This document shows positions 1-64,000 of a stretch of DNA of 64,000 nucleotides, piece after piece; within the stretch, counting starts at the first letter, position 1; the number at the start of each line of letters is the position of its first letter. The notes under the pieces were generated by a model, which was not told the DNA's origin, ran no database searches, and saw only the letters and a program-made list of their open reading frames with translations. This DNA is from Maribacter aquimaris (lineage in GTDB: Bacteria; Bacteroidota; Bacteroidia; Flavobacteriales; Flavobacteriaceae). The stretch spans positions 62,001 to 126,000 of the forward strand of contig NZ_JABTCF010000007.1 in assembly GCF_014596745.1 (NCBI RefSeq). Direction: 5' to 3'. A program made the translations under genes and the position numbers.

Positions 1-556
1 CCAGGTCCCCACGTACGGGGTTTCCTGTTTTTACAATTTTCTCCGATGGAAAAAAAGCTTCCATACCATCATAGGCAACACAGATCTTAGCGACCTTATC
101 CTTCAATAATTTATTGGTGATTCCTGCGTAAGAGTTTTGTTCCTGTAAAACACAAGGTATTCCCCTACCGGAAGCCACCTTCAATAGGGGACCACTGGCA
201 AACCCTCCCGTACCAACAACGGCATCGGGTTTGAATCTTGAGACTATTTTACCTGCTTTGAACAAACTACTAATCAATTTTATCGGAAACATTAAATTCT
301 TAAGGGTCAGTTTCCTTTGCAACCCAGTAATCCATAATCCCTCAATGGTGTACCCAGCCTGGGGCACTTTCTCCATCTCCATCCTATCCTTGGCTCCAAC
401 GAACAGAAACTCAGCCTTAGGGTGTCTTTTTTTCAACTCATTCGCTATGGCGATTGCAGGATATATATGTCCGCCAGTTCCCCCGCCCGATAATATAAAC
501 CTGAGCGCTTTAACCGGGTTATCCCCATTTACCACATTATGTTCTGTTGAACCCAT
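1..556 (-). CDS. murG: MurG, N-terminal part (cut by window edge)
   Basis: Membrane-associated glycosyltransferase that adds GlcNAc to lipid I to make lipid II, the last cytoplasmic step of peptidoglycan precursor synthesis. About 185 residues are visible; the C-terminal half lies outside the window. The translation shows the GGTGGH loop at residues 25-30 and later the [11 protein letters not shown] segment, both typical of MurG. The ATG at 556 is 11 bases after the ftsW stop, and the frame runs open to the window edge. It is the last visible gene of the dcw cluster. An opposite-strand reading frame here is a shadow. Confidence 0.95.
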
Positions 557-566
557 ATAACCAGTT

Positions 567-1760
567 CTATAATTGTCCGCTTAATATTTCCAAAGGATTC
601 GCTTCATCAACATTCTTATTTTCCTGAACCTCATACTTTCTGCTCGCACTCAACACTATCCCTATGGCCAAACAAGTCATCCAACTTGATGTACCCCCAC
701 TACTGATCAATGGCAAGGTCTGTCCGGTAACCGGAAACAACTCTACCGCTACGGCCATATTTATCATGGCCTGAAAGACAATAGGCAAACCTACCCCCAG
801 CACCAGTAATTTTCCAAACACCGAATGATTACCGTTGGCCACCACCACGATGCGAAACAACAACAGCAAATAGAAGAACATGAGCACAAAACCACCGAGC
901 AAGCCGTATTCCTCAACGATTATTGCATAGATAAAATCTGAGGAACTCTGGGGTAAAAAGTTTTTTTGGACACTTTTTCCCGCTCCTTTACCAATTACAC
1001 CCCCAGAGGCTATTGCAATCTTGGCCCTCTCAATTTGATAATCAGCCTCAGTATCTTCCGGATTTGCAAAACTCTCGATCCGACTGATCCAGGTATCAAC
1101 ACGATTGGGAAACAAATCAGGCACCGCCTTGGCCGTTAAAATGAACAGGGTGAGGCTTAATATTCCCACACCCACAATTCCCAGTATATATTTTATGGGA
1201 TATCCCCCTAAAAAACACAACAGGAGCACCATGGAAAAGATAATGGCAGCCGTGGAAAAATTCGCAGGCAATACAAGTACTACAACCAAGAATACCGGAA
1301 TCCAAAGCGGCAAAATACTTTCTTGGAAGGTCACCACCTTATCCTTGATCTTGGATAAGTACCGCGCTACATAGATCATTAAGACCACAGCAGCCAAGTT
1401 GGATGTCTGAAAGGTGATACCCACTAGGGGTATACGAATCCATCTACTGGCATTGGCCCCATCGATTGTGGTTCCTTGTGCCAAAGTGAATATCAACAAT
1501 ACCAAAACTATGGGCATAGCAATCAATGATAAGCCCTTAAAAAAATGGACTGGAATTTTATGTACCCCATATATAATTCCAAAACCTAAAAACAATAGAA
1601 AAGCATGTTTTACCAAATGTCCGCCAGTGGTACCATTACCAACGACATACACCAAATTACTACTGGCGCTATAGACAGGTAAAAATGAAAATAAGGCCAA
1701 AAGCGACACTACGGCCCAAATGGTTTTATCCCCTTCTATATTTTTAATAAAATCCAACAC
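567..1760 (-). CDS. ftsW: FtsW/RodA/SpoVE-family lipid II polymerase
   Basis: Polytopic membrane protein of the SEDS family, the septal peptidoglycan glycosyltransferase that works with FtsI. It has 397 residues, about ten hydrophobic segments, and the conserved C-terminal stretch ending in [10 protein letters not shown] (about residues 350-360). The start is GTG at 1760, two bases after the murD stop, and no better ATG exists upstream. Its position between murD and murG in the dcw cluster supports FtsW rather than RodA. Family length is normal. Confidence 0.95.
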
Positions 1761-1762
1761 GT

Positions 1763-3097
1763 TTATAAATTTTTAATCGCTTCCTTAAACTGGTTTCCCC
1801 TGTCCTCGTAATTTTTGAACAAATCAAAACTTGCACAGGCCGGGGACAATAAAACAGTATCGCCTCGTTCTGCTATTTTATACGCCACCTTCACTGCTTC
1901 TTCCATAGCGTAGGTTTCCACCAATAAATCGACGACATTGCCAAATGCATCAACAATCTTCGAATTATCGGAACCCAAACAAATAATGGCTTTCACCTTT
2001 TCCCTTACCAAGGGCATCAACTCCTTGTAATTGTTCCCTTTGTCAACCCCTCCAACTATCCAAACCGTTGGCGAACTCATGCTATCCAACGCAAAATAGG
2101 TAGCGTTTACATTCGTGGCCTTGGAGTCATTGATGTACTGCACATGCTGAATTTTCAGCACCTTTTCCAATCGATGTTCCGCTCCTTGGAAATTGGCTAC
2201 ACAATCCCGTATGGTCTGCTTTCGTATCCCTACAAGTTTGGCCGCCAATGAAGCCGCCATGGTATTCTTTAAATTGTGTTTTCCTTCCAGTGCCAATGTG
2301 CTCGTTTTCATTTTTATTATCTCGTTATTTATCTTAATCACTATTTCATTGTTCTTTAAAAATGCCCCTTGATCCAATTCCTTTTGAATAGAAAATGGCA
2401 TTACTATGGATTTGACCGGGTGCTTGGCCAGCCAAGACACGATTACCTCATCATCGGCATCGTAAATCAGAAAATCCTCATTCGTCTGGTTCTTTGCTAT
2501 CCTGAATTTAGAAGCCACATAATTCTCAAATTGATAATCGTAGCGATCTAAATGATCAGGAGTAATGTTCGTCAAAATGGCTATATGTGGCTTAAAATCA
2601 ACGATGCCGTCCAACTGAAAACTACTTATTTCCAAAACATAGCACTCGCATGCCTTTTCAGCCACCATCTTGGCAAAACTATCGCCAATATTACCCGCCA
2701 TACCAACATTTAAACCGTCTCCCTTTAAAATATGGTGGGTGAGCATTGTCGTTGTGGTCTTCCCATTACTCCCCGTAATCCCGATGATCGTCGCATCGGT
2801 ATATGGTGATGCAAATTCAATCTCGGAAACAACAGGTATGCCTTTACCTACCAGTTCAACAATCAAGGAAACCGTATCGGGTATACCTGGGCTTTTCATA
2901 ACCACATCGGCATTCAATATTTTTTCCTTGGAATGTTTTTTCTCTTCCCAATCAATCCCATAATGTTCAAGAACGTTCTTATATTCTTGCTTTATTTCAC
3001 CTTTATCCGAAACAAAGACTTCATATCCTTTCCTTAATCCCAAAATAGCGGTACCTACCCCACTTTCCCCTCCACCAAGGATTACCAAACGCGCCAT
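1763..3097 (-). CDS. murD: UDP-N-acetylmuramoyl-L-alanine:D-glutamate ligase
   Basis: Cytoplasmic Mur ligase that adds D-glutamate to UDP-MurNAc-L-Ala with ATP. The protein has 444 residues. It opens with a Rossmann-like ILGGGESG segment, carries the Mur-ligase P-loop GSNGKTTTT near residues 107-115, and ends with the substrate-binding C-terminal domain containing LLSPACASFD. The ATG start at 3097 directly abuts the mraY stop at 3098, which indicates translational coupling. Confidence 0.96.
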   Translation of the reverse strand: MARLVILGGGESGVGTAILGLRKGYEVFVSDKGEIKQEYKNVLEHYGIDWEEKKHSKEKILNADVVMKSPGIPDTVSLIVELVGKGIPVVSEIEFASPYTDATIIGITGSNGKTTTTMLTHHILKGDGLNVGMAGNIGDSFAKMVAEKACECYVLEISSFQLDGIVDFKPHIAILTNITPDHLDRYDYQFENYVASKFRIAKNQTNEDFLIYDADDEVIVSWLAKHPVKSIVMPFSIQKELDQGAFLKNNEIVIKINNEIIKMKTSTLALEGKHNLKNTMAASLAAKLVGIRKQTIRDCVANFQGAEHRLEKVLKIQHVQYINDSKATNVNATYFALDSMSSPTVWIVGGVDKGNNYKELMPLVREKVKAIICLGSDNSKIVDAFGNVVDLLVETYAMEEAVKVAYKIAERGDTVLLSPACASFDLFKNYEDRGNQFKEAIKNL

Positions 3098-4318
3098 TTA
3101 GCGTATTTTTAGGGTAACAACCGTTATAATGGCAAGCATGATCCCTACAATCCAGAAACGGGTAACGATCTTACTTTCATGGTATCCCCTTTTCTGATAA
3201 TGATGATGTAGTGGGGCCATCAAGAATATTCGCTTCCCTTCCCCCAACTTTTTCTTGGTGTATTTAAAATATCCTACCTGTAACATCACGGAAATAGATT
3301 CTGCGAAGAATATTCCACATAATACAGGGATCAACAATTCCTTACGTATGATTATCGCTATAACAGCGATGACCCCACCAATTGTCAAACTTCCCGTGTC
3401 TCCCATAAATACCGTGGCAGGGAAGGCATTGTACCAGAGGAAACCGACCAAGGCCCCTACAAATGCCGTTACAAAAACCAACAATTCACCAACGCCGGTG
3501 ATATACATGATATCCAAGTAGTCCGAAAAAATGATATTACCCGACACCCAAGTAAAAATACCTAGGGTAAAAACGATTATTGCCGATGTACCCGCTGCCA
3601 AGCCATCTATACCATCGGTAAGATTGGCCCCATTTGAAACGGCAGTGACAATCAAAATGATCATAGGAATGAAAATCAACCAAACATAATCCTTTGCGCC
3701 CTCACCGGCCCATGCGATAAGGTTGCCATAATCGAACTCATTGTTCTTTATAAATGGAACCGTTGTCTTTGTTGATTTGATATCCATACCTTTTATATGC
3801 TCTACTTCATATTGCTTGGTGATGATACTTTTGTCATGATCACGCATGGTTACTTGAGGGTGGAAATACAGCGTGGCACCCACAATCAGACCCAAAACCA
3901 CTTGACCTAAAATCTTAAATTTTCCTTTGAGCCCTTTTTTGTCTTTTTTAAATATTTTGATGTAATCATCTATAAAACCAATGACCCCCATCCATAGGGT
4001 AGTCACGATCAAAAGGATGACATAAACATTGAGGATATCGGCAAACAACAATACCGGAATCAAAGTCGCCATAATGATAATCAAACCTCCCATCGTCGGG
4101 GTACCTGCTTTTTGTTCCTGACCTTGCAATCCTAAATCCCGTATACTTTCCCCAATTTGCTTACGTTGCAACATGAGAATCACTTTTTTACCGTATACAG
4201 TGGCGATAACCAAAGAAAAAAGAATGGCCATGACCGCCCTAAAGGAAATAAAACCAAATAGGCTTGCCCCTGGCAACTGGTATTCTTTTTCTAAGTAGTC
4301 AAACAAATAGTATAACAT
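3098..4318 (-). CDS. mraY: Phospho-N-acetylmuramoyl-pentapeptide transferase
   Basis: Integral membrane enzyme that transfers phospho-MurNAc-pentapeptide to undecaprenyl phosphate, making lipid I. It has 406 residues with about ten membrane segments. Diagnostic motifs are visible: [17 protein letters not shown] and the [11 protein letters not shown] histidine motif near the C terminus. A hydrophilic insert around residues 150-200 makes it longer than the roughly 320-360 residues of many MraY proteins; I believe such an insert is common in Bacteroidota. It sits between murE and murD in the dcw order. Confidence 0.96.
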
Positions 4319-4338
4319 TCCTGGTATGCTTAATTCAA

Positions 4339-5802
4339 TTATTTATCCAATGCCTTTAATACTTCCCGTACTATTTTAAAATCATCAAAATCTATCCGTT
4401 CCCCATTGGTTTCCTGATAGGTTTCATGCCCTTTCCCCGCGATTAGGATAATATCCTTGGGAAGCGCCAATTGACATGCCGTTTTAATGGCCTGTTTACG
4501 ATTTTCTATGGACAATATCTTCCTGACATTCTGAGGTTCTACCCCAGCTTCCATTTCCTCTATGATCAACGTGGGTGATTCCGATCTCGGGTTGTCCGAA
4601 GTGAAAATGGTTTTGCTACTCAATTGTGAAGCGATTTTGCCCATTACCGGACGCTTAGACTTGTCTCGGTCGCCACCACACCCCACAACGGTGATGACGT
4701 TTTCATTTCCAGTCCTCAATGTGTCAATTGTCTCGAGCACATTTTTTAAGGCGTCCGGCGTATGGGCATAATCCACTATTGCCGTAATTTTTTCCTTTGA
4801 TATAAAATATTGGAACCTGCCGTCCACATTATCCAATTCACTCAACAAACGAAGTGTTTCCAATTTTTCAAGACCCAATAGGTCTGCCGTGGCATAAATA
4901 GCCAAGACGTTATAGGCATTGAAACTGCCGATAAGTTTGGTCCATAACTGATCTTCATCTATCCTCAACAGTTGGCCATCGAATTGACTTTCCAAAATCT
5001 GTGCCCTATAATCCGCATAGGATTTTAAGGCATAGGTAAATTTTCTGGCCTTGGTATTCTGCAACATTACCGACCCATTCTTATCGTCGATATTGGTCAA
5101 TGCAAACGCCTTCTTGGACAAATTGTCGAACAAGGACTTTTTAGTATCTCGATAATCGGCAAAGGTTTTATGGTAATCCAAATGATCATGGGTGAGATTG
5201 GTGAAAATAGCACCTTCAAACACCAAACCTTCCGTTCTTTTCTGATGGATCCCATGGGAACTCACCTCCATAAAACAAAACTCAACACCTTCGACACTCA
5301 TAAGCGCCAAGTGCTCATTGATGGCCAGTGCATCCGGAGTGGTATGGCTTGTCGCATATTCCTTATCATCGACCATGATTTTTATGGTAGATATCAATCC
5401 AACCTTAAAACCGGTTTTTTTGAACAACCTATACAAAAGACTACTAATGGTCGTTTTACCATTGGTTCCGGTAATACCCACCAATTTCAAGTTCTTCGAT
5501 GGGTTGCCATAATAATTGGAAGCCATTATGGCCAGCGCCTTGTTTCCATTGTCTACCTCAACATAGGTCACCCCATCCACTATTTGTTCGGGCATGGTTT
5601 CGCAAACAATGCATACCGCCCCCGAATCAATAGCCTTTTCTATATATTTATGACCATCTGTCAATGTTCCCTTTATCGCAACAAAAACATCATCCAACCC
5701 CACTTTTCGCGAATCGAAAGTAATGGCATTGACCATGGTATTAGTGGAACCACTAACTGCCGAGAGGCTAACCCCGAATAATATGTCTTTTAATAAATTC
5801 AC
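4339..5802 (-). CDS. murE: UDP-MurNAc-tripeptide synthetase (meso-DAP type)
   Basis: Mur ligase that adds the third stem-peptide residue to UDP-MurNAc-L-Ala-D-Glu. It has 487 residues, with the P-loop GTNGKTT near residue 113 and the signature DNPR near residue 400. In this family DNPR marks meso-diaminopimelate specificity, so the cell wall is inferred to contain DAP. The start is GTG at 5802, overlapping the ftsI stop by four bases (GTGA), so translation is probably coupled. Confidence 0.95.
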
Positions 5803-7805
5803 GAAAGTTCCAGTATTATTTTTTCAACTTTACTAATATCCGTCCCTTGGGAGATGGATTGTTTCTTTACCTTGCCATTGCCTTTAACCTCCACGGTTAT
5901 CCCAAGATTTTCAAGAATAGAGATGGCATCCATACCACTCATCCCTTTTACGTTAGGCACTTTCTTGTATTTTTTTTGGGCTTCGGCATAATACTTCTGA
6001 TACGATTGCTCCAATTGTTCATCCTCCCCCTTCATCATTTCCACCTCATCGATCAAAGGATTGGTGGCATATACTTTTTGTGCAACGGATTTAAAAACCG
6101 GACCGGAAACATCAGCCCCGTAATACCCCACACTTTTATCGGGCTCATGAATGACTACGATACAGGAGTACTTAGGCTCCTCTGCCGGGAAATACCCCGC
6201 AAAGGTTGAAATATACTTTAGTTTGTCTGGATCCTTTGAAACATAATCCTTCTGTGCAGTACCAGTTTTTCCGGCCATTGAAAAATTCGGGGAATACAAC
6301 CTATGCCCGGTACCGTGTTTTTTCTCAACCACATCCTTCAACAACTGTTGCACTTTGGCCACTGTTTCCTTCGAACATATCGAAGGGTTGATGACTTCCT
6401 TCTCAAATTTCACAACCGTCCTGTCCCATTCCTTTACCTCTTTGATCAACCGTGGCTTCACCATTTCCCCATCATTGGCAATGGCATTATAAAACGTTAA
6501 GACCTGTAAGGGTGTCATTGAAATCTCATAACCATAGGCCATTTGCGCCAATGAAAGTCCCGACCATCCCTTATCGCCCGGAGATCGCAATACCGGCTTA
6601 CCCTCTCCTTTTATGGGCAGCCCCAACTCGGTCCCGATTCCCATATTAAGAAGATGATTTACATATCTTGAAGGATTCTCCTTATATCCATTGTGAATGG
6701 TTTTCGCAAAGGCCGTATTCGAAGAAACCTCAAAAGCCTTGGCAATTGAAATTTTTCCATAACCCCCATGTTTGGAATCCTTAACCCTATGATTATAAAT
6801 TTTCCAATATCCCTTTTCAGTATCAACAACCGAACTGGTATCGATGACCTTATCGTCCAAAGCCGCGACCAAATTCATTAGTTTAAATGTAGACCCTGGT
6901 TCATGGGATTCACCAATAGCGTAGTTCAGGCGCTCGTAATACCTGCCTTCCTGGGTTCTACCTAAATTGGAAATAGCCTTTACCTCACCTGTTTCGGTCT
7001 CCATGACTATTACGGTGCCGTGATCGGCCTTATAATGTTCCAGTTGCCTTAACAAGGCATGATGGGCAATATCCTGTATATTGATATCTATTGTTGAAAT
7101 AACGTCGTAGCCATCTTTTGGCTCAACGATATTGTCCATACCTATGGGCTTCCATTGACCTTTGGCAATTTTTTGCTTTAAACGCTTACCCTCTACCCCT
7201 CTTAGGTATTGACCAAAAGCCCCCTCAAGACCTACGCGGGTATAATATCCGTTTTCATCCTTGCGCTCATAACCTACACTACGTTCAGCAATTTTTCCTA
7301 AAGGGTGTTCCCGAACCGTTTTTTGTTCAACGATCAAGCCTCCCTTATAAGGTCCTTTGCGCAACAACGGAAAATCCTTCACATCCATATATTCTGAATA
7401 ATCCAGATTGCGCACCAGTAGGGTATACCTGTTTTTATTGGCCTTGGCCTTACGTAAAAGTTGTTGGTAATGGGACGATGATTTTCCCGTAAGTTTTGCA
7501 AGTGCTTCGGAAAGCGGTTTCACATTTGCCTTAAAATCAGCATCACTAACCGTCACCGCGTCAAAGCGTATGGTGTATTTCGAAACTGAAGTAGCCAACA
7601 AACTACCATCGTCGGAATACAGGTTACCCCGGTTCGGGGCAATCGTAAACATTCGTTCGGTGCGCTTATGCGCCAGGTCCCTGTACTTATCGCCATGAAC
7701 CAGCTGAATACTCACCAACTTAAAGAGCACAGCACATGCGAACAGGAAAAGAAATCCCGCCACAATGTATAATCTGTTCAATATGCTCTTTTCGGTAACT
7801 GCCAT
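5799..7805 (-). CDS. ftsI: Class B penicillin-binding protein FtsI with PASTA domain
   Basis: Septal transpeptidase that cross-links peptidoglycan during division. It has 668 residues: a short cytoplasmic N terminus, one membrane anchor near residues 12-30, a dimerisation domain, then the transpeptidase domain with STFK (about 303), SSN (about 357) and KTGT (about 510). A C-terminal PASTA-like domain covers roughly residues 610-668. The ATG at 7805 overlaps the stop of the ftsL-like gene by one base. Domain order and neighbours fit FtsI/PBP3. Confidence 0.95.
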   Translation of the reverse strand: MAVTEKSILNRLYIVAGFLFLFACAVLFKLVSIQLVHGDKYRDLAHKRTERMFTIAPNRGNLYSDDGSLLATSVSKYTIRFDAVTVSDADFKANVKPLSEALAKLTGKSSSHYQQLLRKAKANKNRYTLLVRNLDYSEYMDVKDFPLLRKGPYKGGLIVEQKTVREHPLGKIAERSVGYERKDENGYYTRVGLEGAFGQYLRGVEGKRLKQKIAKGQWKPIGMDNIVEPKDGYDVISTIDINIQDIAHHALLRQLEHYKADHGTVIVMETETGEVKAISNLGRTQEGRYYERLNYAIGESHEPGSTFKLMNLVAALDDKVIDTSSVVDTEKGYWKIYNHRVKDSKHGGYGKISIAKAFEVSSNTAFAKTIHNGYKENPSRYVNHLLNMGIGTELGLPIKGEGKPVLRSPGDKGWSGLSLAQMAYGYEISMTPLQVLTFYNAIANDGEMVKPRLIKEVKEWDRTVVKFEKEVINPSICSKETVAKVQQLLKDVVEKKHGTGHRLYSPNFSMAGKTGTAQKDYVSKDPDKLKYISTFAGYFPAEEPKYSCIVVIHEPDKSVGYYGADVSGPVFKSVAQKVYATNPLIDEVEMMKGEDEQLEQSYQKYYAEAQKKYKKVPNVKGMSGMDAISILENLGITVEVKGNGKVKKQSISQGTDISKVEKIILELS

Positions 7806-8125
7806 TACTCCTTAACTGATTTTACCTTTATTTTTTTGGGTGGTGTCTCCGAGGGAAACAACCCTTTACTTTCAACAATTTTCGTGATTGTGGATTCCAA
7901 CTTTAAACGCTGTACATCCGAACGCAGATCCACGAATTCACTCCTGAGCTCCTTTACCTCCTCGTTCAAAGCCGCTATTTGATGCACTTTTCTATCGGCA
8001 CTATGGGAGCTTCCTATCATAACCGTAGCCAAAAACGAAATAAAAATTATAAACAACCAATGTTTAGGAGCGTCACCGCTTACCAAAAACTTACCTCTGA
8101 GTACGTCTAAAATCCCTTTTTTCAT
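7805..8125 (-). CDS. ftsL: FtsL-like division protein
   Basis: Small bitopic membrane protein of 106 residues. It has a basic N terminus, a single membrane segment around residues 23-43, then a heptad-rich predicted coiled coil (about 47-80). This architecture and the position between rsmH and ftsI match FtsL, which partners FtsB and FtsQ to activate FtsWI. FtsL sequences diverge strongly, so the name rests mainly on position and topology. Confidence 0.8.
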   Translation of the reverse strand: MKKGILDVLRGKFLVSGDAPKHWLFIIFISFLATVMIGSSHSADRKVHQIAALNEEVKELRSEFVDLRSDVQRLKLESTITKIVESKGLFPSETPPKKIKVKSVKE

Positions 8126-8133
8126 TTATGTAT

Positions 8134-9027
8134 TCAAATACGTTCCGCTATTCTTAATTTTGCACTTCGTGCCCTGTTATTCTTTACTATCTCTTCTTTC
8201 GACGGCACTATCAATGCTCCAACTTTTTTCAAGGGAACATCGATGTTCCCATATAAATCCTTTTCCGGCTCACCCTCGAAAAGTCCTGCCCTTATAAAAC
8301 GTTTCACCAAGCGATCCTCGAGGGAATGATAACTAATGACACTCAATCTTCCTCCCGGGACCAACAATTCGGGTACCTGCACCAAGAACTCCTTGATTAC
8401 CTCAATCTCCTGATTCACTTCTATACGAATCGCCTGATAGATCTGGGCCAGTATCTTATGCTCCTTATGTTTCGGCAAAAACCTTCCCAAAACCCCTTTT
8501 AATTGGGCCGAAGTCTTTATGGGTGCCTCTGCCCTGCTTTCTATGATCTTATTTGCCATGGCATTTGCATTTCGCAAATCACCATAATGAAACAAAACCC
8601 TTCTTAAATCATCGTACTGATAACCATTGACCACATCATAGGCCGAAACAAGTCCCTTTTGACTCATTCGCATATCCAGATCAGCGTCGAACCGGGTAGA
8701 AAACCCTCGGTCTGCCTTGTCGAACTGATGTGACGAAACCCCAAAATCAGCTAGAATACCATCTACTTTCCGAATGCCATAGAACTTTAAAAACTGTTTT
8801 ATATACCTGAAATTCTCATTGATCAACACCAGCCTTTCATCATCAATCTTATTCACCAAGGCCTCTTCATCCTGATCAAATGCAAACAATTTCCCTTCAG
8901 GGCCAAGCCTTTCCAAGATCTCTTTGGAATGCCCACCTCCGCCGTAGGTTACATCCACATAAACCCCGTTTTGCTTGATGGCCAGGCCATCAACAGATTC
9001 TTTCAGAAGTACAGGGTTATGATACAT
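8134..9027 (-). CDS. rsmH: 16S rRNA (cytosine1402-N4)-methyltransferase
   Basis: SAM-dependent enzyme (formerly MraW) that methylates N4 of C1402 in 16S rRNA. The protein begins MYHNPVLLKESV, the usual RsmH opening, and contains the SAM-binding segment VDVTYGGGGHS followed by the C-terminal VISYHSLEDRLVKRF motif. I chose the ATG at 9027, giving 297 residues. A longer reading starts at GTG 9042 and adds five residues. Either start overlaps the end of mraZ, so the two genes are probably translationally coupled. Confidence 0.95.
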   Translation of the reverse strand: MYHNPVLLKESVDGLAIKQNGVYVDVTYGGGGHSKEILERLGPEGKLFAFDQDEEALVNKIDDERLVLINENFRYIKQFLKFYGIRKVDGILADFGVSSHQFDKADRGFSTRFDADLDMRMSQKGLVSAYDVVNGYQYDDLRRVLFHYGDLRNANAMANKIIESRAEAPIKTSAQLKGVLGRFLPKHKEHKILAQIYQAIRIEVNQEIEVIKEFLVQVPELLVPGGRLSVISYHSLEDRLVKRFIRAGLFEGEPEKDLYGNIDVPLKKVGALIVPSKEEIVKNNRARSAKLRIAERI

Positions 9028-9490
9028 CGGGAATATTTTCACCTAAACCACCCATTACATCCTCAGCCAAGACCTCAAATTCCTCATCGGTAATCTCAAT
9101 GGCCTGCTCATAACTATCCTTATCCCATATTTCTATAATATCAACAGAAGGACTCAAGGCTATTTCCTTAACAATACCCGCTATCGACATTAAATTTTTG
9201 GGAATCAACAACCTACCCGCATTATCAATCTCCACCTCCTTGACACCCGCCATAAAAATCCGGATGAAATCATTGTTCTTTTTTACAAAGCGATTCAGTT
9301 TTTTGATCTTAAGCATCATCTCATCCCATTGGGACATAGGCCAAAGCTCCAAACATGCACCGCTCACCGAACGCTTTAGGACGAAGCCATCCTTCAAAAC
9401 AGGCAAAAGCCTATTTTTTAGGGCAGATGGCAGCATTAACCTACCTTTGGCATCTGCTTTACAATAATATGCTTCGTTAAAATTTATCAC
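9017..9490 (-). CDS. mraZ: MraZ, transcriptional regulator of the dcw cluster
   Basis: DNA-binding protein of 157 residues with two SpoVT/AbrB-like halves, each carrying a D-x-x-GR motif (DAKGRLMLP near residue 14 and DNAGRLLIP near residue 92). In other bacteria MraZ forms a ring and represses its own operon by binding short direct repeats upstream. It is the first gene of the cluster. The start appears to be GTG at 9490. The repeat array at 9538-9567 is a strong candidate for its own operator. Confidence 0.93.
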   Translation of the reverse strand: MINFNEAYYCKADAKGRLMLPSALKNRLLPVLKDGFVLKRSVSGACLELWPMSQWDEMMLKIKKLNRFVKKNNDFIRIFMAGVKEVEIDNAGRLLIPKNLMSIAGIVKEIALSPSVDIIEIWDKDSYEQAIEITDEEFEVLAEDVMGGLGENIPDVS

Positions 9491-9520
9491 GCTAAAGTGC
9501 TGGTTTCTCTATTTAAAACT

Positions 9521-9567
9521 CAAATATATAGAATTTATTACCACAATTTACCACTATTTACCACTTT
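9521..9567 (-). promoter_or_regulatory. mraZ promoter with three-repeat MraZ operator
   Basis: The minus strand has a TATATTTG match to the Bacteroidota -7 consensus TAnnTTTG at 9521-9528. Just upstream, at 9538-9567, three 10-bp direct repeats occur with the core GTGGTAA. A GTGG/GTG core repeated every 10 bp is the known layout of MraZ boxes in E. coli and Mollicutes. The repeats cover the -33 region, so binding would block polymerase. The assignment is inferred from sequence only. Confidence 0.7.
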
Positions 9568-9715
9568 GTTGATAAGTTCATACCTTTTGAACCCACATAT
9601 AATCGCACCTTACCCGATTAATAGTTGGCTCCCATAGAAAAAACAATCACGACTTTGTATGCAGATATGCACTAAATACTAACGGAGCAATGGAGGCGTA
9701 TTTTAAGGAATTGCC

Positions 9716-9723
9716 TATCTTTG
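9716..9723 (+). promoter_or_regulatory. Candidate -7 promoter element for the hydrolase-engB pair
   Basis: TATCTTTG matches the Bacteroidota -7 consensus TAnnTTTG exactly and lies 25 bases before the ATG at 9749. I see no clear -33 TTG at the expected spacing. Confidence 0.45.
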
Positions 9724-9748
9724 TTCATTAAGACCAGAAGAATTCTTA

Positions 9749-10513
9749 ATGGAAGAACAAATTATTATAGAGGGCAAATATCGATATATAGAGAAGGGAG
9801 AGGGAGTCCCCATTATTATTTTGCATGGTCTTATGGGAGGGTTGAGCAATTTCAGGGGTGTCTCTGAACATTTCCCCCCAAAAGGATACAAAGTATTGAT
9901 TCCAGAACTTCCGATATACAGCATGCCGTTGTTGAAGACCAACGTCAAAAGTTTTGCCAAATACCTAGAAAGATTTATTGAGTTCAAGGGATTAAAGGAT
10001 GTCATTCTTTTAGGGAACTCCCTTGGTGGACATATTGGCTTACTGCACACCAAACTATATCCTGATATGGTAAAGGCCTTGGTCATTACCGGTAGTTCAG
10101 GCCTATACGAAAGTGCTATGGGCGATGGTTATCCAAAACGCGGGGATTACGAATTCATAAAGAAAAAAGCGCAGGACGTATTTTACGATCCGGCAGTGGC
10201 TACCAAAGAGATTGTCGACGAGGTTTTCGCAACGGTCAATGACCGGGTTAAACTGGTAAAGACATTGGCAATCGCCAAAAGCGCCATTAGACACAACATG
10301 TCCAAGGATTTACCCAAGATGAATACACCGACATGTATAATTTGGGGAGAGAACGATTCTGTAACCCCCCCCAATGTCGCAAAGGAATTTCATGAACTGC
10401 TGCCCGACTCCGATCTTTTCTGGATCAAGAAATGCGGCCATGCCCCTATGATGGAGCATCCCGACCAATTTAACGACATTCTCGATGCTTGGTTAGAGAA
10501 ACGGAATTTCTAA
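9749..10513 (+). CDS. Alpha/beta-hydrolase
   Basis: Predicted cytoplasmic serine hydrolase of 254 residues. It shows an oxyanion HGLMGG segment near residue 25, a nucleophile elbow GNSLGG with Ser near residue 90, a later WGENDSVTP segment supplying an acidic residue, and the catalytic His in CGHAPMMEHP near residue 230. These are the order and spacing of a lipase/esterase or C-C hydrolase triad. The substrate cannot be read from the sequence. It is followed 11 bases later by engB on the same strand and is probably co-transcribed with it. No signal peptide is visible. Confidence 0.85.
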   Translation: MEEQIIIEGKYRYIEKGEGVPIIILHGLMGGLSNFRGVSEHFPPKGYKVLIPELPIYSMPLLKTNVKSFAKYLERFIEFKGLKDVILLGNSLGGHIGLLHTKLYPDMVKALVITGSSGLYESAMGDGYPKRGDYEFIKKKAQDVFYDPAVATKEIVDEVFATVNDRVKLVKTLAIAKSAIRHNMSKDLPKMNTPTCIIWGENDSVTPPNVAKEFHELLPDSDLFWIKKCGHAPMMEHPDQFNDILDAWLEKRNF

Positions 10514-10524
10514 ACCCATACCTT

Positions 10525-11139
10525 ATGAAAATCAAGTCGGCCGACTTCGTTATGAGCAATTCAGATGTTGCCAAATGTCCGAATGAACCCCTACCCGAAT
10601 ATGCGTTCATTGGGCGGTCCAACGTAGGCAAATCATCCTTGATCAATATGTTGACCGAACGTAAAAGTTTGGCCAAAACTTCCGGTAGGCCTGGAAAAAC
10701 ACAACTCATCAACCATTTTAAAATCAATGGGAATTGGTTTTTAGTTGATTTACCCGGATATGGCTATGCCCGTGTTTCCAAAAGGGACAAAAAAACCTTT
10801 CAAAAATACATTACCGATTATTTCTTAAAGCGAGAACAATTGGTGAGTGCGTTTGTATTGGTCGACATTCGTCATTCACCCCAAAATATCGACATGGAGT
10901 TTATGGAATACTTGGGTGAGAATATGGTTCCATTCAGTATTGTATTCACCAAAGCCGATAAATTGAAACCTGCGATTATTGAAAAAAACGTAGCCAACTA
11001 TTTAAAAGAATTGATGGCTGGGGCTTGGGAAGAAGCCCCTAACCATTTTGTAACCTCATCCTCCAAAAACATCGGCCGTGATGAGCTACTCATATACATC
11101 GACGAAATTAACCAACAGTACTTCAAGGAAAACAAATAG
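10525..11139 (+). CDS. engB: Ribosome biogenesis GTPase EngB/YsxC
   Basis: Essential TRAFAC-class GTPase involved in assembly of the large ribosomal subunit. Motifs are G1 GRSNVGKSS (about residues 29-37), G3 DLPGYG, G4 TKAD and G5 SSS. I start it at ATG 10525 (MKIKSADF), 11 bases after the hydrolase stop, giving 204 residues. The longer frame starting at 10489 would overlap the hydrolase and add an unconserved 12-residue tail. Confidence 0.94.
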   Translation: MKIKSADFVMSNSDVAKCPNEPLPEYAFIGRSNVGKSSLINMLTERKSLAKTSGRPGKTQLINHFKINGNWFLVDLPGYGYARVSKRDKKTFQKYITDYFLKREQLVSAFVLVDIRHSPQNIDMEFMEYLGENMVPFSIVFTKADKLKPAIIEKNVANYLKELMAGAWEEAPNHFVTSSSKNIGRDELLIYIDEINQQYFKENK

Positions 11140-11144
11140 CGGTT

Positions 11145-11534
11145 TTATATCCGGCCTGTAATCAAGCGCATTAATCCTTCGGGACTTTCGAGTTTATCCA
11201 ATTCATCCTTCGCAACAAGAACCTCAAAGCCACCTTTTGAGCCAATCAATACCACAGGGAAATTGAACTTATACCCAAACTTCGACGCATATAATGCCTT
11301 AAATTCGTCTTTGTGCAGAAACTCCATTTGCAATAGGGATTTCTCCCTGAATTCCTTCCATGCCTTCTTTTCCGAGAATACCCCATAGGTAATATCGCAA
11401 AGATTACATGCATACGTATCCGGGCTGAAAATTTTGTGTGCACTATCGAATATCTTATTGCGAATACCCGAATTGGCATTATAGATAAAGATCAATCTTT
11501 CTTGATCTGACACTCCCTTGTTTTTTGACTCCAT
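11145..11534 (-). CDS. Conserved small cytoplasmic protein with CxxC motif, unknown function
   Basis: A 129-residue protein I do not recognise with certainty. It begins polar, then has IFIYNANSG, a CNLCDITYG motif with a CxxC pair near residues 42-45, and an FPVVLIGSKGG segment near the C terminus. The CxxC could bind a metal or be redox-active. It converges on engB, with the two stops six bases apart, and lies 115 bases downstream of the phosphofructokinase on the same strand. I see no signal peptide or membrane segment. Confidence 0.7.
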   Translation of the reverse strand: MESKNKGVSDQERLIFIYNANSGIRNKIFDSAHKIFSPDTYACNLCDITYGVFSEKKAWKEFREKSLLQMEFLHKDEFKALYASKFGYKFNFPVVLIGSKGGFEVLVAKDELDKLESPEGLMRLITGRI

Positions 11535-11649
11535 AGGCTTATTGCTGTACCCTTTAGGTCTCTAAAAACAAAAAATACTTACAGCGTAAAAAAATAGGAA
11601 GCAGGCAAACCCAATAACAAAATCCTTCTACAAAAAGACAACCATGGTA

Positions 11650-12978
11650 TTATCTCATTTCGAAGGGCTGCCCGGTACTTTCCAAAGCTGCAAACCAAAA
11701 ACCACCTTCCATATTGATTTTTTTCCTAGTGCTGGTTACCGCCGTAATTGGAAGATAAACATACTGATTGTTCACCCTACCCACAACGAATTTTGTTTTA
11801 CCGGCCATGGCACCATGCAAGGCATGATAGGCCAAACCACTACAAAATACGCTATCCCCAGGATTGGCAGGAGCACTTCTGATAATATAGCTAGGATCGA
11901 TATATTTAATGGTCACCTCATAATCCAATTTCTTGAAGAAGGCTGAAATTTCACTTTTCAGTAAGAGCCCAATATCATCATGCTGTACATTTCCGGAAGC
12001 ATCGGTAACTTTTTCTTGCCCGTCCTTATTGAATAAATTCTGACCCGCACCTTCTGCCACTACGATAACCGCGTGTTGTTTGGTGTCCAATCTTCTTCTG
12101 AGGGTTTCCAAAAATCCATTCTCCCCTTCCAGCTCAAAATGCATTTCAGGCACAAGGACAAAATTGACCACAGGCATTGAAATTGTCGCCGATGCAGCGA
12201 TAAACCCACTGTCGCGACCCATAAGTTTTACAATGGCGATACCGTTGTAAGCACCTGTCGCTTCATTATGCGCATCCCTGATAATCGGGCTGGCCACATG
12301 ATAGGCGGTTTCAAAACCAAATGTTTTGTCTATGATACTGACATCATTGTCAATAGTCTTGGGAATACCGATGATCGAAATATTCAATCCCCGCTTGGCA
12401 ATTTCCTCGCCAATGGCATTGGCACCTTTCAACGTGCCGTCACCTCCGATGGCGAACAACATGTCTATTCCATTATCATATAGGGTGTCTACCATGGCAC
12501 TTACGTCCTGACCCCCTCTTGAAGAACCCAAGATGGTTCCCCCAAACTGATGTATATCTTTTACGTATTCCGGAGTTAAATCCACAAAACCATGACCATA
12601 AGAAGGAATCAAACCTTCATAACCATAACGCACCCCTAGTATTTCCTTAACCTCATAAAAATAATGCAATCCCATGACCAAACTACGTATCACATTATTG
12701 ATCCCAGGACACAAACCACCACAGGTAACTATGGCTGCTTTGGTCTTTTTCGTATTGAAGTATATCTTTTCCCTAGGACCTGCTTTCTCAAGAGCAACAG
12801 GTTCCTGTTCGCCCTTGATGCAATTATTGTGGTCATTTAGAGAGATGTATCGTAAAACCCTATCCTTATCGGTAACAAAGTTAAAGATATCATCACCCTT
12901 CCTTTTACTTAATCCCAAAGGCGATTCATATTGTGCTTCGCCTAAAACATCGATATCAAATTTCTCTACGTCTTCCAT
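11650..12978 (-). CDS. pfkA: ATP-type 6-phosphofructokinase (long, plant-like clade)
   Basis: Converts fructose 6-phosphate to fructose 1,6-bisphosphate in glycolysis. With the ATG at 12978 it has 442 residues. It shows CGGLCPGIN, the nucleotide motif GGDGT (about residue 177) with Gly where PPi enzymes carry Asp, and the substrate motif PKTIDND (about residue 203). That combination matches the long PFK clade that includes plant ATP-PFKs. I rejected the upstream ATG at 13017 because the candidate promoter at 13034-13041 would put the transcript start almost on it. Confidence 0.9.
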   Translation of the reverse strand: MEDVEKFDIDVLGEAQYESPLGLSKRKGDDIFNFVTDKDRVLRYISLNDHNNCIKGEQEPVALEKAGPREKIYFNTKKTKAAIVTCGGLCPGINNVIRSLVMGLHYFYEVKEILGVRYGYEGLIPSYGHGFVDLTPEYVKDIHQFGGTILGSSRGGQDVSAMVDTLYDNGIDMLFAIGGDGTLKGANAIGEEIAKRGLNISIIGIPKTIDNDVSIIDKTFGFETAYHVASPIIRDAHNEATGAYNGIAIVKLMGRDSGFIAASATISMPVVNFVLVPEMHFELEGENGFLETLRRRLDTKQHAVIVVAEGAGQNLFNKDGQEKVTDASGNVQHDDIGLLLKSEISAFFKKLDYEVTIKYIDPSYIIRSAPANPGDSVFCSGLAYHALHGAMAGKTKFVVGRVNNQYVYLPITAVTSTRKKINMEGGFWFAALESTGQPFEMR

Positions 12979-13033
12979 ATTTCGATAGTTTATTGTTGTA
13001 ACTAAAACAAGCTTCAAAAGTACTACAATTGCT

Positions 13034-13041
13034 CAAAATTA
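13034..13041 (-). promoter_or_regulatory. Candidate -7 promoter element for pfkA
   Basis: The minus strand reads TAATTTTG, an exact match to TAnnTTTG. A TTG lies upstream at a slightly short spacing of 16 bases. It would give a leader of about 50 bases to the ATG at 12978 and favours that start over the ATG at 13017. Confidence 0.4.
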
Positions 13042-13180
13042 ACGCACTGAATCAAGTCAATCTTATACTAAATTTTGCTTTTTTTTGAGGTTTTTGGGCA
13101 TAAGTAGAATGCACATAACTAAAACGCATTAGCACTATAGACCGATAACCCCTTCCAAAATCGGCAATACTAAAACGGCA

Positions 13181-13516
13181 TTATTTGTTCAATTCCAATT
13201 TTTCGGCAAAATATTCGCAAAAATCCTTCATGGTAGCCGTCATTTTTTCATCCTGGGTAGCTTTCATAAAGCTATCGGACATGGACACCAGCGTTTGATG
13301 AAAAAAGACCTTCATCTCATCTACCGGCATATCTTTGGTCCAAAGATCGATTTTCAGGGATTCCTGATTCTTGCTATCCCAAACAGAAAGCATCATCGCC
13401 TTGGCCTCTTCATTATCTATTCCGCCGTCCTCTGCGGACCAAGTAAGCGTTTCGGGGACCCGATTCTCATCCAACCCCACTTTTAAACGTATCTCTGATG
13501 TATGTAATTTTGCCAT
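13181..13516 (-). CDS. gldC: Gliding motility protein GldC
   Basis: Small soluble protein of 111 residues matching GldC: the segments LDENRVPETLTW, MLSVWD, DLWTKDMPVDEMKVFFHQTLVSM and FCEYFAEKL are characteristic. In Flavobacterium johnsoniae GldC supports the gliding machinery, probably with the lipoprotein GldB. Its ATG directly follows the gldB stop, so the two are co-transcribed. It is cytoplasmic, with no signal peptide. Confidence 0.92.
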   Translation of the reverse strand: MAKLHTSEIRLKVGLDENRVPETLTWSAEDGGIDNEEAKAMMLSVWDSKNQESLKIDLWTKDMPVDEMKVFFHQTLVSMSDSFMKATQDEKMTATMKDFCEYFAEKLELNK

Positions 13517-14473
13517 TTATTTATTTGGTTTGTAATTGGATTTCTTAAATATGTCCTCCGCGGGTAGATTCATGAGTTGTTGCAATGATACCTCGTTTTT
13601 ATCCATAAAGGATCGCACAATCTGCCAACCCACATAACGGCCCAGTCGACCTGGGGACTCATTATCGAGCTCCAATCCGAATTTTGAAAAAGGAGCTGGA
13701 TCCAAGAATCGCAAGGTTAATTTATTATCGGTACTGTAGAGTAATTCCCGTTCAATGAAATGCCTCCACATAGGTTCTTCATTGGCTATTGCCCAAGCCA
13801 ATTCATCTTCGGAATAATTGATTTTCTGCCCATCGGTTTGAAAAGGCATTATTTTATCCTTAAGATACAAAATCTTACCATAGTAGATCATACGATCCAA
13901 AAATGTACGCCCTTGAGATCGAGGAACAACCTTCTGCGCAAAAGCATTGGCTATATCACTGACGATATACTTCCGATCCATACCGGCAGCGATATATTTT
14001 TGTATTCCGGTATAATATCTATGATCCGCACCCAAATAATTATCCAACCCTACCAACAAAAGACTGTCTGTCAAAATTATCCGGTTCTCATGATCAACGT
14101 CATTGGTCACCGTTATTATCTTAGGTGCGGCATACTTTGGAAAGTAATATTTTATATACTTAAAAAGCAATTCAATATCTGCAACCTCTTTTTCGAAATC
14201 ACTGAATTCATCCATGACCTCGCCCCGCAATTCAATTTGAAGGGAATCCTGCAATTTTGCCACCCATACACTATCCGGTGCTGGAAAGAAATAAGGGTAT
14301 ACCCTTCTTAGTTTGGGAATATCGGATGGCGTAGCTTTTGCAAATTCGTTATCGAATCGCGAAACCTTAACAACCAAGGGTATTTTTTTTACTTCTGCCT
14401 CGATTTTATCCTCATTTTTACAACCTATGGCGACAAACGTTAACAATACCAGTAAATAAAACAACTTTTTCAT
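13517..14473 (-). CDS. gldB: Gliding motility lipoprotein GldB
   Basis: Lipoprotein of 318 residues with a signal peptide and lipobox ending at Cys18 (VAIGC). In F. johnsoniae GldB is needed for gliding motility. Family features seen include LRRVYPYFFPAPDSVW, ILTDSLLLVGLDNYLG, and a C terminus with LDNESPGRLGRYVGWQIVRSFM. It is immediately followed by gldC. Together these two genes point to Flavobacteriia. Confidence 0.93.
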   Translation of the reverse strand: MKKLFYLLVLLTFVAIGCKNEDKIEAEVKKIPLVVKVSRFDNEFAKATPSDIPKLRRVYPYFFPAPDSVWVAKLQDSLQIELRGEVMDEFSDFEKEVADIELLFKYIKYYFPKYAAPKIITVTNDVDHENRIILTDSLLLVGLDNYLGADHRYYTGIQKYIAAGMDRKYIVSDIANAFAQKVVPRSQGRTFLDRMIYYGKILYLKDKIMPFQTDGQKINYSEDELAWAIANEEPMWRHFIERELLYSTDNKLTLRFLDPAPFSKFGLELDNESPGRLGRYVGWQIVRSFMDKNEVSLQQLMNLPAEDIFKKSNYKPNK

Positions 14474-14618
14474 TTAATTGAAATTTTGATTTTTTCTTTT
14501 AACGAATAAAAATAGTTTGTATCCATTTCAAAGAAAGATCTTTTAAATTTTAATCTTAACCTGTAAGGCTTTATTTTTATCGGGCAAAGTTAGTTGTTTT
14601 AACCAAATAAAATATTTC

Positions 14619-15407
14619 ATGAAAACCGAAAAAGTAATCGACCATATTGTTGACTGGCTTAAGGATTATGCAGACAAGGCGGGAATCAAAGGATTCATCA
14701 TCGGTATATCAGGAGGAATAGACTCCGCGGTCACTTCTACACTTTGTGCCAAAACGGGGCTAGACCTGCTTTGCCTGGAAATGCCCATTCACCAAGCCGA
14801 AAGCCAAGAAACGAGAGCCTCACACCACATAGATTGGCTCATTGGCAATTTTGACAACGTAAAACGTCAGGCGGTTGACCTTACCCCGGTTTTCGATAGC
14901 CTTATTGCCGCACTACCAGCCGTAAAAAATGAAGAAGACCGTTTTATGTCCCTAGCCAATACAAGGGCCAGGTTACGCATGACCACTTTATATTATTTTG
15001 CCGCTTTAAACGGTTATTTGGTCGCCGGCACGGGAAATAAGGTCGAGGATTTTGGCGTTGGTTTCTATACCAAATATGGTGATGGTGGGGTAGACCTATC
15101 CCCTATTGCGGATCTTATGAAAACCGAAGTATATGAAATCGCCCGGTTTTTGGGTGTTAACCAAGATATTGTAATTGCACCGCCAACTGATGGACTTTGG
15201 GGGGATGACCGTACCGACGAAGATCAAATCGGGGCCTCATACCCTGAATTGGAATGGGCCATGAAAATGAATGACGAGGGAAGGACTGTATCTGAATTTT
15301 CCGACAGAAAAAAGCAAATTTTCAGTATCTTCAAAAGATTGAACGCCGCCAATCAACATAAAATGCAACCCATACCTGTTTGCACGATACCGAATGACCT
15401 GAAATAA
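14619..15407 (+). CDS. nadE: Ammonia-dependent NAD+ synthetase
   Basis: Last step of NAD biosynthesis: amidation of nicotinic acid adenine dinucleotide with ATP. It has 262 residues with the PP-loop SGGIDS at residues 31-36 and the segments LANTRARLRM, GTGNKVEDFG and APPTDGLWGDDRTDE. There is no nitrilase-like glutaminase domain, so it is the short ammonia-dependent type. It is transcribed divergently from gldB. Confidence 0.95.
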   Translation: MKTEKVIDHIVDWLKDYADKAGIKGFIIGISGGIDSAVTSTLCAKTGLDLLCLEMPIHQAESQETRASHHIDWLIGNFDNVKRQAVDLTPVFDSLIAALPAVKNEEDRFMSLANTRARLRMTTLYYFAALNGYLVAGTGNKVEDFGVGFYTKYGDGGVDLSPIADLMKTEVYEIARFLGVNQDIVIAPPTDGLWGDDRTDEDQIGASYPELEWAMKMNDEGRTVSEFSDRKKQIFSIFKRLNAANQHKMQPIPVCTIPNDLK

Positions 15408-15565
15408 CCGATTAACTAAAAATCAGGCACATAAGACGAGTATAATGCATTGTTTCATTAAATAAATTGAAATTTGCCTATTAAATTAGAGAAATTACCA
15501 CTACATTACGTGTCAGTATTTAAACACAACCAACTCGGTAAAATTTCTAGAAAAAATTTAACAAA

Positions 15566-16195
15566 ATGATTAAAGTGCTAATTGCGGATAACCATCCTAT
15601 TATTAGAATGGGTGTTAAACAAGTATTGAACAATGCAAGTGGATTTGAGGTTTTAGATGATGTTTCAACTACTTCGGAGCTTTTTAATAAGCTTGAAACA
15701 GCCTCTCCTGATGTTGTAATTTTAGAAATGGACATTCCTGAAATCAATGGTATCGCCACTTTAAGAAGGATGAAAAAAGAATATCCTGATGTAAAAGTAT
15801 TAATGTACAGTGGACAATCTGAGGATGTTTATGCCCTCAGCACCATTAGAGCTGGCGCATTCGGTTACCTTTCCAAGGCTTCTGACGTTGACTACATCCT
15901 TTCAGCCGTTAAGAAGGTAAGTGAAGGAAACATGTTCATCACCAATGAACTTGCACAACGACTGGCTTTTGATGAAGGAACCCAAAAACCCCGTAGATTC
16001 TTTAGGAAATTATCTACCAGGGAGGTTGAGGTCCTTAAATTATTAGCGAGTGGCAAACGTAACAAAGATGTTGCCCTAGGACTTAATCTTAATGAAAAAA
16101 CGGTAAGTACCTATAAGGCCCGACTAATGAAAAAATTGAATGTAGATAACATGGTCGACTTATTACAACAAGCCAAAGCATTGGAGTTGTATTAA
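15566..16195 (+). CDS. NarL/LuxR-family response regulator with Glu at the phospho-site
   Basis: Transcription factor of 209 residues: a receiver domain (about 1-120) and a C-terminal LuxR helix-turn-helix (about 145-205, with LSTREVEVLKLLASGKRNKDVA). The receiver keeps Asp8, a switch Ser in MYSGQ and Lys in YLSKAS. The expected phospho-acceptor Asp is replaced by Glu54 (VILEMDIP; the Pro four residues on fixes the alignment). A Glu can mimic phospho-Asp, so this regulator may be constitutively active or phosphorylation-independent. No histidine kinase gene is adjacent. It stands alone, followed by a terminator. Confidence 0.88.
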   Translation: MIKVLIADNHPIIRMGVKQVLNNASGFEVLDDVSTTSELFNKLETASPDVVILEMDIPEINGIATLRRMKKEYPDVKVLMYSGQSEDVYALSTIRAGAFGYLSKASDVDYILSAVKKVSEGNMFITNELAQRLAFDEGTQKPRRFFRKLSTREVEVLKLLASGKRNKDVALGLNLNEKTVSTYKARLMKKLNVDNMVDLLQQAKALELY

Positions 16196-16215
16196 AAAAT
16201 AACGGTTAAAATATG

Positions 16216-16251
16216 TAAGAAACCCCTGACTGACTGGTCGGGGCTTTTTTG
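16216..16251. terminator. Intrinsic terminator between the response regulator and dnaG
   Basis: CCCC and GAC on the left arm pair with GTC and GGGG on the right, with one bulged T, followed by a run of T on the plus strand and preceded by A-rich sequence. It lies between convergent genes and serves at least the plus-strand gene. Confidence 0.75.
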
Positions 16252-16286
16252 TTTATTGGGACTACATTTGACTTAATAGTCCGAAA

Positions 16287-18266
16287 TCAGGAAAGGACCC
16301 TATTCAATTTTTTATTCAATAACTTGTTCAGTTGCAAATAGTTCATGATTTCCTCTAGGGTCTCCCTATTATCTATCGTACTATCCTCAGTACTATTTTG
16401 CAAAGCCTCCATTCTTTTTTTGATCAAATAACAACGCAGTGTCAAAATGGTCTCGCTGACCAATTGGGCCACCCCTATTTTCTTATCCTTGGGATAAATA
16501 TCCTTACTTTCCCAATTATGCAGGGTGTACTTTTCCTCTTCCATTAAAATGGATGAAATCTCGGCGACCATTTCTTGATCCAAATCGGCAATAAACGTAT
16601 TGATTGCGAAATCCTCCGTCTGGTTCAAAGCTTCGATCAATTTGTAATAAATATTTTTGAATTGTGGATTTGTCAACTCAATTTCGTCATCCTGAAGGTC
16701 TAAAAATATTTTTTCAAAGACTTTGGATTCAAGCGATTCCGGTTCCAAAACCAAATCACCTTCCTCATTCTCCTTCAAGATCAAATCCTCAAATTTTTCT
16801 TGTCGATTTCCATAAAGCAATAACAACTCAATAATCTTACGCTCCAGTTCGTATTGTACATCGACCTTTTGGGGCAAAGGCTCGTTTTTGACGACATCGA
16901 ATGCCTTATGTTCCTGCTTTACTTTTTTTGAGGCATCGGCAATATCCTTTTTACTGATCTGCGCCAGGGTATTGAACAAGACGGCCTCAGAAATGTTCAT
17001 AATCTGGGCACATTCCTGTATATAGATCTCTTTTTGTATTCGATCGGGAATCTTGGATATACTATGTACAATGTCCCTAACGGTATCAGCCCTTTTTATA
17101 GGGTCATTGGCCGTTTCCTTGACCAACAAGGAAGCCTTGAATTGGATAAAGTCCTTTGAGTTTTCCTCAAGGTATTGGGTAATTTCCTCCAATTCGTTGT
17201 TCTTCGCAAAACTATCAGGGTCTTCCCCTTCTGGAAACGTGCAAACCTTTACGTTCATACCCTGCTCCAAAATCAAATCAATACCTCGGAGCGATGCCCT
17301 TAAACCTGCTGCATCCCCATCGAACAGTACTGTTATATTCTTGGTCAACCGGTTAATAAGTCGAATCTGTTCAGGGGTCAGCGCTGTTCCACTGGAGGCC
17401 ACGACATTGTGTATTCCCCTTTGATGAAACTGGACCACATCGGTATATCCCTCAACCAAATAACAGTTGTCCTCTTTAGCTATGGACTGTTTGGCATAAT
17501 AGATTCCATAGAGCACCTTACTCTTGTGGTAAATATCACTTTCCGGGGAATTCAGGTATTTGGCGGCCTTTTTATCATTGGTCAGGATCCTCCCCCCAAA
17601 ACCCAACACCCTTCCACTCATGGAATGGATCGGGAACATGACCCGTCCTTTGAAACGATCGAATTTCCTGGGATTGTTAGGATTATTGGCATCCTCCTTT
17701 ACAATGGTAAGTCCGGTTTTTTCAAGATATTTGAGCTTATATCCTTTGTCTAGGGCGGCATTGGTAAACCCATCCCATTGATCCAAACAATACCCCAAAC
17801 CAAATTTCCTTATGGTCTCATCAGTAAAACCCCTTTCCTTAAAATAGGTAAGCCCTATAGCCTTTCCCAGCTCTGACTCCCATAACATTTGGGCAAAATG
17901 GGTCTGGGCAAATTCAGAAACCAGATACATGCTCTCTCGCTCGTTAGCTTCCTGCTTTTGTTCGTCGGTACGCTCGGTCTCCTCTATCTCAATATTGTAT
18001 TTCTTAGCCAAATACTTTATGGCCTCAGGATAGGTGAAATGTTCATGCTCCATCAAAAAGGCCACGACATTACCCCCTTTACCACTACTGAAATCCTTCC
18101 AAATCTGTTTTACGGGAGACACCATGAAACTCGGTGTCCGCTCATCGGAAAACGGACTTAGTCCCTTAAAATTGGAGCCGGACTTCTTCAGTTGTACAAA
18201 ATCACCGATAACCTCCTCCAAACGGGCGGATTCATATACTTTGTCTATGGACGATTTTGAAATCAT
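16287..18266 (-). CDS. dnaG: DNA primase DnaG with altered zinc-finger residues
   Basis: Primase that makes RNA primers for replication. From the ATG at 18266 (MISKSSIDKV) it has 659 residues; an upstream in-frame ATG adds 11 unlikely residues. Order: N-terminal CHC2-type domain, catalytic core with a TOPRIM domain (LVEGYTDVV and FDGDAAGLRA), and a C-terminal helicase-interaction region. At the four zinc-ligand positions I read Ser37, Ser40, Asp58 and Ser61 instead of Cys, His, Cys, Cys. The fold signature SPF...TPSF...GKGGN is retained, so the domain is present but cannot bind zinc in the usual way. I believe this is shared by flavobacterial relatives. Confidence 0.94.
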   Translation of the reverse strand: MISKSSIDKVYESARLEEVIGDFVQLKKSGSNFKGLSPFSDERTPSFMVSPVKQIWKDFSSGKGGNVVAFLMEHEHFTYPEAIKYLAKKYNIEIEETERTDEQKQEANERESMYLVSEFAQTHFAQMLWESELGKAIGLTYFKERGFTDETIRKFGLGYCLDQWDGFTNAALDKGYKLKYLEKTGLTIVKEDANNPNNPRKFDRFKGRVMFPIHSMSGRVLGFGGRILTNDKKAAKYLNSPESDIYHKSKVLYGIYYAKQSIAKEDNCYLVEGYTDVVQFHQRGIHNVVASSGTALTPEQIRLINRLTKNITVLFDGDAAGLRASLRGIDLILEQGMNVKVCTFPEGEDPDSFAKNNELEEITQYLEENSKDFIQFKASLLVKETANDPIKRADTVRDIVHSISKIPDRIQKEIYIQECAQIMNISEAVLFNTLAQISKKDIADASKKVKQEHKAFDVVKNEPLPQKVDVQYELERKIIELLLLYGNRQEKFEDLILKENEEGDLVLEPESLESKVFEKIFLDLQDDEIELTNPQFKNIYYKLIEALNQTEDFAINTFIADLDQEMVAEISSILMEEEKYTLHNWESKDIYPKDKKIGVAQLVSETILTLRCYLIKKRMEALQNSTEDSTIDNRETLEEIMNYLQLNKLLNKKLNRVLS

Positions 18267-18333
18267 TGGTTTTATAAAATAGCCAATAAAAATAGTCAAT
18301 TTTAGCTTATCTTAGTCCATCTATTCTACGCAG

Positions 18334-18591
18334 ATGATACTATTCCTTGGTACACGTCCCGGAAAGGAGAAAATACGAAAACTACACAACTTAAAATGTA
18401 GTTTTTGTGGACAGGTCAATACACTTACCGCATACATCCAATCGACCTACTTTCATTTGTTTTGGATCAAGCTTTTTAAAATAGCCACAAACGAAGTCAT
18501 CGAATGCTCCCATTGCAAACGCGTATATTACAAGGAGGAATTTACCGAAGAAATGAAGGAGGCCCTACAACGGAAAGACCTTATACACTAA
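18334..18591 (+). CDS. Zinc-ribbon protein
   Basis: Small protein of 85 residues with two CxxC pairs, CSFCG near residues 22-26 and CSHCK near residues 58-62, forming a probable zinc ribbon. Between them is a hydrophobic FHLFWIKLF stretch. The arrangement resembles the zinc_ribbon_15-type small proteins common in Bacteroidota. Function unknown. It is transcribed divergently from dnaG and ends before a strong terminator. Confidence 0.75.
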   Translation: MILFLGTRPGKEKIRKLHNLKCSFCGQVNTLTAYIQSTYFHLFWIKLFKIATNEVIECSHCKRVYYKEEFTEEMKEALQRKDLIH

Positions 18592-18611
18592 TCCCCACTT
18601 AACTGGATAAA

Positions 18612-18653
18612 AAAGAAGAACCCTTGGAGCTTATGCCGCAGGGGTTCTTTATA
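18612..18653. terminator. Bidirectional intrinsic terminator
   Basis: Arms AAGAACCC and GGGTTCTT enclose an 18-base loop, with A-rich sequence on the left and T-rich on the right. It lies between the convergent zinc-ribbon gene and the outer-membrane protein gene ending at 18655, so it can act on both strands. Confidence 0.75.
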
Positions 18654-18654
18654 A

Positions 18655-19761
18655 TTAAAGATCAAAACGAAGACCCAGGGAGATAACATTTTGATTCATC
18701 AACTTTCGAATAGAAGATGATGTTTCAAATTTAAGATATAAAGAATACTCCCCATATCCTGCATAAGCACTAAGCCCTCTAACCGTAGTTTGTTCATCTT
18801 TATAGAAAATATTGGATAGATTTTGAACTGCTATTTGAGTTCTGTCTGAAAACTTAACCTTTTGAATTGTATTATAATTTATACCCCAATAACCTCCAAT
18901 ACCAAATTTGAAATTTTTATCGGTACTATATCTAACATATTTTCCATTTACCTTTTTGTTCGAAGGCCCAAACTCAAAATGAATTGGAAAAATAAAACTA
19001 TCCATTCTTAGCTTTGATTTTTTTATTGTAACATCACTTCCTGTGGCTTCATTAAAGTCTTGTAAAATAATCGCATATGGATTCCCTAAATCTGTATTTG
19101 TCATATAGACATACTTATTATTCGGTTTGAAACCATTGAATTGGAAAGAGACGCCATACTTGAGCCTAAGCCAGTTAGTATTCTTAAAAACCCTAGTATT
19201 CCAAGCATATCCGATTTCAAAAAATTTACTTCCTGTTATTTTAAACGGTGACCCCGATAATACATTCCCATTTGATTCATTGTTCAATCCAAAGGCTACG
19301 ACCAAATCTGAATATGTACGTTTATCATACACTATTTTATTCTGATTCCCGGAATTATATTTTACACCGAATAATCTATTTCCATGATCATCCTCTGCAT
19401 TTATGCCAATCATTAGTTGATTACTATCCGTATTCAAATCAACAACTCCATTACGCTCTAAAAGGGCAATTTGACTATCTATAATAGTTAATTTATTTTC
19501 AATGTTCTTTGCATGTTTTTCAGCATATACTTTTTTTTGTTTTTGTGCTTCCTCTTTAGATATATCATTCTTGTCTAATTGCTGATTGATAAATTCCAAT
19601 TCGGTTTTTAATGCCTCTTTTTCAAGGAGGATAATTTCTGATTTGGCCTTTTCCAATTGTCCGATTTTATACTGTAAATTTTCATTCTCTTCCTGAGCGA
19701 AAATTTTTTGAACACCAAATGACATAAACAACACCATTAAATAGATAATAACAACTCTCAT
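18655..19761 (-). CDS. Predicted outer-membrane beta-barrel protein with N-terminal coiled coil
   Basis: Exported protein of 368 residues. A signal peptide ends near residue 22 (IFAQ), followed by a Lys/Glu-rich coiled coil (about 25-105), then alternating aromatic beta-strand segments ending in LGLRFDL with an aromatic near the terminus, typical of outer-membrane barrels. It lies downstream of a sigma/anti-sigma pair on the same strand, so it may belong to that regulon or operon. No specific family recognised. Confidence 0.7.
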   Translation of the reverse strand: MRVVIIYLMVLFMSFGVQKIFAQEENENLQYKIGQLEKAKSEIILLEKEALKTELEFINQQLDKNDISKEEAQKQKKVYAEKHAKNIENKLTIIDSQIALLERNGVVDLNTDSNQLMIGINAEDDHGNRLFGVKYNSGNQNKIVYDKRTYSDLVVAFGLNNESNGNVLSGSPFKITGSKFFEIGYAWNTRVFKNTNWLRLKYGVSFQFNGFKPNNKYVYMTNTDLGNPYAIILQDFNEATGSDVTIKKSKLRMDSFIFPIHFEFGPSNKKVNGKYVRYSTDKNFKFGIGGYWGINYNTIQKVKFSDRTQIAVQNLSNIFYKDEQTTVRGLSAYAGYGEYSLYLKFETSSSIRKLMNQNVISLGLRFDL

Positions 19762-19788
19762 ATTAATTTGATTTTAAGGTCTTCCCTA

Positions 19789-19814
19789 TCCTCCCCTCCA
19801 TAGGGAGAGGAGGA
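19789..19814. repeat. Intercistronic hairpin
   Basis: An inverted repeat of 11 bases with one mismatch and a very short loop (CTCC arms around ATA, flanked by TCCTCC and GGAGGA). It stands between the anti-sigma-like gene and the downstream outer-membrane gene. There is no T run, so it is not a standard terminator; it may shield or process mRNA. Confidence 0.5.
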
Positions 19815-19844
19815 ATAAGAAAGATAATTATTGATTGATGAATA

Positions 19845-20582
19845 TTAATTGTTCCGGTCAGCAAAGGCCGTTCTGGTCTTAAGGAATTTTTCTTTTAAAG
19901 AATTGAAAATATGTTCACGAAATGACTGATCCAACTCATCCTCTACATCGGTAAGTAAGGCCATTGCATCTACTTTGTTATCTTGAATTAGATTGTTTCG
20001 TAGAATATCGGCCATGGCCATTCGTAAAAGAGAATCAACTTCGGCATCGGTCACCTGAAAATCCGAAGCCTCCAAAAGTTCTACTTGCACAGCCATTTCT
20101 GCGATTTTAGCATTAATAAGTTGATCTGTTTTTACTTTAAGATCAGTCTCCATATTTTTTTTCACCTCTTTAGGTTCCAAGACAGCAACTTGGGTTTCGT
20201 CTTTTATCATTGCTTCTGGTGGTCTAACCCCTGGGCTATCCCCTTTCTGGATTACTTCCTTTTTGACCCCCACCAACTTATCCTCCTCTTTTATCGGCAC
20301 CATCAAATCCTCTTCCTTTTTAGGGACGTTGATTTCCTGGGGCGTTTCTACAACTTGAATTTGTGTTTCCGAAGGGGTCTGACCTCCTTTGAAATAAAGT
20401 GTTGACATAATCAATACCCCAATAAAAACGGCGGCTACACTATACCAGATAAATGTATTCTTTTTCTTGGGAGCAACTACTGGTAGTTGTTCCGACAAGG
20501 TATTCCACGCTCCTTCCGAAGGGGTAATTTCCCTTTCATTCAGTTTCTTCTTTATGTGTTTTTCGAATTTATCGACTTCCAT
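19845..20582 (-). CDS. Probable anti-sigma factor, single-pass membrane protein
   Basis: Protein of 245 residues with a short cytoplasmic N terminus (about 1-40, including FEKHIKKKLNEREITPSE), one membrane segment near residues 44-63, and a charged periplasmic part rich in Lys, Glu, Val and Pro. It overlaps the 3' end of the upstream ECF sigma gene by 14 bases, the classic layout of a sigma factor and its membrane-bound inhibitor. No named anti-sigma domain was recognised, so the role is inferred from topology and context. Confidence 0.7.
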   Translation of the reverse strand: MEVDKFEKHIKKKLNEREITPSEGAWNTLSEQLPVVAPKKKNTFIWYSVAAVFIGVLIMSTLYFKGGQTPSETQIQVVETPQEINVPKKEEDLMVPIKEEDKLVGVKKEVIQKGDSPGVRPPEAMIKDETQVAVLEPKEVKKNMETDLKVKTDQLINAKIAEMAVQVELLEASDFQVTDAEVDSLLRMAMADILRNNLIQDNKVDAMALLTDVEDELDQSFREHIFNSLKEKFLKTRTAFADRNN

Positions 20583-21132
20583 AACCTATTATATTTTGGT
20601 ATTGCAACTGCTCTTGCAACAATTTACGCGCTTTGAACAACTGCGATTTTGAGGTGTTTTCCGAGATCTGCAAAAGTTCCGCTATTTCCTGATGTTTGTA
20701 TCCTTCGACCACATAAAGCACAAAAACCATCTTATATCCTTCTGGCAAGGCATCGATCAGCCTTTGGATATGCTCAACATCCATATCCGTGGAAATGGTA
20801 TTGGTTTCAATTTCATTTCGTTCATACAAATCATCATCATACACCACAAACTGTTGTTTTCGGATGTACGAAATACTTTCCCGTATCATGATCTTGCGAA
20901 TCCACCCCTCGAAACTCCCTTTGAACCCAAAGGATCCCAAGTTTTTAAAAACCTTAAGAAAACCACCGATCATCACGTCTTCGGCAAAGTGCAGATCTTT
21001 GACATATTGCCTACAGACCCCTAACATTTTCGGGGCGAACTTTTCATAAAGTCGCTTCTGCGCTTCCTGATGACCAGCAGCTGCTTTTTTTATGAGTTGT
21101 TTCTCGTTGTTATATATTGTAATGATCTTCAA
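20569..21132 (-). CDS. ECF-type RNA polymerase sigma factor
   Basis: Sigma-70 family factor of 187 residues. Region 2 spans about 15-85 (AAAGHQEAQKRLYEKFAPKML ... FKGSFEGWIRKI), and region 4 about 120-180 with the helix-turn-helix GYKHQEIAELLQISENTSKSQLFKARKLL. The only available start before region 2 is TTG at 21132, because an in-frame stop lies just upstream. It is coupled to the downstream membrane protein that probably controls it. Confidence 0.9.
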   Translation of the reverse strand: MKIITIYNNEKQLIKKAAAGHQEAQKRLYEKFAPKMLGVCRQYVKDLHFAEDVMIGGFLKVFKNLGSFGFKGSFEGWIRKIMIRESISYIRKQQFVVYDDDLYERNEIETNTISTDMDVEHIQRLIDALPEGYKMVFVLYVVEGYKHQEIAELLQISENTSKSQLFKARKLLQEQLQYQNIIGYGSR

Positions 21133-21246
21133 AATGGTTTAATTGGCTTCTATAAAGATAGACGCATAAAGAGGGAAGATAGTTGCCTGGAGAATGAAAA
21201 ATAAAATTATTAAAACATAATTAACTATGTATAAGCTAATTGCAGT

Positions 21247-22224
21247 TTATTTTTTTCTATCAACAACGTAGTTGACCATAAGTTCCAAGGAGTCCCGATA
21301 ATTCGTTTGGGGATAGGTTAACAGTATATCCAATGCGAGTCGTTTAAATTCGTGCATTTTGTTTTCGGCATAATCCAGTCCACCTTGGTCTTTTACGAAT
21401 TGGATTACTTCCTTTACCCGCTTTTTGTCGCGATTGTGGTTTTTGACCGAATTGATCAGCCACTTTTTTTCTGTTTTGGAACAGGTATTGAGTACATGGA
21501 TCAAGGGCAGGGTCATTTTCTGTTCCTTAATATCTATACCTGTGGGTTTCCCAATTTGCTGATTGCCATAATCAAAAAGGTCATCCTTGATCTGAAAGGC
21601 CATTCCACAGTACTCCCCAAATTTCCGGAAGGTTTCCACCTCCTCGGAATCAGGCTTTACCGAACAGGCACCCATACTGCAACAGGCGGCGATCAAGGTT
21701 GCCGTTTTTTGGCGTATGATATCGTAATACACATCCTCAACAATATCCAGTCTCCGGGCTTTTTCGATCTGTAATAATTCCCCCTCGCTCATTTCACGCA
21801 CCGCTACCGAAATAATACGGAGTAGGTCGAAATCGCCATGGTCCAGGGATAACAACAACCCTTTTGAGAAAAGGTAATCCCCTACCAAGACGGCTATTTT
21901 GTTTTTCCACAACGCATTTATAGAGAAAAATCCACGCCGTTTATTACTTTCATCCACAACATCATCGTGCACCAGACTTGCCGTATGTATAAGCTCAATA
22001 ATCGAAGCCCCACGATACGTTCGTTCATTGACCTCCCCATTATTCAATAATTTGGCCGTCAAGAAAACGAACATGGGACGCATCTGTTTCCCCTTACGGT
22101 TGACGATATAATAAGTTATACGGTTCAACAAGGCAACCTTTGAGGACATGGATTCACGGAACTTTTTTTCGAAAAGTTCCATTTCCAGGATAACAGGGTC
22201 TTTTATTTGAGATACTACTTTCAA
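21247..22224 (-). CDS. trans-Polyprenyl diphosphate synthase
   Basis: Prenyltransferase of 325 residues that elongates isoprenoid diphosphates, probably for the menaquinone side chain. It has the two Asp-rich motifs, DDVVDES near residue 92 and DDLFDYG near residue 215, plus GKQMRP and the LxH segment (ELIHTASLVHDD). The start appears to be TTG at 22224, giving LKVVSQIKDP, the usual opening of this family as I remember it. Chain length cannot be read. Confidence 0.88.
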   Translation of the reverse strand: MKVVSQIKDPVILEMELFEKKFRESMSSKVALLNRITYYIVNRKGKQMRPMFVFLTAKLLNNGEVNERTYRGASIIELIHTASLVHDDVVDESNKRRGFFSINALWKNKIAVLVGDYLFSKGLLLSLDHGDFDLLRIISVAVREMSEGELLQIEKARRLDIVEDVYYDIIRQKTATLIAACCSMGACSVKPDSEEVETFRKFGEYCGMAFQIKDDLFDYGNQQIGKPTGIDIKEQKMTLPLIHVLNTCSKTEKKWLINSVKNHNRDKKRVKEVIQFVKDQGGLDYAENKMHEFKRLALDILLTYPQTNYRDSLELMVNYVVDRKK

Positions 22225-22413
22225 GTAAATTTGCTTTATTGTCCCACTTGGTTAGGTGGTTAAATTTAGGGAAAATTAAAAGGATATAGCGCACGTTTTT
22301 GTGACAGGGGCACTTTTAACAATAAGTACATCACAATCAATCTGTTACTGACCACAAAATTTTAGATCTTTTTTTGGCCTACGGGGTGGACCCACCGATG
22401 ATGATGCCCTCTT

Positions 22414-23460
22414 CTAAATCTTATTCGCCAGTTGGCCACAGGCCGCATCAATATCCTTTCCACGGGAACGACGTACGGTAACGGTAATCCCTTTACGCTC
22501 GAGGGTTGCTACATACATCTCAATGGCTTTGTCGTTTGCTTGTTGAAATTGACCATCATCAATAGGATTGTACTCTATCAAATTTACTTTTGAAGGGGCG
22601 AAACGACAGAATTGAACCAAGGCGTCCGCATCTTTTTGACTATCATTTATCCCTTTCCAGACTACATATTCATAGGTAATCCTGTTTTTGGTCTTACTAT
22701 ACCAATATTGTAAAGCTTCCCGTAGATCGGCCAAATTCATGGTAGCATTGAATGGCATTATCGAGGTGCGGATTTCATCTATGGCAGAATGCAAGGAAAC
22801 GGCCAGATTGAATTTCACCTCCTCGTCAGCCATTCTTTTGATCATTTTGGGCACACCGGAAGTAGAAACAGTGATTCTTTTGGGGGACATCCCCAAACCT
22901 TCCGGGGAAGTTATCTTATCAATGGCCTTAAGCACGTTGTTGTAATTCATCAATGGTTCACCCATTCCCATAAACACAATATTGCTTAACGGTCGGTCAA
23001 AATATAAACGACTTTCATTATCTATGGCAACCACTTGATCATAAATCTCATCAGGATTTAAATTCCGCATACGTTTTAACCTGGATGTGGCACAAAACTT
23101 ACAATCCAAACTACATCCAACTTGACTGGAGACACAGGCCGTTGTCCTGGATTTTGTGGGAATAAGTACGGACTCTACCACTAGATCATCATGTAAACGG
23201 ACCGCATTTTTTATGGTACCGTCCGAACTCCGTTGTATTTGGTCTACCTTAATGTGGTTGATTACAAAATTGGAAGTCAAAAGATCACGGGTTTCCTTCG
23301 AAATATTGGTCATAACATCAAAGGTATGGGCAGACTTTTGCCATAGCCATTCGTAGACTTGATTGCCACGAAACGCCTTATCGCCATTATTGACGAAAAA
23401 CTCGCGCAATTGGTCTAAGGTCAATGCCCTTATATCCTTCTTTTGGGTTTTCTCTTCCAT
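22414..23460 (-). CDS. rlmN: Dual-specificity 23S rRNA/tRNA (adenine-C2) methyltransferase RlmN
   Basis: Radical SAM enzyme that methylates C2 of A2503 in 23S rRNA and A37 in certain tRNAs. With the ATG at 23460 it has 348 residues. The radical SAM cluster motif is CSLDCKFC; other segments are GEPLMNYNNV and SLHSAIDEIRTSIMPFN, with a C-terminal Cys in DIDAACGQL. An in-frame ATG at 23493 lies inside the queA terminator hairpin, so I reject it. Confidence 0.94.
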   Translation of the reverse strand: MEEKTQKKDIRALTLDQLREFFVNNGDKAFRGNQVYEWLWQKSAHTFDVMTNISKETRDLLTSNFVINHIKVDQIQRSSDGTIKNAVRLHDDLVVESVLIPTKSRTTACVSSQVGCSLDCKFCATSRLKRMRNLNPDEIYDQVVAIDNESRLYFDRPLSNIVFMGMGEPLMNYNNVLKAIDKITSPEGLGMSPKRITVSTSGVPKMIKRMADEEVKFNLAVSLHSAIDEIRTSIMPFNATMNLADLREALQYWYSKTKNRITYEYVVWKGINDSQKDADALVQFCRFAPSKVNLIEYNPIDDGQFQQANDKAIEMYVATLERKGITVTVRRSRGKDIDAACGQLANKI

Positions 23461-23481
23461 TTGATTAAGGTAGAAAAATAG

Positions 23482-23520
23482 AAAATCCCACATTCAATAT
23501 TCATCGCAAAGTGGGATTTT
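23482..23520 (-). terminator. Intrinsic terminator after queA
   Basis: Perfect 10-base arms AAAATCCCAC and GTGGGATTTT with a 19-base loop, followed on the minus strand by a T-rich stretch. It separates queA from rlmN. Confidence 0.7.
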
Positions 23521-23569
23521 ACTATTCGGTATCTATTTAATTTCCGCTACTGCGGAAGTGCTCTCCTGA

Positions 23570-24619
23570 TTATAAAATCAACATGGCATCACCATAAGAA
23601 TAAAACTTATAGCCTTCCATAATCGCTTCCTTATATGCCTTCTTCATTAAATCGTGCCCCACAAAAGCAGAAACCATCATCAATAATGTGGATTTTGGCA
23701 AGTGAAAGTTGGTTATCATACAAGTCGCAATACTGAATTCATAGGGTGGGAATATGAATTTGTTCGTCCAACCATTAAAGGTATTCAGTGTATGCACCGA
23801 GGAAACAGCACTTTCCAAACCACGCATGGCGGTAGTACCTACGGCACATACCTTTCTTTTATTGGTTTTTGCGGAATTCACTATCTCAGTTGCTTTTTCG
23901 TCAATGATCAGCTCTTCGCTATCCATTTTATGTTTGGAAAGATCCTCAACCTCTACCGGATTGAAAGTACCCAGACCAACATGTAAGGTAACCTCGGCAA
24001 AATCGATTCCCTTGATTTCCAATCGTTTCAAAAGGTGTTTGGAAAAATGAAGCCCTGCAGTAGGTGCTGCAACGGCTCCTTCATGTTTTGCATAAATGGT
24101 TTGGTAACGGTCTTCATCTTCTGGCTCAACATCCCTTTTAATGTACTTTGGCAATGGGGTTTCACCCAATTCCTTAAGTTTTCTTCTAAAATCCGTGTAG
24201 GAACCATCATATAAAAAACGTAACGTTCTTCCCCTAGAGGTAGTATTATCGATAACTTCCGCAACCAAACTCTCGTCTTCCCCGAAATACAGTTTATTTC
24301 CAATACGGATTTTACGTGCCGGATCGACCAAAACATCCCAAAGACGTTGTTCTTCGTTCAATTCCCTTAAAAGGAACACTTCAATACGCGCACCCGTTTT
24401 CTCTTTATTACCATATAATCTTGCAGGGAAAACCTTGGTATTGTTCAATACCATTACATCCCCTTCATCAAAATAATTAATAAGGTCCTTGAACATTTTA
24501 TGTTCGATTTTCCCCGTTTCCCGGTGTATGACCATTAGTTTGGATTCGTCCCTGTTTTCAGAAGGATACTCGGCCAACAATTCTTTTGGAAGTTCAAAAT
24601 TAAAGTGTGATAATTTCAT
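23570..24619 (-). CDS. queA: S-adenosylmethionine:tRNA ribosyltransferase-isomerase
   Basis: Queuosine pathway enzyme that transfers and isomerises the ribosyl moiety of SAM onto 7-aminomethyl-7-deazaguanine in tRNA, giving epoxyqueuosine. It has 349 residues, with [38 protein letters not shown]-like [14 protein letters not shown], and [15 protein letters not shown]. Start ATG at 24619. It lies between aroA and rlmN on the same strand, followed by its own terminator. Confidence 0.95.
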
Positions 24620-24717
24620 ATAGTGTACGTATTGTATTTTTTTTTGGCAATTTTAGCGGCTGCAAATATACGACCTCGAAATAGGGGTTGTCAAGTAAAA
24701 CGATGATTAAATGACAA

Positions 24718-25947
24718 TTATAGTTCCCGAGCCTGAAAACCCAGTTTTTTAAGGTCTTTCCAAAAATCGGGATAGGATTTTGAAACCACTTCGGCATCAT
24801 TGACCACAAAGGAGGTTTTTAGTGCCAATGGCGCAAAGGCCATGGCCATTCTATGATCGTTATAGGTATCTACAGCCACCTCCGATATTAAATCAAAGGA
24901 AGGCTGCAATAGGAGTGCCCTATCGGTAACCGCTACCTTAGCGCCAAATTTTGATAATTCGGCCTTCATGGCCTCTAACCTATCGGTTTCCTTGATCTTT
25001 AAGGTATGCAATCCCGTCAACTCACAGCCCATACCCAATCCCAAACAGGTAACCGCAATCGTTTGGGCTATATCGGGTGCATTGGCCAAATCACAGGTAA
25101 AAGATCCAAGTTGATGATTCCGTGCCTTTTTTAAGACAATTGAATCTGCCGTGAACGTTGTTTCAACCCCGAAATCGGTATAAATCCCGGCAAGAACACG
25201 ATCACCTTGCAAACTATCGTTCTTATAGGACCCCAACTGTATTTCGGAACCCACCCCACTTAAGGCGACAATACTGTAAAAATACGAGGCTGAACTCCAA
25301 TCCGATTCCACAACCAATGCTATGGGCTCTACTTCCTTCATTGGGGAGACTTTTATGGTGTTCCCCTCAAATGATGTTTGTACCCCTATTTGGTTTAATA
25401 ACCCTAAGGTCATTTTTATATAAGGAACAGAGGTTATCTTACCGACCAACTCCATTTGCAAACCATTTTCCAAGCTGGGGGCAATCAACAAAAGTGAAGA
25501 AATATATTGGCTACTGATATCCGCAGGAAGACTCACCTTGCTCTCCGTTAATTTTTTACCCTGAATCACAATCGGGGGATATCCTTCTTTATCGATGTAT
25601 TCAATATCGGCACCAAGACTGATCAAAGCATCGACCAAGATTTTCACCGGTCTTTCCTTCATTCGCTTGGAACCGGTCAAAACAATATTTTTACCCTCCT
25701 GGGAAGCAAAATAACCGGTTAAAAAACGCATTGCGGTTCCTGCATGGTGAATATCGACCTCCCCATTCTCTATGGCAAGTCCCTTTTGCATAACCTCCGC
25801 ATCGTCCGAATTGGAACGATTACGGATTGAAATACCCGAATATAAGGCCTGTAACAGCAAAGCCCTGTTCGACTCACTTTTTGAACCTGTAATCTGGATA
25901 CTGGATTTTACGATATTCCCTGACGGACCAATTAGGTGTAACTTCAA
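24718..25947 (-). CDS. aroA: 3-Phosphoshikimate 1-carboxyvinyltransferase (EPSP synthase)
   Basis: Shikimate pathway enzyme joining phosphoenolpyruvate to shikimate 3-phosphate on the route to chorismate. It has 409 residues, with the N-terminal GSKSESNRALLLQ, the HAGTAMRFLTG phosphate-binding segment, and a late KETDRLEAMKAEL and DTYNDHRMAMAFAPLAL. The start is TTG at 25947; no ATG or GTG is available in frame upstream before the mazG-like stop. It is separate from the aromatic operon at 34-38 kb. Confidence 0.94.
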   Translation of the reverse strand: MKLHLIGPSGNIVKSSIQITGSKSESNRALLLQALYSGISIRNRSNSDDAEVMQKGLAIENGEVDIHHAGTAMRFLTGYFASQEGKNIVLTGSKRMKERPVKILVDALISLGADIEYIDKEGYPPIVIQGKKLTESKVSLPADISSQYISSLLLIAPSLENGLQMELVGKITSVPYIKMTLGLLNQIGVQTSFEGNTIKVSPMKEVEPIALVVESDWSSASYFYSIVALSGVGSEIQLGSYKNDSLQGDRVLAGIYTDFGVETTFTADSIVLKKARNHQLGSFTCDLANAPDIAQTIAVTCLGLGMGCELTGLHTLKIKETDRLEAMKAELSKFGAKVAVTDRALLLQPSFDLISEVAVDTYNDHRMAMAFAPLALKTSFVVNDAEVVSKSYPDFWKDLKKLGFQAREL

Positions 25948-25984
25948 GTTGTATGGTTTTTTTATAGAAGCCTCAAATATACTA

Positions 25985-26311
25985 TTATTTGAGTTTTTCG
26001 TTGTTTTGATGCCTATCGTGGTCCCGCTTGGTCTTTATATCCATTTTTTTATCAAAAGCAGCTTCTAAATCTATCCCCGTTTGGTTGGCCAAACACAGGA
26101 CCACAAAAAGTACATCGGCCAACTCTTCCCCAAGATCCTTGTCCTTGTCCGATTCCTTTTCACTCTGCTCGCCATATCGCCGGGCGATGATCCGGGCTAC
26201 CTCCCCTACTTCCTCTGTGAGTTGGGCCATATTGGTCAGTTCGTTAAAATAACGAACACCATGCTCTTTGATCCAATTATCTACCTCCTGTTGTGCTTTC
26301 TGTATTCCCAT
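25985..26311 (-). CDS. MazG-like nucleotide pyrophosphohydrolase
   Basis: Small all-helical NTP pyrophosphohydrolase of 108 residues. The acidic metal-binding motifs are EEVGEVARII near residue 32 and GEELADVLFV near residue 61, matching the EExxE...ExxD pattern of the MazG/iMazG superfamily. It probably cleans non-canonical or damaged nucleotides. Its start overlaps the end of the upstream DUF3857 gene by 35 bases, and aroA follows. Confidence 0.85.
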   Translation of the reverse strand: MGIQKAQQEVDNWIKEHGVRYFNELTNMAQLTEEVGEVARIIARRYGEQSEKESDKDKDLGEELADVLFVVLCLANQTGIDLEAAFDKKMDIKTKRDHDRHQNNEKLK

Positions 26312-28334
26312 TGCCTTCTTCTTTGGACAAAACTACTTTTTCTAACTGTTTTTCAATAATAGATTTGTAATAATTCTTGAGAATGGTATAGTTTTTAGCT
26401 TGGACAATAGGCACATTCATCTGTTCTTCAACGTATAATTGCACGGAATTCCCGTTGACCCCCAACCTATAGACGAAACTTCCCTGTTCTTCGGGCATTA
26501 CCAATCTAATGCCCTCTGGTATATAAGTTACCTGATAACCTTCAGGGATATCTATTTTAATCCTATACTTTTTTTTGACTGGATACGTGAAATCTATAGG
26601 ATATACCCGTTTCTCCAACTTAAAGGGATTTTCTTTCCTGGCAAACCATAATAGTGGGGAAAAATAGATCTTATCCCCTATAAACTCAACCAGATCATCT
26701 CCATAAAAATGAAAATTCTCCATTACGGGTTTGCCTATATTGAGTTTATCCTTAATCGAATATTCAGAAATCTCTATGCCATTATAATTTTCCTCCAACT
26801 TCCCTAGATAACTTTCCTCATCCATGGCCTCATAAGAATTCCTGAATATGTACGCCGCATAATCATCTTCCAAAACCCTTCTTAATGCCCCATTCAATTC
26901 ACCCGTGTCCGATAATTCGGCATCGAGCATTATCATCTCATTTGCTCCAATTTTAGGCGATAGGGAGAATTCCTTTGAAGAACCATTTTCATCTACAGCA
27001 CGTCCTAACCAATTTAATGCCCTAGTGGGTAACAGATTAGGTTTTGCAAATTTATTCGTAGCATCGAGAAGAATAGTACTGCCATTAATTTCCACTGAGG
27101 CCGCCACATAATTAAAACCTTCCAACGTAGGAAATATGGGTATGCCATGGCTTCTAGTGCTGATCAAAATAGGATTGACCTTCAAACCAGCTGCGCGAAG
27201 CATTCCTACCAAAATCAAGTTGATATCCGCTATATTACCTGTCTTTGAATCATAAGCCTTCTTTACCCCCTCATCAGAAGTATAACCATAATTCCCGTTC
27301 CAGTTCATTCTGTTTTTCACATATTGGTAAATGGCTATCATTTTATCCTCATTCGTTGTCTTGCCCTGAAGCAAAGTATTCAGATCATCTTTGAAGTATC
27401 TAGACGTATTCAACTGTCCACCAAAGGTTTCAAAATCATAAATCTTCTTGACAACCTTTTCCCAATCACTGGTGTAATTCTGAATGGTTGAATTTGGGAA
27501 CTTGGTATACTGTAGTTCAAATTTAATTGAGCTTCTATAATTGTTGATATTGTTGACATAGGGCTCTTCCTTCAACGCCGGAACATTATTCATTCTAATC
27601 AAAGAAACATTTTCAAAGAAGTCAACCGAAGAACTTGAAATAGAGGTCCCCATGGCATTAAACCCTCCACGTGAAGTCCTATTGGTCGATGTAAAACTTA
27701 CACTTCCCGACCCTCTGGACTTTTGAATATCGAAAAACAAATACCCCTTGGTACGCTCATTAAATACAAAGTACTCAGGTATGGTCACTTCTATCTCTTG
27801 TTGAACAATAGGAATATCATATTGCAGTAGGATTTCATCAATATTGTAGCTAAAGGGTGAAGAAATCCTATATTGATATTCGATTACACTACCTTCCTTT
27901 AAATTAGGCATAGTGAACTTTTTGTGAAGCCTATATTTATTTACTTCCTCACTAAAGACATCCTTTTTATCCAATTTGGATTTAACAATCTTACCTTTCT
28001 CTAAATTATAGGTAACCGCCTTTATTGCCCCAAGTGACTCACGATCGGAACCTGACTGATAGAGGCTCTCCGAGATTGTTCCATATTCAAAGCCTTCCGC
28101 AGAGAATATTTTTATACGTTCATAAACACTTTTATCTACACGAAAACCAACACCCTTAACGTAATCATAGGTTATATCCACTTTCCGATAAGTGACCACC
28201 GCCGATGCCGCTGGATCCTTTACATATTCTTTTTGCGCCAGTTCCTCTTTGGTGATATCACCAAATTTTGGTTCCTGTGCAAAAACGTTCATAAAAAAAA
28301 GACCTGTGACTAATAAAATAAAATTGGTACGCAT
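26277..28334 (-). CDS. DUF3857/transglutaminase-like exported protein without catalytic Cys
   Basis: Secreted protein of 685 residues with a signal peptide ending near residue 19. It has an N-terminal DUF3857 beta domain, a central transglutaminase-like domain (about 290-430), and a C-terminal beta region. Where active relatives read GDCKD the sequence reads GNIAD, and the expected HV segment reads NYV, so the Cys and His of the triad are missing while an Asp in LLDAT remains. It is probably a non-enzymatic binding or surface protein. It sits directly downstream of an intact-looking paralogue. Confidence 0.82.
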   Translation of the reverse strand: MRTNFILLVTGLFFMNVFAQEPKFGDITKEELAQKEYVKDPAASAVVTYRKVDITYDYVKGVGFRVDKSVYERIKIFSAEGFEYGTISESLYQSGSDRESLGAIKAVTYNLEKGKIVKSKLDKKDVFSEEVNKYRLHKKFTMPNLKEGSVIEYQYRISSPFSYNIDEILLQYDIPIVQQEIEVTIPEYFVFNERTKGYLFFDIQKSRGSGSVSFTSTNRTSRGGFNAMGTSISSSSVDFFENVSLIRMNNVPALKEEPYVNNINNYRSSIKFELQYTKFPNSTIQNYTSDWEKVVKKIYDFETFGGQLNTSRYFKDDLNTLLQGKTTNEDKMIAIYQYVKNRMNWNGNYGYTSDEGVKKAYDSKTGNIADINLILVGMLRAAGLKVNPILISTRSHGIPIFPTLEGFNYVAASVEINGSTILLDATNKFAKPNLLPTRALNWLGRAVDENGSSKEFSLSPKIGANEMIMLDAELSDTGELNGALRRVLEDDYAAYIFRNSYEAMDEESYLGKLEENYNGIEISEYSIKDKLNIGKPVMENFHFYGDDLVEFIGDKIYFSPLLWFARKENPFKLEKRVYPIDFTYPVKKKYRIKIDIPEGYQVTYIPEGIRLVMPEEQGSFVYRLGVNGNSVQLYVEEQMNVPIVQAKNYTILKNYYKSIIEKQLEKVVLSKEEGNGNTESTTGGR

Positions 28335-28353
28335 AATGTAATGTGCTTAATAT

Positions 28354-30270
28354 TCAATCTTGCCTAATGTTCTTCACCAAAGCGACTTTTGCCTTTTCCA
28401 CCTTGGCTATATTTTTTCTGAACTCCCTATAATCATTATATTTATTAGGTGCATATAACCCAGCCTTCAATGAAAATGTTCTTCTGTATTGCAAAGTTTC
28501 CCCATCGATTACTTTTACAGACATCCTATAAGAGCCAAACTCCGAGGATATTGTTGTAGCCTCAGGCATTGCTTCAACCTTGTAACCTTTCGGTAATTTC
28601 ACATCATACACATCCGTATCCTCATAGCCCCGGGAAATTTCAAAAGGTCTTTTACGCACACGATACCGCTTAGGTATATAGTCCGATCTATTAAAAGCAT
28701 TCAACACGAAAATCATTCGTTCTTGACTTAGGGTACCATAACTTTTAGCGTTTAAAACCACATTTTCTTGGAAGGAAATCCCTTCTTTGTCATTCGTAAA
28801 TTCGAATGAATCAATATTCAGGTTATTTATGGTACTCCAATATTTTTTATAGTGTTTTATGACATCCTCATCGGTTTCATCTTCCAAATAAAACCTTCTA
28901 TCGTATTGCACGCCTTTTGTTTCTATTTTCACTTTGGCATTGATCGCCCCTTGGGAAGACAATGAATAGGATGCCGTTGTACTTTGTTTATTCTCTTCAT
29001 TTAAATAAGCGATAGTTTTGACAATTTCGCCACCCCCGGGTTTGACAACCAAAACATTCCTGTCGTCGGTAAAATCCCCTATGAACCCAAAAGGTTGTAC
29101 CTGGGACGTACAATCGATCCAATAATAATGATCTTGGTATGGTATGGCCAAAATCACATGGTTACCTTGTAGCACAGGAAAATCCTTGTCAAAATCAAAT
29201 TTCCCATTACCTGCATGAACGACTGTATAATAAGCCTCAACCCCTACCTCGTTCAGCAGGGCCTTAGTGTAATTTGACAACCCCTTGCAATCACCATACT
29301 TCACTTTATCGACCTCGATAGCACTAATGGGTTGCCACCCCCCTATTCCAATTTGAACACTGATATACCGCGTATTCTCCTGAACATAGTTGTAAATGAT
29401 TTTGGCCCTTTCCAAAGTATCATCAACCCCTTTCACCAAATCCTGCACGATTCTTTTGGTCTCCATTGACAGTTCATCCCTACCTTTTAACAAATGACCA
29501 TCGATCCAGGCCCCTAAATCGTTCCAATCTGTCACATTGGCCTCAATTCCCTTTAAACTGAAGTTTTTCAACCTTACTTTCAATCTTGGTGCTATATCGG
29601 CGAAATTCGGACTTAGCTGTTCATGTTTAAAGGCCGGTATGTTTACCGCCTCGTAAACAATCTTGCCGGGTGCATTGGTTTTTTTGAAATCAAATTCAGC
29701 AAGGTTATATTCCTTGATATCAGGCGCTAAATTTGTGTCGGAATAGTTAATCCCATATTGGCTTTTCTCAACACTAACCCCATATCCATAAATAAAATAC
29801 CATGGGGGAAAAAAGCCTGTATCACTCGTTTCCACCTCGTAGTTGAACACCAATGTATATGGATACTGGATCGGGATATAGTTATAATACAATAATCTAT
29901 CATCCCTATATAATGAAAATCCATCCGCTGCACTTAAGTCCTGAAAATCCTTTCTTTTAATCCGCTTTATTTCTTTTCCGTTTTTATCATAAATGAAAGC
30001 TTCAATACTTTTTATTTTCTTCTCTTTGTCATAATTCAATTGGGTATTGGAATAGCTATTACCCATTTTATTCAAAACGGTCACGACCTGTTTTACTTCG
30101 TAAACCATGGAATGGTTGGATAACACCTCGATCTTTATCTCATCCAAACGAACAACCGCATTCGCATCTTTGGTCAGAAGGGGATTGAGGTTTAAAGCTT
30201 GGTATGTTTTTTCTTGGGAAGAAATAGAAGTAAACGCCAAAAGGGCGCATAGTAGATAAGGTAAGCGCAT
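28354..30270 (-). CDS. DUF3857/transglutaminase-like exported protein, triad intact
   Basis: Secreted protein of 638 residues with a signal peptide ending near residue 19. The domain order is as in its downstream paralogue. Here the transglutaminase-like core carries KYGDCKGLSNY, with the candidate catalytic Cys near residue 330, GNHVILAIP supplying His, and WIDCTS supplying Asp. It could cleave or cross-link peptide substrates in the periplasm or at the surface. The gap to the next gene is 19 bases, so the pair is an operon. Confidence 0.85.
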   Translation of the reverse strand: MRLPYLLCALLAFTSISSQEKTYQALNLNPLLTKDANAVVRLDEIKIEVLSNHSMVYEVKQVVTVLNKMGNSYSNTQLNYDKEKKIKSIEAFIYDKNGKEIKRIKRKDFQDLSAADGFSLYRDDRLLYYNYIPIQYPYTLVFNYEVETSDTGFFPPWYFIYGYGVSVEKSQYGINYSDTNLAPDIKEYNLAEFDFKKTNAPGKIVYEAVNIPAFKHEQLSPNFADIAPRLKVRLKNFSLKGIEANVTDWNDLGAWIDGHLLKGRDELSMETKRIVQDLVKGVDDTLERAKIIYNYVQENTRYISVQIGIGGWQPISAIEVDKVKYGDCKGLSNYTKALLNEVGVEAYYTVVHAGNGKFDFDKDFPVLQGNHVILAIPYQDHYYWIDCTSQVQPFGFIGDFTDDRNVLVVKPGGGEIVKTIAYLNEENKQSTTASYSLSSQGAINAKVKIETKGVQYDRRFYLEDETDEDVIKHYKKYWSTINNLNIDSFEFTNDKEGISFQENVVLNAKSYGTLSQERMIFVLNAFNRSDYIPKRYRVRKRPFEISRGYEDTDVYDVKLPKGYKVEAMPEATTISSEFGSYRMSVKVIDGETLQYRRTFSLKAGLYAPNKYNDYREFRKNIAKVEKAKVALVKNIRQD

Positions 30271-30349
30271 TAGTCAGGTATGGTTGAATTACTATACCTC
30301 TAATTTAAATATTTTTCTTACATTTTTTAAGAAAAATTTAAGAAATTTA

Positions 30350-30802
30350 CTACTCCCGTGATTTTGTATCAATAATGATGGTTACCGGTCCATCGTTCAA
30401 TAAGTCCACTTTCATATCGGCCCCAAAGACACCTGTACCCACATCCTTTGCAAGATCTATTTGAAACCTTTGTACAAACTTTTCGTATAAGGGAATGGCG
30501 ATATCCGGATTGGCCGCTTTTATGTAAGAAGGCCGATTTCCTTTTTTGGTTGAAGCCTGTAGGGTAAACTGACTCACCACAATGGCATCCCCGCCCTGTT
30601 CGACCAATGATTTGTTCATGACTCCATTTTCATCATTGAATATTCGAAGATTTACAATTTTCCGGGAAAGCCATGCTATGTCATTTTCGTCATCCCCATA
30701 GCCAACACCCAATAAAACAAGTAATCCATTACCTATTTCGGAAATCGTTTCCCCATCCACCGAAACACTTGCGCGTGAAACTCTTTGTATAACAGCCTTC
30801 AT
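30350..30802 (-). CDS. dtd: D-aminoacyl-tRNA deacylase
   Basis: Proofreading enzyme of 150 residues that hydrolyses D-aminoacyl-tRNA (and Gly-tRNAAla). It begins MKAVIQRVSRASVSVDG, the typical DTD opening, and has the active-site SQFTLQA segment plus the GNRPSY region. It follows rsgA by 33 bases on the same strand and is probably co-transcribed. Confidence 0.95.
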   Translation of the reverse strand: MKAVIQRVSRASVSVDGETISEIGNGLLVLLGVGYGDDENDIAWLSRKIVNLRIFNDENGVMNKSLVEQGGDAIVVSQFTLQASTKKGNRPSYIKAANPDIAIPLYEKFVQRFQIDLAKDVGTGVFGADMKVDLLNDGPVTIIIDTKSRE

Positions 30803-30835
30803 GACAACACCACTACCTTTTAGATTGAAATAAAT

Positions 30836-31786
30836 TTACGGTTTCTCAAAAATATCGATTCTGTAGGTATCATCATCCCCAGTTACCATTTGAACATAAC
30901 TTTTGTATCTGCTCCAGGCTACCTCATTATTTTCAAGGACTTCCTTCACTGCACATTTAGGCTCATCCAAATGAAGGCAATTATTGAATTTGCATCCACC
31001 TTTAAGTTTAAAAAACTCAGGGAAATAGTCACCGATTTCATCCTTTCCCATGTCAAAGATACCGAACCCCCTAATCCCAGGGGTATCAATGATTCTGGCA
31101 TTAAAACTTAGATCGAACATTTCAGCGAAGGTTGTGGTATGCTGCCCCTGTAGATGTTGTTCCGATATTTCGGCAGTCTTTATCTGTAACGTCGGCTCCA
31201 AAGCATTGATCAATGTAGATTTGCCCACGCCGGAATTACCAGAGAACATACTGATCTTGCCGACCATTAAATCCCTTACCTTATCGACATTCTTACCTGT
31301 GGTAGCCGATATACCGATACAGGTATACCCGATTTCCCGATAGAGGGCTGCTAGGTATTTGACCTCCAACAACTCATCCTCATCATAGGAATCGATTTTA
31401 TTAAAGAGTAGAACCGCAGGAATATGATAAGCTTCTGCCGTGACCAAGAAACGATCTATAAAGATGGTATAGGTCTTTGGATTTTTAAGGGTCACCAACA
31501 AAAACGCCTGATCTAGGTTAGCCGCGATGATATGGGTCTGCTTGGAAAGTTTCACCGATTTTCTGACGATATAATTTTTCCTATCCTCAATTTCGGTGAT
31601 GATCCCGATGGTTTCCTCATCCGCATTTTCCACCTCAAAAACAACATGATCCCCTACGGCAACGGGATTGGTACTTTTTATTCCCTTAATACGGAATTTA
31701 CCTTTTATACGACATTCGTAAAAATCCCCATCTACCGATTTCACGGTATACCAGCTGCCAGTCGACTTATAAACAATGCCTTTCAT
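30836..31786 (-). CDS. rsgA: Small ribosomal subunit biogenesis GTPase RsgA
   Basis: Circularly permuted GTPase of 316 residues that helps mature the 30S subunit. The order is an N-terminal OB fold, then G4 NKID, G1 GNSGVGKSTL, G3 DTPGIRGFG, and a C-terminal zinc-binding region with CKFNNCLHLDEPKC. The permuted motif order is diagnostic. The start ATG is at 31786, divergent from the exported protein at 31892. Confidence 0.95.
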   Translation of the reverse strand: MKGIVYKSTGSWYTVKSVDGDFYECRIKGKFRIKGIKSTNPVAVGDHVVFEVENADEETIGIITEIEDRKNYIVRKSVKLSKQTHIIAANLDQAFLLVTLKNPKTYTIFIDRFLVTAEAYHIPAVLLFNKIDSYDEDELLEVKYLAALYREIGYTCIGISATTGKNVDKVRDLMVGKISMFSGNSGVGKSTLINALEPTLQIKTAEISEQHLQGQHTTTFAEMFDLSFNARIIDTPGIRGFGIFDMGKDEIGDYFPEFFKLKGGCKFNNCLHLDEPKCAVKEVLENNEVAWSRYKSYVQMVTGDDDTYRIDIFEKP

Positions 31787-31843
31787 TAATTAACAAATTC
31801 CCTTAATTTACAAAGTAACTGTTTTTATTAACATAAAATACTA

Positions 31844-31851
31844 TATTTTTG
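31844..31851 (+). promoter_or_regulatory. Candidate -7 promoter element for the exported protein at 31892
   Basis: TATTTTTG matches TAnnTTTG exactly. The transcript would begin near 31858, which would leave the ATG at 31862 with almost no leader and supports translation from the ATG at 31892 behind an A-rich stretch. Confidence 0.45.
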
Positions 31852-31891
31852 GCGCAGTTCCATGAAAACAAAATCAAAAACAAAAACAAAA

Positions 31892-32704
31892 ATGAATTTA
31901 GTAAAGAAAACTATTTACCTCCTATTATTTACCTTTTCAGGCGTATTGGTAGCACAGGAAACGATTACCAATGAATCTGTTGTACAAATGATGGATCTCG
32001 GTTTCGATGATTATATGATCATTGACAAGATCAATACATCAGATGTAAAATTCGATGCTTCCATCGCCGCATTGGGCAATTTGAAAAAAGCCGGGGTTTC
32101 TTCTGAAGTCATTTCGTTGATCATGGATAAATCCAAACAGAACACCAAATCCAAAACAGGTATTTACTATTTGGCTGAAAATGGTGAGGATAAGTTGATC
32201 CATCCCAGTGTTTTCTCCGGTTCAAATTCAAATGCAGTAGCCCAAAAATTGGTCTCTGGATTGATCAATTCAAAAAAGAAAGCGCAATTACCCGGTATAC
32301 ATTCAAACAATGTTCTCAACACCAATGCACCCGAGTTTACTTTTATATTTGACCCAAGTGTTACGGAAGTAGACAACATGCAAAACAACCAAGGAGGTGA
32401 TACTGGTATTTTCAACTGGTGGTTTAGAATGGCAAGCAACCCCAATGAATTTGTCTTGGTGAAACTGACGGTTAAGGACAGAAAAAATCTAAGGGAAGTT
32501 ATTACGGGCAAGGATAGTTGGATCACCAGTAGCAGTGGCATCGACCCAAAATACGCACTTAACTTTTCAATGGAAGAAATAGAAGGAAATAAATTCAAGG
32601 TGACTCCAGATGCCCTAGAGCCTGGAGAGTATTGCTTTATTTACCAAGGACAGGTACCACAGGGAAGGGAAAACCAATCGGTTTTTGACTTTTCCGTTCA
32701 ATAA
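31892..32704 (+). CDS. Exported protein of unknown function
   Basis: Predicted secreted protein of 270 residues from the ATG at 31892. That start gives a clean signal peptide ending near VLVAQ; starting at 31862 would add ten mostly Lys/Thr residues. The N-terminal third (VQMMDLGFDDYMIIDKINTSDVKFD ... LKKAGVSSEVISLIMDKS, in pieces) resembles a short helical repeat seen in Bacteroidota exported proteins. The rest is a beta-rich domain with NWWFRMASNPNEFVLVKL. I do not recognise a function. A terminator follows. Confidence 0.7.
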   Translation: MNLVKKTIYLLLFTFSGVLVAQETITNESVVQMMDLGFDDYMIIDKINTSDVKFDASIAALGNLKKAGVSSEVISLIMDKSKQNTKSKTGIYYLAENGEDKLIHPSVFSGSNSNAVAQKLVSGLINSKKKAQLPGIHSNNVLNTNAPEFTFIFDPSVTEVDNMQNNQGGDTGIFNWWFRMASNPNEFVLVKLTVKDRKNLREVITGKDSWITSSSGIDPKYALNFSMEEIEGNKFKVTPDALEPGEYCFIYQGQVPQGRENQSVFDFSVQ

Positions 32705-32733
32705 AACTGCATTTAGAATGTAAACTGTTAAAG

Positions 32734-32760
32734 AAACCTGGCCCTTTCGCCGGGTTTTTT
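32734..32760 (+). terminator. Intrinsic terminator
   Basis: Arms AAACCTGG and CCGGGTTT (one G-T pair) with an 8-base loop, followed by a run of T on the plus strand, 30 bases after the exported-protein stop. Confidence 0.75.
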
Positions 32761-32828
32761 TATTCCTTTTTATGATCTTTGGGTACCGTTATATACATGA
32801 AACACACATAACCTTAAACTATTATATC

Positions 32829-33269
32829 ATGAAAAAGAGCGTTTTACTTTTTTGTCTTCTAGTCTTAATGTCCTTTGGGTTAAGTGCCCAGGAATACACG
32901 GTAATAACCAGTGTAGAGTCTATAGTACCAAGTGGCTTGGGACGTTCGAGGCTGATCAGCACCCTTGAAAAAAAGGATTATCAAGAATTCACCAGTGTGC
33001 AATCCGAAGAGGATAAGAGTCGCAATAAATCGAAAAGGGGTGAGATTAGGGTAAAGAATTTCGAGGAGACGAAATTATTGAACTTTTTCAATATTGGGGG
33101 AATCCGTTTTCAGAATATCGCTGCAAATGATGCGGTAATTTCCTCTAAAATCAATGCGATGGTTGCCGACGGATGGGAATTGGCATTTGTGACCAGTGCG
33201 GTTGAGAGTGATGGCGGCAAAGGGGATGGTCAGGGTATTTTCATTACCCGATACATTTTTAAACGATAA
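32829..33269 (+). CDS. Small exported protein of unknown function
   Basis: Secreted protein of 146 residues from the ATG at 32829 (MKKSVLLFCLLV...), with a signal peptide ending near SAQ. An in-frame ATG at 32772 would place a 19-residue polar extension before the signal and coincides with a promoter-like GATCTTTG, so I reject it. The C-terminal part, with MVADGWELAFVTSA and FITRYIFKR, resembles small domains in which a Trp-containing strand precedes a final Arg-rich strand. Function unknown. A perfect terminator follows. Confidence 0.7.
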   Translation: MKKSVLLFCLLVLMSFGLSAQEYTVITSVESIVPSGLGRSRLISTLEKKDYQEFTSVQSEEDKSRNKSKRGEIRVKNFEETKLLNFFNIGGIRFQNIAANDAVISSKINAMVADGWELAFVTSAVESDGGKGDGQGIFITRYIFKR

Positions 33270-33299
33270 AAAAAAGCCGGTTTATAACCGGCTTTTTTT
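33267..33299. terminator. Bidirectional intrinsic terminator
   Basis: AAAAAAAGCCGG pairs perfectly with CCGGCTTTTTTT around a short loop. It separates the convergent exported-protein gene and the GIN-domain gene and can stop transcription on both strands. Confidence 0.85.
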
Positions 33300-33304
33300 A
33301 TGAT

Positions 33305-33979
33305 TCAGTCTTTTATATGAACCCTGCCACCGGCCAGGGTTTTTTTATTGATGTCCTTGGGGTTTCCATACACATAGACATCCCCACCTGCCCTTACATT
33401 GATATCGACTTTTTCCGATGCATATATCTCAGCCTCACCTGCTGCGGTTATTTTCACCTGCGTATTGGATGTTTTAAGTTCACGACCTTCAAAGACACCC
33501 CCTGTATTCAATACAATCGATTGGTTTTCCGCTAAACCGGACAACTCAACGATGCCTCCTGTTACAGCCCTGACCTCCAGATCGACTACATCCAATCCTG
33601 CCTTAATTTGAGCTCCTTCCTGTGAACGGATTTCAAGATGGTCTTGCTGAACCAATTCGTTACAGACTATCTTGGCACCTTCATTACCATCAATCACATC
33701 CAAATGTTTGTAAAAGACCTCTATAAAGGTATCCTCACCCGTAAATTTCTTGTCCAATTGCATTTTCAACTTCAGGGTACCATCCATATTCACAACCTTA
33801 ATATCATAAACATTCTCACCTTTGATGGTAATCCTATTTTCATCGGATTTTATGAGGTTCACCTCTATGAGATCAAAAACCTTGATCTTATTGAAGTCTC
33901 CCACTTCTTTATCGATCATTCTTTGGGCCGATGCGGTTATAGAACTAATTACCGCCAAAAGGAATAGTATTTTTTTCAT
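33305..33979 (-). CDS. DUF2807 (head GIN-domain) exported protein
   Basis: Secreted beta-rich protein of 224 residues with a signal peptide ending near SAQ (residue 19). It opens the mature part with FNKIKVFDLIEVNLIKSDE and has repeated short beta segments ending in VYVYGNPKDINKKTLAGGRVHIKD, the pattern of the auto-transporter-like GIN/DUF2807 beta-helix. Probably a surface or periplasmic adhesin-like protein. A second member of the family lies at 39498-40301. Confidence 0.82.
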   Translation of the reverse strand: MKKILFLLAVISSITASAQRMIDKEVGDFNKIKVFDLIEVNLIKSDENRITIKGENVYDIKVVNMDGTLKLKMQLDKKFTGEDTFIEVFYKHLDVIDGNEGAKIVCNELVQQDHLEIRSQEGAQIKAGLDVVDLEVRAVTGGIVELSGLAENQSIVLNTGGVFEGRELKTSNTQVKITAAGEAEIYASEKVDINVRAGGDVYVYGNPKDINKKTLAGGRVHIKD

Positions 33980-34035
33980 CGTTATTCTTTTAGATTTATC
34001 TAAAGATATGATACCGCTGCCAGTGTTACAGTTTT

Positions 34036-34072
34036 CAAAAAAAAATCCCGATTTAAAATCGGGATTTTTTTT
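34036..34072 (-). terminator. Intrinsic terminator of the aromatic amino acid operon
   Basis: Arms AAAAATCCCGAT and ATCGGGATTTTT with a 4-base loop, flanked by A and T runs. It overlaps the last bases of the DAHP synthase/chorismate mutase gene and ends the operon on the minus strand. Confidence 0.85.
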
Positions 34073-35153
34073 AACCTTGCATTATCTTCTCTTGATGATT
34101 GATGGATTCTTGGTGAATGGCTTTAAACATTCTTAGTATAAACTCCTCACTCAATCCTTTAGACTCCCCTTCCAGAATCATACTTCCCAGAATAGAGTTC
34201 CATCGATTACTTTGAAGGATGGCAACATTCTTTTGCTTTTTAAGGCTCCCTATTCCATCAGAAATCTTCATTCGTTTCCCAAGCATATCGATCAATTGGT
34301 TATCGATGATATCAATTTGCGTTCTAAGGTTACTCAGCTTGCTATTGAATTCCGCTTCCTCATCGGTTTCCTTACGTATACGTAAGTCCTTCATGATCTG
34401 AACCAAGGCCTTTGGTGTTACTTGCTGCGCAGCATCACTCCATGCATTATCCGGATCGAAATGGGTTTCTACGATAAGTCCGTCAAAATTAAGATCCAAT
34501 GCGGTTTGGGAAACATCAAAGATCATATCCCTATTACCTGTAATATGCGAAGGATCATTAATCAACGGCAAATCCGGGAATTTCGTCTGTAGTTCAATGG
34601 CCAACTGCCATTCAGGAATATTTCTATATTTGGATTTTTCATAGGTAGAAAAGCCCCTATGGATCACACCCAACTTTTTAATGTTCTTACTATATAATCG
34701 TTCCACTGCCCCTAACCACAAAGACAAGTCTGGGTTAACCGGGTTTTTGACCAATACAATCTTATCAGTACCCTCTAGGGCATCTGCAATTTCCTGTACT
34801 ATAAATGGACTTACCGTTGAACGTGCACCTATCCATAATAAATCAATATCATGTTCCAAGGCCAATTCCACATGGGCTTTATTGGCAACCTCGGTAGCGG
34901 TCTTCAATCCTGTTTCTGCCTTTACCCGTTGTAGCCACTTAAGACCCAACGCCCCAACACCCTCAAAGTTGCCTGGTCGTGTTCTTGGTTTCCAAATACC
35001 GGCCCTAAAATAGTTTACATCGGTATCCTTAAGCTCGTGGGCTATTTTCAAGACTTGCTCTTCGGTCTCTGCGCTACATGGTCCTGCAATTACCAAAGGA
35101 TGATCTAGTCCCAAATCATCCAACCATGTTCTCATTTCTTTTGAATTCTCCAT
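34071..35153 (-). CDS. DAHP synthase-chorismate mutase (AroQ) fusion
   Basis: Bifunctional enzyme of 360 residues. The N-terminal part (about 1-265) is a DAHP synthase of the KDO8P-like class, with IAGPCSAETEEQ, FRAGIWKPRTRPGNFEG and NDPSHITGNRD, condensing PEP and erythrose 4-phosphate. The C-terminal part (about 270-360) is an all-helical type II chorismate mutase with LRTQIDIIDNQLIDMLGKRM. It covers the first step of the aromatic pathway and the branch point to prephenate. The fusion is common in Bacteroidota. Last gene of the attenuated aromatic operon. Confidence 0.93.
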   Translation of the reverse strand: MENSKEMRTWLDDLGLDHPLVIAGPCSAETEEQVLKIAHELKDTDVNYFRAGIWKPRTRPGNFEGVGALGLKWLQRVKAETGLKTATEVANKAHVELALEHDIDLLWIGARSTVSPFIVQEIADALEGTDKIVLVKNPVNPDLSLWLGAVERLYSKNIKKLGVIHRGFSTYEKSKYRNIPEWQLAIELQTKFPDLPLINDPSHITGNRDMIFDVSQTALDLNFDGLIVETHFDPDNAWSDAAQQVTPKALVQIMKDLRIRKETDEEAEFNSKLSNLRTQIDIIDNQLIDMLGKRMKISDGIGSLKKQKNVAILQSNRWNSILGSMILEGESKGLSEEFILRMFKAIHQESINHQEKIMQG

Positions 35154-35166
35154 TTTTACTTTCCTC

Positions 35167-36024
35167 TTATTTGTTCAAAGGTATTCCTTTTAATATTTCC
35201 TTTATTTTATTCGTATTGTTCATTTCATCGTAAATGCCCTCATAATCATCTTTGAGCAGCAATTGTTTAAAGGCCTCAAGATTTTCGATATACTCGTCCA
35301 AACTCTCAACCACATTCTCCTTATTCTGCTCAAAAATGGGTGCCCACATCGCCGGTGAACTTTTTGCCAATCGCACGGTACTTTCAAATCCACTTCCCGC
35401 CATGTCAAAGATATCGCGTTCATTTCTTTCCTTATCGATTACCGTCTTACCTAACATAAAAGAACTGATGTGTGATAAATGTGATACATAGGCAATATGC
35501 TTATCATGTGCCTCAGGGTTCATATATCTTATTCGCATACCAAGCTCCTGAAAAAGTCCCAAAGCCTTTTCCTGTAATTTAAACGCTGTTTTTTCAATCT
35601 CACAGATAATATTGGTCTTCCCTTGAAACAAATGATCGATAGCTGCGGCAGGACCAGAAAACTCTGTACCAGCAATAGGGTGGCAAGCTAAGAAATTTCT
35701 TCTTTTTGGATGATCGTCCAAAATTTTGCACAACGTCGCTTTTGTTGAACCCGCATCGAAGACCACACAATCATCATTCACTTGATCCAATATCCGTGGC
35801 AGCTCGGTCAGCATTGCATTTACCGGGATACCCACTATGACTACATCTGCCAAATGCAAATCATCATAACTAGCCTTATTATCGATCAAACCAAGTGCCA
35901 ACGCCTCTTCTAAATGTGATACATTGGTATCTACACCATGAATCGTGACTTCGGGGACCAGCCGTTTAATATCCTTGGCCATACTACCCCCGATCAAACC
36001 TACACCAATTACAAATACATTCAT
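35167..36024 (-). CDS. tyrA: Prephenate dehydrogenase
   Basis: NAD(P)-dependent oxidative decarboxylation of prephenate to 4-hydroxyphenylpyruvate on the tyrosine branch. It has 285 residues with the nucleotide motif GVGLIGGSMAKDI at the N terminus, HPIAGTEFSGP and SHLSHISSFML. No fused chorismate mutase or ACT domain is present. Start ATG at 36024, one base after the aminotransferase stop. Third gene of the aromatic operon. Confidence 0.93.
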   Translation of the reverse strand: MNVFVIGVGLIGGSMAKDIKRLVPEVTIHGVDTNVSHLEEALALGLIDNKASYDDLHLADVVIVGIPVNAMLTELPRILDQVNDDCVVFDAGSTKATLCKILDDHPKRRNFLACHPIAGTEFSGPAAAIDHLFQGKTNIICEIEKTAFKLQEKALGLFQELGMRIRYMNPEAHDKHIAYVSHLSHISSFMLGKTVIDKERNERDIFDMAGSGFESTVRLAKSSPAMWAPIFEQNKENVVESLDEYIENLEAFKQLLLKDDYEGIYDEMNNTNKIKEILKGIPLNK

Positions 36025-36025
36025 C

Positions 36026-37171
36026 TTAAAACCTTTCTAGTGCTTCTTTAATTTTTTCCTCTTTCACACAAAGTGAAAATCGAATATAACCCTCACCATT
36101 GCTTCCGAAAATCGTACCTGGAGCGATGAATATATTTTTTTCATCTAGTACATTATCAATAAAATCCTCAGAATCTGAAGCCCCTAGGGGTAATTTTGCC
36201 CAGACGAACATCCCAACAGCATTTTTGTCATAGGTACAATTCAATTTGTCAGCTAATTGCAACATCAACGCCTTCCTTTTTTGATATACCTTATCCAAAG
36301 CCCTATACCAATCATCACCACTTTTTAAAGCTGCAATGGCTCCTTTTTGAATACCATAGAACATGCCTGAGTCCATATTACTCTTTACTTTGAGGATGGC
36401 ATTGATATGTTCGGCATTACCCAACACCATACCTACGCGCCATCCGGCCATATTAAAAGTCTTGCTCAAGGAATTCAGTTCCAAGGTTACTTCCTTTGCC
36501 CCATCGATGGCCAAGATACTTGAAGGCTTTTTGTTAAGCACAAAACTATATGGGTTATCATTCACAAGAAGGATTCCATTGTCTTTTGCAAACTGGATCA
36601 ATCGTTTCAATTGGTCCTCATTGGCCAAAGCCCCAGTGGGCATGTGCGGGTAACTGACCCACATTAATTTCACTTTGGACAGATCTTGTTGCTGTAGGGT
36701 CTCCAAATCGGGAAACCAACCATTTTCCGCATTAAGATCATACTGCTTGGGTACCCCTCCGACCAATTTGGTGACCGAAGTATATGTAGGGTATCCTGGA
36801 TTAGGTATCAAAACCTCATCCCCAGCATTCAAAAAAGCCATACTGATATGCATAATTCCTTCCTTGGATCCCATAAGGGGTAATATCTCAGTGGTTGGAT
36901 CTGCAGACACCTCGAATTTCGATGCGTAAAAATCAGCAATCGCCTGACGCAATGCCGGTAGCCCTTGGTAACTCTGATACTGATGCGCGCCGGCATCGTC
37001 CATTGAATCCTTTATCGCCGTTAAAACCGCTTCAGAGGGGGCAAGATCCGGACTGCCGATTCCCATGTTTATTATAGGTTTACCTTCGGCAATAAGCCCA
37101 CGGACCTCCCTAAGTTTTTTTGAGAAGTAGTACTCCTCAACCGTTTGTAATCTATCCGCAGTACGAATCAT
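36026..37171 (-). CDS. PLP-dependent aminotransferase of the aromatic operon
   Basis: Class I/II aminotransferase of 381 residues. The PLP lysine is in SLSKTFNMAGWRVG (about residue 235), with NPGYPTY, WVSYPHMPTGA and DNPYSFV around the cofactor. The overall sequence resembles LL-DAP or aspartate-type aminotransferases. Its place between pheA and tyrA implies it transaminates phenylpyruvate, 4-hydroxyphenylpyruvate or prephenate, but the exact substrate cannot be read. It overlaps the pheA stop by four bases. Confidence 0.9.
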   Translation of the reverse strand: MIRTADRLQTVEEYYFSKKLREVRGLIAEGKPIINMGIGSPDLAPSEAVLTAIKDSMDDAGAHQYQSYQGLPALRQAIADFYASKFEVSADPTTEILPLMGSKEGIMHISMAFLNAGDEVLIPNPGYPTYTSVTKLVGGVPKQYDLNAENGWFPDLETLQQQDLSKVKLMWVSYPHMPTGALANEDQLKRLIQFAKDNGILLVNDNPYSFVLNKKPSSILAIDGAKEVTLELNSLSKTFNMAGWRVGMVLGNAEHINAILKVKSNMDSGMFYGIQKGAIAALKSGDDWYRALDKVYQKRKALMLQLADKLNCTYDKNAVGMFVWAKLPLGASDSEDFIDNVLDEKNIFIAPGTIFGSNGEGYIRFSLCVKEEKIKEALERF

Positions 37172-37995
37172 ATTCTAGCATTTTTATATTCCCCCAAAAC
37201 CCTAAAGTCATCTGACATGATTTCTAAAAGCGCCTTGGCCTTTGCAAAATTATTATATTCATCGAAGGTCACATCAACAAAAAAGGCATATTTCCATGGA
37301 GTTTCAATAATGGGCAATGACTGTATTTTGGTCAAATTCATGTTACAATCGCTCATCACATTCAACACTGTTGCGAGACTTCCTCTTTTATGATCGGTCA
37401 CAAAGCGGACCGAAGCCTTGTTTATTTCAGTTATAGGCCACTCCTTATTGGTGGTCTTTACAATAATAAATCGGGTCGAATTGTTCTTTATCGTCTGAAT
37501 ATCCGGAGCAATGATTTCCAAATCATATAAATCGGCAGCCACTTTGGGAGCTATGGCCGCAACACCCTTTAAGTGATTATCATGTATTTGCTTGGCGGTC
37601 TCTGCGGTATCAACATCCTCGACCACTTTTATATGGGGATATGTCTTTAAAAACTCACGACATTGCAGCAGGGCCATCGGGTGGGAACGGACTTCATGAA
37701 TATCCTCGATCGACTGTCCCTTTAAGGTCATAAGATTATGGTGGATGTTCAAATAATACTCCCCAATAATATGGAGTTTCTTATCATTAACAAGTGCGTA
37801 ATTGGGGATGATTGACCCCGCAATCGAATTTTCAATGGCCATTATCCCTTTATCCGCTGTCGCATCAAGCAGGCAGTCCACCAAGCCATGAAAGGACATA
37901 CACTCCACTAAATCAACCTCCTCCTTAAAATAATCCAGGGCCACCTGATGATGGTTAGACCCCTTGATTCCTTGTATGGCTATCTTTAAACCCAT
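37168..37995 (-). CDS. pheA: Prephenate dehydratase with ACT domain
   Basis: Converts prephenate to phenylpyruvate, the committed phenylalanine step. It has 275 residues: the dehydratase domain (about 1-180, with IAIQGIKGS, AIENSIAGSI and the catalytic NNSTRF) then an ACT domain (about 195-275). The Phe-binding ESRP motif of the ACT domain is replaced by QSLP, so feedback inhibition by Phe may be weakened. First structural gene of the aromatic operon, 41 bases after an attenuator terminator that ends a Phe/Tyr-rich leader. Confidence 0.94.
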   Translation of the reverse strand: MGLKIAIQGIKGSNHHQVALDYFKEEVDLVECMSFHGLVDCLLDATADKGIMAIENSIAGSIIPNYALVNDKKLHIIGEYYLNIHHNLMTLKGQSIEDIHEVRSHPMALLQCREFLKTYPHIKVVEDVDTAETAKQIHDNHLKGVAAIAPKVAADLYDLEIIAPDIQTIKNNSTRFIIVKTTNKEWPITEINKASVRFVTDHKRGSLATVLNVMSDCNMNLTKIQSLPIIETPWKYAFFVDVTFDEYNNFAKAKALLEIMSDDFRVLGEYKNARI

Positions 37996-38030
37996 TTTTA
38001 TCCGATATAATAAAACTGATATTTTTCAAC

Positions 38031-38058
38031 AAAAAAAGTCCCGTTTTTCACGGGACTT
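38031..38058 (-). terminator. Attenuator terminator of the pheA leader
   Basis: On the minus strand AAGTCCCGT and ACGGGACTT form a perfect 9-base stem with a 5-base loop, followed immediately by seven T. It lies before pheA, not after a gene, and so is a conditional terminator. Confidence 0.85.
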
Positions 38059-38181
38059 AATGTTATATATAATGTTTGCAATACACTACAACAGTCCCGT
38101 CTCCCTCTTATAAAAGAAGAAAAAATAAAAACCGTTAAAGAAATACTGCTTTGTCATTGTCATGTAAATCTGGGACTAAGG
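38036..38181 (-). promoter_or_regulatory. Phe/Tyr transcription attenuator
   Basis: Four complementary segments on the minus-strand transcript: segment 1 with AGUCCC (38172-38177), segment 2 ACGGGACU (38093-38100) overlapping the end of the leader peptide, segment 3 AGUCCCGU (38050-38057), and segment 4 ACGGGACU (38037-38044) plus a U run. Pairing 3:4 is the terminator; 2:3 (8 base pairs) is the antiterminator; 1:2 can pair 6-7 bases. A ribosome stalled on Phe/Tyr codons leaves segment 2 free and lets the operon be transcribed; one reaching the stop covers segment 2 and allows termination. This is inferred from sequence and has the classic logic of pheA attenuators. Confidence 0.85.
38086..38163 (-). 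CDS. Phe/Tyr-rich attenuation leader peptide
   Basis: A 25-codon reading frame from ATG 38163 (a second ATG is at 38157) to TAG at 38086. Its core YFFNGFYFFFFY has ten aromatic residues of twelve: seven Phe and three Tyr in the whole peptide. The last codons overlap segment 2 of the attenuator. The density of Phe/Tyr codons immediately before a terminator that precedes pheA and tyrA is very unlikely by chance. It is functionally like enterobacterial PheL, but includes Tyr, which fits an operon serving both amino acids. Confidence 0.85.
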   Translation of the reverse strand: MTMTKQYFFNGFYFFFFYKRETGLL

Positions 38182-38201
38182 TAATTATTAAATTTAAAAA
38201 A

Positions 38202-38209
38202 CAAATTCA
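38202..38209 (-). promoter_or_regulatory. Weak candidate promoter of the pheA leader
   Basis: The minus strand reads TGAATTTG, one mismatch from TAnnTTTG. A start near 38196 would include all four attenuator segments. No -33 TTG at proper spacing is seen, so this is tentative. Confidence 0.25.
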
Positions 38210-38280
38210 AAGTCGTTCTTTTTTTGATTTTTTTTACAAAAACTTATTTAATTGCATAATTTTCTTTAAATCAACCTTTA

Positions 38281-39378
38281 TTATTGGGAATCAGCAAGGA
38301 AAATATCGATCATTGCATCCAAGACATCCTGAATACGAGGGTTTGTACAATTCGTCAGAATGGAAAAAACCATTTGTTCATTAGGGTAAATAAAGAGATT
38401 GGAGTAACCGCCCACGCCATTCCCTACATGACCAAAATAAGGTCTTCCCTTTTTATCCTCACTAACCTGCCAACCCAAGCCATAATAGGTAGCCTTTCCA
38501 TTTATCTTTTCGGTAGTGAGAAATTCGGAAAATACAGCATCGTGCAAAATCTCCTTCTTCAGATACGCCTGTCCGAACTTGGCCATATCATCGGAAGTTG
38601 ACAAATATCCACCACCAGCCAGTTTATAGGTGTTGTTTACAGGCATCGCTTTATAAAATCCTGATTTTCTTCTTGAATAGAAGGTAGCCAGATGGTCGTT
38701 CTTCCCATCTGTCATTTCAATTGCACTAGATTCGGAACCCTCACCAAAAGTATGGGTCAACCCAAAAGGCCCAAGTACCTTTTCGTCAACATAGTCCCCA
38801 AAGGGTACCCCACTTGCTTCTTGCATGGCCAAAGAAATCAATACCCAATCATAACTATTGTAATGATAATCGGTCCCTGGTTTAAAAAGTAGGTCATCAT
38901 TCTTGAATATCCGTAGGCTATCCTTTATGGAGTACGGTTCGTTCAAACCGTATTCCTTTCCTTTATACCCACGAATCCCCGCCGTATGGCTTGCCAACTG
39001 TCGTATAGTGAAATCATATTCCTTCTTCGGGAAATAAGGAACATAGTCATATAGGGAAGCATCCAAGTCAATAGCCCCCTCCTTAACCATTTGGGCCAAG
39101 GCGGTCGCTGCAATATTTTTGGAAACACTGGCAATCCTGAAGATGGTTCGTTTCGGATCTACCTTTACCCGTTTCCCTACATCCGCATAACCATATCCCT
39201 TTTGAAATAAAACCTCTCCTTTCTCAAGTACCGTGATGGCGAGCCCTGGAATCTTTTTTTCAATTATAAGGCCGTTGAGCAGGTCATCTACCCCAGTTAA
39301 TCCCTCCAAAGTTGGATGTAGTTGCTTTTCACTTTTGGAAGTGAAAAGGTCTTTCAGATATGTGATAAAGGATTTCAA
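38281..39378 (-). CDS. Serine hydrolase of the beta-lactamase/PBP4 family
   Basis: Protein of 365 residues with the penicillin-binding fold: SxxK as SVSK near residue 84, a Y-x-N-like element read as YHYNS, and GHVGNGVGGYSN near the C terminus. Such proteins are esterases, D-aminopeptidases or beta-lactamase-like enzymes; the substrate is not readable. The first possible start is TTG at 39378. No signal peptide is evident, so it may be cytoplasmic or have a misplaced start. It ends just before the pheA leader. Confidence 0.82.
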   Translation of the reverse strand: MKSFITYLKDLFTSKSEKQLHPTLEGLTGVDDLLNGLIIEKKIPGLAITVLEKGEVLFQKGYGYADVGKRVKVDPKRTIFRIASVSKNIAATALAQMVKEGAIDLDASLYDYVPYFPKKEYDFTIRQLASHTAGIRGYKGKEYGLNEPYSIKDSLRIFKNDDLLFKPGTDYHYNSYDWVLISLAMQEASGVPFGDYVDEKVLGPFGLTHTFGEGSESSAIEMTDGKNDHLATFYSRRKSGFYKAMPVNNTYKLAGGGYLSTSDDMAKFGQAYLKKEILHDAVFSEFLTTEKINGKATYYGLGWQVSEDKKGRPYFGHVGNGVGGYSNLFIYPNEQMVFSILTNCTNPRIQDVLDAMIDIFLADSQ

Positions 39379-39497
39379 TACCGTACAATTTTTTATGCCC
39401 GCTGATAAAGAATCGAGCGTCCTGATTACCCCTGTCCTAAAAAGACCGGGATACTTTGCCGTTCATATACCTAGGTAGAAAACAAGTCCTTTTTAAT

Positions 39498-40301
39498 TCA
39501 ATCCTTAAAAATAAGCTTTCCGGTATACAATTCCTCAATATCGACGGTATCCGGCTGGTGGTAACTAATGACATCACCCGTACCCCTAATTATCCCGGAA
39601 ATCGATTCTTGTGGATTTATTTGGATATCGTTGGTTCCACGATGGTTTAAACTTACTGCATTGGCGATTAGGTTTTCGGCTTCGATCCTTGAATCCCCAG
39701 CAGCAATATTGATATACAAACTATTTGTAGTTCCTTTTAACTTGAAATAGGCAATACCATTGACGGTAATAGACAGACTATTGGTATTTAAATCCAAGTC
39801 AAATTCCCCATCCGTGGTTTCCGCTTCTGGATCGGTGAAACTCTCTGAATACAATTTAAGACTTTCATAACCTAGTACGCCGTCACTGGTAATGGGTAAC
39901 CCCGTACTACTTCTGATTTCAGTAATGTTCGGTGCCGTCACATACACTTTGGTGACACCGTAATCCCTAAAAAGATTGCAGCCATTATCATTGCGCAGCA
40001 ACAATCGTCCATCCTCAACTTCCGCCGTAATATTTTTTTGTAAAAATTCACCAGTTTCAATCTCAACCTTTTGAACATCACCCTGTTTCAAAACTAGACT
40101 AACCTTTTCAAATACCGTTATTTTAGAGAAACTTGATACCTCTATTTCGGTTCGAACAATCTCCCCGGTATCTTTAAAACAATCCGGGGCATCCTCACTG
40201 TTGCAAGAAAAAAGGAAAAACACGAAAACGACCATGAGCCCCTTGAATGCCCCATAGTATACCTTGTTATCTATGAACTTTGTTTTTTCCATTTGCAACA
40301 T
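39498..40301 (-). CDS. DUF2807 (head GIN-domain) lipoprotein-like protein
   Basis: Protein of 267 residues with a hydrophobic N-terminal segment (about 17-32) that ends in LFSCN, a plausible lipobox Cys. The rest is beta-rich with EVSSFSKITVFEKVSLVLKQGD and a late IRGTGDVISYHQPD, the pattern of GIN/DUF2807 proteins. Probably a surface-anchored lipoprotein. Start ATG at 40301 or 40292. It follows the PagL-like gene by eight bases. Confidence 0.8.
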   Translation of the reverse strand: MLQMEKTKFIDNKVYYGAFKGLMVVFVFFLFSCNSEDAPDCFKDTGEIVRTEIEVSSFSKITVFEKVSLVLKQGDVQKVEIETGEFLQKNITAEVEDGRLLLRNDNGCNLFRDYGVTKVYVTAPNITEIRSSTGLPITSDGVLGYESLKLYSESFTDPEAETTDGEFDLDLNTNSLSITVNGIAYFKLKGTTNSLYINIAAGDSRIEAENLIANAVSLNHRGTNDIQINPQESISGIIRGTGDVISYHQPDTVDIEELYTGKLIFKD

Positions 40302-40309
40302 TACATCTT

Positions 40310-41410
40310 TTATAACCTAACCCCTATTCCAAATTCAACAGCTTCAGCCTTTGCCCCATGGGACTTTAAGGTTACCGCCCCGAATACCTTATTGCCAAAA
40401 TAACGTTTCAAACCGACCCTATTGTACATTCGACCTTCAAAATCAAAAGGATAATATACATAGTAGCCCAATTGGGTTATGACCGACATTCTATTAATGA
40501 ATAGTTCATGACCTAAAAAGACCCCTACACGCTTATAGTCATCATCTGCCGAAACCCCATTCTCTGGAAAGGCAATAGACTGAAAACGAATCAATTCCTT
40601 TAAAAAACGGGAAAAATAGATGTCACCCCCTAATTGGATCGCACTTTTTCTCCCCAATCGCTTATCGGCATAGGCTGAGACAATATAAAAGGGGTATTGC
40701 CCCATATCTATAACATCGCTCTCATTCAATCCGGCCCGGAAAACCAAATTATATTTAATAGGTTCTGTTATTTTTTCTTTTTCCCGTGTCGGTAAAAAGG
40801 CTATTTCCTCCCCTCCGTCCAAATCATAGGTCAAACCCGCATTCAGGGCAAAGGTATTGGTCGATGTGTTGGGAGCCCTAAAGTTCGCATTGGAATAATG
40901 GATCAATGTGATACCCGCTTTAAAGCCCAGCCCTTTGAATATATTTTCCTTATGGTAATTCAACATTAAATACGTCGAACTCAACAAACGGGAACCATAG
41001 GCATTGTTCCGGAAGTTATCATACTTATCATATGGATTGGTATTGTACGCAATACCCTGCCCAATTCGGAACTGCATTAAACGCTTAAAAAAATAGAAAT
41101 TGTAATGGGCATAAAGTCCGTAATTTTCACCCAAAGTACTATTGTTCATATTCTGATAAATGAACGACCCCCCGATATCGGGATAATTAAAATCTTCTTG
41201 CCAGGCCTCATCCCCGTAAGTTTTGCGATTATAACTAAAGATCAACCCTGCCGGATGATTCGATATTAAGTGGGAAATATCGGTATTATGAAGTAATACC
41301 GAACCATAAAACTGATCTAGACCAATAGTATATTTCTTTGTTTTTCCATTGTTCTGGGAAAAACCAATAGTACATACAAACAGCAAAACGGGGAGTAACC
41401 TTAGGTTCAT
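40310..41410 (-). CDS. PagL-like acyloxyacyl hydrolase, outer-membrane barrel
   Basis: Outer-membrane protein of 366 residues with a signal peptide ending at GFSQ (about residue 19). The barrel has an HYSNAN segment (about residue 187), matching the H-x-SNA active-site motif of PagL lipid A 3-O-deacylases, and ends in VEFGIGVRL. It may deacylate lipid A. The ATG at 41410 is preferred; an upstream TTG at 41419 adds three residues. It forms a pair with the downstream GIN-domain gene. Confidence 0.8.
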   Translation of the reverse strand: MNLRLLPVLLFVCTIGFSQNNGKTKKYTIGLDQFYGSVLLHNTDISHLISNHPAGLIFSYNRKTYGDEAWQEDFNYPDIGGSFIYQNMNNSTLGENYGLYAHYNFYFFKRLMQFRIGQGIAYNTNPYDKYDNFRNNAYGSRLLSSTYLMLNYHKENIFKGLGFKAGITLIHYSNANFRAPNTSTNTFALNAGLTYDLDGGEEIAFLPTREKEKITEPIKYNLVFRAGLNESDVIDMGQYPFYIVSAYADKRLGRKSAIQLGGDIYFSRFLKELIRFQSIAFPENGVSADDDYKRVGVFLGHELFINRMSVITQLGYYVYYPFDFEGRMYNRVGLKRYFGNKVFGAVTLKSHGAKAEAVEFGIGVRL

Positions 41411-41512
41411 GAAGTGCAAAAGAAATTTTATGGTGCTTTAGGCACGGCGCGAAGTTAACACATTTGTTTTACACCTTGTAATACCAACCGCCGTTGAACG
41501 AATTTCAAAAAA

Positions 41513-42466
41513 TCAAAACACCTCTTTGGCTATGGCATGGATATTATCCGATTTGCCCATAGAATAGTAATGCAAAACCGGAACCCCATATTCCTTTAAT
41601 TCTTTTGACTGTTGGATGGCCCATTCCACGCCCACTTGGCGAACCGCCTTATTATCAGTACAGGCATCAACGGCATCGATTAAATCCTGGGGTAGGTCTA
41701 TTCTAAAAACCTGGGGCAACAATTGCAGATGTCTTTTTACCGCAATCGGTTTTATCCCTGGAATAATCGGAACGGTAATCCCCATATTTCTAGCGGCTTC
41801 AACAAATTGAAAGAACTTTTGATTGTCGAAGAACATCTGAGTTACCACATAATCGGCACCTGCATCAACCTTCTCCTTTAATCGCTTTAGATCGGATTGT
41901 AGGGAGGGGGCTTCCAAATGTTTTTCAGGATACCCTGCCACGCCGATACAGAAATCCGCATGCTCATCCTTTTCGATGACTTCGTGAAGGTATTTCCCAT
42001 GATTCAAATCATTGATCTGCTCCACCAAATTGAGGGCAAAGGAATGTCCTCCTTTGGTAGGTTCAAAATATTTCTGTTCCCTTCGGGCATCTCCTCTTAA
42101 TGCCATCACATTCTCTATACCTAGATAATGGCAATCAATCAGCACATATTCGGTTTCTTCCTTGGTAAACCCTCCACATAAGATATGTGGAACTGTCTCC
42201 ACTTGATATTTATGCTGTATGGAAGCGCAAATACCAACCGTACCAGGGCGCATACGTGTCAATTTCTTATCCAAAAGTCCGTCACGATCAATATAGACAT
42301 ATTCTTCACGAGAGGTCGTAACATCTATAAACGGCGGCTTAAACTCCATCAAGGGGTCTATATTATTATATAATTCCTGTATGTTTTTTCCTTTTACAGG
42401 CGGAATCAATTCAAAGGAGAACAAAGTCTCTCCTTTGGCATTTTTTATGTGGTCCGTTATTTTCAT
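41513..42466 (-). CDS. metF: 5,10-Methylenetetrahydrofolate reductase
   Basis: FAD-dependent enzyme making 5-methyl-THF for MetH. It has 317 residues: FSFELIPPVKGKNI at the start, TSREEY, ALRGDARRE and TQMFFDNQKFFQFVEAARNMG. Length and motifs are normal for MTHFR catalytic domains. It is downstream of metH on the same strand, separated by a 437-base region with a tandem repeat array, so methyl donor supply and use are neighbours. Confidence 0.95.
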   Translation of the reverse strand: MKITDHIKNAKGETLFSFELIPPVKGKNIQELYNNIDPLMEFKPPFIDVTTSREEYVYIDRDGLLDKKLTRMRPGTVGICASIQHKYQVETVPHILCGGFTKEETEYVLIDCHYLGIENVMALRGDARREQKYFEPTKGGHSFALNLVEQINDLNHGKYLHEVIEKDEHADFCIGVAGYPEKHLEAPSLQSDLKRLKEKVDAGADYVVTQMFFDNQKFFQFVEAARNMGITVPIIPGIKPIAVKRHLQLLPQVFRIDLPQDLIDAVDACTDNKAVRQVGVEWAIQQSKELKEYGVPVLHYYSMGKSDNIHAIAKEVF

Positions 42467-42469
42467 ATA

Positions 42470-42490
42470 TGCTGAACTTGTTTCAGTATG
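42470..42490. repeat. Intergenic palindrome (GAACTTGTT type)
   Basis: TGCTGAACTTGTTTCAGTA is an imperfect palindrome just upstream of metF. A related element lies at 62391-62411 upstream of metK. No match to a named regulator recognised. Confidence 0.5.
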
Positions 42491-42573
42491 TAATATTCAT
42501 TTTCATTTTAGTGATAACCCTACTTGGTTGGGCTATCCGTTTTTTTTGCGATTTCTGCGAGATTTGTTATATA

Positions 42574-42600
42574 CCTACAAGGTTTTAAAAACCTTGCAGG
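42574..42600. repeat. Intergenic palindrome at the edge of the repeat array
   Basis: Arms CCTACAAGGTTTT and AAAACCTTGCAGG form a near-perfect hairpin. Its right arm is also the first unit of the 16-bp array. A degenerate copy lies at 46898-46924. Confidence 0.6.
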
Positions 42601-42846
42601 AATCAAATCTCGCAGAAATCAAACCTCACAGGAATCAATCTTGCAGGACCTAAATCTCGCAGGAATCAAACCTTGCAGGAATCAAATCTTGCAGGAATCA
42701 AACCTCACAGGAATCAAATCTTGCTGGAATCAAACCTTGCAGGAATCAAATCTTGCAGGAATCAAACCTCACAGGAATCAAATCTTGCTGGAATCAAACC
42801 TTGCAGGAATCAAACCTCACAGGAATCAAACCTTGCAGGGGCAGAA
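42591..42846. repeat. Tandem array of about sixteen 16-bp units
   Basis: Consensus ACCTTGCAGGAATCAA with variants at a few positions (A[CT]CT[TC][GA]C[AT]GGAATCAA). Fifteen full-length or nearly full units and a degenerate final one are visible; one unit is 15 bases. Four-unit blocks repeat, giving a 64-bp higher-order period: units 6-9 are repeated as units 10-13. Because 16 is not a multiple of three, all frames show period-16 peptides, which I treat as artefacts. It lies between metH and metF, so it would be transcribed as part of the leader of metF. Confidence 0.92.
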
Positions 42847-42903
42847 AAATACCGCTACCCTGCCATTCCAATCGCAGTCAAGAACCTTGAGGCAAAACGA
42901 TGC

Positions 42904-45630
42904 TCAATCCTCACTAATATTTGGGGATAACCATTTCTGGGCTTCCTCGATTGGCATCCCCTTTCGCTCCGCAAAATCCCTTACCTGATCCTCCTTTATT
43001 TTCCCTAATCCAAAATAGCGGGCCTCGGGATTTGCAAAATAATACCCGCTTACACTTGCAGCAGGCCACATGGCCAAGCTCTCGGTAAGTTCAACACCTA
43101 TTTTTTCCTTAACCCCCAAAACCTCCCATAGGGTCAATTTTTCCAAATGGTCGGGACAGGCAGGATACCCAGGTGCCGGCCGTATACCTTTATAGCTTTC
43201 GTTTATCAATTCCTCATTACTCAATTCCTCATCCTTTTCATAGCCCCAATACCTCATACGAACCTCTTTATGCAGATACTCTGCAAAGGCCTCTGCCAAT
43301 CGATCGGCCAAGGCCTTGATCATTATGGCGTTGTAATCATCATGGTCCTTTACAAATTCATCGGCCAATTCGGCCGTACCAAATCCTGTACTTACACAAA
43401 AACATCCAATATAATCCTCTATTCCTTCATCCTTGGGCGCAATGAAATCCGACAAGGCAAAATTAGGTACTCCTTCCCGCTTTTTCAATTGTTGCCGTAA
43501 CGTACGGAAAACAAATTTCTTATCCTCCCCCTCTATTTCAATATCATCCTCTTGGACAGTATTCGCCTTGAACAAACCAAAAACCGCTTTTGCTTTCAAC
43601 AGTTTATTCCGTAATACATCTTTTAACATATCCTGGGCATCAGAAAATAGTTCTTTGGCCTGCACACCGACTACCTCATCGGTTAAAATAGCCGGATACC
43701 TTCCGTGGAGCTCCCAACTTCTAAAAAAAGGTGTCCAATCTATAAAAGGCAATAGTTTACCAAGATCTAAATCTTCTATGACCTGAATACCCATGGTCGT
43801 AGGCTTTACGATATTCGTGTTCTTCCAATCAATCTGGAATTTGTTCGCCCTTGCATCTGCCAATGACCGATACTCTTTATGTTTCGCACGGTTCTTAAAT
43901 TTGTCACGAAACGTTTCATAATCCAACTTTATCGATTGTTTATACGTGTCGGAAGTTTCTTTTTGCAACAAATCGCCAACGACGGTCACTGCCCTGGACG
44001 CATCGTTTACATGCACCACCGCATTCTGGTATTCGATATCGATTTTCACTGCGGTATGGGCCTTACTCGTGGTCGCCCCTCCTATAAGCAAGGGTACATT
44101 GAAATTCTGACGCTGCATTTCCTTGGCCAAAAACACCATCTCATCCAACGACGGAGTAATCAGACCACTTAAACCAATGATGTCGACATTTTCCTTTTTA
44201 GCAGCCTCTATAATCTTTTCCGGGGGAACCATTACCCCAAGGTCAATGATCTCATAATTATTACAGGCCAAAACAACACTCACTATATTTTTTCCGATGT
44301 CATGTACATCGCCCTTAACAGTTGCCATAAGGATTTTTCCTGCCGCACCCCCAGCAACCGCATCTGGATTGTTTCTTTTCTCCTCTTCTATATACGGCAA
44401 AAGATAGGCCACTGCTTTTTTCATGACCCGGGCCGATTTCACAACTTGTGGCAAGAACATTTTCCCACTTCCAAACAGGTCACCAACTACATTCATACCT
44501 GTCATTAAATGTCCCTCAATAACCTCTATGGGTTTGTCGACACTTTTCCTGGCTGTTTCAACATCCTCTACGATATATTGGTCAATACCTTTTACCAAAG
44601 CACGGGTGATCCTATTTTGTAATGGTTCTTCCCTCCATGATAGATCTATCTTATTTTCCTTGGCTTTTCCGACAACCGATTCGGCAAAATCGAGCAATCG
44701 CTCTGTGGCATCATCCCTACGATCCAGGATTACATCCTCGACATGTTCCAATAAATCCTTTGGGATATCATCATAAACCTCCAACATCGTTGGGTTCACG
44801 ATTCCCATATTCATCCCTGCTTTTATCGCATGGTACAGGAAAACCGAATGCATGGCCTCCCTCACAGGATTGTTTCCCCGAAAACTAAAGGAAACATTAC
44901 TTATTCCCCCACTGACACTACTGTAAGGCAAATTTTCCCTTACCCATTTCGTTGCCTCGATAAAGTCGATCGCATTCCGTCTATGTTCATCCATACCCGT
45001 CGCCACTGGGAATACGTTCAAGTCGAAAATAATATCCTCGGGAGCGAATTTCACTTCATTGACCAAAATGTCGTAGGACCGTTTGGTAATCTCGATCCTG
45101 CGCTCAAGATTATCGGCCTGGCCGACCTCATCAAAAGCCATCACCACGACGGCAGCACCATAACGCCTGATCAGTTTGGCGTGCTGTACAAATTGCTCCT
45201 TACCTTCTTTAAGACTTATGGAGTTTACAACGGATTTTCCCTGAACGACCTGTAACCCTGCCTCGATAATCTCCCATTTGGAACTATCGATCATAATGGG
45301 CACCCGTGCAATATCGGGTTCTGCCATTAAAAGGTTCAGGTACTTTACCATAGCCTCTTTGCCTTCAATCAGGCCATCATCCATATTGATATCGATGACC
45401 TGGGCACCTCCCTCAACCTGATGGCGGGCAACGTCAAGGGCTTCCTCAAATTTCTCTTCTTTGATAAGACGAAGGAATTTCCTTGATCCGGCCACATTGG
45501 TCCGTTCCCCTACATTAATAAAATTGCTTTCAGGTGTAACTATCAGGGGTTCAAGACCACTAAGCTTGAGACATCTGTTCCCTTGATGATTGCCGACCCT
45601 TGATAGTATGTTGGCCTCTTCATTTATCAT
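42904..45630 (-). CDS. metH: Cobalamin-dependent methionine synthase, C-terminal subunit
   Basis: 908-residue protein that carries the folate, B12 and activation modules of MetH; the homocysteine module is a separate upstream gene. Order: pterin-binding domain (about 20-290, [15 protein letters not shown]), cap and B12-binding domain with DVHDIGKN around residue 440, and the activation domain (about 600-908, with [15 protein letters not shown] and [20 protein letters not shown]). It uses 5-methyl-THF from MetF. The start ATG at 45630 may be a little early; conservation begins near KLSGLEPL. Confidence 0.94.
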
Positions 45631-45794
45631 CGAATATTGTTTTTACACTAATTGATAAATTCATTTTGCGATTTATTACTCTTTACCACTTTTCCTACGA
45701 GGGTTTAATACCTTCCTTTTTCAAGGAATCCTTATCTCTATGGATATTGGGACTCCCTTGTAGCGTCCCTTTCCAAACACACCCCATACCGGAA

Positions 45795-46793
45795 CTATAT
45801 ACTACCAACCTTTCTAGGTTTATAATCCTTCACCAATGCTGCCATGGCTGAAATATGTTCTGGGGTTGTTCCACAACAACCACCCACAATATTCACCAAA
45901 CCCTTTTCCATATATTCCTTAATTTGGGCTGCCATCTGCCCTGCAGTCTCATCGTATTCCCCAAAGGGATTTGGAAGACCTGCATTTGGGTGGGCAGAAA
46001 CGGCAAAATCCGTTTTTGCCGCCAAGACCTCTAAATGTGGCACCAATTGACTTGCTCCCAAGGCACAATTAAAACCTACCGAAAGTATTGGAATATGTGA
46101 TATTGAAATCAAGAATGCCTCTGCTGTTTGTCCGGACAAGGTTCTCCCGGAGGCATCGGTAATCGTACCACTCACCATCACAGGAATATCAATATTCCGT
46201 TCTTCTTTCACCTCTTCAATGGCAAAAAGCGCAGCCTTGGCATTTAAGGTATCGAAAATAGTCTCAACAAGTAACAAATCAACACCACCGTCTACCAAAG
46301 CCTCTATTTGCTGTTTATAGGCCAATCGCAAATCATTGAAGGAAACAGCCCTGTACCCTGGGTCGTTAACATCGGGGGACATACTTGCTGTTTTATTGGT
46401 AGGACCTATACTACCCGCAACAAACCTAGGTTTATCGGGTTCGTTATCCGTAAATTCGTCTGCCACTTTCCTAGCAATTTGGGCTGCTTCATAGTTAAGT
46501 TCATGTACCAGATCCTCCATATGGTAATCGGCCATGGCTATGGTTGTACTGGAAAAGGTGTTGGTCTCTATAATATCGGCACCTGCCTCAAGGTACTTTG
46601 CATGAATGGCGGCAATGGCCTCTGGTTGTGTCAGGGATAAAAGATCATTATTACCCTGTAACGGACTAGGCCAATCCTTGAATCGTTCACCGCGAAAATC
46701 AGCCTCAGTGAATTTATAACGTTGTAGCATGGTACCCATGGCACCATCTAAAATCAAAATTCGCTCCTTTAATATTTTTTTTATGTCTCTCAT
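45795..46793 (-). CDS. metH: Methionine synthase, homocysteine-binding subunit
   Basis: 332-residue homocysteine S-methyltransferase module, equal to the N-terminal domain of E. coli MetH. It begins [26 protein letters not shown]. The zinc-ligand cysteines are visible in NCALGA and [10 protein letters not shown]. The ATG at 46793 is preferred; a longer reading begins at TTG 46808. The gene stops 164 bases before the C-terminal subunit gene, so MetH is naturally split. A SAM-I riboswitch lies upstream. Confidence 0.93.
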
Positions 46794-46897
46794 GCATTCT
46801 ATTTGCAAAAAATATACTGTATTATTTTCATCTTTAATTGCGTTAGGTCTTTCGACTGCGATTGGACTTATTGTTTGCAGTGGTATCTTTTTGTAAT

Positions 46898-46924
46898 CCT
46901 ACAAGATTTTAGTAATCTTATTGG
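46898..46924. repeat. Degenerate copy of the 42574 palindrome
   Basis: Arms CCTACAAGATTTT and AATCTTATTGG resemble the element at 42574-42600. It lies in the metH leader. Sequence from 46925 to 47036 is otherwise plain AT-rich leader with no other feature seen. Confidence 0.4.
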
Positions 46925-47036
46925 TACTACAAAAACCACACATTGCAAAGCCTGACCATTTACAGGTATGAAAATGGCAACGCACTACTTTTATTTATCG
47001 ATCAAGGAAAGGTGTAAGACAGATGTCTTTATTAGG

Positions 47037-47151
47037 GTTATCTTTCACGCCTTAGCTGTGATAGAATGTAGCACCTTCTTACCCCGTTATACAGTAGGGA
47101 AAGGGTTGCCAAGGTTTCATTGGGTCTAGTCCCTCCGCCTTTCTTGATAAC
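47037..47151 (-). promoter_or_regulatory. SAM-I (S-box) riboswitch upstream of metH
   Basis: The minus strand shows the S-box core: P1 strands GTTATC and GATAAC, the GGCGGAGGGACTAGACCC segment, ATGAAACCTTGGCAACC, and AAGGTGCTACATTC. This is the consensus of the SAM-I aptamer, which binds S-adenosylmethionine. It lies 244 bases before the metH start, and the intervening leader could hold the expression platform; a hairpin AAGACA/TGTCTT follows the aptamer but lacks a good T run, so the output mechanism is open. Confidence 0.93.
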
Positions 47152-47178
47152 TATATCAACATAGTAAAGAACTCGTTG

Positions 47179-47209
47179 CAAATAAACGGTACTGTTTGTT
47201 TAAAAACAA
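47179..47209 (-). promoter_or_regulatory. Candidate promoter of the metH operon
   Basis: The minus strand reads TTTATTTG, one mismatch from TAnnTTTG, with TTG 20 bases upstream, the proper -33 spacing. Transcription would start about 20 bases before the SAM-I aptamer. Confidence 0.4.
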
Positions 47210-47229
47210 GGAATAACCTTAGTTTTAGG

Positions 47230-47829
47230 CTATTGCTTGTCAATTTTTTCTTTTGTGGGCAAAAGGCTTTTGGTTACTTCGTTCATTTTTTCAACCTTCT
47301 GTTCAAAGTTCCCCTTGAGGGTATTCCTAAAAGCATTTAAATTAAGGACCATTTGATTTATATCCTCAGGGATGACCTCCTCGAAAAACTGACGCAACCT
47401 TTTGGCTGTCGTCGGTGATTTACCATTGGTCGAAATAGCGATCTTGACGTTACCTTTTGTTACGATTCCTCCCATATAAAAATCGCAATAAGGGGGATTA
47501 TCGGCCACATTGACCAATTTATCAAGTGCACGGCAATCTTCATATACCTGCACATTGACCTCAGGTTTATCTGTGGTCGCAATGACCATATGTTTTCCTT
47601 TGAGATACTTTTTATCGTATACCTCGGTAATCAACTGCACATTGTACTTTTGGGCCAACTCCAAAGTGCCTTTGCCGTATTCCGGGGAAACCATCGTAAC
47701 ATTGGCATCCGGACTTGATTTGGTCAGGAAAGTGAGCTTTTCCTCGGCTACATTACCGCCACCTACAATAAGTATGGACAGATTTGACGTCTTGAGAAAA
47801 ACTGGGTATAGATTATTTCTTTCCATCAT
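47230..47829 (-). CDS. Precorrin-2 dehydrogenase/sirohydrochlorin ferrochelatase
   Basis: 199-residue protein matching the N-terminal CysG/Met8-like module that oxidises precorrin-2 and can insert iron to make siroheme. It has the NAD motif ILIVGGGNVAEEKLTFL, ATDKPEVN, and AISTNGKSP. Siroheme is the cofactor of the sulfite reductase in this operon. Start ATG at 47829 or 47826. It follows the uroporphyrinogen methyltransferase gene. Confidence 0.9.
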   Translation of the reverse strand: MMERNNLYPVFLKTSNLSILIVGGGNVAEEKLTFLTKSSPDANVTMVSPEYGKGTLELAQKYNVQLITEVYDKKYLKGKHMVIATTDKPEVNVQVYEDCRALDKLVNVADNPPYCDFYMGGIVTKGNVKIAISTNGKSPTTAKRLRQFFEEVIPEDINQMVLNLNAFRNTLKGNFEQKVEKMNEVTKSLLPTKEKIDKQ

Positions 47830-47856
47830 TGCCTAATATCTAATGGCCTCTGAAGC

Positions 47857-48672
47857 CTAAAGTCCTTTGAGGTCTATTTTATCATGCTCAACCTTTTTGC
47901 CCGGATATACAGGAAGATCATTTTGTGAATAGTTCTTTTGCAACTCCAAAATACGTTCCCGATGCTTTACCACATCACCGATAATAATTATGGCCGGGTT
48001 TTTCAATTCCTGTTTAGCTACTTCTTCTTGAATTGTCCTTATGGTACCAACCCCTACTTTCTCATTCTCCCGTGTACCGTTTTGAATAATGGCAATGGGC
48101 GTATCGTCTTTGCCTTCTTGTTTAAAAAGATCTACAATAGCCCCTAATTTACTCATACCCATAAGGATGACGACGGTGGCATTGGACTTAGCTGCCAAAT
48201 GGACATCGGTAGATAATTTATGTTCTTTTGTCGTTCCTGTAATTACCCAAAAACTCTCGGAAGAACCTCTTTTGGTTACAGGGATATGTTGGGAAGCAGG
48301 TACGGACACCGAGGATGAAACCCCAGGAACCATAGCCACTTCAATGCCTTGGGCAGCGGCATACTCCATTTCCTCGGCACCTCGTCCAAATACAAAGGGA
48401 TCCCCCCCTTTTAATCGGACCACATGACCATGGCTGAATGCCCTGCTTACAATAAGTTCATTGATTTGATCTTGCTCATAGGCATAACAACCTCTTCGCT
48501 TGCCTACAAAAATATGTTCCGCATTGGGTGCATATTCCAATAGTGTATCGTCTACCAAGGCATCGTACAGAATCACATTGGCGCTTGCCAAGGTCTTAAC
48601 CCCTTTTATGGTTATTAAATCGACGTCACCGGGACCAGCACCGACTACCGTAAGTTTGGGCTGCTTAAACAT
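47857..48672 (-). CDS. cobA: Uroporphyrinogen-III C-methyltransferase
   Basis: SAM-dependent double methylation of uroporphyrinogen III to precorrin-2, the first step toward siroheme. The 271-residue protein begins MFKQPKLTVVGAGPGDVDLITIKG, contains VRLKGGDPFVFGRGAEE and VPGVSSS, all diagnostic. The ATG at 48672 overlaps the sulfite reductase stop by eight bases; the longer frame from GTG 48705 is less likely. Confidence 0.93.
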   Translation of the reverse strand: MFKQPKLTVVGAGPGDVDLITIKGVKTLASANVILYDALVDDTLLEYAPNAEHIFVGKRRGCYAYEQDQINELIVSRAFSHGHVVRLKGGDPFVFGRGAEEMEYAAAQGIEVAMVPGVSSSVSVPASQHIPVTKRGSSESFWVITGTTKEHKLSTDVHLAAKSNATVVILMGMSKLGAIVDLFKQEGKDDTPIAIIQNGTRENEKVGVGTIRTIQEEVAKQELKNPAIIIIGDVVKHRERILELQKNYSQNDLPVYPGKKVEHDKIDLKGL

Positions 48673-50758
48673 TTGATAAATCCAGTTTTCTATACGTTTC
48701 AACACTCTCCATAAAGTCCTGTGCTTCTTTTAAATAGCTTTTTGCGAAATCTTCGGTAGGCTCGCTCGATTTTATCTGAAGTACCATTTCGGAGAAACCA
48801 CCCTCGACTTGTATTCGATTGGATTGGACAAAAATCTCATCAAAATCCTTGATGATACTGATATGGGTATTCGTTTTCGTTTTCTCCGAAGTCAACAAAG
48901 CCTTAGCCGCATTGACCATTGCCGTATACGAATGATATATACTAGCGGCCCATTTTCCTTCATGGATTGCTGAAATCGCATTGACGATCTTTTCATCACT
49001 TTCGTATAACAAGGTAGCCACAAGATCAATGACCACTCCAGCGCACTCCCCGACACCAATGGCTTTTTGGTATTTTTCTTCTGATCCCCAGTCAATATAA
49101 TCGCTTGGTGTTATCGTATCTAAATCGCCTAAAGGCTTCAATAGGTCATAGAAATAGGATTTTCCTTTTTCAGCATAATACGTAACATAAGAAGCCCCTT
49201 TCCCATTGGCTTCAAAATCGTTCAATATCAACCGTAGCGCCTCAGGTCCCCGCTTACTGGGCACTTTGAGCACCTTATCGGCAAACGCACCATTTCCGTC
49301 CCCTAAGTTACCTCCACCCAATAAAATCTGTAAGGCCGGGGCAACCAATTTGTCCTTGGTTTTTATAGACATTCCCTGAAAACCGATATTGGCCATATTA
49401 TGCTGGCCACAAGCATTCATACAACCACTTATTTTGATGAGCACATCGGGGTTGTTTATATATTGGGGATATTCAGCCTTGATGACCCGTTCCAATTCCC
49501 TGGCAATACCCGTACTACTTGCAATACCCAGGTTGCAGGTATCCGTTCCTGGACAAGAAGTAATATCACCAGCTTTGTTATACCCCATATGGGCAAAACC
49601 TAATTTTAAGAGTTCGTTATAAAAGAAAGGCACCAATTCTTCCTTCACATAGGGAATTAAAATATTCTGGCGCAGGGACAAACGCAGTTCCCCAGCGGCA
49701 TATTTCTCAACCAATGTTGCCAACAAACGAGCTTTATCCGTATAGAAATCACCCAATAGTACTTTAATACCAATCGCAACATATCCTTCCTGTTTTTGGG
49801 GAACCAAACTGGTTGATTTCCATGCCTCAAAGGCTTCTTTGTCTGCAATTTCAACGTCTGGAATATCGACAACGTTTGCAATATCCGCTTTTGGATAAGC
49901 CTCGGCATCGATAGGATAGCTTTTTATAGGTATTGCTTTTTGTTCTTCCTCGACCAATTGCTTAAACCCGTCCAAGCCAACATCCTTCAATAAGAATTTC
50001 AATCTTGCCCTAGACCTGCTCTTACGTTCACCATAACGGTCGAATACACGAACAACACCTTCCATCAATGGAATGATTTTGTCTGCAGGCAAAAACGGAA
50101 ACAACAAATCGGCATGTCGGGGTTGTGACCCCAAACCACCTGCTAGCATTACCTTAAATCCACGTACCCCATTTTGCGATTTGGCAATAAATCCTAAATC
50201 GTGCATATAGGACAATCCTGTATCCGCATCACTGGCTGAAAAGGATACTTTGAACTTCCTACCCATCTCCTGACTAATGGGGTTTCGCAAGAAATACTCA
50301 AAAAGAGCATGCGCATAAGGTGAAACATCAAAGGGCTCATCAACATCGATTCCCGCGGTTTCACTAGCGGTTACATTACGTACCGTGTTACCACAGGCCT
50401 CTCTCAAGGTTATGTCATCTTTTTCCAATTGGGCCCAAAGTTCAGGTGTCTTATCCAAATCCACATAATGTATTTGGATATCCTGTCTTGTGGTAATATG
50501 CAATCTCCCCGTAGAGTATTCATCAGAAACATCACAGATTCGTCTTAACTGGTTTGAGGTCACCTTACCGTAGGGTAGTTTAATGCGAATCATCTGTACA
50601 CCAAACTGGCGTTGCCCGTATATGCCACGTGCCAAACGAAGACTTCGGAATTTTTCCTCATCCAATTTTCCCCCTTTAAATTGGCGGATCTTGGCATCCA
50701 ATTCGATGATATCCTTTTCTACTATCGGATTTTCTATTTCTGTTCTAAAACTTCGCAT
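48665..50758 (-). CDS. Sulfite reductase (siroheme type) with C-terminal HEPN-like domain
   Basis: 697-residue protein. Residues 1 to about 560 form a siroheme/4Fe-4S nitrite/sulfite reductase, with TRQDIQIHYVDLD, the Cys motifs CPGTDTC (about 401) and CMNAC (about 443). Residues about 575-697 are helical and not part of the reductase; segments AIHEGKWAASIYHSYTAMVNAAKALL and AQDFMESVETY suggest a HEPN domain. The HEPN R-x4-6-H ribonuclease motif is not visible, so it is probably a binding module. It is in the cys operon after cysN and before the siroheme genes. Confidence 0.85.
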   Translation of the reverse strand: MRSFRTEIENPIVEKDIIELDAKIRQFKGGKLDEEKFRSLRLARGIYGQRQFGVQMIRIKLPYGKVTSNQLRRICDVSDEYSTGRLHITTRQDIQIHYVDLDKTPELWAQLEKDDITLREACGNTVRNVTASETAGIDVDEPFDVSPYAHALFEYFLRNPISQEMGRKFKVSFSASDADTGLSYMHDLGFIAKSQNGVRGFKVMLAGGLGSQPRHADLLFPFLPADKIIPLMEGVVRVFDRYGERKSRSRARLKFLLKDVGLDGFKQLVEEEQKAIPIKSYPIDAEAYPKADIANVVDIPDVEIADKEAFEAWKSTSLVPQKQEGYVAIGIKVLLGDFYTDKARLLATLVEKYAAGELRLSLRQNILIPYVKEELVPFFYNELLKLGFAHMGYNKAGDITSCPGTDTCNLGIASSTGIARELERVIKAEYPQYINNPDVLIKISGCMNACGQHNMANIGFQGMSIKTKDKLVAPALQILLGGGNLGDGNGAFADKVLKVPSKRGPEALRLILNDFEANGKGASYVTYYAEKGKSYFYDLLKPLGDLDTITPSDYIDWGSEEKYQKAIGVGECAGVVIDLVATLLYESDEKIVNAISAIHEGKWAASIYHSYTAMVNAAKALLTSEKTKTNTHISIIKDFDEIFVQSNRIQVEGGFSEMVLQIKSSEPTEDFAKSYLKEAQDFMESVETYRKLDLSNV

Positions 50759-50889
50759 ATTCTTTTCTTGAAAAATCTTGGATTAATGTATCACTAAAAT
50801 TATTATTCTATTATACCTATCGTTTTAATAGGTAATTATTGCCGCAAACCAAGGCAAAACCCTGGTCATTTATCAATCTATTCAGGAAA

Positions 50890-52137
50890 TCAATTGATAA
50901 ACCCTGCGCCTACGGTATTATTCGATTGTGTATCTATTAAAATAAAGGAACCATTTGTTCTATGGTCCTTAAAGGCATCGAAGAAAATGGGTTTGTTCAA
51001 TTTAAAGGACACTTTGGCGATATCATTGATCTTAAGGGAATCGACCCCTTCATCAATACCAGAATAATCCGGATTGATTTTATGATGAATGTTATCCACT
51101 TTGGCCAAGACCTTATTTACACCATGTTGTATGATGTATTTACCACCGGCGTTCATGTTTTTGGAATCCATCCAAGAAATAGTGGCCGTAAACTGCTTAT
51201 CGATTTTTGGCATATCACCCACCTTGACCAACATATCTCCCCGACTTACATTAATTTCGTCTTCTAGGGTTATGGTTACCGATGATCGTCTCGATGCGGT
51301 TTGGTATTTTTTATCGTGAAAATAGATTTCCTTGATTCTGGATTTGGTTTGGGAAGGCAATGCCACAACCTCATCCCCCACACTCAATTCACCTCCATAT
51401 ACTTTGCCTGCGAACCCCCTGAAATCATGAAATTCATCGGTTTTTGGTCGAATAACAAATTGTACAGGAAATCTTGGGGTACCCGCATTGAATACATCCT
51501 TCCTATCCAATTGCTCTAAATGATCCAACAAAGTCTGCCCCTTATACCAAGGCAATTTATCTGTCTTATGAACCACATTGTCTCCCTTAAGGGCACTTAC
51601 AGGTATAAAGGTGATATTTTGCTCTTGATAATCACGCTTACCCATCAAGGATTCGAAATCCTTTTTGATCGCGTTATAAATTTCCTCGGAATAGTCGACC
51701 AAATCCATTTTATTGATGGCCACGATAACATTCTTAATCCGCAATAGGTTGTTGATGAAAAAATGACGGTTCGTCTGTTCAATAACCCCCTTTCTAGCGT
51801 CGATTAAAATAATCGCAGCTTGGGATGTTGAAGCTCCCGTAACCATATTCCTGGTATACTCCACATGGCCTGGGGTATCTGCTATGATATAACTTTTTTT
51901 AGGTGTTGAAAAATAGATATGGGCCACATCGATGGTTATCCCCTGTTCCCTTTCGGCTACAAGTCCGTCTGTGGCCAAGGAGAAATCCAAATAATCATAC
52001 CCTTTTTGTTTACTGGTTTTTTCAATGGCTTCCAACTTATCGGTGGTCAATGATTTGGTATCATACAAGATTCTTCCTATCAAGGTGCTTTTACCATCAT
52101 CCACACTACCTGCCGTTGCAATTTTTAGTACTTCCAT
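50890..52137 (-). CDS. cysN: Sulfate adenylyltransferase subunit 1 (GTPase)
   Basis: 415-residue EF-Tu-like GTPase regulating ATP sulfurylase. Motifs are GSVDDGKSTL (G1), DTPGH (G3) and NKMD (G4). It ends without a C-terminal APS kinase (CysC) domain, unlike many fused CysNC proteins. It follows cysD in the operon, so the pair makes APS from ATP and sulfate. Confidence 0.94.
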   Translation of the reverse strand: MEVLKIATAGSVDDGKSTLIGRILYDTKSLTTDKLEAIEKTSKQKGYDYLDFSLATDGLVAEREQGITIDVAHIYFSTPKKSYIIADTPGHVEYTRNMVTGASTSQAAIILIDARKGVIEQTNRHFFINNLLRIKNVIVAINKMDLVDYSEEIYNAIKKDFESLMGKRDYQEQNITFIPVSALKGDNVVHKTDKLPWYKGQTLLDHLEQLDRKDVFNAGTPRFPVQFVIRPKTDEFHDFRGFAGKVYGGELSVGDEVVALPSQTKSRIKEIYFHDKKYQTASRRSSVTITLEDEINVSRGDMLVKVGDMPKIDKQFTATISWMDSKNMNAGGKYIIQHGVNKVLAKVDNIHHKINPDYSGIDEGVDSLKINDIAKVSFKLNKPIFFDAFKDHRTNGSFILIDTQSNNTVGAGFIN

Positions 52138-52252
52138 TTCTCTATATACTGTTGGCTCTTAGCTTTTGGCCACGAGCCTAATTTTAATTCATTTTATGAT
52201 TTGCTAAAGGCTGTAAGCCATGAGCTAAAGGAAAAATTTTCGTTTTAAAACT

Positions 52253-53161
52253 TCAAAAATATCCTTGTTGTTTTCTTTTTTCCATAGCTGCCTCTGACCG
52301 CTTATCATCTATTCGCGCACCTCTTTCAGAGATGGTAGACTCCCGAATCTCCCGAACAACACTCGCTATATCCGAAGCTTCAGAAAAAACCGCTGCCGTA
52401 CAACTCATATCACCCACAGTTCTAAAACGCACCAGTTCTTCCAATACCTCTTCATCTTCCTCTTGGTATACGTAGTCAGAATGCGACCAAATCATCCCAT
52501 CCCTTAAGAAAACCTTCCTTTTATGGGCGAAATAAATCGATGGAATTTCGATGTTCTCTTTTTCGATATAAGACCACACATCCAATTCCGTCCAGTTACT
52601 GATCGGAAAAACACGCACATTTTGACCTAGGTCGATTTGCCCATTCAACATATCGAACAATTCGGGCCTTTGATTTTTCTCATCCCATTGGCCAAAATCG
52701 TCCCTTACAGAAAAAATACGTTCTTTGGCCCTAGCCTTTTCCTCATCACGTCTTGCCCCACCGATACAAGCATCGAACTTGAATTCCTCTATGGCATCCA
52801 AAAGCGTGGTTGTCTGCAAGGCGTTCCTACTGGAATATCTTCCGGTCTCTTCCTTTACCTTTCCTTGGTCTATGGAATCCTGAACATTACGTACAATCAA
52901 CTCCAAACCGAGCTCTTTCACCAATCGATCGCGAAATTCGATGGTTTCAGGAAAATTATGCCCTGTATCAATATGCATTAAAGGAAATGGAATCTTTGCA
53001 GGGTAGAATGCTTTTTGCGCCAATCGTACCAAGGTTATGGAATCCTTACCGCCAGAAAACAATAGAACAGGTTTTTCAAACTGTGCCGCCACTTCACGAA
53101 TAATGTAAATAGCTTCGTTCTCCAGTGGGTTAATATGTGATGTATCTTTAATCAATGCCAT
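52253..53161 (-). CDS. cysD: Sulfate adenylyltransferase subunit 2
   Basis: 302-residue catalytic subunit of ATP sulfurylase. It has the PP-loop SGGKDS at residues 36-41, MHIDTGHNFPET, GGARRDEEKARAKER, and the C-terminal GARIDDKRSEAAMEKRKQQGYF, all characteristic of CysD. It follows cysH by 24 bases and precedes cysN. Confidence 0.95.
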   Translation of the reverse strand: MALIKDTSHINPLENEAIYIIREVAAQFEKPVLLFSGGKDSITLVRLAQKAFYPAKIPFPLMHIDTGHNFPETIEFRDRLVKELGLELIVRNVQDSIDQGKVKEETGRYSSRNALQTTTLLDAIEEFKFDACIGGARRDEEKARAKERIFSVRDDFGQWDEKNQRPELFDMLNGQIDLGQNVRVFPISNWTELDVWSYIEKENIEIPSIYFAHKRKVFLRDGMIWSHSDYVYQEEDEEVLEELVRFRTVGDMSCTAAVFSEASDIASVVREIRESTISERGARIDDKRSEAAMEKRKQQGYF

Positions 53162-53185
53162 GCTATTACGCTTTTATATGCTTCA

Positions 53186-53809
53186 TTAAATGTGCAATCC
53201 ACACTCCCGGTTCTCAAGCACCTTGGTGGGATCAAAATATTTATGTTCATTCGGCAGGTTTCTTTCCTCCAAATACGTATCCAATTGTTCATCCGTCCAG
53301 GAATAGAATGGACTAACTTTCAAAACCCCATCCCTACTAAGACTAAAAATATCCAAGGTATCCCTAAGGGCTGTCTGACCTTTCCTTAAATTGGTAAACC
53401 AAACATCAGGTTTTATCTCGGCCATAGCCCTTTTAAAAGGCTCCAATTTTACTTGTTCGGTAAACTCCGCATGCCTTGGGTCATCGATGCCTGGAATACC
53501 CATAACAACATCACGATGTGCAGCGGTTTGTTTGGGAACATATAATTTTATATTCAAATCCAAAGTAGCTATCAACTTCTCGGCATGGGCATAGGTCTGG
53601 GGAGTATTGTACCCCGTATCGCACCAAACTACAGGTACATCCTTCCGCACTTGGGTAACCGCATTGAGAATAGCCACCTCGTAAGGTCTGAAATTCGTGG
53701 TGACCACGGCATTTTTGGAATGTCCAATCGCCCATGAAATTATTTCTTCCGGTTGGGCTTCCTTAAATTGGCTATTGTATTTTTTGATATTCTCCTCGGT
53801 AAAATCCAT
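53186..53809 (-). CDS. cysH: Phosphoadenylyl-sulfate reductase family protein
   Basis: 207-residue reductase of activated sulfate. It carries the PAPS/APS reductase core with VVWCDTGYNTPQT and FTNLRKGQTALRD and ends in ENRECGLHI, the catalytic Cys tail. The CC...CxxC cluster ligands of APS-type enzymes are absent, which indicates the PAPS type. Yet no APS kinase gene is present in this window, so either it lies elsewhere or the substrate differs from expectation. Confidence 0.88.
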   Translation of the reverse strand: MDFTEENIKKYNSQFKEAQPEEIISWAIGHSKNAVVTTNFRPYEVAILNAVTQVRKDVPVVWCDTGYNTPQTYAHAEKLIATLDLNIKLYVPKQTAAHRDVVMGIPGIDDPRHAEFTEQVKLEPFKRAMAEIKPDVWFTNLRKGQTALRDTLDIFSLSRDGVLKVSPFYSWTDEQLDTYLEERNLPNEHKYFDPTKVLENRECGLHI

Positions 53810-53834
53810 TGTTCAAATTTTTAAGATAGGTATT

Positions 53835-54101
53835 CTACTTTTTTCCCCAAGTAACCATATTCCACGCTCTTTCGTGAAAAAAGTAAAGAATCATCTTGGT
53901 CACAAAATCGATTGAGGCGATAGAGGCCGCTACAGCGATCTTACCCGTTAAGAGGTAAGATATCAATAACGTATCCAACGTCCCAACCACTCTCCAACTC
54001 AACGCTTTTGCGATACTGCGAACTGGACTTTCTGATTTTCTGTCGGTATCAAAATCACTCTTGGCCGTTTTTTTATTTAAAATCAATTGGTCTGCAATCA
54101 T
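53835..54101 (-). CDS. DUF2061 membrane protein
   Basis: 88-residue protein with two hydrophobic segments (about 35-52 and 55-75), a basic N terminus, and KALSWRVVGTLDTLLISYLLTGK, the DUF2061 pattern. These proteins often sit at the head of cys operons in Bacteroidota; their role is unknown. It is the first gene of this operon, behind the Rrf2-type operator. Confidence 0.85.
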   Translation of the reverse strand: MIADQLILNKKTAKSDFDTDRKSESPVRSIAKALSWRVVGTLDTLLISYLLTGKIAVAASIASIDFVTKMILYFFHERAWNMVTWGKK

Positions 54102-54117
54102 GAAGTTTATATTTATT

Positions 54118-54220
54118 ATCCTATCGATTTGATAGAGTATGCAAATTTAGAATTATATATGAAAAACGCATATTAAAAATAAATAAATATTAGATTTACC
54201 CTATTGATTTAGTAGATTAT
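54118..54220 (-). promoter_or_regulatory. Promoter and two probable Rrf2 operators of the cys operon
   Basis: The minus strand reads TAAATTTG (54142-54149), an exact match to TAnnTTTG, with the first operator just downstream at 54118-54140: an imperfect palindrome around CTATCGATTTGATAG. A similar element around CTATTGATTTAGTAG lies at 54198-54220, about 80 bases upstream. The TATC...GATA shape resembles sites of CymR/IscR-type Rrf2 regulators, and an rrf2 gene lies just upstream. Binding at the first site would cover the transcription start. Confidence 0.55.
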
Positions 54221-54326
54221 TAATTTTTAAGTCGATTTTCAATAGAATTATCAATCAATAATTGCAATCATTGATGAATCTTCCAAAAAATTTAGAAATT
54301 GATGTATTCCCCTGAAGTGATGGGGT

Positions 54327-54737
54327 TTACTTGATTAAATCAGCCAAGGTATTATGGCGGTATACGGTCAATGCACTATCCCTAACCTGAAGCATTAATT
54401 TATGTACGGAACAACTGGCCTCATCCGGACAATCCTCACATTTCTCATAAAAATTAAGACTAACACAAGGTACCAAGGCTATGGGACCTTCGAGAATACG
54501 CATTACATCGGTCATTAAAATATCCTTGGGATCCTTAATGAGATAATACCCGCCTCCCTTGCCTTTTTTAGAACCTAAAAGGCCTGACTTTCTTAGGGTC
54601 AAAAGAATACTTTCGAGAAATTTCTGGGAAATATTTTCATGCTTGGCAATTTCAGCGATCTGAACCGGCTGCCGATCTTCCAATGTAGCCAGGAAGCTCA
54701 AAGCCTTTAAACCATATTTTGTTTTCTTGGAAAGCAT
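54327..54737 (-). CDS. Rrf2-family transcriptional regulator
   Basis: 136-residue winged-helix regulator beginning MLSKKTKYGLKALSFLA, with the recognition-helix segment IAEIAKHENISQKFLESILLTLRKSGLL. Four Cys occur near residues 91-108, in CVSLNFYEKCEDCPDEASC, a pattern that could bind an Fe-S cluster or sense thiols. Its location between the methionine genes and the cys operon, with matching operator-like sites before the cys operon, suggests it controls sulfur assimilation. Confidence 0.88.
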   Translation of the reverse strand: MLSKKTKYGLKALSFLATLEDRQPVQIAEIAKHENISQKFLESILLTLRKSGLLGSKKGKGGGYYLIKDPKDILMTDVMRILEGPIALVPCVSLNFYEKCEDCPDEASCSVHKLMLQVRDSALTVYRHNTLADLIK

Positions 54738-54787
54738 TTAGCGAATATATGCAAAATCTTAGATTCATTTTGCCTATAACAACAAAA

Positions 54788-55957
54788 CTAATCCAAGGCT
54801 TGTGCAATATCCTGAATTATGTCCGAAATGTTCTCGAGACCGACTGAAATCCGAACCGATCCATCACTAATGCCCACCGCTTTCCTTTCCTCTTTGGAAA
54901 GTTTACTATGCGTTGTAGATGCGGGATGGGTGACAATACTTCTGGTATCCCCCAAGTTGGCCGATAACGACAACAATCGGATTGAATCGAAGAACTTACG
55001 CCCCTCTTCCAATCCACCCTTGACCTCAAAAGCTACGACACAACCCCCGGCTTTCATCTGCTTTTTGGCAATTTCATATTTCGGATGCGATTTTAAAAAT
55101 GGATACTTGACCCAATTTACCTTTTCATGTTGTTCTAAAAATTCAGCCAACTTCAAGGCATTCTCACAATGCCGATCAACCCTAATCGCCAAGGTTTCCA
55201 GACTTTTAGACAAGATCCAGGCGTTGAAAGGTGACAATGCCGGTCCAGTTATCCTGGAGAAACGATAGATCTTATCAATCAGTTCCGCATTACCAACAGT
55301 AATGCCTGCCAGTACGCGCCCTTGTCCATCCATTAATTTGGTTCCCGAATGGATGACCAAATCGGCCCCAAACTTAATCGGCTGCTGTAAATAGGGCGAT
55401 GCAAAACAATTATCAATAATGAGAATTAAATTGTGTTTTTTGGCAATCTTGCCGAGCTCCTCCAAATCCAACACATCAACACCCGGGTTGGTCGGGGTTT
55501 CAGCATATAGGATTTTGGTTTGGGGTGTCACCATATCGTCAATGGTATGCAACTCATCAACCTGAAAATAACTATGCGAAATATTCCAATTGGGGAAAAA
55601 ATTCATGAACAGGCTATGTGTCGACCCAAAAATACTACGTGCCGAAACAATATGATCACCACTACGCAAAAGGGCCCCCAAGGTTGAAAACACGGCTGCC
55701 ATGCCCGATGCAAAAGCAAAACCATCCTCAGCACCTTCCATCTTACATACCTTTTCCACAAATTCAGAGGAATTCGGATTGGAATAACGGGAATAAATAT
55801 TTCTGTCTTTTTCCTCAGCAAAGGAAGCACGCATATCCTCTGCATCCTCAAACACAAAACTTGAAGTTAAATATAAGGGTGATGAATGCTCCAAATATTG
55901 TGAACGCTCCATCTGTGTTCTGATGGCTTCAGTTTCGAATTTGTGTTTCTTTTCCAT
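54788..55957 (-). CDS. Trans-sulfuration/MetZ-like sulfhydrylase
   Basis: 389-residue PLP enzyme of the Cys/Met metabolism family. The PLP Lys is in HSGTKLMDGQGR, and YSRYSNPNSSEFVEK, AETPTNPG and SIVTHPASTTHSKLS are typical. The DGQGR motif resembles MetZ (O-succinylhomoserine sulfhydrylase), though cystathionine gamma-synthase is possible. With an O-acetylhomoserine sulfhydrylase in the same operon, two routes to homocysteine may coexist. It directly follows the triple fusion gene. Confidence 0.85.
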   Translation of the reverse strand: MEKKHKFETEAIRTQMERSQYLEHSSPLYLTSSFVFEDAEDMRASFAEEKDRNIYSRYSNPNSSEFVEKVCKMEGAEDGFAFASGMAAVFSTLGALLRSGDHIVSARSIFGSTHSLFMNFFPNWNISHSYFQVDELHTIDDMVTPQTKILYAETPTNPGVDVLDLEELGKIAKKHNLILIIDNCFASPYLQQPIKFGADLVIHSGTKLMDGQGRVLAGITVGNAELIDKIYRFSRITGPALSPFNAWILSKSLETLAIRVDRHCENALKLAEFLEQHEKVNWVKYPFLKSHPKYEIAKKQMKAGGCVVAFEVKGGLEEGRKFFDSIRLLSLSANLGDTRSIVTHPASTTHSKLSKEERKAVGISDGSVRISVGLENISDIIQDIAQALD

Positions 55958-55959
55958 AA

Positions 55960-58900
55960 CTATCCTTTTTCCGCAATTCGTAAAATATCCCCAAAGACAC
56001 CCCTGGCAGTAACTGCCGCGCCTGCACCGGCCCCTTGTATGACCAAAGGATGTTCCCCATAGGATTCCGTGTAAATCTCAATTATGGAATCGGAACCCTT
56101 TACCTGCCCTAAAGCACTTTCTTTCGGTACCGATATCAATTTCACTTCCAAAGTCCCTTTTTCCTTGGTCAAATCACCATGCAAATCACCGACATATCGC
56201 AAAACATGATTCGGTTTTTGGTTTTTCTTCAACACATTAAAGGTATCGTTGAGCACATCCAAATTGCCTAAAAACCCGTCAACAGATTCATTTCGCAAAT
56301 TTTCAGGAATCAAATTTTGAATCTGTATATCAGAAAACTCATTGCTCAGGTCCAACTCACGGGCAAGGATCAAAAGTTTACGACCCACATCATTACCCGA
56401 AAGGTCCTCCCTGGGATCCGGTTCGGTAAAACCTTTGTCCATGGCATCCTTCAGGATGTTCGAGAAGGGGGCATCCGCTTCTGAAAACGTATTGAATATA
56501 TAACTCAATGAGCCCGAAAACACCCCTTTGATACGCGTGATGTTCTCACCGGAAAGATGCAACAGCTTTATCGTATCTATCAACGGTAATCCGGCACCGA
56601 CATTGGTCTCGTATAAATATTGTTTTTGCTTTTTATCCAATTCCTCACGCAGTAATTGATAATAATCAAAACCAAGGGTATTGGCTATCTTATTGGATGA
56701 CACCAAATCGAATCCGTTTTCAACAAAATCGAAATAATTAGCCACAAAATCCTCACTGGCCGTATTATCGACAGCAATCAAGTTTTCAAGGTGGTTCTTT
56801 TTGGCATAATCAAAAATATCCTTTATTTGATAGGCGACACCATCCTCCTCAATGGCCGTACGCCAATTCTTTGGTATTCCTTTTTGGTTAAGGAGGACTT
56901 TTCTTGAATTTGCCACCGCAAAGACATTCAAATCGATTCCTTTTCTTTTTTCGATCGTTTTGGAAGATTTCAGAATCTGATCCACCAAGGTTCCCCCCAC
57001 ATTTCCATGACCAAAAACAACCACGTTCACTTTTTTACTGATTCCGAAAATCTGTCCGTGCATAACATTCAATGCCTTGTGCAGATCGGACTTCCTAACG
57101 ACCAAACTCACGTTCTTACCCGTAACCGTATTATTAAAAAGCAAGGGTACGATCTGGTTCTTTATCAAGGAATTGTAAGGTTTGTGGAACGTACTCAAAT
57201 CCTGGCCCACAATGGATATCACTGACACATCGTTGACGACGGTTATCTGATTGATATCCTTGGATTGAAAGTCGTGTTCAAACTCCCGTTGCAAGGCCAT
57301 CTTGGCCCTTTGTGCCTTATTGGCATTGACCACCAAACCAATACCACGTTCCGAAGATCCCTGGGAAACAATACTTACACTTATGTTATTATCCCCAAGT
57401 GACCTGAATATTCGGGCATCTACCCCGACCTTGCCCAATAATCCCCTACCTTCAAGATTGATTAAGGCGACATTCTCTATGACCGATAATGATTTTATAC
57501 CTTCCTTGTTCGACTTGGCACTTATCAGTGTTCCCTCATTATCACTATTGAAGGTGTTCAATATTCGCAAGGGAATATTCTTTTCGATCAAAGGAATAAT
57601 GGTCTTGGCGTGTAATATGGTTGCCCCGAAATTCGCCAACTCATTGGCTTCACTATACGACAGTTCCGAAATTCGTTTAGCTTCGGATACATAATCGGGA
57701 TTCGCCGTAAAAATACCATCAACATGGGTATAGTTCTGAAGCTCCTCGGCATCCAAATAATTGGCTATCATCGCCGCCGAATAGTTGCTTCCATTTCTAC
57801 CCAACGTGGTAGTTTCATCTTCCAGGGTAGAAGCGATGAACCCCGTTATCACGGGAACGGTATCATGGCTTAATTTGGAAAATTCCCTTAACACATTTTC
57901 CTTGGATATCGCCTCTATGACATGGGCATCACCAAAGGTATTATCGGTCTTGATCAATTTTCGGGAATCCATCAATTTAGCGTTGATTCCTTTACCGATC
58001 AATAGTTTGGTGATTAATTTAGCGGAAATAACCTCCCCATAGGCCAAAACCTGATCCCTGATTTTCGGACTGTAATCCCCTAAGAGCGAGACCCCTTCGA
58101 ACAATTTGAACAACCCTTCATATTCCTCCGCAAGGTTGACATTCTTAAAAGTATGGGTCTGATATTTTTCGAAAGCGGTAAAATCCTTTGAATAATCCTC
58201 TCCCCGGGCCGCCTTCTCAAGCATGGTCTCCAATTGATCCGTCGCTTTCTCACGTGCCGAAAGCACAACAGCTATATTTTCACCATTACCCACTTTATCG
58301 CCGATAATGTCCAATACATACCCTAGACCCTCCCCGTTACTCAATGATTTACCTCCAAATTTCAATATTTTGATGCGATCGGACTTTCCGTTCGTATTGA
58401 AAATCCCATTGAGAAGTTTTTGCATTTGCTCAAACTCGATCAAAAAAGCATCATGCCCATGCAACGACTGTACTTCACCGTAAGTAACATTACTTTTGGC
58501 CTGTGCCAATTGTTTGAAGGTCTCCTTATTCTCCTTGGCGGTAAAGAACAGATCTGAATCGACCCCAATAATATGAATATTGGTATTACTGTTTTGAAGG
58601 TCAACAAAGGCAGTTTCCCCTGTTCGGGTGATATCGATCGTCTTCAGTAATTGGTTCATCAACTTATAAGCCGAAACCTGAAAACGGTCCTTCAGTTTTT
58701 CTCCATGGTGCATCAACCAACTTTCGACATTAAAAACCTGCAACTCCTCATTGGTACTTCTCTTAAACCGTTCCTTGAAAGACTCTGGCGTTCTATAACA
58801 CAACATGGCGTGCATACGGGCATCATGAACGGGTTGCTTGGAATTGACCAGGAACTGTTCCTGAATCTGACAATTTGCAATGAGCCAGTCGGTAGATTTC

Positions 58901-59346
58901 CAATCTGATGCCACAGGAATCAGATGCGTGGTCAAATTAGGGTTCAGGGCAGCCATTTCCCAAGCAATGCCACCACCCAACGAACCTCCCAACAAAGCAA
59001 ATAGCTTTTCTATTTTCAAGGCTTCTAGTCCCAATAAAAAAATCCGGGCCATATCACCAGCCACAAAATCCTTATAGTTTTCGATCACAAAACCGTCATA
59101 ACCATTACCCGGTATATTGAACGCCAGTATGGTAAACTTATCGGTGTCGATACATTTCCCTTCCCCGATAACCGCTGACCACCACCCGTCAGGACCTGTG
59201 ACATTCGAGTTTCCGGTCAAGGCATGATTTACCAGTACTATGGGTGCTTCGTGAAGTGGCCTTCCAAAAAGTTGATAAGACAGCGAAATATCTTGTGATA
59301 CTCCACTTATTGTCGTGAAATCTTTTAATTCTAATTGATGTAGCAT
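55960..59346 (-). CDS. Homoserine O-acyltransferase-aspartokinase-homoserine dehydrogenase fusion
   Basis: 1128-residue triple fusion. Residues 1 to about 320 are an alpha/beta-hydrolase-fold homoserine O-acetyltransferase (MetX-like) with NHALTGNSNV, GGSLGGG (Ser near 121) and HGHDAFLIE. Residues about 322-765 are aspartokinase (ILKFGGKSLSNG) with ACT regulatory domains from about 620. Residues about 770-1128 are homoserine dehydrogenase with VVVFGHGNVGGT. It thus carries three steps of the aspartate-to-acetylhomoserine path on one chain. Start ATG at 59346; the next gene begins two bases after its stop. Confidence 0.92.
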   Translation of the reverse strand: MLHQLELKDFTTISGVSQDISLSYQLFGRPLHEAPIVLVNHALTGNSNVTGPDGWWSAVIGEGKCIDTDKFTILAFNIPGNGYDGFVIENYKDFVAGDMARIFLLGLEALKIEKLFALLGGSLGGGIAWEMAALNPNLTTHLIPVASDWKSTDWLIANCQIQEQFLVNSKQPVHDARMHAMLCYRTPESFKERFKRSTNEELQVFNVESWLMHHGEKLKDRFQVSAYKLMNQLLKTIDITRTGETAFVDLQNSNTNIHIIGVDSDLFFTAKENKETFKQLAQAKSNVTYGEVQSLHGHDAFLIEFEQMQKLLNGIFNTNGKSDRIKILKFGGKSLSNGEGLGYVLDIIGDKVGNGENIAVVLSAREKATDQLETMLEKAARGEDYSKDFTAFEKYQTHTFKNVNLAEEYEGLFKLFEGVSLLGDYSPKIRDQVLAYGEVISAKLITKLLIGKGINAKLMDSRKLIKTDNTFGDAHVIEAISKENVLREFSKLSHDTVPVITGFIASTLEDETTTLGRNGSNYSAAMIANYLDAEELQNYTHVDGIFTANPDYVSEAKRISELSYSEANELANFGATILHAKTIIPLIEKNIPLRILNTFNSDNEGTLISAKSNKEGIKSLSVIENVALINLEGRGLLGKVGVDARIFRSLGDNNISVSIVSQGSSERGIGLVVNANKAQRAKMALQREFEHDFQSKDINQITVVNDVSVISIVGQDLSTFHKPYNSLIKNQIVPLLFNNTVTGKNVSLVVRKSDLHKALNVMHGQIFGISKKVNVVVFGHGNVGGTLVDQILKSSKTIEKRKGIDLNVFAVANSRKVLLNQKGIPKNWRTAIEEDGVAYQIKDIFDYAKKNHLENLIAVDNTASEDFVANYFDFVENGFDLVSSNKIANTLGFDYYQLLREELDKKQKQYLYETNVGAGLPLIDTIKLLHLSGENITRIKGVFSGSLSYIFNTFSEADAPFSNILKDAMDKGFTEPDPREDLSGNDVGRKLLILARELDLSNEFSDIQIQNLIPENLRNESVDGFLGNLDVLNDTFNVLKKNQKPNHVLRYVGDLHGDLTKEKGTLEVKLISVPKESALGQVKGSDSIIEIYTESYGEHPLVIQGAGAGAAVTARGVFGDILRIAEKG

Positions 59347-59420
59347 TTGAAAATTCTATATTAACCTTAACATCTCTTTAAAAAAACCGGATAAAGGGAT
59401 ATGTAAATTTACAATAAAAC

Positions 59421-60701
59421 CTATTGTTCTATGGTAGAAAAAGCCTGCTCTAAATCCGCTTTAAGATCTTCGATATCCTCTATACCGACCGATAGACGAA
59501 TCAAATCCTGACCTACCCCAGCGGCATCCTGTTGTTCTACCGTCAATTGTTGGTGGGTTGTACTTGCCGGATGGATAATCAAGGATTTTGTATCACCGAT
59601 ATTTGCCAATAAAGAGAATATCTTAGTTGCATCGGTGACTTTTTTAGCGGCTTCAAATCCGCCTTTAAGACCGAATGTCACCACCCCACTTTGTCCTTTT
59701 GGCAAATATTCCTGCGCCAGATCGTAGTATTTACTACTTTTCAAACCTGGGTAATTCACCCATTCGACTTCTTGCCTACCTTCCAACCAAGTAGCCAAAG
59801 CCAGGGCATTCTCACTATGTTGTTTTATACGTACCGATAATGTTTCCAAACCTTGGATAATCTGAAAAGCATTGAACGGACTTAGCGCGCCACCGAAATC
59901 TCGTAACCCTTCCAAGATCAATTTAAAAGTGAATGCCGCAGCACCCAATGCCTCGCTATAGACTAAACCGTGATAACCAGCGGAAGGTTCGGTGAATTCA
60001 GGAAATTTTCCGTTTGTCCAATCAAAAGTGCCTGCATCGATAACAGCCCCACCCAATGAGGTACCTTGACCACCGATATATTTTGTAAGTGAATGGATAA
60101 CAAGGTTTGCCCCATATTCGATAGGGTTCAACAAGGCTGGTGAAGCAACTGTATTATCAACGATGAAAGGTACTTGTGCCTTTTTCGCCTGTGCTGATAT
60201 CGCCTTTAAATCCAATACATCCAATTTTGGGTTCCCCAAGGATTCCACAAAAATAGCCCTCGTATTGTCCTGTACCGCTTTTCCAAAATTTTCCGGATCG
60301 GAAGCATCGACAAACGTAGTGGTAATACCCAATCTTGGCAAGGTAACATTCAATAGATTAAAAGTACCGCCATACAAACTGCTGGAAGCCACAATATGAT
60401 CACCTGCTTTTAAAAGCGTCAATAAACTTGTGGAAATCGCAGAGGCCCCCGAAGCAAAAACCACAGCCCCGACACCACCTTCTATGGCTGCCAATCTATT
60501 CTGTAAAATTTCATTGGTAGGATTGTTCAACCGTGTATAGATGAAACCCAGTTCAGCCAATGAAAACAAGTTAGCCGCATGATCCGTATTATCGAATACA
60601 TATGATGAAGTTTGATAAATAGGTACCGCACGTGTCCCTCCTGTTTTGGTTGTGTCGTGACCTGCATGTAATGCGTTTGTAGAAAATTTTTGATTACCCA
60701 T
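59421..60701 (-). CDS. metY: O-acetylhomoserine sulfhydrylase (MetY)
   Basis: 426-residue PLP enzyme making homocysteine from O-acetylhomoserine and sulfide. The PLP Lys is in HSLTKYIGGQGTSLGG. Others are YTRLNNPTNEILQ, ASSSLYGGTFNL, and FSLLANIGDTKSLIIHPASTTHQQL. The Gly-rich IGGQGTS segment separates MetY from MetB/MetZ. It uses the acetylhomoserine made by the downstream fusion and sulfide from the cys operon. First gene after the second SAM-I riboswitch. Confidence 0.92.
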   Translation of the reverse strand: MGNQKFSTNALHAGHDTTKTGGTRAVPIYQTSSYVFDNTDHAANLFSLAELGFIYTRLNNPTNEILQNRLAAIEGGVGAVVFASGASAISTSLLTLLKAGDHIVASSSLYGGTFNLLNVTLPRLGITTTFVDASDPENFGKAVQDNTRAIFVESLGNPKLDVLDLKAISAQAKKAQVPFIVDNTVASPALLNPIEYGANLVIHSLTKYIGGQGTSLGGAVIDAGTFDWTNGKFPEFTEPSAGYHGLVYSEALGAAAFTFKLILEGLRDFGGALSPFNAFQIIQGLETLSVRIKQHSENALALATWLEGRQEVEWVNYPGLKSSKYYDLAQEYLPKGQSGVVTFGLKGGFEAAKKVTDATKIFSLLANIGDTKSLIIHPASTTHQQLTVEQQDAAGVGQDLIRLSVGIEDIEDLKADLEQAFSTIEQ

Positions 60702-60802
60702 GATTTTAATTTGTTTATGTTGTTAATAAAATAAATCAAAACACTAGTTCCCTAATCGCGATTAGCAACTAGGAATAATCAAAAAGTTAAAAAGAAAGAG
60801 AC

Positions 60803-60820
60803 AATTACAAAAATGTAATT
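60803..60820 (-). terminator. Possible terminator of the metY riboswitch
   Basis: Arms AATTACA and TGTAATT with a 4-base T loop follow the aptamer on the minus strand, then a T-rich stretch. It is a weak terminator candidate and a plausible expression platform. Confidence 0.4.
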
Positions 60821-60826
60821 CGTTTC

Positions 60827-60961
60827 GTTATCTATTCTTGCCTAAATTAAAGGATACTGAAGACGTTCAGCCTCAAGATAGAATTTAGCACCTTCTTTGC
60901 ACAGGAGGCAAAGGGTTGCTAAGGCTTCACAGGGTCTATTCCCTCCACCTTTCTTGATAAC
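60827..60961 (-). promoter_or_regulatory. SAM-I (S-box) riboswitch upstream of metY
   Basis: The minus strand has P1 strands GTTATC and GATAAC, GGTGGAGGGAATAGACCC, GTGAAGCCTTAGCAACC and AAGGTGCTAAATTC, the SAM-I aptamer pattern. It should repress metY and the linked fusion and MetZ-like genes when SAM is abundant. It is the second S-box in the window and differs from the metH copy in its variable stems. Confidence 0.94.
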
Positions 60962-60991
60962 AATTCAATATGTGTTTGAACTTTTGAACGG

Positions 60992-60999
60992 CAAATATA
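60992..60999 (-). promoter_or_regulatory. Candidate -7 promoter element for the metY operon
   Basis: The minus strand reads TATATTTG, an exact TAnnTTTG match, about 30 bases before the riboswitch aptamer begins. No -33 TTG found. Confidence 0.45.
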
Positions 61000-61038
61000 A
61001 GGCCGTGTGTTTGTTTTTTCCTAATCTTTTTTAAAAAA

Positions 61039-62295
61039 TCACATTTTAAATGCCTTCTTCACAGCATCTACCATATCCAATTTTTCCCAAGTGAACAATT
61101 CCACTTCCTTTTCAATCCTACCATTGTAGGGAGATTCAAAAATTTTCGTAATCACTCTAGGTTCCTTGCCCATATGTCCGTAGGCAGCGGTTTCCAAATA
61201 AATGGGATTGCGCAATTTCAAACGTTCCTCAATGGCAAAGGGGCGCATATCGAACAATTGTGAAACAATTTTTGCGATTTCACCATCTGAATACGAAATC
61301 TTTGAAGTGCCATAAGTATTCACAAAAATCGAAGTAGGCTCTACTACGCCAATGGCATAGCTAACCTGTACCAAAATCTCATCGGCCACTCCGGCCGCTA
61401 CCAAATTCTTGGCTATATGACGGGCCGCATAGGCTGCGCTTCGGTCTACCTTACTTGGATCTTTACCACTAAAGGCACCACCACCATGGGCGCCTTTGCC
61501 CCCATAAGTGTCCACAATGATCTTTCTTCCCGTAAGCCCGGTATCACCATGTGGTCCACCAATCACAAATTTCCCTGTGGGATTGATGTGGTATTTTATT
61601 TGATCATCGAACAATGCCTGGTCACTCTCGGGCAATTGCCCAATTACCCTAGGCATCAAAATTGAAATAATATCTTCCTTGATTTTCGCCAGCATTTTAT
61701 CATCGTTGGCATCAAAAGCATCATGTTGCGTGGACACAACCACAGTATCTATCCGTTGCGGCACATTATCATCTGAATATTCAATGGTTACCTGGGCTTT
61801 GGCATCAGGCCTCAAATATGATATCTCTGTACCTTCCCTCCTTATAGCAGCAAGGGTTTGTAAAATCCTATGTGAAATATCCAATGCCAAAGGCATGTAA
61901 TTTTCCGTTTCTTTCGTAGCATAACCAAACATCATTCCCTGGTCACCGGCACCTTGTTCTTCCTTTGCCCCACGGTCAACACCTTGATTAATATCCTGGG
62001 ATTGTTCATGGATCAAGGAAATAACACCGCACGAATCGCCACTAAATTGGTATTCCCCTTTGGTGTAGCCGATTTTATTAATGACATCCCTGGCGATATT
62101 CTGAACATCCAAATAGGTATCACTTTTAACCTCTCCGGCCAAAACAACCTGCCCTGTGGTTACCAAGGTTTCACAAGCTACTTTACTTTCTGGGTCAAAA
62201 GCTAAAAAACTATCCAATAATGCATCACTGATTTGATCGGCCACTTTGTCCGGATGCCCTTCACTAACAGATTCTGAGGTAAATAAATATGCCAT
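61039..62295 (-). CDS. metK: S-adenosylmethionine synthetase
   Basis: 418-residue enzyme joining methionine and ATP to make SAM. It begins [28 protein letters not shown], and has [18 protein letters not shown] and [20 protein letters not shown], the methionine- and ATP-binding motifs. It closes the sulfur block. Its product is the ligand of the two riboswitches nearby, but its own leader shows no S-box. Confidence 0.96.
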
Positions 62296-62390
62296 TTTTA
62301 CAAAAATAATTAGGAGGAATAACAGAAAGATTGCGAAAAGGGCGAATATGCTGAATAAAATCAGCTATCACTGCTTTAGCATTTTTACAA

Positions 62391-62411
62391 TACCGAACTT
62401 GTTCAGTATCC
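62391..62411. repeat. Intergenic palindrome (GAACTTGTT type)
   Basis: TACCGAACTTGTTCAGTA resembles the element at 42470-42490. It lies in the metK leader. Confidence 0.45.
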
Positions 62412-62429
62412 AATTCCCTTAGGAACTAG

Positions 62430-62450
62430 GCCCTAACGTGAATTTAGGGC
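62430..62450. repeat. Hairpin in the metK leader
   Basis: Arms GCCCTAA and TTAGGGC enclose a 7-base loop within the 5' leader of metK. No T run follows, so it is not a terminator. The rest of the 62296-62775 gap shows only the promoter site below; I see no gene between 62503 and 62775. Confidence 0.45.
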
Positions 62451-62494
62451 TACGAGGTTGCAATCAGTCAAATCTTTCCTCTTAAGATTGGGGA

Positions 62495-62502
62495 CAAAAG
62501 TA
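62495..62502 (-). promoter_or_regulatory. Candidate -7 promoter element for metK
   Basis: The minus strand reads TACTTTTG, matching TAnnTTTG exactly. It would give a leader of about 190 bases. The -33 element is not clear. Confidence 0.4.
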
Positions 62503-62775
62503 TAAAAAATGTTTTTCTTATATAAGATAAACCGATTGTAATTTATCAAACATTTTTAAAATGATTGTCACGAAGGGCTTGTCTGGAGGATATATCAAAT
62601 TTTATCGCAAAATAGCCCTCAGCTTAAAAAAACAAGACCCTTTGACACTATAACGATTCCATGCCCCGGCTTCGTAAACCATCAGCTTTACACGTCCCAT
62701 ACCCATGCCAGTAAACATTCATCTAACTTCACCATGCCATCTATCGATACACGATACGGTTCAGGAAACATCTTA

Positions 62776-63573
62776 TTAAGCTATTGAGGCCTTCCTCCTT
62801 TTTAGCTTGAGAATTGCCCCGGTGATAAGTGCGGGAATGCCCATAAGAACGGAAACCTTCAATAATGGCAGAACGTAAACCATCCACCCCATTGGCATTT
62901 TCCCACCGTTTTCACCATTCTGAACATCCGAACCGATTCTAAAAGAGTCGGCCCATGTACTATAGCCAAAACCCCAAATTACCAGTGATAGTATGACACT
63001 TATACCAACAAGAATCAATAGTTGGCGAGCATCCTTTTTTAAAATGGTACCGACTTCAGACACATGGTGAAAATCCGTTTTGAATTTAAGTTTTCCAAGC
63101 GCCCCTACTATCCACCTCCAATGTAAAGCGATATGAACCCCTAACATTGCCATAAATAGTGTAGCGCTAACGTCATGGATTACCGACCAAAACCCATCCG
63201 GCGAAAAATGAATCCCGAAAACAGGCAATGCAGCCTCCGATATTACGATACCGGACACAGTTACTACAAGCATAAACAGGTAAAGTAGCCAGTTAAAAAA
63301 ATAATCAAACACCGTTTTTTTGAACTGCCTCCCCATAAGTTTTTTAGAGTTCGCAGCTATCCAATTCCAATTGATTATCAGGTGTAACAAAAACGGTATA
63401 ATCAGAATAAAACTTGCCCACTCATGAATTGGAACCCCCGTTGTTTGGGGAATTAACACCATTACCATAAGAGTGAACAGGAGAATATCCACATACACCC
63501 TGACTTTTGATGTTTTCTTTTTGCTTTGAATTTTGACCATTTCTTGTTTATTTGTTCTTTTATTATTTTTCAT
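62776..63573 (-). CDS. DUF4405-like/cytochrome b561-like membrane protein
   Basis: 265-residue membrane protein with about six hydrophobic segments. His residues lie in or near membrane helices (HEWASFIL, LLHLIINWNW, HDVSATLFM, GVHIALHWRW), suggesting heme coordination as in DUF4405/cytochrome b561-type proteins. The role is probably electron transfer across the membrane; no partner is seen here. Start ATG at 63573. Confidence 0.72.
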   Translation of the reverse strand: MKNNKRTNKQEMVKIQSKKKTSKVRVYVDILLFTLMVMVLIPQTTGVPIHEWASFILIIPFLLHLIINWNWIAANSKKLMGRQFKKTVFDYFFNWLLYLFMLVVTVSGIVISEAALPVFGIHFSPDGFWSVIHDVSATLFMAMLGVHIALHWRWIVGALGKLKFKTDFHHVSEVGTILKKDARQLLILVGISVILSLVIWGFGYSTWADSFRIGSDVQNGENGGKMPMGWMVYVLPLLKVSVLMGIPALITGAILKLKRRKASIA

Positions 63574-63633
63574 GCAACCAATACTTACTACTAAATGTTG
63601 TTCAGTTTACACTACGATCGAGACTATGCCATT

Positions 63634-64000
63634 CTAAATATCATACTTTATCGTAAATAAAACATACCTCGGCTGCACATAATAGGATTGGGTCGTAAAA
63701 TAAAGTTCATTGGTACTGTCCTTATTAAGCGTTGTGGTGTTTAAAAGGTTAGTGCCTTTGATACCAAACTCCCACTTACTATCTTTCTGTTGGTATGTCA
63801 AATTGGATTCCAAAAAACTATACTTATTACCAATCGTACCCTCTTTGTCTGTATAGTTGTAATAATCATAGTCAAGCGTTACAATAAAGCTCTTCAAAAA
63901 TGCTGTATCAAACCGGGCATAGGGCCTTTTTGTGAAATAGGTTGTTTCCCGCCCACCGTTGTCATAATTGTTCACACTATAGCGGTATCCTACTTCAAGA
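63634..64000 (-). CDS. C-terminal part of an outer-membrane beta-barrel protein, probably TonB-dependent receptor-like
   Basis: The frame is open to the right edge; about 121 residues are visible, ending ...VLFTIKYDI. Alternating aromatic strands (FIVTLDYDYYNYTD, NLTYQQKDSKWEFGIKGTNLLNT) and the final aromatic-rich strand are typical of large outer-membrane barrels such as TonB-dependent or OMP_b-brl_3 proteins. The gene starts outside the window, so its substrate cannot be read. Confidence 0.75.
   Translation of the reverse strand, partial: LEVGYRYSVNNYDNGGRETTYFTKRPYARFDTAFLKSFIVTLDYDYYNYTDKEGTIGNKYSFLESNLTYQQKDSKWEFGIKGTNLLNTTTLNKDSTNELYFTTQSYYVQPRYVLFTIKYDI

Follow-up and report, generated by a model that had tools for sequence, protein, structure and literature searches.

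A ribosome-mediated transcription attenuator very probably controls the operon of pheA, an aminotransferase gene, tyrA and a fused gene for DAHP synthase and chorismate mutase (CM) in the window, the 64-kb stretch of DNA that we analysed. Its support is conservation, covariation, spacing and computed switching. Upstream of pheA we found three of the features by which an attenuator is recognised: (i) a short ORF rich in codons for the product of the operon; (ii) control codons that lie, for a ribosome footprint of about 12-13 nt, one footprint away from the antiterminator; and (iii) an intrinsic terminator together with a mutually exclusive antiterminator that shares one of its arms. The original prediction of ribosome-mediated attenuation is strongly supported, as the leader, the antiterminator (segments 2 and 3, stem 2:3) and the terminator (segments 3 and 4, stem 3:4) are conserved and covary in relatives.

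The window is part of a 4.86-Mb genome. Its PheA shares 98% identity with the Maribacter polysiphoniae protein, and the genome is therefore probably that of a Maribacter species. The minus strand carries, in turn, a predicted promoter box, the leader ORF, a terminator and the genes for pheA, aminotransferase, tyrA and DAHP synthase/CM (Table 1); domain matches bear out the gene order that had been read from the translations, with a weak match for the ACT domain of PheA (20.9 bits, cut-off 27). The aminotransferase gene adjoins pheA on the same strand in 80/80 related loci (the best 80 of 571 stretches). We found no second DAHP synthase in the genome of the window: beyond this gene, PF00793 matches only a KDO8P synthase, and PF01474 has no match.

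Table 1. Elements of the pheA attenuator and its operon, in window coordinates.
Feature	Position	Strand	Basis
TTTG, candidate -33 element (about -34 to -31)	38202..38205	-	sequence; variable in relatives by eye
TACCTTAG, predicted -7 promoter box, TAnnTTTG consensus, -12 to -5	38176..38183	-	columns in relatives; accessible part of PMC9723704
AGTCCC, originally proposed segment 1, predicted -6 to -1, judged outside the switch	38172..38177	-	2/80; no covariation
Leader ORF MTKQYFFNGFYFFFFYKRETGLL, 23 codons + stop; in-frame alternative ATG 38163	38086..38157	-	related ORF in 80/80 loci (best 80 of 571)
Conserved segment 1 AACGGUUUU, codons 8-10, pairs with GGGACUGUU	38128..38136	-	RNAalifold consensus
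Segment 2 ACGGGACUGUU, end of leader ORF, antiterminator 5' arm	38090..38100	-	2:3 paired in 97.0% of cells
Segment 3 AAGUCCCGU, antiterminator 3' arm and terminator 5' arm	38050..38058	-	sequence, covariation
Segment 4 ACGGGACUU and U tract, intrinsic terminator	38031..38044	-	3:4 paired in 97.8% of cells
pheA, prephenate dehydratase (PDT)	37168..37995	-	PF00800, E 2.5e-57
Class I/II aminotransferase	36026..37171	-	PF00155
tyrA, prephenate dehydrogenase	35167..36024	-	PF02153, PF20463
Fused DAHP synthase/chorismate mutase	34071..35153	-	PF00793 + PF01817

A leader frame of 25 codons had been described, and it is present on the minus strand: read from the ATG at 38163, it encodes MTMTKQYFFNGFYFFFFYKRETGLL in 25 codons followed by a stop. 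Because this first ATG is absent in the closest relative (L014), we take the inner ATG at 38157 as the start common to relatives, which gives 23 codons. Chance does not readily produce such a frame. When the 350 nt upstream of pheA were shuffled with dinucleotides preserved, 0 of 2000 shuffles matched the 10 aromatics in 12 codons of the ORF (the best reached 8), and 0 of 2000 yielded 7 aromatics in 12 with a subsequent terminator. The folding z of the 152-nt leader is -4.3, with none of 200 shuffles equally low.

Loci of named genomes were fetched by their PheA, and from 571 confirmed stretches the best 80 were retained. In all 80, pheA is preceded by a short aromatic-rich ORF and, after it, a terminator. 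The ORF has exactly 23 codons in 71 of 81 leaders (the window and the same best 80 of 571 loci). All 70 unique ORFs of this length have Phe at codons 12, 14 and 15 and an aromatic residue at codon 7 (Trp in 37, Tyr in 19, Phe in 14). Codon 7 thus varies among TGG, TAT, TTT and TTC without ceasing to be aromatic, a sign that selection acts on the residue it encodes rather than on a U-rich RNA. A few ORFs have Thr, Ser, Asn or His in place of an aromatic at codons 5, 6, 10, 11 or 13.

The terminator was found as originally described, a perfect 9-bp hairpin (38058-38036, minus strand) running into seven T (38037-38031). For the stems we used alignment A1, which comprises 80 sequences (the window plus 79 loci, after removal of one exact duplicate). 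On these, RNAalifold pairs codons 8-10 with the end of the ORF (stem 1:2, which includes a small inner hairpin) and forms the terminator 3:4. In the same sequences, 3:4 has four pairs changed on both sides, where shuffles average 1.7, and 2:3 has three, where they average 0.4 and 3 of 500 reach that count; the shuffles ignore kinship. Further pair types do not stand out (27/500 shuffles for 2:3 and 325/500 for 3:4). With 2:3 slid by +1 as a control, 7 cells are changed on both sides versus 6 observed, but far fewer cells (51.8%) are paired.

The bases of segment 3 are common to both stems, 2:3 and 3:4. In six sequences, a change from G-C-G to A-U-A is matched across segments 2, 3 and 4, at three different positions; L052, and five sequences at another position, retain G-U in 2:3 instead. 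Over 154 leaders, segment 2 fits the terminator arm of its own leader better than a reassigned one (mean 18.2 versus 15.4, 0/2000 shuffles), as it does in 38 diverse loci (18.1 versus 13.8, 0/2000 shuffles). Alignment with relatives, which had been proposed as the check on the attenuator, therefore finds the short frame conserved and both stems covarying.

The leader had been described as four segments of alternating AGUCCC and GGGACU. Segments 2, 3 and 4 are real; the first copy does not hold, being present in 2 of the 80 aligned sequences, one of which is the window. Its stem with segment 2 is paired in 63.5% of cells, has no covariation beyond shuffles and lies inside the predicted promoter. 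The first two bases of this AGTCCC are the last two of the TACCTTAG box, whose columns read TTAG or TTTG in 80/80 aligned sequences, with an initial TA in 77/80. The conserved box, TACnTTAG, overlaps the upstream AGTCCC, and one relative (L054) carries TACATTTG, an exact TAnnTTTG. That motif is the promoter consensus of Flavobacterium psychrophilum at -12 to -5, as given in the accessible part of PMC9723704. On this numbering the predicted +1 is 38171, so that the upstream AGTCCC would fall at -6 to -1 and is probably not transcribed.

The one-motif, four-segment design is accordingly not supported: the upstream AGUCCC falls in the predicted promoter, and it is leader codons 8-10 with which segment 2 has its conserved pairing. 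A segment 1 located inside the control region is the ordinary arrangement of attenuators. The conserved 1:2 stem is paired in 94.4% of cells and has no covariation beyond shuffles. Its outer extension, in which CAGUAUU pairs with bases past the stop codon, is paired in 71.9% of cells, with 22 cells changed on both sides, a count reached by 3/500 shuffles; among the slid controls of this extension, one pairs in 70.2% of cells and another also has 22 such cells.

From the arrangement of these elements we infer a start site, ribosome stalling and a response to amino-acid shortage. Transcription would begin near 38171. A freely translating ribosome would arrive at the stop codon and cover segment 2, and the 3:4 terminator would form. 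A ribosome stalled at a codon for Phe or Tyr, or in relatives for Trp as well, would leave segment 2 free; 2:3 would then pair before segment 4 is synthesised, and RNA polymerase would read through.

The spacing of the leaders suits such a switch. A ribosome covers about 12-13 nt past the first base of the codon in its A site. Counted from its first base, the last core aromatic codon stands 12-14 nt upstream of segment 2 in 115 of the 154 leaders, and 10-17 nt upstream in 149; the interval between segment 2 and the stop codon is more variable in the wider leader set. We masked the ribosome footprint and folded the nascent RNA up to segment 3. At a lead of 12 nt, 2:3 is free with the ribosome on each of three core codons (the first, the middle and the last but one) and blocked 2-3 codons past the core in 146/154 leaders; across leads of 10-16 nt, 140-146 of the 154 switch in this manner. 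A ribosome placed on the final core codon itself leaves 2:3 free in 133/154 leaders at a lead of 12, in 84 at 14 and in 23 at 16. The computed switch point of the window lies between Tyr16 and Lys17. A ribosome on the stop codon blocks 2:3 in 146/154 leaders, and the terminator exceeds 0.5 in the full RNA in 154/154. In the remaining 8, including L103 and L112 of other families, 2:3 is still free; there the ribosome may stop or slow earlier.

At equilibrium, the terminator predominates in the full RNA of the window wherever the ribosome stands (0.95-1.00), and of seven leaders folded in this way L097 alone clearly departs from that preference. Antitermination must therefore be kinetic, as it is in known attenuators. 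In nascent RNA free of a ribosome, 2:3 falls below 0.5 in 59/154 leaders and stands at 0.99 in the window. Since the 1:2 stem has no covariation beyond shuffles and 2:3 is low in only these 59, a protector role of the modelled 1:2 hairpin is uncertain.

We weighed three other explanations of the leader. One is that the hairpin is a mere terminator of the upstream gene and the U-rich ORF an effect of base composition. AT-rich DNA does yield Phe and Tyr codons, and a gene of the beta-lactamase family (PF00144), on the same strand as pheA, ends at 38281. However, a match to that gene at any place in the locus occurs in 24 of 73 full-length loci, whereas the leader is in 80/80 (again the best 80 of 571), and the predicted promoter box lies in between. 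With the shuffles (0/2000), the exchange of Trp, Tyr and Phe at codon 7 and the covariation of 2:3 also against it, we find this explanation scarcely credible. Another possibility is an element that works independently of the ribosome, such as a riboswitch, or a T-box-like or protein-dependent element using the same alternative stems, because such stems by themselves are no proof of control by a ribosome. No Rfam family matches the leader at gathering in the window or at 20 other loci. What is conserved here is a reading frame, with ATG columns at least 90% identical in the 80 aligned sequences; codon 7 stays aromatic despite its base changes, and the spacing suits a ribosome. We regard a ribosome-independent element as highly improbable.

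Stalling might also be brought about by nascent-peptide arrest, in which the leader peptide and a free aromatic amino acid bound to the ribosome, not uncharged tRNA, halt translation. In TnaC, a free amino acid in the ribosome and the leader peptide lead to stalling in this way. The good conservation of YF(W/Y/F)NGFYFYFFF inside the Maribacter-like clade would fit such a role for the peptide. Across clades, however, the peptide differs (NNWFYFFF, WQGFYFYFYFF, TYFNFWYFYF) and its aromatic richness is what is kept, while the conservation of N-G coincides with the 1:2 pairing. Arrest of this kind would also be expected to turn the operon on when the amino acid is plentiful, the opposite of what a biosynthetic operon calls for, and we consider it very unlikely.

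Phe and Tyr codons both occur in 154/154 leaders (chosen for at least 7 aromatics in 12), in agreement with the joint Phe/Tyr codon content first noticed in the window. Trp codons occur in 43/81 Maribacter-like leaders, in 45/73 of the wider set and in 3/10 from other families; the leader of the window has none. With the single DAHP synthase that was found, all three aromatics would depend on the pheA operon, which would explain the Trp codons. Leaders that bear Trp codons would then sense Trp as well.

To assess distribution, we sampled 70 genomes of the family, each with a completeness of at least 90%; pheA is present in 60. Leader and terminator are present in 58 of these 60: 55 by a scan of the 500 nt upstream of pheA, plus the window, G005 and L149. 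The ATG of the L149 leader lies 655 nt upstream of pheA, behind tandem repeats and beyond the scan, and was revealed by a search with RNA model R1; by eye, units of about 120 nt in tandem (1000-1400 of L149) separate the attenuator from pheA. No leader was seen in the family genomes of L162 and of L168, the latter with 373 nt of upstream sequence only. We rejected the tally of R1 itself (a match at E 0.01 in 114/119 family genomes) as a distribution count, because weak matches are unreliable. Three secondary R1 matches were opened: L221 and L222 resemble ordinary terminators, and L223 stands before an ilvD-like gene.

A phylum sample of 90 genomes, also at least 90% complete, gave a PheA match in 79. 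The leader is present in 9/9 genomes of the same family, in 0/1 of the same order and in 8/9 from other families of the class, L101 being without it. Among other members of the phylum, 41 of the 60 with a PheA match were examined and 2 have it; the 39 leaderless PheA matches there are 30-37% identical and may not carry the same operon. As an opposite-strand control, 0 of 117 upstream stretches reached 7 aromatics in 12 with a terminator. Leader and terminator are thus widespread across a large bacterial group in which they are little described. It is quite possible, if not quite probable, that a class-wide attenuator of Bacteroidota senses Phe, Tyr and Trp together, gates the cell's only DAHP synthase and keeps its control codons one footprint from the antiterminator.

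Other leaders and riboswitches came to light in the same material. Before hisG in the genome of the window (L213, 1195-1310), a leader MKNQNTHHHFYTGSQAR followed by a terminator, both read by eye, is a candidate His attenuator; this His-rich leader has no Rfam match up to E 0.5. Before trpE in that genome (L214, 1305-1421), RF01692 scores 68.2 bits (gathering 49) on a leader with a Trp-Trp-Trp peptide. The presence of a Trp leader and a His-rich leader in the same genome counts in favour of the pheA attenuator. In another family genome, L223 carries on its minus strand a leader-like ORF, MNKSTLKIIFNVIVVIDAGRHGMV, and a terminator (by eye), a candidate Ile/Val attenuator; its downstream gene is called ilvD-like by resemblance alone. 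We discarded an ilvD attenuator in the genome of the window, where the 430 nt before either copy contain no terminator, and a leader before the thrA-like ORF of the window (frame open to 59355), where the 480 nt scanned contain none. Two SAM (S-box) riboswitches (60825-60963 and 47035-47153) score above gathering on the minus strand of the window, and a SAM-II riboswitch (62366-62487, minus strand) scores 49 bits against a gathering threshold of 44, so that two SAM riboswitch families occur inside one 64-kb stretch.

The pheA attenuator offers a concrete model of how aromatic amino-acid synthesis may be regulated in Flavobacteriaceae and related families. To our knowledge, initiation by Shine-Dalgarno sequences is largely absent from Bacteroidota at large. 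Ribosome-mediated attenuation requires a ribosome close behind RNA polymerase, and these leaders therefore make transcription-translation coupling directly testable in bacteria without Shine-Dalgarno sequences. F. psychrophilum is described as one such bacterium in the accessible part of PMC9723704. If the class-wide Phe/Tyr/Trp attenuator proves true, it would mean tight coupling in bacteria that largely do without Shine-Dalgarno initiation.

Among known systems, the enterobacterial pheA leader (RF01859, Phe_leader) is alike in its Phe-rich peptide, its alternative stems and the intrinsic terminator before pheA. RF01859 scores 25.4 bits on the window leader, short of its gathering threshold of 55, and there is therefore no evidence of common descent. 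Unlike the enterobacterial leader, the one described here has Tyr and often Trp codons, and its operon also includes tyrA and DAHP synthase. Bacteroid-trp RNA (RF01692) is, like the leader described here, an RNA of Bacteroidetes, described in Rfam as a peptide leader and listed in a table of PMC2864571 (as seen in part of that source); it differs in serving the Trp operon and in sequence, and it does not match the pheA leader at gathering or at E up to 10. The pheA leader is a good candidate for a new Rfam family.

Closest by position is a structured 5' element that precedes pheA in F. psychrophilum, found also in other genera of Flavobacteriaceae (PMC9723704, 2021), which has the same gene position and no Rfam hit; we liken the two by position and by the description in the accessible part of that paper, which also speaks of 'strong clues' that leader peptides attenuate amino-acid operons. 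The supposition that a pheA attenuator was undescribed in this lineage therefore stands in part: a structured element before pheA had been reported, whereas the peptide, the stems and the wider distribution given here do not appear in that part of the paper. In the portions accessible to us, PMC7366714 mentions leader-like sORFs in Bacteroides, PMC4833913 reports leader genes across several phyla including Bacteroidetes with pheA unnamed, and PMC8305728 names attenuation once, for enterobacteria. The open-access literature, as far as these portions reach, yielded no fuller description of a pheA leader, and an earlier prediction in Lopatovskaya 2010 (cited in PMC4833913) is possible. The attenuator of the pheA operon is of a classical kind; its class-wide spread, its spacing and its Trp codons are the newer parts.
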